Positions 1-32,087 of a stretch of 32,087 nt of DNA are shown here, one piece after another (within the stretch, counting starts at the first letter, position 1; the number at the start of each line of letters is the position of its first letter). Source of the DNA: a bacterium (GTDB lineage: Bacteria; B130-G9); assembly GCA_021160245.1 (NCBI GenBank), contig JAGHCW010000046.1:1-32087 (forward strand), given 5' to 3'. Both the position numbers and the translations under genes were made by a program. The notes beneath the pieces are model-generated. The model did no database searches and was not told the origin of the DNA. It saw only the letters and a list, made by a program, of their open reading frames with translations.

Positions 1-1
1 C

Positions 2-1360
2 CCGAATAATTGGGAGAAGAGGCTCGTGGACATGAATATTACGAGGCTGAAGGACAAGGACCTTAAGTGGGCGGACTTGGTCTTCATCAGCGCAATGTCA
101 ATCCAGAAACCCTCCGCAGAGGAGGTCGTCGCCAGATGCAAAGAGGTGAATGTCAAGACGGTTGCTGGCGGCCCTCTATTCACAACCGAATACGACGACT
201 TTCTGGATAAGGTGGATCATCTCGTGCTTAATGAGGCAGAGGTTACACTACCTCCCTTTCTCAAAGACTTGAAGGAAGGACACGCTAAGCCAATGTACAC
301 ATCCGACGAATACGTAAATCTGGCCAAGACACCTCTCCCATTATGGGAGCTGGTAAATATCAGAAAATACGCCTCTATGAACCTGCAGTATTCCCGAGGT
401 TGTCCGTTCGATTGCGAATTTTGCGACATCTCGGTGCTCTATGGGCGAAAAGTCCGAACCAAGGGCGTCGATCAGATATTAGCGGAGCTCTCCGCTCTCT
501 ATTCTCGGGGATGGAGAGGGGACGTCTTTCTTGTGGATGACAACTTCATAGGAAACAGCAGAAAATTGAAGGCGGAGATACTGCCCGCCATCATCGAATG
601 GGCTGAAAGAAGGAAACGCCCATTTAGCTTCCAGACAGAGGTCTCTATCAACCTCGCGGACGATATAGAACTGATGCATCAGATGACTCGTGCGGGTTTC
701 AATTCGGTGTTTGTCGGCATTGAAACGACGAACGAGGATTCGCTGATCGAGTGCAACAAGCTGCAGAACAAGAACCGAGACCTTTTGGCATGTGTGAGTA
801 GAATCCACGAGGCGGGACTCCGCGTGGTGGCGGGATTCATCCTGGGATTTGATAGCGATCCACCCTCAATCTTCGAGAGAATGAACACATTCATACAGGA
901 ATCAGGAATTGTAAGCGCGATGATTGGGCTGCTCAATGCCCCCAAAGACACGAAGCTCTATTGGCGCCTCAAAGAAGAGGGAAGGCTACTTGATGGCGGA
1001 ACCGGTGATAGCATGGGCTTCTCAATGAATTTCGTGCCCAAGATGGACTATACTACGCTAATTGAGGGTTATAGAACCGTCATTAGGAAAGTCTATTCAT
1101 CTTCAGCATACTATCAGCGAGTGAGACGATACTTGAAGGAGCACAAACCGCCACGAGGCAACACAACGTATTTCCGACTCAGTCAACTGCCGGCCTTTCC
1201 AAAATCCGTCATATTCTTGGGCATCTTGGGCAAAGAACGACTGCACTATTGGAGGCTTTTCTTCTGGACGCTCTTCACTCGGCCGCGACTCATTCCTCTT
1301 GCGTTGACACTTGCCATCTATGGATTTCATTTCCGGAAATTCTTTGAGAATCAAGTATAG
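2..1360 (+). CDS. B12-binding domain radical SAM protein, 5' end outside window
   Basis: The frame is open to the left window edge, so the true start and much of the cobalamin-binding domain are missing. What remains begins in the end of a Rossmann-like B12 domain (WADLVFISAM, then VAGGPLFT). The radical SAM core has the cluster motif CPFDCEFC, with Cys at about residues 126, 130 and 133 counted from the GTG at 26, followed by VFLVDDNFIGN. The C-terminal part resembles DUF4070. This architecture (B12 + radical SAM + DUF4070) is that of class B radical SAM enzymes such as the hopanoid methylases HpnP and HpnR; they use S-adenosylmethionine, a [4Fe-4S] cluster and often methylcobalamin to modify unactivated carbons. 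The substrate cannot be read from sequence, and no hopanoid gene is nearby. The C-terminal 50 residues are basic and hydrophobic and may touch the membrane. Family assignment is firm; reaction unknown. Confidence 0.88.
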   Translation, partial: PNNWEKRLVDMNITRLKDKDLKWADLVFISAMSIQKPSAEEVVARCKEVNVKTVAGGPLFTTEYDDFLDKVDHLVLNEAEVTLPPFLKDLKEGHAKPMYTSDEYVNLAKTPLPLWELVNIRKYASMNLQYSRGCPFDCEFCDISVLYGRKVRTKGVDQILAELSALYSRGWRGDVFLVDDNFIGNSRKLKAEILPAIIEWAERRKRPFSFQTEVSINLADDIELMHQMTRAGFNSVFVGIETTNEDSLIECNKLQNKNRDLLACVSRIHEAGLRVVAGFILGFDSDPPSIFERMNTFIQESGIVSAMIGLLNAPKDTKLYWRLKEEGRLLDGGTGDSMGFSMNFVPKMDYTTLIEGYRTVIRKVYSSSAYYQRVRRYLKEHKPPRGNTTYFRLSQLPAFPKSVIFLGILGKERLHYWRLFFWTLFTRPRLIPLALTLAIYGFHFRKFFENQV

Positions 1361-1444
1361 TTAGACGACAGCGGCGCTCTCTGCTATCTTGCCTGCGGAC
1401 ATCGTTCTGTCTGGCTCGGATTTACTACGCGTGAGGATTATAGT

Positions 1445-2224
1445 TTGCGTCTTGGGGACAGAATTGGGCTATTTGTGGCCAGCCAAATGGGCGGCAAGAT
1501 GACGCAGGAGAGGCGCGAGGCGTTTTACGGGCTGCGCACCTGCCGCCTGTCGCCGCTAGTGCTCTTCCCCGCATCTGAGCCCGCCTCAAAGCGCCTCGTC
1601 AGAGCGTTCCCATTCTCATTCCGTTCAGGCAGAACTCGAAAGGCCTACACAGGCGGCAGGCTGATAAGCGTTGTGAACGGCGGCATAGGCGCCCCATCAT
1701 GCGAGATAATATGTAATCTGGTCTGCAAAGGTGGCGCGAAAACCATTCTGAGGGTCGATTTCTGCGGCGCGCTGGGTCCGGACATCGGCGTTGGCGATAT
1801 CTTCATCGCGCGTTCGGCGAGAAGTTTCGATCAAGTAACTCGACATTATTCTGACACGGAGACTGTTGAGGCGGATAAACGGCTTCTCTCCTTCTTTGAG
1901 GATAGATTGACGCCACTCGCGCAAAAGGCCGAGGTCCCGGTCCATGTGGGGACCATTTGCACTGTTGACCTCTTCTTTGCCCAGACGGATGAGATGCTCC
2001 GGGGCTGGAGACAGCACGGCGAGGCGGTTGACATGGAGACCGCGGCGGTCTATGCAATCTCCCGCGCATACGACGTCGCCTCATTAGCGCTGATGGTCGT
2101 TACGGACAACAAGCTTATGGGGGAACTGCCCTATTCCGGTGGTTCGGATAACCTCAAGAAGATAACCACAGGTTTCGAGCTCCTGGCCGAGGCGGTTAAA
2201 TCCGCTGTTCCTATGCTGCGCTAG
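1445..2224 (+). CDS. Nucleoside phosphorylase (PNP/UDP phosphorylase family)
   Basis: A 259-residue protein of the PNP_UDP_1 family, which cleaves nucleosides with phosphate to give a free base and ribose-1-phosphate. Family marks are the phosphate/ribose loop NGGIGAPS (about residues 78-85), the segment RVDFCGALG in place of the usual R-x-G-[ST]-x-G, and the ribose-binding VDMETAAVY (about 195-203). An Asp near residue 221 (VVTDN) sits where purine-specific members carry the Asp that protonates the base, so a purine substrate is possible but not proven. The chosen start is TTG, because GAGG lies 8 bases upstream; an ATG at 1487 would remove the N-terminal strand. It follows the radical SAM gene by 84 bases on the same strand and converges on endonuclease III. 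Confidence 0.82.
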   Translation: MRLGDRIGLFVASQMGGKMTQERREAFYGLRTCRLSPLVLFPASEPASKRLVRAFPFSFRSGRTRKAYTGGRLISVVNGGIGAPSCEIICNLVCKGGAKTILRVDFCGALGPDIGVGDIFIARSARSFDQVTRHYSDTETVEADKRLLSFFEDRLTPLAQKAEVPVHVGTICTVDLFFAQTDEMLRGWRQHGEAVDMETAAVYAISRAYDVASLALMVVTDNKLMGELPYSGGSDNLKKITTGFELLAEAVKSAVPMLR

Positions 2225-2261
2225 TTCCTTCTTCAGAATTGCTATATCTGCTTCGGCCACA

Positions 2262-2981
2262 CTAAACAGGGGGTAAGCCGCGGCTCATACCTGGGAGATT
2301 TAGCCTGCTGTAATATACACACAGGTCTGTCAGGAAGCAGTCAGGGCATTTTGGCGAGCGAGCACGGCAGATGTTGCGGCCAAGGCGGATAAGGTTCATG
2401 TGCAGGTTATACCTGTCCTCCGCGGGGACAATCCTCTCAAACAAAGCCTGCATCTGATCTCGCGTTCGGGAATGAGTGTCGAGGCCAATCCTCCTTGATA
2501 CTCTGAAAACGTGGGTATCAACGGGAAAGGCCGGCTTGCCGCAGGCAAAAAGTAGGACACATGCTGCAGTCTTTCTGCCGACACCAGCGATGCCGGTCAG
2601 GAACTCGTATCCCTCGTCAATGGAATTGGAGCTGAGAAAATCAAGCGTAAGCGTCGGGTCTTCCCGCCTGATAATAGGCATTAAATCGAGTATTCGCCTC
2701 GTCTTGGTCGGGCCCAGGCCGGCGGGCCTTATGGTCTCAAGCACTTCCTCGTATTGTGCCGAGAAGAGGAGTTCCCAGCTTGGGAATCTGTTTTTCAGGC
2801 TCTTAAATGCAGCGAGCGAGTTGACATCGGTAGTGTTCTGAGACAAGACGGTGAGAATCAGCTCGTCAAGTGGAGCTCGCCAGGGCCTCCGCTCGGGGAG
2901 ACCCATATTCTCAATCAGCCTTTTGCCGACAGATTCGGCAAATGAAACTAGTCGCCTATTGTCGCTCTCAAGATCATCCAT
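2262..2981 (-). CDS. nth: Endonuclease III-like DNA glycosylase/AP lyase
   Basis: A base-excision repair enzyme that removes oxidised pyrimidines and nicks abasic sites. The 239-residue protein shows the helix-hairpin-helix GIAGVGRKTA with the catalytic Lys at residue 137, the catalytic Asp at 155 in PVDTHVFRV, and a C-terminal [4Fe-4S] loop with Cys 205, 212, 215 and 221 in the exact C-x6-C-x2-C-x5-C spacing of the Nth family. Both active residues are present, so it should be bifunctional. Length is slightly above E. coli Nth (211), mostly from an N-terminal extension. It lies 68 bases downstream of the beta-helix protein gene on the same strand and could be co-transcribed, though the two have no obvious functional link. 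Confidence 0.93.
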   Translation of the reverse strand: MDDLESDNRRLVSFAESVGKRLIENMGLPERRPWRAPLDELILTVLSQNTTDVNSLAAFKSLKNRFPSWELLFSAQYEEVLETIRPAGLGPTKTRRILDLMPIIRREDPTLTLDFLSSNSIDEGYEFLTGIAGVGRKTAACVLLFACGKPAFPVDTHVFRVSRRIGLDTHSRTRDQMQALFERIVPAEDRYNLHMNLIRLGRNICRARSPKCPDCFLTDLCVYYSRLNLPGMSRGLPPV

Positions 2982-3049
2982 ACAAGTCGCGACAAGCTAA
3001 CCCTCTTGTATCAATGCCATACTCTAAGCTTCCAGAAGCGTGGCCCGGA

Positions 3050-4810
3050 TCAGTCGGGATTGACGAAGACAACCATCTGACCGGTAAGCGCATCCCACGG
3101 AAGATGCAAGCCGTCCATTGGCCCCATCCCAAGATAGAGGCCGATCGGATGATCGATGAATCCAAAGCCCCAAAGAAAGCGAACGCTCGCGGCATGATAG
3201 ACATAGCTGAAGTTCTCGCCAATCCACGTAGATCGCTGAGGAGTTATTCCAGAAATCAGGCTGCCGTCTGGGGCAAATGTCCCGATATCACCATTCTCAA
3301 AGATGGTCGCAAGATAGATGTCAGTGTTCTCAAGCTCATAGCCAAAGCAACTGAAGAGACCGATAATTGTCAGAAGGTCCCCACGATCGTACCTGTTGTT
3401 TCTGTTGGCGTCGTCATAGGGCTCGCGTTGTGGGTCCCAACGCCCGTTTTCGTTAAGGTCCTCATAAGGCTCGTTCGGCTGGTGGTTTCCGTCCCTGTTC
3501 TCGTCAGTAAACGGCTCGCCAGTATCCCAATTGCCGTTGTGGTTTTCGTCTGTAAATGGCTCACCTTCGTCACGCGTTCCGCTATCATCTAAGTCCTGAA
3601 AGGGCTCGCCCTTATCCCAGACGCCATTGTCATTTAGGTCCTCGTATTCCTCAGCAACAAAGTATTCTAGCAGACCATCGTCCTCTCCTGATGCCTCGGA
3701 GAGTATTAACTTACAGACGGGGCCGACTTCCTTGCCACCGAAAAGGCCAATGTCTATGTCTGAGCCGTCATAGTCCGTCTCGTCTTCGCTGCCCGGAAGC
3801 GCGGGTTGACCTACATCAATGCACGGAGAGCCTGTGTCGAGATGGTAGTCATTGTTGTCCGGATCCACAAACAACGGGTCCTCATCAATTAAGAGATGCC
3901 CGCCCTGACTTATTCGACCTTGAAAGTTCTGAGAGTTCTGCCACAAGTCGCAATAGTCAACTCTGGCTGATGAGGTCGAGCTGTCATTGTAAAGAGCGAT
4001 GCCGCATTCCGTGATTATGTTGTTGACAAAGAGGCTCGAGCCCCCAGTGGAATACCAATTCACACCCACCGGGAAGCCGCGGATGATGTTGTTGCGAATA
4101 ATAGGCTCGGCGCCACCAGCGATGACAATGCCATAAACCTCAGAGTTGGCGGAATTATTCAAAATATAGTTGTTGCGGATAAGAGGAACGCACTGCCCCT
4201 CCTCAAAGTCCCGCCTGCAATAGACAGCCGCAAAGCCGTTGCCCTCGATCCAGTTGTGCATGACTTCAGCCTCACAGCCGTTCTCCAAGTAGATACCATA
4301 GTAGCGATTGTCAACTAGTCTATTGCCAATCACAAGTGGCTTGGCGACAACCTGATTAAGCAACTTGTCGTATCGTACATAGATCGAGCTCCTGACGCCC
4401 ATCTGGTTCGCTCGGCTTTCGCAATTGCTCATTATGGAGAAGACACCTTTGCCGCGGAAGCAGACTCCGGCGTTTTTGCCATTCTGGAGCGTGAGGTCCT
4501 TGACTATTGTATAAGGCGCGTTGACCACGATAATATCATATTCGCCCTCGCCGCCGTCGATGATCGTCTTGCCTATACCCTCGCCCATTATTGTAATGGC
4601 TTTTCTGGGGGAGAGAGTCTCATTAATCAGGCCTATTGAAATCGAGGTCTCATAATAGACGCCCGCTCGAATAAAGACCGTATCACCGCTTTTTGCGGAA
4701 TAAACCGCATCCTGAATGCTACTAAACTGGTCTGGGACAGTTATCGTTGCCGCTGGAACGGACAGCGGACACACAACCAACAACAACGCAATCAAACACA
4801 AAGCTCTCAT
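3050..4810 (-). CDS. Secreted parallel beta-helix protein with Asp-rich repeat array
   Basis: The ATG at 4810 is chosen because GGAGG lies 6 bases upstream; earlier in-frame starts would overlap that SD. The protein has 586 residues. It opens with a signal peptide (Arg, hydrophobic core, then VPAATITVP), so it is exported. Residues about 20-370 are pectate-lyase-like: the opening IQDAVYSAKSGDTVFIRAG and repeated runs with N-N-x-I and G-I are those of right-handed beta-helix proteins of the NosD/DUF1565 type, which bind or cleave polysaccharides. It ends with CIDVGQPALPG, typical after such helices. Residues about 391-478 hold six units of 14-15 residues built on D-x-N-x-(D/N)-G-x-x-D-x-G-E-P-(F/Y), probably Ca2+ loops. 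The last 108 residues look like a small beta domain. No sorting motif is visible. Function unknown beyond a surface or secreted carbohydrate-related role. Confidence 0.85.
   Translation of the reverse strand: MRALCLIALLLVVCPLSVPAATITVPDQFSSIQDAVYSAKSGDTVFIRAGVYYETSISIGLINETLSPRKAITIMGEGIGKTIIDGGEGEYDIIVVNAPYTIVKDLTLQNGKNAGVCFRGKGVFSIMSNCESRANQMGVRSSIYVRYDKLLNQVVAKPLVIGNRLVDNRYYGIYLENGCEAEVMHNWIEGNGFAAVYCRRDFEEGQCVPLIRNNYILNNSANSEVYGIVIAGGAEPIIRNNIIRGFPVGVNWYSTGGSSLFVNNIITECGIALYNDSSTSSARVDYCDLWQNSQNFQGRISQGGHLLIDEDPLFVDPDNNDYHLDTGSPCIDVGQPALPGSEDETDYDGSDIDIGLFGGKEVGPVCKLILSEASGEDDGLLEYFVAEEYEDLNDNGVWDKGEPFQDLDDSGTRDEGEPFTDENHNGNWDTGEPFTDENRDGNHQPNEPYEDLNENGRWDPQREPYDDANRNNRYDRGDLLTIIGLFSCFGYELENTDIYLATIFENGDIGTFAPDGSLISGITPQRSTWIGENFSYVYHAASVRFLWGFGFIDHPIGLYLGMGPMDGLHLPWDALTGQMVVFVNPD
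3377..3640 (-). repeat. Six-unit Asp/Asn-rich coding repeat (putative Ca2+-binding)
   Basis: Within the beta-helix protein, six units of 42-45 bases encode variants of D-L-N-D-N-G-x-W-D-x-G-E-P-F. Asp/Asn at positions 1, 3, 5 and 9 and the fixed Gly resemble EF-hand-like or dockerin-type calcium loops. Units 4-6 are more diverged (N-H-Q-P-N-E-P-Y, and one extra residue in unit 5), so this is an old duplication. Calcium binding is inferred from residue chemistry only. Confidence 0.7.
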
Positions 4811-4959
4811 AATAGTCCTCCACATCAAATAGGTTATATCAACAATAGGCGATTCTTAACGGCGCGGCTCGATCTGTCAAGTCCCTTTTCTCTTGAAGTC
4901 CCAGCTTTGCACAAGTCCCCAGCTTCCGCGTCCGCCGCAGTCACATATTCCCGCCCACA

Positions 4960-6672
4960 TCATCTCTGTCGTCGAGTGCTCCCTCCAGACCGCAACAGAT
5001 AAACCTCAATCGTAGGACCAAAGCACGTCCGAGCGTCTATTTTCGGGGCCGAAAAACTATGACTGGGGAACCAACACGGCTCAGGCGGCCAGCCCGGCGC
5101 CTCATAGACCTTTACACAGTATCGCTGTACTAGAGCAATTAACCTTGCGGGCCACTCGAATCCCCCATACCGCCTCAAGCCCCAGCTCTCCAACGTAAAG
5201 ACCCGGAATCCCTCTTCAACAAACCATTCAGGCTTCACAAGACGCGTGCCATCCGCAGAGCCTCGCAGAAACATCTCGCCGATTGAGACCTCTTTACCTC
5301 CAATGGTTCTGGGTGTCCAGAGTGAATGTAGCGAAGCGACCCCAAAGCCCCGGCCAGCCAGCCTCTCCCCATTCGCAAGGAGGAACTCCTGCGTTTTGGC
5401 CAACGTGCTTTTGCGCGTCATCAAGTAGTCATTCAAAAGCGCCGCCCTAAGTGGGAGCATGATCACGAAAAAAGTGGCGAGAAAGACTATCTTCGGACGT
5501 AGCGAGCCCTCCTGGAGAGCTTGAGCGGCGTGAACTAGCCCAATGCCCGCGAGCACCGCAATGATGGGAGTTATGGGAAGCACATTTCTGGGGAATGCCG
5601 CTTTGGCCGATGCGAATAGGGCAAGATGAGGCGCCACAAAGCACAGAATGAGAAGAGCATATCTCCTCCCGACGCTCGATGATAACGCCCCGAGCAGGCC
5701 CAAGATGGCAAAAGCACCGGCCATATAGCCAACATCACCCAGGACGGCCCGAATGTGAAATAAGAGCCCACCGGGATTCTCAGAGACGAGATTCGCGGCT
5801 CCCAGGTTGCCCGCCTCAAAGTAGTGAAACGCCTCAAACCTCACATGCTCCACAAGATCGCCGAAGTCAAGAAGCGCAGGAATGTTCAGAGCAATAAAGA
5901 CCCCGATTCCAACCAGTACGACCATTGAGGCGCGTCGTAACCGTCCACTGCGGCTCATCATAACGGCCGCGACAGATACCGGTATCAATGCAATTGCCCC
6001 AGTGTATTTGAACGAGGCGGCGGCTCCAGCGAAAGCTCCGGCCCAAAAAAGCCTGCCCCACGATTCTGTCTGAACAGCTCGCAAGGAGAGTAAAAGCGCA
6101 AGCTGAATCAAGAGAACAAGCGGCGCATCCGGGGTCGCATAGTGGCCGTGCAAAACGCTTATGAAGCCCGTTGACGCGATTAAGGCGGCCAGGATGGTGG
6201 CCTCTTTGCGAACGCATCTTGCGGTATGGGCGACGACAACGACGGTGAGCGCCCCGCATAGGGCCGAGAACGCCCTTGCTAGTGGCAAATAATCAGCTAA
6301 TCTTAGCTCTGCAATCGACCCATATAGGCCGTTGAAAGCCCCGATCAGAAAGGCTGCTATCGCGGCTAGACTATGCACAAGGATAGCGAGCATCGGATGA
6401 TAATAGAACTTCGGCACAAGTTCCCCAGAGACAAGGGCGCCCAATGCTGCGCGGCCGATATTCATCTCGTCGTGGTGAATGACCGCCGGGAGCGACCAGT
6501 TGACGCCCCATACGCGAATGGCGAAGGCCCCAATGAATAGGATTAGCGCGACAAACGGCCATCTCCTCCCTTCATCGCCGATGAGATTGGAGAGCAGGCA
6601 CGCCGGGCGAGGCGTCAATTTCTGTTCTTGACCCGACAAAGAAGACGCGCTTTCTTGAGGCGAGATCACCAT
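4960..6672 (-). CDS. GT39-like (PMT/ArnT-type) membrane glycosyltransferase
   Basis: A 570-residue integral membrane protein with a short cytoplasmic N-terminus, about ten hydrophobic segments between residues 38 and 410, and a soluble C-terminal domain of about 150 residues. The acidic motif HHDEMN at residues 66-71, just after the first transmembrane segment, corresponds to the catalytic Asp-Glu of the polyprenyl-phosphate-sugar-dependent transferases (PMT, ArnT, GT39/GT83). These enzymes move a sugar from a lipid-phosphate carrier to a protein or lipid acceptor on the outer side of the inner membrane. The ATG lies 3 bases after the stop of the GT4 gene, with GGAG 6 bases upstream inside that gene's end, so it is translated as the last gene of the 9675-4960 operon. 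Acceptor unknown. Confidence 0.8.
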   Translation of the reverse strand: MVISPQESASSLSGQEQKLTPRPACLLSNLIGDEGRRWPFVALILFIGAFAIRVWGVNWSLPAVIHHDEMNIGRAALGALVSGELVPKFYYHPMLAILVHSLAAIAAFLIGAFNGLYGSIAELRLADYLPLARAFSALCGALTVVVVAHTARCVRKEATILAALIASTGFISVLHGHYATPDAPLVLLIQLALLLSLRAVQTESWGRLFWAGAFAGAAASFKYTGAIALIPVSVAAVMMSRSGRLRRASMVVLVGIGVFIALNIPALLDFGDLVEHVRFEAFHYFEAGNLGAANLVSENPGGLLFHIRAVLGDVGYMAGAFAILGLLGALSSSVGRRYALLILCFVAPHLALFASAKAAFPRNVLPITPIIAVLAGIGLVHAAQALQEGSLRPKIVFLATFFVIMLPLRAALLNDYLMTRKSTLAKTQEFLLANGERLAGRGFGVASLHSLWTPRTIGGKEVSIGEMFLRGSADGTRLVKPEWFVEEGFRVFTLESWGLRRYGGFEWPARLIALVQRYCVKVYEAPGWPPEPCWFPSHSFSAPKIDARTCFGPTIEVYLLRSGGSTRRQR

Positions 6673-6675
6673 CCG

Positions 6676-7962
6676 CTACTCCGAGCCATTTGCGAGGCCG
6701 GACAGGGCTGCCTCAAGCTCCTGCATCATTCCGCCAATAATTCTATCCCAGCTGGATTCTCTTGCCATCTCAAAGCCTCGCTCGATCGCGTCAACGTCAG
6801 TTTCTCGGAGCGAAGAATCTAGCGCTTGAACGAATTCTTCGGATGTCTTCGCGATTCTCACAATACCTTTGTAGAACCTGACAACATCCGGGATTGGAGT
6901 AGAGACAACAGGAGTTCTTGATGACAGGTATTCAAGCACTTTTGTCGGGTGAATATGCAGCGTCAATTCGCTTAGCACGAACGGGAGGATGGCGACGTCA
7001 AACCTCTTTAGGTACGACGGCAGCTCCGAGTAATCGACAAGCCCGGGCAAAAGCACATTCTTGCATCTGGCAAATTCGGAGCGCGGCCTCGTGGCGAAAT
7101 ACGGGCCCGCCAGCACTATTGTCCAATCGGGATGCGATTTCGCCGCGAGGAAGATAGCGTCAAAGTCGATGCGATCGTCCACTGCCCCAAAATAGCCAAT
7201 CACCGGACCGTCAACGCCCTCCAGAAGTTCCGGGATGCTCAGCGAATCATCCATAGCCTTTGAAAAGTGGGCAAACTCCACACCACAAGGGAAGTACTTG
7301 ATGTTCGGCGCAAACTCTTTCTTGCGCTCGGCAAGGGTATAGGTTCCCGCGAAGACAGCGTCAGCAGACGTGAGCAACCGCCTCTCCAAAAGCGCCGTCT
7401 CCTTCCTCGCAAAGCCAAATGCGGAGTGCTCGTCCATTATATCGTAAACAACGCCTACATTGTCCAACGAGTCGAGAAGGGGCGCAAATCTCGGCGCGTA
7501 GAACCAGAGCAGTGGAGGAGCTGTAACTTGCATCCTCGCAAGCTCGCGCTCTATCGCAAGACAAGCCGTTCTGAGATTGATTCGATATATGATGCTTGAG
7601 GCGCGCTCAAACGGCAATAGAGGGGGGCAAAGCAGCCGGACACGGCGTTCATATTCGGACGGCGGTCTCTGCCTTGATGCTCTTCCTCGAGCGAGGTCGG
7701 ATGCGTAGCTGGGCCAGAAGTAGAGCACGTGATTGTTCAAGGCCGCGCGTACTGCGATCTGCTGCGGCCTCTGCCACAGGCCGGCGAATGGATGGGTGGA
7801 GATAAAAACCAGCGCCATCTCATCTTCATCACCTACTTCCGACTTGCGTCTGGTAGCAGAACAAAAACGAGCTTGCAGCGCATACACAGTGGCGATTGCT
7901 GCAAAATAGAGCAGCCGTGAAAAGAACTTCAGCCTCTTAATGGCAGAATAAGCCCTGTGCAT
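6676..7962 (-). CDS. Glycosyltransferase, GT4-like (group 1)
   Basis: A 428-residue GT-B-fold protein. The N-terminal domain contains FAGLWQRPQQ, a signature of a bacterial group of GT4-like enzymes, and YDIMDEHSAFG; the C-terminal domain has VIGYFGAVDDR and the nucleotide-sugar site HPTKVLEYLSSRTPVVSTP, with the conserved Lys and Glu of GT4 enzymes. The first 35 residues include a hydrophobic stretch (LLYFAAIATVYAL) that could be a membrane anchor; a start at the Met near residue 49 (EMALVFIS) would give a purely soluble protein and cannot be excluded. The gene begins 3 bases after the GH57 gene stop and ends 3 bases before the GT39-like gene. Donor and acceptor sugars unknown. Confidence 0.83.
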   Translation of the reverse strand: MHRAYSAIKRLKFFSRLLYFAAIATVYALQARFCSATRRKSEVGDEDEMALVFISTHPFAGLWQRPQQIAVRAALNNHVLYFWPSYASDLARGRASRQRPPSEYERRVRLLCPPLLPFERASSIIYRINLRTACLAIERELARMQVTAPPLLWFYAPRFAPLLDSLDNVGVVYDIMDEHSAFGFARKETALLERRLLTSADAVFAGTYTLAERKKEFAPNIKYFPCGVEFAHFSKAMDDSLSIPELLEGVDGPVIGYFGAVDDRIDFDAIFLAAKSHPDWTIVLAGPYFATRPRSEFARCKNVLLPGLVDYSELPSYLKRFDVAILPFVLSELTLHIHPTKVLEYLSSRTPVVSTPIPDVVRFYKGIVRIAKTSEEFVQALDSSLRETDVDAIERGFEMARESSWDRIIGGMMQELEAALSGLANGSE

Positions 7963-7965
7963 CGC

Positions 7966-9675
7966 TTATTGAGCAAAGAGCGAGACATCGATGTCGGGGA
8001 ATAGCGGGTCAGTCGCCTCACATTTCTCAAGAAAGTTGAGATCGCTCTCATCAAGCATCCTGCTGGCTGCATAATTCTCTACCGTCTTGGTGAGGCGATT
8101 GAAGTTCGCGTCGTGTTCCGAGAATCTCTGCTCAGCGTAATCTTTTGCAGACAAAGTGCTTATCAAGAACTGCCAATCGGAGCTCTGAAGCAACAACAGT
8201 TCCCTCGCAAGCTGCCTCATGACGCGCTGCATCGTCGCATCGTCATCGTCGGAATAAGCTTGCGCCAGTTGCTTCATCTTCGCCTCGGCGCGGTAGATGT
8301 GGCGCCACGTCCACTCAGTCTCCTTGTTAAGCCAGATATAGTGAAATCCCCCCTCGCCCCAAGAGCCTTCGGGAAGATCGACGACCGTCTGCGGAGGATG
8401 CTTCCCAAGATACTCGCTGCAAGTTATGAGCGAGACGTCCTGCGTCTTGTGCATGGCCTTCGCTAGATGATACAACCATCTGGTACCCTCAAACCACCAG
8501 TGCCCAAAGAGCTCCGCGTCGAATGGCGCGCAAATAGCGCCAGGAGTCTCGCTTTTTTTGCCGAATTCAGCGAGGTTGGACACAACAAGATCGCGAAAAT
8601 GGTCCGCCTGTTCCTTTAGCCTTCCCTCGATATGGGCAGGATTGTACTGCTCCTTATCACCGAGGTCGCACTTCGCGTCGGTAACTCGCCAGTATCTATG
8701 TCCCCCGGGAAAGTGCTTCTTGTGGAAATCGAGATACTCCGGCGAGCCCGGATAGCCCCACTCACCGCTCCAGACCTGCAACCCGGTCTTCGGGTCCCGC
8801 GTGAAGAACGCCACGCGCGATTCAGCGTCAGCCGACCCCACCCAGTGAGCGTTGTATGGAGATAGCTCTTCCTGCTTCTCTCTCGGCACATACTCCTTCT
8901 CAATCTGCTCCCACAGTCGCTTCAGTCCGTCAAAACGGGCAAGATAAGTCCCCATCGCCTTGCCACCTTGCAGAAGATGCGAATCGACGAAGAAATACTG
9001 TATCCCGTTCTTGCCAACGAAATACTCAACTCCCTTCCGGTCACGAGCCGTCTGCTCCGGGGAATCCGAAAGCGGCGGCTTCCAGCTGTATCCCGGCCTA
9101 TAAGCACACTCCGGGAGCCATATCCCGGACGGCGGCCGCCCGAAGTGCCGTTCATAAGACGCTTTGCCGACGGCTATCTGAGCGTTGACGCTCGTGTCAT
9201 CAGAAAGAAGCGGCAAATAACCATGCGTCGCGCAGCTAGTGATTATCTCGATGTCCCCGGCGTCTTGAAGCGATTTGAACGCGCCCACGATGTCGCTGCC
9301 GTAGGTCTTTTTGAACCGGGTCTTCACGCCTCGGTAGTAATCCCTCCAAAAGCCGGCGAGCATTGTCCTATGTTCATCGCCAACCCGCATAAACTCATCG
9401 GCGTTCAAAACAGCGCTCTCGATCTTTTGGTCCAAATACTTTGGGAACGCCGCTATGAAGGCTGGGTCTGCGAGCTGCTCGCAGAGCACCGGGGTTAGGC
9501 CGATTGTGAACTTTGGAGATATCCCCTCCGAGACGAGCTGGTTACACGTGTCCAGAAGCGGAATATAGGTCTCCGCGCAGCATTCGTTGAGCCAGTCCAG
9601 ACCGTGCGGCCACACGCCGTGCGTAACGACGTACGGAAGGTGAGAGTGCAAGACTATAGATAGATATCCGTTCAT
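7966..9675 (-). CDS. GH57 1,4-alpha-glucan branching enzyme
   Basis: This family makes alpha-1,6 branches in glycogen-like glucans. The protein opens with LSIVLHSHLPYV, the first conserved GH57 block. The nucleophile Glu lies in GIWLPECAYRP (Glu 189 from this start) and the acid/base Asp in PFDAELFGHWWFEG (Asp 386), matching the Glu/Asp pair of the Thermus and Thermococcus GH57 branching enzymes; a DUF1957-like C-terminal region follows. At 569 residues it has family length. ATG 9675 is preferred over the in-frame ATG at 9702 because GAGGAA lies just upstream of it and the extra nine residues are poorly conserved in kind. It is the first gene of an operon with two glycosyltransferases. No glgA, glgC or glgP is in the window. 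Confidence 0.88.
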   Translation of the reverse strand: MNGYLSIVLHSHLPYVVTHGVWPHGLDWLNECCAETYIPLLDTCNQLVSEGISPKFTIGLTPVLCEQLADPAFIAAFPKYLDQKIESAVLNADEFMRVGDEHRTMLAGFWRDYYRGVKTRFKKTYGSDIVGAFKSLQDAGDIEIITSCATHGYLPLLSDDTSVNAQIAVGKASYERHFGRPPSGIWLPECAYRPGYSWKPPLSDSPEQTARDRKGVEYFVGKNGIQYFFVDSHLLQGGKAMGTYLARFDGLKRLWEQIEKEYVPREKQEELSPYNAHWVGSADAESRVAFFTRDPKTGLQVWSGEWGYPGSPEYLDFHKKHFPGGHRYWRVTDAKCDLGDKEQYNPAHIEGRLKEQADHFRDLVVSNLAEFGKKSETPGAICAPFDAELFGHWWFEGTRWLYHLAKAMHKTQDVSLITCSEYLGKHPPQTVVDLPEGSWGEGGFHYIWLNKETEWTWRHIYRAEAKMKQLAQAYSDDDDATMQRVMRQLARELLLLQSSDWQFLISTLSAKDYAEQRFSEHDANFNRLTKTVENYAASRMLDESDLNFLEKCEATDPLFPDIDVSLFAQ

Positions 9676-9947
9676 TATAGATTCCTCATATTTCCGATTC
9701 ATATCATTTTGCGCCTCGACTATAACCGATCTGGATTAAAGGTGAACCTCGAAAAGATGAGGCAACGTATAGGGAAAATCAGCTAGTAACTCACCCCATG
9801 CAATGCTGTTTGCCAAAGTTCAACTCATCTCGCCTCTTCGAGAAGCAATTGCATAGGCGGGCTTTACTTCGCATATCTCGGATTATATTGTTATTCTGCT
9901 TGATTGATCGAACCTGAACTTTTTCTCATTTTTGAGGGATTAGCGCT
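9676..9947. other. Divergent intergenic region between GH57 gene and ATPase gene
   Basis: These 272 bases separate two divergent transcription units and must hold both promoters. I see an AT-rich stretch near 9881-9900 (TTATATTGTTATTCT) that could be a -10 region for the rightward ATPase gene, but no convincing -35. The ATPase SD GAGGGA lies just before its ATG. A short tract near 9856 (GGCGGGCTTTACTTC) resembles the REP-like units of 23169-23275. No gene or structured RNA is evident. Confidence 0.4.
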
Positions 9948-10631
9948 ATGTGTTCTCAGGCGTCCTCAACAGCACTTACTGGATTATCTGTTCGCGATTT
10001 CACGGCCTTCACAAAGCTCGATCTTGAGCTATCACCTGGCGTCAACGTGTTCATCGGCGCTAATGCAACCGGCAAAACACACATCCTAAAGTTGCTTTAC
10101 GCAGCCGCTGACGTAACACGCACACACGACCCCTATACTGATAAACTGGTTAGGGTTTTTCTCCCGTCTAGACGTCAGCTTGGTCGCCTTGTGCATCGTA
10201 AGCAAGGAAGGGGAAAGGCCACCATTGCGGTTGGCAGAAGCGGGCCGCAGTTAAAGGTGTCGTTCTCAACTCTGAAACGCTCCTTACCTGTTGTTTCAGG
10301 TGCGAAAGAGTGGGGTAACACGAAGATGGAATGTGTGTACATCCCTGTCAAGGAGATGCTCTCCAATTCGCCCGGTTTTCTCTCGCTGCATGAGTCGCAT
10401 TCCATACACTTCTCTGAAGTGTACCGGGACCTCATTCTTCGAGCCTCCTATCCTGCGTCCAGGGGCCCCATGGATACGAAACGCAAGGCTCTCCACAATA
10501 AGGAGACAGGAGACATTGAGGCCTGCGCAACGAATAGCTACCTTGAGATAGAGCCCAACGCAATCGGAGACGCCTTTATGGACCTCTACGACCGTGATGT
10601 TGAGAGGGCGCTCGGAGGAAGAAGAAAGTGA
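9948..10631 (+). CDS. AAA-type P-loop ATPase, N-terminal part only
   Basis: A 227-residue protein resembling the first half of AAA_15/AAA_21 (SMC/OLD-like) ATPases: strand LSVRDFTAF, then FIGANATGKTH with the Walker A motif at residues 37-44, and later VYIPVKEMLSNSPGF and HFSEVYRDLILRA, which recur in that family before the signature region. Complete members are about 370-400 residues and carry a Walker B (WDEPEANL-like) and a sensor His; none is present here or in any frame down to 11149. After residue about 185 the similarity stops and an unrelated tail follows, ending ERALGGRRK. SD GAGGGA precedes the ATG. The stop TGA overlaps the GTG of the next gene, so the two are coupled. It is either a decayed ATPase or a short variant that works with the downstream protein. 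Confidence 0.7.
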   Translation: MCSQASSTALTGLSVRDFTAFTKLDLELSPGVNVFIGANATGKTHILKLLYAAADVTRTHDPYTDKLVRVFLPSRRQLGRLVHRKQGRGKATIAVGRSGPQLKVSFSTLKRSLPVVSGAKEWGNTKMECVYIPVKEMLSNSPGFLSLHESHSIHFSEVYRDLILRASYPASRGPMDTKRKALHNKETGDIEACATNSYLEIEPNAIGDAFMDLYDRDVERALGGRRK

Positions 10632-11149
10632 CATTGCGGTTTCAGGAAGGGGAGCTGCATTTCGACTTCCACGGATGTGTCTCGGTCGAGAAGCTTGACA
10701 GGCAAGGCGTGTCAGCACCCCATGGGATGAAATTGGTTGATTTCCTGGTTGAGGAGACGAGGCGGACGCTATTGGTTGAGGTGAAGGACCCGTCGCAGAT
10801 TCCCGTACCCAAAAGCGAGAGGAGCAAGTTCGTTAAAAAGCTACAAGGCAAGGAACTAATCAATCACGAGCTCGTGCCCAAATACAGGGATAGTTATTGC
10901 TTTCTTCATTTGATGGAGCAAGACAGCAAGCCCTTCCTTCTCATCGTTGTTCTGGGAACAGATGCCCTTCCAACGGTGGGTCCAGTAGAGCTGCTTGAGT
11001 GCCGAAGGCGTCTGCTAGCCCGTCTTAGGAAGGAATGCGACCGCCCCTGGAAGTACCAATATGTAGCTGACTGTGTTGTGCTCACGGAGGCGACCTGGCC
11101 CCGGCATTTCCCATCGTATCCACTGCACCGCGGTGACTCCCCGCTCTGA
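10628..11149 (+). CDS. Hypothetical protein with possible PD-(D/E)XK nuclease core
   Basis: A 173-residue protein I do not recognise. Its middle part has the layout of a restriction-like nuclease: VDFLVEE (Asp 38), then a strand LLVEVKD with Glu 51 and Lys 53, giving D-x12-E-x-K; a helix rich in Lys and hydrophobic strands (CFLHLM, FLLIVVLG) follow. The start GTG overlaps the ATPase stop (GTGA), and GGAGGAAG lies 8 bases upstream inside the ATPase gene, so the start is well supported. Pairing of an AAA_15/21-type ATPase with a small nuclease-like protein recalls OLD, Gabija or retron-type defence modules, but no such family is recognised here. A DUF4276-type TOPRIM partner was considered; the E-x-K pattern fits PD-(D/E)XK better. 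Nuclease activity is a hypothesis. Confidence 0.6.
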   Translation: MTLRFQEGELHFDFHGCVSVEKLDRQGVSAPHGMKLVDFLVEETRRTLLVEVKDPSQIPVPKSERSKFVKKLQGKELINHELVPKYRDSYCFLHLMEQDSKPFLLIVVLGTDALPTVGPVELLECRRRLLARLRKECDRPWKYQYVADCVVLTEATWPRHFPSYPLHRGDSPL

Positions 11150-11234
11150 GCTCCCGCCCTGGACGGCCGTGCTCCCCAATTCAATCCTCATTCAACCCTT
11201 GGGCCAAAGTTCGCGCCCGGATAATTGCTGCATG

Positions 11235-11263
11235 TTGACTCCAAAAGAGTGGTTCGTTATCTT
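11235..11263 (+). promoter_or_regulatory. Sigma-70-like promoter for the cofactor operon
   Basis: TTGACT (11235-11240) and TATCTT (11258-11263) are separated by 17 bases, close to the housekeeping consensus. This lies between the nuclease-like gene and the flavodoxin gene, placing transcription start near 11270, about 55 bases upstream of the preferred TTG start at 11328. Identified by eye only. Confidence 0.45.
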
Positions 11264-11327
11264 GATGATCAGGATAGAAAGGGATTGAGTTGCTTGTATC
11301 ATGAAATCCCATAGGGAGGGCTTTCGT

Positions 11328-11816
11328 TTGGTCAAGGTGCTTGTGATCTACTCCAGCAAGGGAGGTAGCACTAAGCGGCTTGCAGAGTGCATAGCGCAGG
11401 GTGTGAAGGAGATTCCCGAGGCGGAGGTTGATTTGATGCCCGTGACCGCGGCCAAATGCGGCGATCTTGGGAATTATGATGGCATTATAGCCGGTTCCCC
11501 GGCCTATTTTGGGTCGATGGCTGCCGATCTCAAGGCTCTGTTTGATGAGAGCATTCAGATTCGCGGGCAGCTCGCCGACAAAGTCGGCGCTGCCTATGCA
11601 ACGAGTGCGCATTCATCAGGCGGCAAGGAGACGACGATAATGTCCATCTTACAGGCGATGCTCATTCATCAGATGATCATTGTGGGAGACCCTCTTGAGG
11701 GCGGTGGGCACTACGGAGTCGCTGTATTGGGAACGGATGTGGATAGAGAGCGTGTTGAGGCGAGGGCTTTCGGCCGGCGCGTGGCAGAGGTTGCCAGAAA
11801 GATCAAGCAGGGATGA
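11328..11816 (+). CDS. Flavodoxin/WrbA-like flavoprotein
   Basis: A flavodoxin-fold protein of about 162 residues. The first strand and FMN-phosphate loop are VLVIYSSKGGSTKRLA; AGSPAYFGSM and the following helix match the isoalloxazine-side loop of WrbA-like NAD(P)H:quinone oxidoreductases and related FMN proteins. The start is uncertain: an ATG at 11301 has no SD, whereas TTG at 11328 has GGGAGGG ending 7 bases upstream and begins directly before the first beta strand, so TTG is preferred. The stop overlaps the folK start (ATGA). As first gene of the cofactor operon it may supply electrons to a biosynthetic step, but no partner is identifiable. Confidence 0.75.
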   Translation: MVKVLVIYSSKGGSTKRLAECIAQGVKEIPEAEVDLMPVTAAKCGDLGNYDGIIAGSPAYFGSMAADLKALFDESIQIRGQLADKVGAAYATSAHSSGGKETTIMSILQAMLIHQMIIVGDPLEGGGHYGVAVLGTDVDRERVEARAFGRRVAEVARKIKQG

Positions 11817-12346
11817 GCATGTCCTCGAGCAACAACGTGATTGCCTACATTGGCTTAGGGTCCAATCTCGGTAACAGGATCGCCAACATCAGGCATGCCC
11901 TCGACGAAGTTCGCGATTGCCCCGGCGTCTCTGTAACTGCAGTCTCATCGTTCTGTGAATCGGAGCCGGTCGATTTTGTGGACCAACCCGATTTCGTGAA
12001 CGCAGTTGCCGAACTGCGGGCAGATATATCTGCGCGGGAGCTGCTTCGGACCTTGCTCAAAATTGAGAATAAGATGGGCAGAGATAGGCCGATGCGATTT
12101 GGACCTAGGGTAATCGACCTTGACATTTTGCTCTATAATAGTTGTATAATAAATGAGTCCGGACTCGTGGTCCCTCACCCCCGAATGCACGAGAGGTCGT
12201 TCGTCTTGCTTCCGCTTGAGGAGATCGCGCCTCATGCAGAACATCCGGTGCTGGGCGTAATGATAAGCGAGCTTGCGGACAATCTAGCAAATGCAGAAGG
12301 GCGCCATCGACCGGCGCAGCTTCAAGAGAGGTCACCTGTTTTATGA
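11813..12346 (+). CDS. folK: 2-amino-4-hydroxy-6-hydroxymethyldihydropteridine pyrophosphokinase
   Basis: FolK transfers pyrophosphate from ATP to the pterin precursor, the step before dihydropteroate synthase in folate synthesis. Visible family motifs are AYIGLGSNLGNR, the substrate segment around EPVDFVDQPDFVNAV, the signature GPRVIDLDILLY and VVPHPRMHERSFVL. The 177-residue length includes a divergent tail of about 20 residues. The ATG overlaps the flavodoxin TGA, and the folK TGA in turn overlaps the ATG of the kinase gene, so three genes are translationally chained. No other folate gene (folP, folB, folE) is in the window. Confidence 0.93.
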   Translation: MSMSSSNNVIAYIGLGSNLGNRIANIRHALDEVRDCPGVSVTAVSSFCESEPVDFVDQPDFVNAVAELRADISARELLRTLLKIENKMGRDRPMRFGPRVIDLDILLYNSCIINESGLVVPHPRMHERSFVLLPLEEIAPHAEHPVLGVMISELADNLANAEGRHRPAQLQERSPVL

Positions 12347-12990
12347 CAGATGCCAAGTACATAGCAATTGAGGGGCCAATCGGCGTTGGGACAACCAGTC
12401 TCGCCGAATTGCTGGCGAGTCGATATGGCGGCCGGAAGATGCTCGAGCAACCGGGCGACAACCCGTTCCTCTCCGATTTTTACAAAGACAGGGAACGCAA
12501 TGCTTTCCAGACGCAGCTCTTCTTTCTTTTTAATCGGTATCAGCAGATGTTGGAGCAGACTCAGCTGGACCTCTTCCAGAACACCACGTTCAGCGATTAC
12601 ATATTTGCAAAAGACAGGATATTCGCCAGTTTGAACCTGGACGAAAATGAACTGTCTCTTCACAACAAGATATATAATTTTTTGGAATCTCGCCTGATGA
12701 ACCCCCATTTAGTGATCTTCATCCAAGCCTCGACAGACGTTCTGCTGTCACGGATAAGGATGCGGGGACTTGAGTATGAAAAACAGATCACTGAAGAATA
12801 TATCGATAAGGTCAATCAGGCCTATAACTGTTTCTTCTTCCACTACTCTGAGACACCTCTTCTGATCGTCAATACCTCCGAGATCGATTTCGTCAACGAA
12901 CCGGACGACCTCGAAGGTCTCGTGAGGCAAATAGATCGGATGCAGGAGGGCACAAGATACTACAGACCGCTTGGATCCAGGCACAAATAG
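12343..12990 (+). CDS. Deoxynucleoside kinase family protein with altered P-loop
   Basis: Members phosphorylate deoxyadenosine, deoxyguanosine or deoxycytidine for dNTP salvage. The 215-residue protein has the family layout: P-loop region IEGPIGVGTTSL (residues 9-20), the substrate-helix region EQPGDNPFLSDFY, the FQTQLFFLFNRYQQ helix, SDYIFAKDRIFA in place of the usual D-R-S segment, and an Arg-rich LID (LLSRIRMRGLEYE). The residue expected to be the Walker A Lys is Thr 17 (codon ACA where AAA or AAG is expected), so ATP use may be impaired unless this is a sequencing error. The start ATG overlaps the folK stop. From memory, kinases of this type sit next to folK and pan genes in several bacterial groups. 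Confidence 0.82.
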   Translation: MTDAKYIAIEGPIGVGTTSLAELLASRYGGRKMLEQPGDNPFLSDFYKDRERNAFQTQLFFLFNRYQQMLEQTQLDLFQNTTFSDYIFAKDRIFASLNLDENELSLHNKIYNFLESRLMNPHLVIFIQASTDVLLSRIRMRGLEYEKQITEEYIDKVNQAYNCFFFHYSETPLLIVNTSEIDFVNEPDDLEGLVRQIDRMQEGTRYYRPLGSRHK

Positions 12991-12992
12991 GA

Positions 12993-13063
12993 CCGAGACG
13001 GCTTGCGAGACATTCTCCTTTGCTTCAGGTTCCGGATGAGTTCTCAGTCTCGGCCCCGTTTTT
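12993..13063 (+). terminator. Possible terminator or attenuator ahead of panB
   Basis: CCGAGAC (12993-12999) can pair with GTCTCGG (13047-13053), followed after CCCCG by five T residues (13059-13063). The 47-base loop contains smaller complementary pieces (GAGA, TCTC), so alternative folds are possible. It lies in the only gap over 100 bases in this operon, between the kinase gene and panB, and could end or attenuate upstream transcription. Structure judged by eye. Confidence 0.35.
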
Positions 13064-13098
13064 GCCGGTAATTACCCATATCTGGCGAAGGGGATAAC

Positions 13099-13968
13099 AT
13101 GCAGAAGAGCAGAATGACAATCCCGATGCTTCATCAGAAGAAGCAGGCGGGTGAGAAAATTGCGATGGTCACAGCCTATGACTACCCCACGGCGCGGTTA
13201 GCCGAGGCAGCTGGGGCAGATATCGTCCTGGTCGGGGATTCCGCTGCCAACGTGGTCCTGGGATACGAGACGACAATCCCGGTAACGCTCGAGGAGATGC
13301 TTCACCACACAAGAACTGTCAGTAGAGGTATTGAGCACGCACTGCTCGTCGCGGATATGCCATTTATGAGCTTTCATATATCACGCGAGGAGACGATCAG
13401 AAACGCCGGGCGATTCATGAAGGAGACCGGCGCGACCGCAGTAAAGATCGAGGGCGCAGGCGCGCGGTGCGGTATGGTTGAGGCGCTGAAAGAGGCCGAG
13501 ATACCGGTAATGGGGCACATCGGTCTGACGCCTCAGTCGATTTATCGATTCGGGGAGTTTCGAGTGCAGGGGACCATGGCCGACCAGGCGGCGGACTTGC
13601 TTGACGCGGCCCTGGCGCTTGAGCAGGCCGGAGCTTTCGCAATAGTCCTGGAGCTCGTCCCCACGGAGCTCGCCTCAACAATCACAAGCCGTTTAAGCGT
13701 GCCAACGATAGGAATCGGCGCCGGCCCGGATTGCGACGGCCAGGTCCTAGTGTTTCACGATCTCTGTGGCTTAAACGAACCTGGGACAAAGAGGCCCAAG
13801 CACGTGAGGGAATACGTTGATGGCTGGAATCTTTTGCTTGGCGCCGTTCGCTCATACGTTGATGACGTTCGAGCTGGGAGTTTCCCGGATGACGCCCATT
13901 CGTTTCATTTCAAATCCAAGCAGCTTGATGAGTTTCATCGCCGTGTGAATCCCGTGTCGGAGGAATAG
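13099..13968 (+). CDS. panB: 3-methyl-2-oxobutanoate hydroxymethyltransferase
   Basis: PanB adds a hydroxymethyl group from methylene-tetrahydrofolate to ketoisovalerate, giving ketopantoate, the first step of pantothenate synthesis. Recognised by MVTAYDYPTARLAE, the metal-binding VLVGDSAANVVLGY and VADMPFMSF, GHIGLTPQS, and Glu 185 in VLELVP, the catalytic Glu of the family. The 289 residues exceed the usual 263-280 because of a C-terminal extension. The gene starts 108 bases after the kinase gene, and its last codons (GAG GAA TAG) form the SD of panC. Confidence 0.96.
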   Translation: MQKSRMTIPMLHQKKQAGEKIAMVTAYDYPTARLAEAAGADIVLVGDSAANVVLGYETTIPVTLEEMLHHTRTVSRGIEHALLVADMPFMSFHISREETIRNAGRFMKETGATAVKIEGAGARCGMVEALKEAEIPVMGHIGLTPQSIYRFGEFRVQGTMADQAADLLDAALALEQAGAFAIVLELVPTELASTITSRLSVPTIGIGAGPDCDGQVLVFHDLCGLNEPGTKRPKHVREYVDGWNLLLGAVRSYVDDVRAGSFPDDAHSFHFKSKQLDEFHRRVNPVSEE

Positions 13969-13971
13969 TTA

Positions 13972-14838
13972 ATGGACCATTCAAGTAACATCACTGAGGT
14001 TCGGAGGCAGGTTGATGAGGCGCGCGCAGATGGCCTTAATATCGGCTTCGTTCCGACGATGGGCGCATTTCACAGGGGACATACAAGTCTGATCGAGGCG
14101 TCGGCCAGAATCTGCGGATGGACGGTTGTGAGCATCTTCGTTAACCCAACGCAATTCGCCCCCAACGAGGACCTGGATAGCTATCCCAGAACGCTTAAGT
14201 CCGATCTTGCCAAAGCTCAAGCGTCAGGAGCTGACCTAGTATTTGCGCCGTCGGCCGAGCAGATGTACCCATCGGGATTCAAGACTTATGTGGAAGTGGA
14301 AGAGCTTGGCCACGTGCTTTGCGGCAAATCTCGCCCTGGACATTTTAGAGGCGTTGTTACAGTCGTTGCGAAGCTGCTGAACATCATTCGCCCCGATGCG
14401 CTATTTTTGGGTCGCAAGGACGCTCAGCAGGCGATCATCATCGCGCGAATGGTCGAGGACCTTGATTTCACAGTCGAGGTCAAGATGCGGCCCACTGTTC
14501 GGGAGGCGGATGGACTGGCGATGTCCTCACGCAATCAATATCTATCGGTAGCGCATCGGACTATTGCGCCTCGTTTATTTGAGGCGCTTTCAGTCTCTGG
14601 GAGGTTATTTGATCACGGAGAGAGAAATGCGGCCAAGCTCGTGGATGCGGCAGCTAGCATTTTGCGAGCCGAGAGTGAAATCGATGTTGAGTATATAGAG
14701 ATCAGGAAGGCCCGGGGGCTTGAGCCTGCAGAGAGTATCAACGAGTCGTCGCTGCTTTTCGTCGCAGCCAAGCTGGGCGAAACGAGGCTGATTGACAATA
14801 TAATTTTGGACCCCGAGATGGGGTCATTTGAGGCCTGA
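13972..14838 (+). CDS. panC: Pantothenate synthetase
   Basis: PanC condenses pantoate with beta-alanine using ATP. The N-terminal Rossmann domain has VPTMGAFHRGH, with the nucleotide-binding HRGH at residues 34-37, SIFVNPTQFAPNEDL, FLGRKDAQQ and the KMSKS-like AMSSRNQYLS. At 288 residues it has family length. GGAGG lies 8 bases before the ATG inside the end of panB; only 3 bases separate the genes. With panB and panD it covers the pathway except PanE/IlvC ketopantoate reduction, which is not encoded here. Confidence 0.97.
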   Translation: MDHSSNITEVRRQVDEARADGLNIGFVPTMGAFHRGHTSLIEASARICGWTVVSIFVNPTQFAPNEDLDSYPRTLKSDLAKAQASGADLVFAPSAEQMYPSGFKTYVEVEELGHVLCGKSRPGHFRGVVTVVAKLLNIIRPDALFLGRKDAQQAIIIARMVEDLDFTVEVKMRPTVREADGLAMSSRNQYLSVAHRTIAPRLFEALSVSGRLFDHGERNAAKLVDAAASILRAESEIDVEYIEIRKARGLEPAESINESSLLFVAAKLGETRLIDNIILDPEMGSFEA

Positions 14839-14879
14839 CTTATTCGGAAGAACATACTATTCTTTTGTGAGGTGAGATA

Positions 14880-15233
14880 ATGTTTAGGATGGTCTTAGGA
14901 GCGAAGCTACATAGAGCGACGATAACCGGGTGCGATATCGACTACGAGGGGAGTATCGAGGTTGATAAGGACCTTCTCGAGCGGGTTGATATGGCTCCGG
15001 GTGAGAAGGTGGAGGTTTACAACATCACTAACGGGGCCAGATTCTCGACCTATCTAATTCCGGGCGCCGCGGGCTCGGGCGAAGTAGGCGTGAATGGCGC
15101 GGCCGCGAGGCTGTGCCAATTGAACGACAAGGTGATTATCGCAACATATAGGCTTGTGGACGAAACTGAGGTCCGCACCTTCAAGCCCCGGATAGCAAGG
15201 CTTGACGATATGAACCGAGTCGTGGAAGCATAG
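14880..15233 (+). CDS. panD: Aspartate 1-decarboxylase
   Basis: PanD makes beta-alanine from aspartate and is synthesised as an inactive proenzyme. The self-cleavage site is plain: Gly 24-Ser 25 in DYEGSIEVD, with Ser 25 becoming the pyruvoyl group. Other family marks are the active-site Lys 9 in LGAKLHRA, VYNITNGARF and the region around NGAAARLCQLNDKVII. The 117-residue length is normal. SD GAGGTG stands 6 bases upstream of the ATG. It follows panC by 41 bases in the same operon. Confidence 0.97.
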   Translation: MFRMVLGAKLHRATITGCDIDYEGSIEVDKDLLERVDMAPGEKVEVYNITNGARFSTYLIPGAAGSGEVGVNGAAARLCQLNDKVIIATYRLVDETEVRTFKPRIARLDDMNRVVEA

Positions 15234-15276
15234 GGGCATAAGTACCTGTGCATATCCTCCATTAGGATATATCGAT

Positions 15277-16302
15277 ATGGATGACTCGAAGATCAAGCAA
15301 TTTCTAAAGATGCTCCGCCTCGACGCCGCTATCACTTACGAAAGGGCGAGGCGCGTTTTGGGGCGTGAGTTCAATCCGCTTGCTAACTTGCCCCTGAAGG
15401 TCTTCGCGGCCCTTCTGGCCATATTCCTCTGGATGCTCGCCACAATGGCGAACAAGGAAAATATCAGGATGCCGTCAACTCTCAGGTTCACGGGCCTCTC
15501 TTCTGAGCTTCTGATTCTTGAGCAAACCACTGAGCGACTCGATGTGACAGTGAGAGGCACTGCGAAAGCGATCGATTCCCTGACCGCGGATCAAATAAAT
15601 CTCACTTACGATCTCTCAGGAATTACAGCGCCTCGGGAGTTTGCAGTAACGATTCTTCCGGAAAACATCTCCACGCCGCCGGGTACTGAGGTTGTATCGG
15701 TCATGCCATCATCGGTCGTGGTCAACATCGGTCGAAAAAGCACGGTTACCGTTCCCGTGAGAGTTGAGGTGAAGGGCAAACCCGCGCCGGACTTCCGGAT
15801 AGTTGACATGAGTGCTGAGCCGAAATTCGTCCAGCTGCAAGGCCCCGAATCGGTGCTGTCCAACGTGAAGGAGGTCAAGGCGGAACCAATCAGTGTCGAG
15901 GGCGCAAGACAGCCATTCACAAGCAAGGCGTATCTGATCCCCATTCATCAGCTGGTCAGTTTTGTGAACAATAAAAGCGTGATTGTGAGGGTCGATATTA
16001 GCGAGAAAGTCAAGATCAAGATGCTCTATTCAATTCCAATTCAACAGATCCCTCCTGAGCGAGTCGTGAAGATGATCCCATCCAAAATCAATGTGGAGAT
16101 ACGTGGGCCGGTCTCCGTTCTTCGAGACGTGAAGCAGGAGGAAATAGTGGGAATAATCGATGTGATGGACCTAAGGCCCGGCACATATCTGCGCACGCCC
16201 AGATTGAGCCTTCCAGAAAGAACATCCGTGAAGAGTAGAGACCCGGACAAAGTGACCATTATCATAAAAAACAAAGACGTTGGAGGCGCCAAAAATGACT
16301 GA
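15277..16302 (+). CDS. YbbR-like domain membrane protein
   Basis: A 341-residue protein with a basic N-terminal region, one transmembrane segment (about residues 40-57, LPLKVFAALLAIFLWMLATM), and three to four beta-rich repeats outside, recognisable by repeated P-x-x-V-x-(V/I)-x-G-P (for example LQGPESVLSNV and VEIRGPVSVLRDV). YbbR/CdaR proteins usually sit beside the diadenylate cyclase gene cdaA and regulate it. Here no cdaA is adjacent; instead the gene follows panD and overlaps pdxJ by 8 bases. The neighbourhood therefore gives no direct support for c-di-AMP control, although cdaA may lie elsewhere. Confidence 0.82.
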   Translation: MDDSKIKQFLKMLRLDAAITYERARRVLGREFNPLANLPLKVFAALLAIFLWMLATMANKENIRMPSTLRFTGLSSELLILEQTTERLDVTVRGTAKAIDSLTADQINLTYDLSGITAPREFAVTILPENISTPPGTEVVSVMPSSVVVNIGRKSTVTVPVRVEVKGKPAPDFRIVDMSAEPKFVQLQGPESVLSNVKEVKAEPISVEGARQPFTSKAYLIPIHQLVSFVNNKSVIVRVDISEKVKIKMLYSIPIQQIPPERVVKMIPSKINVEIRGPVSVLRDVKQEEIVGIIDVMDLRPGTYLRTPRLSLPERTSVKSRDPDKVTIIIKNKDVGGAKND

Positions 16303-17005
16303 CCTCTGTGTCAATATCGATCATGTTGCGACAATAAGAGAGGCGAGACGAACCTTTGAGCCCGATCCTGTCTTCGCAGCTTCCATAGTTCATCTCGCGG
16401 GCGCGGCCGGCATCACAATTCACCTTCGGGAAGACAGACGCCACATAAAAGACCGCGATCTGCGTCTCATTCGGGATGTCTGCCAGATAAAGCTCAATCT
16501 CGAGATGGCGGCGACCGATGAGATGGCCCAAATCGCCTGCGACGTTCATCCTGATCAGATAACACTTGTTCCCGAAGGCCGGCAGGAAGTCACAACGGAG
16601 GGCGGCCTCGACGTTGTGACGAATCGCGATGCGGTCAAAAAGACGCTTGATGCCGCAAAAGAAAAAGGAATCGAGACGAGCCTCTTCATCGACCCAAACC
16701 GGGCCCAGATTGACGCCTCAAAGGCTGTCGGGGCGAACGCTATTGAGATACACACTGGCGAATATGCCAATGCCAACTCAAAGGCTGCCCGGGCCAAGGA
16801 GCTTGCCACCATCGCGGATGCCACCTTCTACGCCGACAGCATCGGGCTTGAGGTCTATGCAGGCCACGGCCTGACCTACTACAACGTGGTTCCCATCTCG
16901 CAAATCGGCCAGATTCAGGAGCTGAACATCGGGCACAGCATCATCGCGCGCGCCGTCCTCGTCGGCCTCGACCAAGCAATATCGGAAATGCTCCTGCTGC
17001 TGTAA
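16295..17005 (+). CDS. pdxJ: Pyridoxine 5'-phosphate synthase
   Basis: PdxJ closes the pyridine ring from 1-deoxyxylulose 5-phosphate and aminoacetone phosphate in DXP-dependent vitamin B6 synthesis. Motifs run along the TIM barrel: LCVNIDHVATIREAR, IHLREDRRHI, QEVTTEGGLDV, SLFIDP, IEIHTGEYA, AGHGLTYYNV and ELNIGHSIIARAV. The ATG at 16295 is used because GGAGG lies 8 bases upstream; this start overlaps the ybbR stop. The 236-residue length is normal. A Gly replaces the second residue of the usual PE-R-R/K-x-E segment (VPEGRQE). It is the last gene of the operon and converges on AOR with 17 bases between stops. Confidence 0.96.
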   Translation: MTDLCVNIDHVATIREARRTFEPDPVFAASIVHLAGAAGITIHLREDRRHIKDRDLRLIRDVCQIKLNLEMAATDEMAQIACDVHPDQITLVPEGRQEVTTEGGLDVVTNRDAVKKTLDAAKEKGIETSLFIDPNRAQIDASKAVGANAIEIHTGEYANANSKAARAKELATIADATFYADSIGLEVYAGHGLTYYNVVPISQIGQIQELNIGHSIIARAVLVGLDQAISEMLLLL

Positions 17006-17022
17006 TCGGCGTGCGTGAACGC

Positions 17023-18924
17023 TCAGACCAGATCGAGCAGCTCATCGTCGATGCCAAGTTCGCGCAACCTCGCGGCAAGAGGCGCGCCGGTCGTCCCGTC
17101 GAGACCGGAGATCGAACGGAACTCCAAGAGCATCCGCTCGAAATCCTCCTGTGACATGCTGTGTCCCTTGAACTTGCCCCCGGGCATCGGCTCGAAATAT
17201 CGCTTCGGCAGAGCGTCTTGCGCCGCGGCGCCGCGACCGGCAAGCCAAAGCCGCTCGATTGTAGATATTCTGTGGCCCACATCCTCAAGCTCCGAGACGC
17301 TGAATGTAAGTCCGGTCGAATGGTGGATCAGCTCGGCAAGCTCCTTTAAGCCCAGAAGATCGGGGCTGTTGAACTTAACGAGAAACCTGCACATACCAAT
17401 CGCATCGCAAACGGCATAAAGCCCCTCCGAGTGCCGGACCATTCGCGCCTTGCCTAACGTGGAACCCGGCGCATCTCCAACGTCCTCGCCATAAATCGCC
17501 CGTAGTTCTTTCTTACTAAGACCAAGCGCCTCAAACGTCGGCCGCGACCTGAGATGATCGGCGCCTCGAGTCGATGTAGCCACGCCGAGCGCAAATCCCG
17601 CGTATGCCCGGACATCAACGGGGTCCGATTGAATGAGCATCTTCGACCAGATCATCGCGTCCTCCGCGGCGGCCCCATAACGCTCACAGAATGCCCTCGG
17701 CCCCCCAGCAAGCACATCGCCGAAGCCCTGCCGCCTTGCTATCTGGTCAATGATCTGCAAGACCATGTCATCGTCGCCCCAGCCGAGGCGCAGGCCGCCG
17801 GTGTCCTGCTCGGTTATGATGCCTTTCTGGAAGAGCTCGATTGCGGCGCCCAGCAGGTTCCCCACGGTGCAGGAGTCGATGCCGAGGCGATTGAGCTTGT
17901 GGTTGATAGCAAGGACGGCCGCCGGATCGGCTATCCCGAGGACCGGCCCGAGGCTGCCTAGCGTGCCATATTCTATGCCGGCGCCTCGTGTGCCGGCGTA
18001 TTTGCCCTCGCGGACCATGAAGCTGTGCTGGCATCGAACCTGACATGAGAAGCAGCCGTCTCTTTTCGCATAAAAGTCGCTGATGAGTTTCGCTGAGCGG
18101 AGCGCATTGGCATTCGGAAGGCTCGCGGATGTCGCATTCTTAGTTCTAATCAAGCCCATTCGGCTGTGAATATCATAAAGGAACGATGTGCCTCGCTTGC
18201 CTAGGTGCTTTGCGACATCAACAGCAAGGACGATCTTCTGAAGACGCTTTATGAGCTCAATATAGCCCTGGCGGTCAAAAAGATCGTCCAGTTGATTATG
18301 CCTCAAGCCGATTGCCACGATGGCCTTTAGACGCTTCGCGCCCATCGTGCAGCCGAGCCCGGTCCGCGAGGCAGCGTGTCGTCCCAAACTCCTGACTTGG
18401 GCAAATCGCACGAGATTCTCGCCCCCAGGGCCTATTACAAGCGCTTCAGCACTCGGACCGAAGTGAACTTTCAGCGACTCGTACGTCTCGAAGGCGTCCT
18501 GTCCCCAAAGCCACGCGCCATCCTGAATCGTGGCGCTATCGCCCTGTAGAACGACGATGCCGGGCACCTTGAGCTCGCCGGTTATCAAAAGATGATCAAA
18601 GGACGTTCCACGCATCGCGGCACAGAATCTGCCCCCTATATTCGAATCGCCGAGTAGGCCCGATTCGGGCGATATTCCTGTGATTGACGTTCTGGCAAGT
18701 GAGATTCCCGGGACTCCGGATAGCAGACCATTCCCGATGATTAGGGGCGCTTCGGGGGATAGGGGATCGAGCCCCGGCCTTGCATATTTAAGCAGCGCCA
18801 GCATGTTGATGCCACGACCGCCGAGTAGCATCCGACGCGCCTTCATCGGTATCGGGCGAACCCAGACCTCGCCTCTTTTGAGGTCAACGTGCGCGGTCTT
18901 CCTATCTATAAATGCAGCTTCCAC
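17023..18924 (-). CDS. Aldehyde:ferredoxin oxidoreductase (tungstopterin)
   Basis: AOR-family enzymes oxidise aldehydes to acids with ferredoxin, or run in reverse, using a tungsten bis-pterin cofactor and one [4Fe-4S] cluster. The 633-residue protein has the N-terminal pterin domain with GGRGINM, NIGGRFCAAMRG and GLGCTMGAKRLKAIV, and the cluster ligands Cys 291, 294 and 298 (C-x2-C-x3-C) plus Cys 512 in CDAIGMC; Asp 507 keeps the D-x2-G-x-C spacing of the family. Cofactor sites are therefore complete. The start is GTG, with GGAGG 12 bases upstream, rather far. No ferredoxin, tungstate transporter or moa gene is nearby, so the substrate stays open. The gene points to anaerobic metabolism. Confidence 0.92.
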   Translation of the reverse strand: MEAAFIDRKTAHVDLKRGEVWVRPIPMKARRMLLGGRGINMLALLKYARPGLDPLSPEAPLIIGNGLLSGVPGISLARTSITGISPESGLLGDSNIGGRFCAAMRGTSFDHLLITGELKVPGIVVLQGDSATIQDGAWLWGQDAFETYESLKVHFGPSAEALVIGPGGENLVRFAQVRSLGRHAASRTGLGCTMGAKRLKAIVAIGLRHNQLDDLFDRQGYIELIKRLQKIVLAVDVAKHLGKRGTSFLYDIHSRMGLIRTKNATSASLPNANALRSAKLISDFYAKRDGCFSCQVRCQHSFMVREGKYAGTRGAGIEYGTLGSLGPVLGIADPAAVLAINHKLNRLGIDSCTVGNLLGAAIELFQKGIITEQDTGGLRLGWGDDDMVLQIIDQIARRQGFGDVLAGGPRAFCERYGAAAEDAMIWSKMLIQSDPVDVRAYAGFALGVATSTRGADHLRSRPTFEALGLSKKELRAIYGEDVGDAPGSTLGKARMVRHSEGLYAVCDAIGMCRFLVKFNSPDLLGLKELAELIHHSTGLTFSVSELEDVGHRISTIERLWLAGRGAAAQDALPKRYFEPMPGGKFKGHSMSQEDFERMLLEFRSISGLDGTTGAPLAARLRELGIDDELLDLV

Positions 18925-19236
18925 GTTCCGGATATGCCTCCTGTCTCAATGTCAAGGATGCTCCTGCGCTCAATAGGCGGGTACTACTTTGGAGTGCGGC
19001 GGCTTGACACCGCTCTTGATCGCCGCGGCTTGACGCGGCGCCACCTCTTATGAATAAGCCATGACTTAGCAGTTCCCACCTTTCGTGCGGGCAAAACACT
19101 TCATTAGCAGTGGCGCCTGGCCACCACAAAAGAAAGCGGCGTCCAGCCGCGCAGTTCATAATCGCCCTGCATCCCAGCTCATGCGCAATCGAACTCCACA
19201 TCGAGCGCGCTAGCTAGGGCTGCGGACAGGTAGCAC
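18925..19236. repeat. Non-coding region with GC-rich palindromes (REP-like)
   Basis: This 312-base gap between AOR and the first O-antigen-ligase-like gene has no credible gene. It contains short perfect palindromes: CGCCGCG/CGCGGCG at 19021-19040 with loop GCTTGA, GTGGC/GCCAC at 19110-19124, and GCGGC/GCCGC at 19136-19150. The motif CGGCTTGAC occurs twice (near 19000 and 19026), and a related inverse copy lies at about 19137-19149. The pattern is that of decayed repetitive extragenic palindromes; it could also hold the AOR promoter. Confidence 0.55.
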
Positions 19237-21636
19237 CTAACGCAGCCCCTTTCCCGGGGCCGGCCCGCTTGCAGCCCTCTTCTTCTTAGCACGCTCCAGG
19301 GCATCTAAGAATCTCCGGTCACGGCTGATCTCATAAAGCGCCTGATACTGCTCTGAGGCGCAGTCCCAATCGCCCTCGCTCTCGCACAAACTCGCCAGAT
19401 TTACCCGCGCCGAGATGTGCTCCGGGATTATCGAGATGGCCCTCTCAAAAAACTCCCTGGCCTTCGCCACATCATTGAGTGAGTAATAAACCGTGCCCAG
19501 ATTGTTCAGAACCTTGATATTGTCGTCCCGTATCTTCAAACAGCTCTCGTAAATATCTCTGGCCTTTGTAAGATATTCCCTCGCCTTAGCCTGATCTCCA
19601 CCTTCTTTGGTTATCTGCTCCCCAATATGCTGAAAGATGAGTCCTCTATTGAAGAGCGGCGTTGCGTTCTCAGGCTCAATCTTGTGCGCCTTCTGGTACT
19701 GGTTCATCGCCGCCTCGAAGTCGCCGAGCTCTCTGTAAGCGTTACCAAGCCTGATCATAGCGTCAACATAAAGCGGGTTGAGCTCAAGAGCGCGATTGAA
19801 CTGCAGAAGAGACTCTGAGAACTTGGCTTGGTTGTAAAGCACGGTGCCATAATGGTTCACGATATGATCAAAATATGGAGCGAGCTTGACCGCCATCTTG
19901 TCATCAACCTCGGCTATGCCGAAATTCTGCGCGATGTTCTCGACGATAGCAGAGAAATATCGCACCTCATAGGCTCGAGGCTGCGCCCAAACGGCCTTCC
20001 GCAGATGTTCCAGGGACTTGTCTATGTTGAACTTGTATTCCTCCGCCGTCTCAACCCCGTGAGCCATTGCCTCAAAGTATTGGCCCTTGCCGAAATGATA
20101 ATTGCCTAAAAGGCCTCGAATCGGGATCGTCAGACCCGCGAGCAGGATAACGACGAGCAGTATCCGCAAAAGCCCCATTCCGCTTGTGCTGCTTGATGAT
20201 TGCATCTTCTGGCCGTCTTGCGAACTGCGCTCTGTGACCTTGCCAAATACGTCAACTATCTTGGTCTGCAAACAAGGGCGGAAGCTGCCAGTTCTTATGC
20301 CATAGACTGCTGCAAAGAGACCGAGCGTAACCCAAAATGCGTGCGCCGAGCCCGGCATCTGCAAGTTTGAGGAGAAGAACGAATGGACGAATGTCGCCGA
20401 GATACCGCCCAGAAGTCCTAGCGAGGCGGCCCTCAAGAAGCCATCGTCTGAGAGCTTCATCGTCCTTATGGCCATCTTCAGGACAACAAGGATCAAAAAT
20501 ATCCACGCCGCGAAGCCTAAAACGCCCAGTTCAACGGCAGTCTGCACGTAGTCATTGTGAGCCTTGTGAATTACCTTGTCCCAGCCGGTGTTACGGCGCT
20601 CCTCAACTGTCCTGTATTTCGGATAGACTATCTGGAAATTGCCGATGCCAGCCCCCTGCGGCTCCTCCTTCGCAATCCTGAGAGAGCTCTTCCACACAAG
20701 AAACCTAAATTGCGTCGGCATGTCCTTCAGGTCGAATATGGTACCGAACTTGTGGGCAACACTCTTTCCCTCATCATCCTTGATGAATGGACTTGCCGCG
20801 GCAAAGACGACTACGGCGATGAGTCCCACAATCAGGAAGACCTTTCGATGAGGCGAGACGAGAAGCATAACGCCAATAGCTGCGGCAGTGCCCACCCAGG
20901 CGCCGCGGCAGAAGGTGATGCCGAGGAAGGCAATTGATACGACCGCACATAGAGCAAGGACTGCCGCCATGAGCCATGATTTGCGCCATCGGCCGATGCC
21001 CCATGCGGCCATGCTGAGAACCAAAGGCACTATAACCACAAGATACTGCCCGGCGAAGTTCGCATGGCCGAACGTCGAGCAGTAAGTCTCCCTATCGTAA
21101 GTATCAAGCCCGGGCTCAATCCGCTGCAATCCCAAGGCATGCAGAACGGAATTGAGCGAGGTCATGGGTTGGGACTTGTAAAAATACTGCATGATGCCGA
21201 TGACCGAGACGATAATGGCGACCGCGAGTATGACGGGTATCACTTTCTGAAGAGCGGCCTTTGTTCGGATCACGTTCGGGATAACAAGGAAGAATGCCGC
21301 TGTCGTCAGCAGAAAGAAGATACGATCGAAGCCCGCATAGGGATTTGCCGCAAAGAGGAGCGAGATAACGCCGCTGCCAACGTATGCGGCCACCGGAATG
21401 CCCAATGGTGTGATACAAATCCTCGCCGTCTCTTTCCCGGTCAACCCCAGCAGAAAGAACACAAAAAGAGCAAGCCCCAGCGCCTCAACGGCCACGTACT
21501 TAGTCGCCGTGTAGATGTCATAAGCCTGGAAATCGAAGTAAAGAGGAACCACCACAATGGACACAAGGAAAGTCAAGAAGGCCAGTCGTTGCGAATAGAC
21601 CAACCGGGGGATAGCGGAGAATATGCTTCTGGACAT
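19237..21636 (-). CDS. O-antigen ligase/polymerase-like membrane protein with TPR tail
   Basis: A 799-residue protein. Residues about 15-460 form some 11-12 transmembrane segments of the Wzy_C (WaaL/Wzy/PglL) type; signature segments are TFGHANFAGQYL, ITFCRGAWVG and the large periplasmic loop motif HKAHNDYVQTAVELG, where the His-x-x-Asn-Asp group is typical of O-antigen ligases. After another membrane segment (about 492-510) the C-terminal 260 residues are tetratricopeptide repeats, seen as LGNAYRELGDFEAAMNQYQKA and similar 34-residue units, likely periplasmic. Such proteins transfer or polymerise undecaprenyl-linked glycans; the acceptor is unknown. It lies 23 bases downstream of a paralogue on the same strand. 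Confidence 0.82.
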   Translation of the reverse strand: MSRSIFSAIPRLVYSQRLAFLTFLVSIVVVPLYFDFQAYDIYTATKYVAVEALGLALFVFFLLGLTGKETARICITPLGIPVAAYVGSGVISLLFAANPYAGFDRIFFLLTTAAFFLVIPNVIRTKAALQKVIPVILAVAIIVSVIGIMQYFYKSQPMTSLNSVLHALGLQRIEPGLDTYDRETYCSTFGHANFAGQYLVVIVPLVLSMAAWGIGRWRKSWLMAAVLALCAVVSIAFLGITFCRGAWVGTAAAIGVMLLVSPHRKVFLIVGLIAVVVFAAASPFIKDDEGKSVAHKFGTIFDLKDMPTQFRFLVWKSSLRIAKEEPQGAGIGNFQIVYPKYRTVEERRNTGWDKVIHKAHNDYVQTAVELGVLGFAAWIFLILVVLKMAIRTMKLSDDGFLRAASLGLLGGISATFVHSFFSSNLQMPGSAHAFWVTLGLFAAVYGIRTGSFRPCLQTKIVDVFGKVTERSSQDGQKMQSSSSTSGMGLLRILLVVILLAGLTIPIRGLLGNYHFGKGQYFEAMAHGVETAEEYKFNIDKSLEHLRKAVWAQPRAYEVRYFSAIVENIAQNFGIAEVDDKMAVKLAPYFDHIVNHYGTVLYNQAKFSESLLQFNRALELNPLYVDAMIRLGNAYRELGDFEAAMNQYQKAHKIEPENATPLFNRGLIFQHIGEQITKEGGDQAKAREYLTKARDIYESCLKIRDDNIKVLNNLGTVYYSLNDVAKAREFFERAISIIPEHISARVNLASLCESEGDWDCASEQYQALYEISRDRRFLDALERAKKKRAASGPAPGKGLR

Positions 21637-21659
21637 CTGACCGCCTAAGCTCTGGTTTA

Positions 21660-24005
21660 TTATCTAGATTTCAATATCCGATCAAGGGTCGCTTTTACCG
21701 TTCTAAGGTCTGGCTTTATCTTAAGGGCGATCTTATAGTGCCTTATCGCCTTGTCAATCTCTCCTCGCCTCTCGAACAGGCGCGCGAGGTTCAGGTGCGG
21801 TTCAAAAAGCCCAGGATCAAGCTCCGTTGCCTTCTCGAGCTGCGTAATTGCCTCGTCTTCCCTCCCCATCAAAAGGAGCGCTGTCCCGAGATTGCTGAAG
21901 AGATTCGCGTCATCAGGATTCATCTCAATCGCAACTCGCAGAAGCTCCACCGCCTCGCCAAACTCCCCACGAGCGGCAAGTGTTTCGGCCAGTTTCGACG
22001 TCGCCACGGGATGCCCGGGCGAGAGCGCTAGGGCCTTTCGGAAGGCGGCTTCACCCTCCTCGAACCTTCGGAGCGAGAGCAGCGTCGCGCCGAGGTTAAG
22101 CCAGGCTTCCTTGAACGTGGCATCGATGGCAACAGCTCGCTCGAAAGCCGCAAGAGCCTCGATAAGCGAGCCCGGATCTCTCCTCTTCCCCGCCCTTTGG
22201 GAGTAGGCGACTCCAATGTTGTTCTGAACCTGAGGCCAAAATGGAGCGAGCGACTTGCCCGGCTCCAGAACGTCGATTGCCTGCTGATATTCCTCGTCTG
22301 CCAGATGGAGGTTACCAAGGAGTATCCTCGGTTCTACGTAGTAGTTCGCACGCTCAATTGATGCTCTCAATGCCACTTTGGCATCCGCTGTCCTGTCCTG
22401 ACGAGACAGCCGACGCCCCTTATTAAACTCATAATCCGAGACTAAAAAACTGATAGGGCGAACTAAGAGCAGAATACCCAGCACGGCAAGCCCAAATATG
22501 ATGACCGGCTTGGCAACGGGGCTTATCCGAATGGATGGACGGGCTGGAAAGCCCGTCCTACCCATTGGGGAGTCCGACGATGGAGAGCCCGTCCTGCACG
22601 GTGCGGCCGTTGTAGCCCAGAGAACTACCATGTTCAGGACGATTACAGTTGATGAGGCGGGCGCGGTAAAATTGCCGCTGAAGAATGCGTGGACGAGCGA
22701 GGCGAAGATGCCGCTTGCAGCGCCGATTGCGAGTGGGGGAATCCCGCCCACCGAGCCCCGTTTGAGAATTATTTTGAAGAGAGGCCGGAATACCGCTATG
22801 CCCAGGATGAGCGAGGCGATAATCCCCACAATGCCCGTCTCGCAGGCGATCTTAATGTAGTCGTTATGAGGCGATCTGACGCTCACTTTCTCGCCCGCGA
22901 TCTTGTGCTCGTCCGGCAGGCGAACGGCGGGGTAGTAAAGAGAAAATGCGCCACAACCGACGCCAAATAGAGGGTGCTGCTTGATCATCTCAATCGCCCC
23001 CTGCCAAAGCTTTAGCCTGAACGCAATCGGCGCATCTGAGAGATTGAGTGATTCCCCGGCCTTTTCGATGGCTGTTGTGCCTCGTTCACGTTGCAGCAGC
23101 GAGAACGAGAGTGCTCCGGTGGCGATAACAATCAGAGCGAAGAGGACGCCAGCCGCCTTTGGATAAAAGACGGGCTTTACTGCCTGTCCGGTGTCCGACG
23201 GGCTTTCCAGCCTGTCGGTGTGGGATGGGCTTTCCGGCCTGTCGGGTGTAGGGCGGGCTTTGCTGCCAGTCCTTCTAATGTGCAACGCAAATAAAATCGC
23301 GAAAACAAACACAGAGACCAGCATCCCAAGCCACGCGCCTCGGCTAAATGTAATGCAAAGAAAGGCGAGTATAGCGCAGCTGGCGGCAAGCGGAGCTATC
23401 GCTCTGGCAATTGCCCCCCTAAGAAGCAGCTGTGCGACCAGAGCAAGGCCCAATGGGAACACACCAATCAGATACTGCCCGGCGAAATTATCATGCCCAA
23501 GCGTCGCCCCGAACATCTCGAAACCATAGCTGTCGTGGATTGGAGGAAATATCGAGCCAGTGAGAAAGTGGAGAATCCCAAGAGCAGATATGATCGCGGC
23601 GGCCCAGAGCGAGAAGCTAGCAAGAAACTCAACTTTCGCGCCTCGCACTGCGCCGGCGCCCGCGAGAAGCAGCATGGCCAGGGCTGAGATTCGCAAGAAC
23701 TCGTTTAAGGACACACCCGGATTGACCGTGCCCGGAATGGATAGTAGCTGCGCGACAAGGACAAGGGTGACCGGGACAATAAGTTGTCGCGGAAGCCAGC
23801 TGTATTGCTCTCGAAAAGACAGGATGATGGCCAGAATTGCGACAGCGCCGAATATGGCGAGCGAGGTATTTTTGATCGTGATATAACCGTCCGACGTGAG
23901 CGTGTTGGTGAATATCAAGGGTATCACGACCGAGGCGCTCAGCAGAACGACAACGGCTAGCTTGGTGTCCAATCGGCCCTTGATTGCCAGCGGATTACTA
24001 TCCAT
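21660..24005 (-). CDS. O-antigen ligase/polymerase-like membrane protein with TPR tail and REP-like insertions
   Basis: A 781-residue paralogue of the downstream gene. Shared marks are ATLGHDNFAGQYL, ITFSRGAWLGML and SPHNDYIKIACETG in the Wzy_C domain, then a C-terminal TPR domain (for example AWLNLGATLLSLRRFEEGEA). Two segments absent from the paralogue stand out: residues about 244-279 (Pro/Ser/Asp-rich, RPESPSHTDRLESPSDTG) and about 468-490 (RTGSPSSDSP, RTGFPARPS). Both are encoded by short DNA repeats with GACGGGCTTT-type cores and lie in loops between membrane segments, so the frame survives. Tandem arrangement suggests duplication, with possible division between ligase and polymerase roles. 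The ATG at 24005 has GAGGGG about 12 bases upstream, a weak SD. Confidence 0.82.
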   Translation of the reverse strand: MDSNPLAIKGRLDTKLAVVVLLSASVVIPLIFTNTLTSDGYITIKNTSLAIFGAVAILAIILSFREQYSWLPRQLIVPVTLVLVAQLLSIPGTVNPGVSLNEFLRISALAMLLLAGAGAVRGAKVEFLASFSLWAAAIISALGILHFLTGSIFPPIHDSYGFEMFGATLGHDNFAGQYLIGVFPLGLALVAQLLLRGAIARAIAPLAASCAILAFLCITFSRGAWLGMLVSVFVFAILFALHIRRTGSKARPTPDRPESPSHTDRLESPSDTGQAVKPVFYPKAAGVLFALIVIATGALSFSLLQRERGTTAIEKAGESLNLSDAPIAFRLKLWQGAIEMIKQHPLFGVGCGAFSLYYPAVRLPDEHKIAGEKVSVRSPHNDYIKIACETGIVGIIASLILGIAVFRPLFKIILKRGSVGGIPPLAIGAASGIFASLVHAFFSGNFTAPASSTVIVLNMVVLWATTAAPCRTGSPSSDSPMGRTGFPARPSIRISPVAKPVIIFGLAVLGILLLVRPISFLVSDYEFNKGRRLSRQDRTADAKVALRASIERANYYVEPRILLGNLHLADEEYQQAIDVLEPGKSLAPFWPQVQNNIGVAYSQRAGKRRDPGSLIEALAAFERAVAIDATFKEAWLNLGATLLSLRRFEEGEAAFRKALALSPGHPVATSKLAETLAARGEFGEAVELLRVAIEMNPDDANLFSNLGTALLLMGREDEAITQLEKATELDPGLFEPHLNLARLFERRGEIDKAIRHYKIALKIKPDLRTVKATLDRILKSR
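22537..22600. repeat. REP-like palindromic repeat inside coding sequence (site 1)
   Basis: GGACGGGCT and AGCCCGTCC (22537-22558) form a perfect 9-base inverted repeat around GGAA, followed by TACCCA; a second partial copy (GGAGAGCCCGTCC) lies just downstream. It sits inside the second Wzy_C/TPR gene, between transmembrane regions, and is translated in frame. The core is the same as in the four-unit cluster at 23169-23275. Confidence 0.75.
23169..23275. repeat. Four tandem REP-like units inside coding sequence (site 2)
   Basis: Four units with core (C/T)GGGCTTT begin at 23171, 23199, 23226 and 23254, spaced 28, 27 and 28 bases, each followed by a (C/G)CCTGTC-like half that completes a small palindrome. 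Because of the 28-base steps successive units are read in different frames, so the repetition exists at DNA level, not protein level. There are no unique spacers, so it is not a CRISPR. Confidence 0.75.
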
Positions 24006-24165
24006 GCCCTATTTCACCCCTCATTCGTCGGGAATTGCCCAACAGCCCTATTCACTATCAAAGACCATACAGTCGCCCATAAACCCCAGTCCATTCACAT
24101 CGTAAGCCCGGGACCGAAATACCCCGGCGGCTGTCGAGGCTGCCATGCCCGGACGGCTTGTATTG

Positions 24166-24381
24166 CTAGTCCTTAGGAAATAGCACAATCTGATCGTAGT
24201 ATTGTGTTACCTGTTCAACAATGGCAAGACGAGCAGAATAGCAGCGACCACATGGACATAAGACTGTGCCGCTATTCGAGCCGATTCGCAAGAGCTGACC
24301 ACACCTGCACTTGAGTATAAACTCATCCGGGTTTGAGGTCGCGACATATTCCGAGTCGCGGAGTATTCGGTCTATCCTCAA
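24166..24381 (-). CDS. Small Cys-rich protein (zinc-ribbon-like)
   Basis: A 71-residue protein of unknown function. Cys 25, 27, 42, 44 and 47 in LKCRCGQ and VLCPCGRCY give a C-x-C-x14-C-x-C-x2-C pattern that could bind zinc. The start TTG is well supported: AAGGAGG ends 5 bases upstream. There is no transmembrane segment or signal peptide. It lies between the purine operon and the O-antigen-ligase pair on the same strand, with gaps on both sides, so it may be a separate unit. Coding status rests on the SD and the paired cysteines; I recognise no family. Confidence 0.55.
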   Translation of the reverse strand: MRIDRILRDSEYVATSNPDEFILKCRCGQLLRIGSNSGTVLCPCGRCYSARLAIVEQVTQYYDQIVLFPKD

Positions 24382-24706
24382 TGGAGCCTCCTTCCTTCTT
24401 GTTCGCGATCATCCAGCAGGGCTTTCGCCCAAAAGATAGTCTGAAACTATCATCTTGAACCTCTGAGGTCGATTCGGAAGAGCAAGCTCAAGCAGGAAGG
24501 AGGAGACAGCTCCCGGCGACGCCCTAGACAAGGCGGATACAATGTATCACAATGGCACTTCCGCCTTGCATGCTTCTGACCCCCACGTTGCACGTGAGGG
24601 TACTTGCGTTTCGCCACATTGGGCGGTCAGATGATCCAGCTTGCCAAAATATCCTGTTTGCTGTGAACCCGGTAAGCTCGAACCAAGCCAAATGCGATAC
24701 GCTAAA
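24382..24706. other. Intergenic region downstream of purF with a hairpin
   Basis: No gene is supported in these 325 bases. CAAGGCGG (24529-24536) pairs with CCGCCTTG (24561-24568), and the interior contains GATAC/GTATC (24536-24540 and 24544-24548), so two alternative or nested hairpins are possible. A smaller GATAGT/ACTATC hairpin lies near 24436-24452. No T-run follows on the minus strand, so a classical terminator for purF is not evident. The region probably also holds the promoter of the small Cys-rich gene. Confidence 0.4.
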
Positions 24707-26122
24707 CTAGCGGATGTTAATGCTGGAGTACTTGAACAGGTCAAACTGGGAGGCCTTCGGTAGTCTATGCACAACGGGATACTTGCCCGCAAAGCACGCG
24801 GTGCAATAGTCCTTTGCCTCATCGCCCAGCACGGAGAGCATCCCCTCAATGGAGAGATACGAGAGCGTGTCCGCTCCGATATACTTCCTCGTCTCCTCAA
24901 TCGAATTGGCATTCGCAACGAGCTCGCCCTCGCTGGGGGTATCGATCCCATATATGCAGGGATGCCGGTACGGCGGCGACGAAACGGCATAATGAATCGC
25001 TTTTGCGCCCGCGCTTCGCAACATATCATTGATCTTCTTACAGGTCGTTCCTCTGACAATGGAATCATCAACCACAATTACTTCCTTGTTTTGGACGACA
25101 TCCCGAATGGGGTTGAGCTTGAGCTTCACGCCAAAGTACCTGATCGACTGCTTCGGCTCAATGAAGGTTCTGCCGACGTAGTGGTTTCTGGCAAAGCCCT
25201 TCTCCCTGAAAACGCCCGATTCACTTGAGTAGCCGATGGCAGCGCAAATGCCCGAATCCGGAACGGGAATCACGACATCACCGTGGACGCCGGACTCCTT
25301 TGCAAGCATGGCTCCGAAGCCCTTGCGGACGGTATGGGCTGGCTTCCCAAAAACTGTGCTGTCTGGACGGGAGAAATAAATTAGCTCGAAGACACACTGA
25401 GACTTCTTCCTTTGGGGAAATGGGAAGTAGCTTTTTAGCCTGCCATTTTTGATCATTATCACCTCGCCGGCCTCAATCTCACGCAGGTATTCCGCGCCTA
25501 TTAGGTCAAACGCGCACGTCTCCGATGCTATCGCCCAGCCGTCGCCGAGCTTTCCCAGAACCAGCGGTCTGAAGCCTTTGGGGTCCCGGGCGGCAATCAT
25601 TGCCTCCTGCGTCAGGATGATCAGGCTATAGGCCCCTTTGAGCCGAGAGAGAGCATCCACAATTGCGTCTGTAATCCGAGCAGCCCTAGACTTCGCTATC
25701 AGATGAATGATCGTCTCGCTGTCGGAAGTCGATTGGAATATAGAGCCCCGCCTCTCCAGATCGGCCCGAATATCAGGCGAGTTGATCAAATTGCCATTGT
25801 GCGCTACAGCAATTGAGCCCTTGGCGCAATCGACGAGAATGGGCTGCGCGTTCTCAATCCTAGTGTCCCCGGTCGTCGAATATCGGACGTGGCCCACAGC
25901 AGAATCACCGATGAGCTGCAAGAGCTTTTGTCTGTCGAATGCGTCGGCCACAAGGCCCATCTCTTTGGCTACTCGGAGCCTATTCTCCGATCTGGAGACA
26001 ATGCCGCAACTCTCCTGCCCTCGATGCTGCAACGCATAGAGCCCAAGATAGACTAGGTTTGCCGCCTCGGGATTGCCACAAACAGCGATCACGCCACAGC
26101 TCTCCCTCAATTCGTCACTCAT
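24707..26122 (-). CDS. purF: Amidophosphoribosyltransferase
   Basis: PurF makes phosphoribosylamine from PRPP and glutamine, the first committed step of purine synthesis. With the start at ATG 26122 (GAGGG just upstream) the catalytic Cys is residue 9 in ESCGVIAV, preceded by a short propeptide that would be removed. An in-frame ATG at 26137 overlaps the purL stop (TAATG) and is the alternative. Ntn-hydrolase marks YALQHRGQES and VGHVRYSTTG and the PRPP loop IVVDDSIVRGTT are clear. Cys residues in CVFELIYFSRPDS and YCTACFAGKYP identify the oxygen-sensitive [4Fe-4S] type found in Bacillus subtilis PurF. It is the last gene of the purSQLF operon. Confidence 0.96.
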   Translation of the reverse strand: MSDELRESCGVIAVCGNPEAANLVYLGLYALQHRGQESCGIVSRSENRLRVAKEMGLVADAFDRQKLLQLIGDSAVGHVRYSTTGDTRIENAQPILVDCAKGSIAVAHNGNLINSPDIRADLERRGSIFQSTSDSETIIHLIAKSRAARITDAIVDALSRLKGAYSLIILTQEAMIAARDPKGFRPLVLGKLGDGWAIASETCAFDLIGAEYLREIEAGEVIMIKNGRLKSYFPFPQRKKSQCVFELIYFSRPDSTVFGKPAHTVRKGFGAMLAKESGVHGDVVIPVPDSGICAAIGYSSESGVFREKGFARNHYVGRTFIEPKQSIRYFGVKLKLNPIRDVVQNKEVIVVDDSIVRGTTCKKINDMLRSAGAKAIHYAVSSPPYRHPCIYGIDTPSEGELVANANSIEETRKYIGADTLSYLSIEGMLSVLGDEAKDYCTACFAGKYPVVHRLPKASQFDLFKYSSINIR

Positions 26123-26136
26123 TATTCCCTCTGGCA

Positions 26137-28311
<2,175 letters not shown>

Positions 28312-28312
28312 A

Positions 28313-29029
28313 TCATTCCCCTCCCTTCCCACAACGCTCTTTATGAAACCGGGCAATCGAATCGAAGATCTGCCGCCCGTCCGCACAGCCCAAGATGCTT
28401 TCTGAGGCGCGTTCAGGGTGAGGCATTAGACCAAGAACGTTCCGCTGCATGTTGCATATCCCGGCGATGTTTGAGGTCGCCCCATTGGGGTTCGCATCTT
28501 GCGTGACATTTCCATCACCGTCACAATACCTTAGAACGATCTGCTCATGTTCAATAAGCGATCCAAGCCCGTGCTCGTCAATATGGTAATTGCCCTCAAA
28601 ATGGCTGATCGGAATGCTCAGAATCTGCCCCTTCTCGCAGAGGTTGCTAAACGGCGTCTGCTTCTGCTCGACCAGAACACTTGTGAACCGGCAGATGAAC
28701 CGAAGGTCCCGATTCCGAATCATCGCACCCGGTAACATCCCACATTCTAGAAGAATCTGGAAACCGTTGCATATCCCAAGCACGAGCCCCCCGGCATCCG
28801 CGTGGCGCATCACCGCCTTCATTATCGGCGAAAAGGCTGCAATCGCGCCAGTCCTTAAGTAGTCCCCGTGGGCAAAGCCTCCCGGCAAAATGACGCAGTC
28901 AATGCCGTCAAGCCGCTCGGCCGTGTGCCAAATAAGCTCCGCCTCATAGCCCAGCGACTCGACCGCCCACTTCGTGTCGTGGTCACAATTGGTTCCCGGG
29001 AAAACAACAACTCCAAACTTGATCGCCAA
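28313..29029 (-). CDS. purQ: FGAM synthase subunit PurQ (glutaminase)
   Basis: A class I glutamine amidotransferase that releases ammonia for PurL. The catalytic Cys is residue 87 in [10 protein letters not shown], with His 204 and Glu 206 in [10 protein letters not shown] completing the triad; the N-terminus [12 protein letters not shown] and [18 protein letters not shown] are characteristic of PurQ. The 238 residues match the family. The start is TTG, with GAGGGA 8 bases upstream. The stop is one base from the purL start and the gene follows purS by 67 bases. Confidence 0.96.
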
Positions 29030-29096
29030 TTTGGATTCCCTCTATATGGGAGAACTTCTGGATGTTCCTCGCTCGATTGCGGATGAAATCGGTGGC

Positions 29097-29354
29097 CTAG
29101 CCCCTTCCAAAGAGCTCTATGTCGAAATCCTCAATCACGGGATTAGAGAGCAGACGCTTGGACATCTGCTCTATAAGCGCCAACAGCTCCTTCTCGTCTA
29201 AGCCCTCGTCATCAAGCATTATGTCAAACGCTTTGCCCTGCCGGACGTCATCTACGAGCTCATAGCCAAGCCCGTGAAGCGCCTCGTTAATCGTCCGCCC
29301 CTGGGGATCAAGCACGTCCTGCTTCAGCCAAACGAGAACTCTTGCCTTACGCAT
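29097..29354 (-). CDS. purS: FGAM synthase subunit PurS
   Basis: PurS is the small structural subunit that joins PurQ to PurL. The 85-residue protein shows the PurS pattern: first strand ARVLVWLKQDVLDPQGRTI with the conserved D-P-x-G, a middle segment ELVDDVRQGKAFDI with the R-x-G-K, and a C-terminal strand PVIEDFDIELF. GGGGAG lies just upstream of the ATG. It is the first gene of the operon purS-purQ-purL-purF, behind a possible promoter at 29395-29421. Confidence 0.94.
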   Translation of the reverse strand: MRKARVLVWLKQDVLDPQGRTINEALHGLGYELVDDVRQGKAFDIMLDDEGLDEKELLALIEQMSKRLLSNPVIEDFDIELFGRG

Positions 29355-29394
29355 ATCACTCCCCTATCGAAGGTCTATACAATTAAAGGCCAAC

Positions 29395-29421
29395 ACTATA
29401 TCTAAGGTCGCATTCGGTCAA
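29395..29421 (-). promoter_or_regulatory. Possible promoter of the purSQLF operon
   Basis: On the minus strand TTGACC (29421-29416) and TATAGT (29400-29395) are 15 bases apart, or TTGACC to TAGTGT 17 bases apart, about 40 bases upstream of the purS ATG. Either pair fits a housekeeping promoter loosely. I see no recognisable purine riboswitch or PurBox. The remaining bases up to 29637 hold no gene. Confidence 0.4.
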
Positions 29422-29637
29422 GTGAGTCTGATAGGCCTGAAAAATCGGTCTGATTCTCCAGAATTTGCGGGATCTCTTTTGGGGAGAGCTCATTTATTCG
29501 CGTCGCGGCTTGTGCGGACTCTTCTGATCGCTTTCTTTGAAGGAAGCAGCTTCGTGATACTGCGGATATGTTTGTGCGTTACTCCAAATACCTGACGTCA
29601 AGAAGCAGATGGAGTCTTGTCCGCTGAGAACGGGCCG

Positions 29638-30075
29638 CTATGGCTTGATACTCAGAAGGAGCTTCTCCGCCTCAGGGTTTGTCTCATCAGGTCCATGCAG
29701 CCTCGCAACTTCCAGATATCGAATGACGTCTTCTCTCGCAGACGGCTCATGGACGAGCTGCTCCGCCTGCCTAAGATCGTAACCCAACATTATGACGAAT
29801 TGACCATCCATCAGGGATGCCTTCAGCCATTTTGTGGCGCCTTTGACATCTCCTTTCTGGAAGGCAGCCAATCCCATCGCGGTCGCACACTTATTGCGGT
29901 TCAGCCCGACTGACATATCCTTTATTCCCATATCTCGCCACTTGGCCTCCATGCCGCCCAGCGCCTCCCAGGACTTCTGACCATGAAGCAGCGTCTTATC
30001 GAAATCTCCAGCCGCCAGGAAGACCTTTGCCCTATCCAAACGCAGATGACACTCAGACAGGTATGCGACCGGTAT
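29638..30075 (-). pseudogene. C-terminal remnant of a TPR-like protein
   Basis: The frame encodes about 145 residues beginning AYLSECHLRLDRAKVFLAAGDF and ending LLLSIKP, with helical repeats typical of TPR proteins (AMGLAAFQKGDVKGATKWLKAS). No start codon with an SD exists at its left limit: the first possible start is a TTG at 30039 without SD, homologous-looking sequence extends a little past it, and the frame then closes at a TGA. Its 5' end runs into the recombinase gene on the opposite strand, so the two overlap tail to head. The simplest reading is a TPR gene cut by the event that brought in the recombinase. Parent function unknown. Confidence 0.5.
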
Positions 30076-30925
30076 CTTGAATGGTCGAAAACATCAGTAT
30101 CAGAGCGGACACACGAGCGGTATGTCGGACTAGCAGAGAATCTCTGCAAGGTCTTAGGCAGTAAGATGGCCGTCAACATAACTAGGGCCGACATCGAGAG
30201 GTTCCGGCTGAGGCGCAAAGATGAAGTCTCAGGTTCGACGGTCAATCGTGAGGCCAGCTGTCTAAGAGCCGTCTTTAATAAGGCGATCTTATGGGGCCTG
30301 CTTGAGAAGAATCCCGCACAGGGGATCGATATGTTCCCCGAAAGGCCGCGAGTCCGGTTACTGAGAGAAGAGGAACAGCGTACACTTCTTGAGGCGTGCA
30401 AGAAAAGTGACCAGCGGTTGCTCTACCCGATTGTCGCATTGGCGATGTTGACCGGCCTTCGGCGAGGCGAGCTTTGGCTCTTGAATGGCGTCATATCGAT
30501 CTCCAGCGGAAGATACTCACGGTTGAGCCGGCAAAGGGGACAAATCCCGGATCGTGCCGCTGTGCCCACAGGTCATTTCGGTGATCGAGCAAATGGCTCA
30601 CAAAGCTGAAGGTGACAGGTTGTTCCCCACCAACAGCGTCAAGAAGAGTCTTGCGACGGCTTTGAAACGGGCGCGGATAAGCAACTTCAGATTCCACGAC
30701 CTTAGGCACTGCTTCGCCTCGACTCTGGCTGCTCAAGGCACCGACTTGCTGAGTATCCGGGACCTTCTGGGTCATACCACACTCGAGATGACGATGCGGT
30801 ACTCTCACGTGAGCAATGCCAAGGTCCGGGACGCGGTCAATAGCCTACTGGATGTTCTCCCACAGACTGCCGGAATAGGTGCAGACGCTAGTGTACCCCT
30901 ACTGTATAAGCGATATGAAGTGTGA
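30046..30925 (+). pseudogene. Tyrosine recombinase (phage-type integrase) with two frameshifts
   Basis: A site-specific recombinase with a SAM-like core-binding domain (MTLRQVCDRYLEWSK to NPAQGIDMFPERPR) and a catalytic domain. The catalytic residues are all there: Arg in TGLRRGE, His and Arg in HDLRHC, His in LLGHTTLEMT and Tyr in MRYSHVS. The frame breaks twice: near 30483 (LL, then EWRHIDLQRKILTVEPAKG in another frame) and near 30539 (then DKSRIVPLCPQV in the third). Each is explained by loss of one G, so the enzyme is inactive unless these are sequence errors. The N-terminal arm-binding domain of typical integrases is missing. The stop lies 45 bases before a tRNA-Pro fragment, the expected kind of attachment site. 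Confidence 0.82.
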
Positions 30926-30970
30926 AAGAGCTTTGCCACTGTACGCAGAGTACGCTCCAGCTCCATCGCA

Positions 30971-31012
30971 TTTGGGAACCGGGGGTCGGCGGTTCAAGTC
31001 CGCCCGCCCCGA
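30971..31012 (+). other. 3' part of a tRNA-Pro gene, probable att-site remnant
   Basis: From TTTGGGA, the anticodon loop of tRNA-Pro(UGG), the sequence follows tRNA order: 3' anticodon stem ACCGG, variable GGGTC, T-arm GGCGG-TTCAAGT-CCGCC with a perfect 5-base stem, acceptor 3' strand CGCCCCG and discriminator A. Upstream bases do not supply the matching D-arm, 5' anticodon stem or acceptor strand CGGGGCG, so the tRNA is incomplete. Integrases commonly recombine within the 3' half of tRNA genes and leave such a copy at the far end of the element. Confidence 0.72.
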
Positions 31013-31570
31013 TTACTTCACACAAGCCGTCCAGCCGCCATCCTGATAGCCGTTGGAGTAAAGAACCGCCAATGGCCTTGTGAATGTCGATTCCCCATTC
31101 CCCACTCAGTGCCGATCTCTTCTGCTCGGAGATCGTGTGAACAACACAATACAAGGCATACAGGATGCCCCGAAACCGAGCGGGCATTCCGCGCCTTACA
31201 TGCTGTCTGATGAGCCGCCAATTATGCGTGCAGATGACATCTCTTCTGCAAAATCCGTTCGACAGATCGACGTCGGTGTTGGACTTGGCTGAGAATCAGG
31301 AGGGAGCCGCGATGATTGCTGTGAAGACCGGCAAACTTGGGCGACGGCAAGGCTCAAGAAATACTCATCGCCCTCTTTGCTGGAGAAAGCACGACCTTTC
31401 TCGAGGCCATCCGCAGCATTCTTTGATGTGTGATTGAGATCACAGCATACGATGGGTGTGGTAAAAACAGCTATCTGCTCTGAAAGATCACTGCAACCAC
31501 CACATCGCCGTCATCGAGACAGTGTGCACTGGGTACCAGCAGTACCCCCACGGCGAAGCGGGAGTTGACT
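31013..31570. other. Non-coding scar region without a recognisable gene
   Basis: These 558 bases show no frame with both a credible start and recognisable protein features. Short open frames lack SD sites and known motifs. A weak coding-like piece near 31345-31425 (AQEILIALFAGESTTFLEAI) ends at a stop. The stretch probably consists of decayed pieces between the att remnant and the epimerase tail. Confidence 0.45.
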
Positions 31571-31675
31571 GCAATCTCCGGGGCCAAAGCGAAGGAACTC
31601 GTCGGGCGGGAGCCAAGAGTCTCGTTCGAAGAAGGCCTCAAGCGCTTCGTGGAGCATCAACGCGGCCAGATGTGA
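31571..31675 (+). pseudogene. C-terminal remnant of an NDP-sugar epimerase/dehydratase
   Basis: The frame reads AKAKELVGREPRVSFEEGLKR, followed by FVEHQRGQM and a stop. This closely matches the end of extended SDR sugar epimerases (pattern A-x-E-L-L-G-x-x-P-x-V-S-F-E-E-G-L-x-x-x-V-E). The frame continues upstream to a stop near 31481 but without SDR motifs, and there is no start. It is therefore a 3' fragment, consistent with deletion or recombination in this region. Confidence 0.5.
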
Positions 31676-31729
31676 GTTGGCTGCTCGTCAAGGGGATAAC
31701 TAACCAGAGGCGCTCGCCGGCATCCGGTC

Positions 31730-31758
31730 TTGACACACACATCGAGCCGGATAATGAT
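31730..31758 (+). promoter_or_regulatory. Possible promoter of the ABC transporter gene
   Basis: TTGACA (31730-31735) is a perfect -35 box. At 17 bases distance AATGAT (31753-31758) is a moderate -10; GATAAT at 31750-31755 is a better hexamer but only 14 bases away. The SD of the ABC gene follows at 31773. Confidence 0.4.
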
Positions 31759-31786
31759 CTTCTTCAAGTATCAAGGAGATAGCTGT

Positions 31787-32087
31787 ATGCTGGCGAGGCA
31801 GGAAGCCATTGCTACGGAATCGCTTAAACGTGTCTTCAAGCTGAAGAAGCGAAAGAAGCGGCAAGAGGGACCGAGGATCATAAAAGCGCTTGACGGGGTC
31901 GATATCTCCGTCGATGAGGGCGAGCTATTCGGCGTTCTGGGTCCGAACGGCGCGGGCAAGACGACTCTCATCAAGGTCCTCTGCACGCTTCTTTTGCCGA
32001 CTGAGGGTCGCGCGTGGGTCGGTGGATTCGACATCGACAAGGAGACGTCGGCGGTCCGAGAGATTATCAGCATGGTCTCAGGTGGCG
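31787..32087 (+). CDS. ABC transporter ATP-binding protein (DrrA-like), 3' end outside window
   Basis: The first 100 codons of an ABC-2-type exporter ATPase that runs off the window. After a basic leader ([14 protein letters not shown]) come the A-loop region [15 protein letters not shown] and the Walker A motif [15 protein letters not shown], then [16 protein letters not shown] and [11 protein letters not shown], a pattern seen in DrrA/NodI-like subfamilies that pair with an ABC-2 permease for lipid, polysaccharide or drug export. The ATG is set by AAGGAGAT ending 6 bases upstream. The Walker B and signature motifs lie beyond the edge. It starts a new unit after the scar region. Confidence 0.88.

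What the first reader, a model, noticed from the sequence alone, without database searches (positions are those of the whole stretch)
9948..11149. Coupled P-loop ATPase fragment and PD-(D/E)XK-like protein: possible small two-gene system or decayed defence module
The first protein has an AAA_15/21-type Walker A (residues 37-44) and family-like segments up to about residue 185, then an unrelated tail; no Walker B is present in any frame. The second has D38-x12-E51-x-K53, a restriction-like nuclease layout. They share a GTGA overlap with a strong SD inside the ATPase, and stand alone between divergent and unrelated operons. An ATPase plus a nuclease in one transcript is the usual form of OLD/Gabija-like immunity, but the ATPase half without Walker B is odd: either a new minimal system or a deletion that fused the ATPase to the start of another gene.
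Basis: partly seen in the sequence, partly recalled or inferred. Interest (0 to 1): 0.62.

Follow-up and report, generated by a model that had tools for sequence, protein, structure and literature searches.

The report
Internally deleted HEC-02 defence gene pair
This is a known type of two-gene anti-phage candidate (an OLD-type ATPase plus a restriction-like nuclease) in which the middle third of the ATPase has been cleanly deleted, so it is most likely a recently broken copy and not a new minimal system.

Summary
The two genes are real, translationally coupled, and correctly located. The pair belongs to a known PADLOC candidate defence system, HEC-02: ATPase A matches HEC-02A (E 3.5e-55) and protein B matches HEC-02B (E 3.1e-56). 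The ATPase's odd tail is not unrelated. It is the family's own C-terminus, and the ATPase has an in-frame internal deletion of about 116-118 residues at residues ~181-185. The lost piece carries the signature (AEGxRK), Walker B (LFWDEPE), D-loop (NLNP) and H-switch (ATH). The same genome holds an intact 340-aa paralogue on another contig that shows what is missing. The 55 other genomic copies I tallied keep the core; none has the same deletion, and a few are broken in other ways. B keeps D38, E51 and K53, conserved across the family. Its AlphaFold model (pLDDT 83) resembles PD-(D/E)XK enzymes only weakly. Several relatives sit inside BREX operons, whereas the window copy stands among housekeeping genes. 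The rest of the ATPase shows no faster evolution, so the deletion is recent, an assembly error, or, least likely, functional. PADLOC already lists the pair as HEC-02, and published BREX work describes OLD-ABC plus PD-(D/E)XK pairing as a class. Interest is low.

The parts
9948..10631 (+). HEC-02A-type OLD-ABC ATPase with internal in-frame deletion, 227 aa
   Evidence: PADLOC PDLC04213 E 3.5e-55 over profile 3-176 of 337; own-genome full-length paralogue G000:C154 matches query 9-182 and 182-223 in two blocks; alignment of 16 members
10056..10079 (+). Walker A motif GANATGKT, residues 37-44
   Evidence: alignment columns conserved in the family
10488..10502 (+). Deletion junction (residues ~181-185, ALHNK): about 116-118 residues present in full-length relatives are absent (signature, Walker B, D-loop, H-switch)
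   Evidence: missing segment not found elsewhere in the genome except in the C154 paralogue
10503..10628 (+). Retained family C-terminus (ETGDIEACATNSYLEIEPNAIGDAFMDLYDRDVERALGG...)
10615..10620 (+). Shine-Dalgarno-like GGAGGA for the second gene, inside the ATPase gene
   Evidence: read from sequence
10628..11149 (+). HEC-02B, PD-(D/E)XK-like partner protein, 173 aa; D38, E51, K53, E7 and K85 conserved
   Evidence: PADLOC PDLC04220 E 3.1e-56 over 4-166 of 172; alignments; model pLDDT 82.6; weak fold matches rich in PD-(D/E)XK enzymes

Best explanation
The locus is a HEC-02 candidate anti-phage pair whose ATPase gene lost about 350 bp in one in-frame deletion. In the intact family (inferred mechanism, by analogy with OLD/PARIS-type systems) the OLD-ABC ATPase would dimerise, bind ATP between the Walker A of one subunit and the signature of the other, sense infection or an anti-restriction protein, and thereby restrain or release the small PD-(D/E)XK nuclease encoded next to it. 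In the window copy the ATPase keeps Walker A, the segment between Walker A and the junction, and the C-terminal tail. It lacks the signature, Walker B, D-loop and H-switch, so it should neither fold as an ABC domain nor hydrolyse ATP. The system is therefore most likely inactive, and recently so: the rest of the gene, the ribosome-binding site and the coupled nuclease gene have not yet decayed. Shown: family membership, extent of deletion, intact B, no faster substitution rate. Inferred: loss of function, recency, and the ancestral mechanism.
For: A is HEC-02A and B is HEC-02B. The own-genome paralogue (340 aa) aligns in two blocks that abut at window residue 182. Fifteen other members all carry the (A/S)EG signature, the DEPE Walker B, the D-loop and the H-switch histidine. 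By my tally 55 copies in the surveyed genomes match the profile over at least 290 of 337 positions. The missing segment exists nowhere else in the genome but in the C154 paralogue. Of the 31 columns conserved in the others, 30 are intact in the retained part of A. Tajima relative-rate comparisons show no acceleration (largest chi-square 2.63, and there the excess changes are in the relative, not the window). Other copies in the survey are visibly broken: a frameshift in G724, remnants in G542 and G430, a stop in G533. The truncated A gave only a poor model (pLDDT 51.9, pTM 0.46, P-loop region about 43), though no full-length control was folded.
Against: The deletion is in frame and leaves start, stop, overlap and ribosome-binding site intact; chance gives an in-frame deletion one time in three. 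No closely related strain is available to show the intact state or date the event. The low-confidence AlphaFold model may reflect a shallow alignment of 8 rows and not true misfolding.
Confidence: 0.78

Rival explanations
1. Assembly or strain-mixture artefact: the real chromosome (or part of the population) has a full-length HEC-02A here and the contig lost about 350 bp.
For: The genome is a draft of 244 contigs, 94.8% complete, so collapsed or chimeric joins are possible. The retained parts of A show no decay at all, as expected if the gene is intact in nature.
Against: A clean in-frame join without a long direct repeat at the junction is not the usual form of an assembly error. The missing piece was not left on any other contig of this genome.
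Confidence: 0.12
2. A functional minimal variant: the 227-aa protein keeps a job (for example ATP binding, sensing or holding B in check) without hydrolysis.
For: Frame, start, coupling and conserved residues are kept, and B is intact. No relative-rate increase.
Against: None of the 55 other tallied genomic copies has this form. The lost part includes the Walker B strand and the signature needed for any ABC dimer. The model is poor.
Confidence: 0.05
3. The nuclease B still works, with ATPase function supplied in trans by the intact HEC-02A paralogue on contig C154.
For: The paralogue is full length, and its ATPase is 50% identical to the window ATPase over shared columns.
Against: The paralogue has its own, very different partner (18.7% identical to window B; it matches another HEC-02B profile, PDLC04224), so cognate pairing with window B is doubtful.
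Confidence: 0.04
4. One reading: a deletion fused the ATPase N-terminus to the start of another gene.
For: There is a deletion.
Against: The tail aligns with the C-terminus of HEC-02A itself (52% identity to the paralogue over 182-223; alignment).
Confidence: 0.01

Closest known systems
HEC-02 (PADLOC-DB candidate pair HEC-02A + HEC-02B, Hma-embedded candidate)
   Same: Both genes hit its profiles with E below 1e-54; same gene order and overlap.
   Different: The window ATPase lacks about 116-118 residues (catalytic core), and the pair is not embedded in a larger defence operon.
OLD-ABC ATPase + PD-(D/E)XK REase dyads recruited by BREX (described in PMC12839542 as backup effectors)
   Same: Pair type and family; relatives L001, L037, L039, L041 and L042 lie inside BREX operons.
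   Different: The window copy stands alone, and the genome has no PglZ match.
PARIS (AriA OLD-ABC + AriB TOPRIM)
   Same: OLD-type ATPase followed by a small nuclease; full-length HEC-02A matches AriA profiles at 1e-24 to 5e-26.
   Different: B is PD-(D/E)XK-like and matches HEC-02B, not AriB.
Gabija (GajA/GajB)
   Same: OLD-type ATPase N-terminus (weak match 8.7e-7).
   Different: GajA carries TOPRIM in the same chain and its partner is a helicase (PMC12839542); neither is found here.

Membership tests
HEC-02 | ATPase matches a HEC-02A profile | tested here: met
   PDLC04213 E 3.5e-55, but only profile positions 3-176 in the best stretch
HEC-02 | Adjacent partner matches a HEC-02B profile | tested here: met
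   PDLC04220 E 3.1e-56 over nearly the whole profile
HEC-02 | Full-length ATPase of about 340 aa with catalytic core | tested here: not met
   about 116-118 residues missing; hence filed as a deleted, probably inactive copy
OLD-family ABC ATPase | Walker A | tested here: met
   GANATGKT at 37-44
OLD-family ABC ATPase | Walker B, signature, D-loop, H-switch | tested here: not met
   DEP and AEG/SGG patterns absent in all six frames; present in all 15 aligned relatives
PD-(D/E)XK nuclease (protein B) | D...(D/E)xK catalytic residues conserved | tested here: met
   E51 and K53 in all 16 aligned members, D38 in 15 with E in one; D38, E51 and K53 invariant
PD-(D/E)XK nuclease (protein B) | PD-(D/E)XK fold | tested here: inconclusive
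   Model pLDDT 82.6. No Foldseek match at E 0.001 or better; top rows are Hjc, PspGI and BspD6I nucleases. VIA-align Z 5-8 with Upx, Nt.BspD6I, BstEII, XisH, Can2 and FokI, mixed with unrelated GTPases
PD-(D/E)XK nuclease (protein B) | Nuclease activity | not testable with these tools
   needs a biochemical assay
PARIS | Partner matches AriB (TOPRIM) | tested here: not met
   no AriB profile at E up to 1 for protein B
Gabija | TOPRIM domain in the ATPase chain and a helicase partner | tested here: not met
   A is 227 aa with no TOPRIM match and B is 173 aa with no GajB or helicase match

The most novel reading that the evidence does not exclude
The 227-aa ATPase remnant is a selected, hydrolysis-free form that still controls the PD-(D/E)XK partner, i.e. 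a minimal HEC-02 with only Walker A.
Probability: 0.05. Interest if true: 0.5.

Novelty: new member of a known kind. Interest (0 to 1): 0.13.

Why it matters
As a broken copy it matters little: it illustrates that accessory defence pairs are gained and lost. The useful by-product is comparative. HEC-02 pairs occur both inside BREX operons (between brxC and pglX, or next to pglX and a BrxH helicase) and alone, and A and B appear to have changed partners. If the short ATPase were functional, it would show that OLD-type control of a nuclease does not need ATP hydrolysis.

Tried and rejected
Frameshift or hidden Walker B in another frame: rejected. Missing segment elsewhere in the genome: only the C154 paralogue. 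Long direct repeats at the junction: none found in 9700-11300. The same junction in viral contigs: none. Same-length homologues in viral contigs: the direct search with window A found none, and the full-length profile search fetched nine relatives with about 295 residues or more matched. Relaxed selection in the retained parts: not seen. BREX core in the same genome (PglZ): none. Sequence search of B against solved structures gave nothing credible (one ferritin hit at E 0.015). Literature: no open-access paper found in the library treats HEC-02 experimentally. HECs in general and the source preprint (doi 10.1101/2024.01.29.577857) are cited by PMC12988326.

Full report
What is there. The two ORFs are at the stated coordinates: A 9948-10631 (227 aa) and B 10628-11149 (173 aa), overlapping by GTGA, with GGAGGA 7 nt before the GTG of B. 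Upstream lies a divergent GH57 branching enzyme with glycosyltransferases behind it. Downstream come flavodoxin, folK and a deoxynucleoside kinase, then further ordinary genes. No tRNA is in the window and composition does not stand out.

Identity. Pfam sees only the P-loop of A (AAA_15, below its cut-off) and nothing in B. PADLOC-DB identifies both: A as HEC-02A (PDLC04213, E 3.5e-55) and B as HEC-02B (PDLC04220, E 3.1e-56). HEC is the Hma-embedded candidate series; PMC12988326 cites the source preprint (doi 10.1101/2024.01.29.577857) and says several HECs, including HEC-06, showed antiviral activity. I found no experimental paper on HEC-02 itself in the library.

The deletion. The own genome carries an intact paralogue on contig C154. 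It matches window A in two blocks, query 9-182 and 182-223, which lie about 350 bp apart in the paralogue. Alignment of 16 members shows one large gap in window A of about 116-118 residues relative to its nearest relatives, with the parts before and after aligned. The missing part holds the ABC signature equivalent (AEGxRK in the near relatives), Walker B (LFWDEPE), D-loop (NLNP) and H-switch (ATH). No frame of the region contains these. Nowhere else in the genome is the segment found except in the paralogue. The supposed unrelated tail, ETGDIEACATNSYLEIEPNAIGDAFMDLYDRDVERALGG, is the family C-terminus.

How unusual. In genome surveys with the HEC-02A profile (386 genomes domain-wide, then 40, 64, 5 and 291 genomes of four other phyla) I tallied 55 copies that match over at least 290 of 337 positions. 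Other incomplete copies proved to be a contig end (G503), a frameshifted gene with B still present (G724), and N-terminal remnants (G542, G430), plus one with an internal stop (G533). None has the same internal deletion. Broken HEC-02A genes are therefore not rare, and the window copy is one more.

Age and selection. On shared columns window A is as conserved as intact relatives (30 of 31 conserved positions) and does not evolve faster in Tajima comparisons with six relatives and three outgroups. That means the deletion is recent, is an assembly error, or left a function behind. The data do not separate these. My ranking rests on prior plausibility: the lost segment contains what an ABC-type dimer needs to work.

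Protein B. D38, E51, K53, E7 and K85 are invariant in nine members. AlphaFold2 gives a confident model (pLDDT 82.6, pTM 0.82) with D38 just before strand 39-42 and E51/K53 at the end of strand 47-53, the layout expected of PD-(D/E)XK enzymes. Fold matches are weak (no Foldseek E at or below 0.001) but the best-ranked rows are rich in PD-(D/E)XK enzymes: archaeal Hjc, PspGI, BspD6I, and by VIA-align Upx, Nt.BspD6I, BstEII, XisH, Can2 and FokI at Z 5-8, mixed with GTPases and acetyl-CoA carboxylase fragments. I call the fold likely, not proven. The short A gave a poor model (pLDDT 51.9) without a full-length control, so this is weak evidence.

Context in relatives. The pair lies between brxC and pglX in a Methylomonas plasmid. 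It has the same layout in the cyanobacterial locus L001 and in viral-collection contigs L041 and L042; in L039 it lies between pglXI and a BrxHI helicase followed by pglZ. A Sphingobium plasmid shows the same gene order with mostly unnamed products. PMC12839542 reports OLD-ABC ATPases paired with non-TOPRIM nucleases, PD-(D/E)XK included, in 594 taxa carrying BREX or related systems, and proposes they are backup effectors. So the pair type is published. The window's own genome has no PglZ match and the pair there stands alone.

Mechanism. Intact: the ATPase dimer senses infection and gates the nuclease (inference from PARIS-type systems as described in PMC12839542). Here: the ATPase cannot form a composite ATP site, so gating should be lost and the nuclease be silent, harmless at its level of expression, or on its way to decay (inference).

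Verdict. A known kind of system with a damaged ATPase; low interest.

Noticed in passing
L025:1501-3061 (own genome, contig C154): Intact second HEC-02 pair: A is close to the window's (50%) but its B is very divergent (18.7% to window B, longest branch in the B tree, profile PDLC04224). Window B itself groups with BREX-embedded L001/L042 although window A lies nearest G284 and C154, so A and B seem to have swapped partners.
   Followed up: partly
L052 (G405:C130:6607-7644): HEC-02A-like match lies inside an open frame of 1026 aa (829 aa from the first start seen), suggesting the ATPase is fused to another large domain, followed by a B-like gene.
   Followed up: no
L024 and L034 (G302:C11): Two full-length HEC-02 pairs within about 19 kb on one contig, on opposite strands.
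   Followed up: no
L099 (G724:C60): HEC-02A broken by a frameshift while its B partner remains.
   Followed up: partly
L039-L047: HEC-02 pairs occur in contigs of the viral collection, several of them inside BREX operons, so these contigs may be host islands or mobile elements and not phages.
   Followed up: partly
window 19237-24005 (-): Two adjacent proteins of the same architecture, O-antigen ligase (Wzy_C) domain plus C-terminal TPR repeats, in tandem.
   Followed up: no
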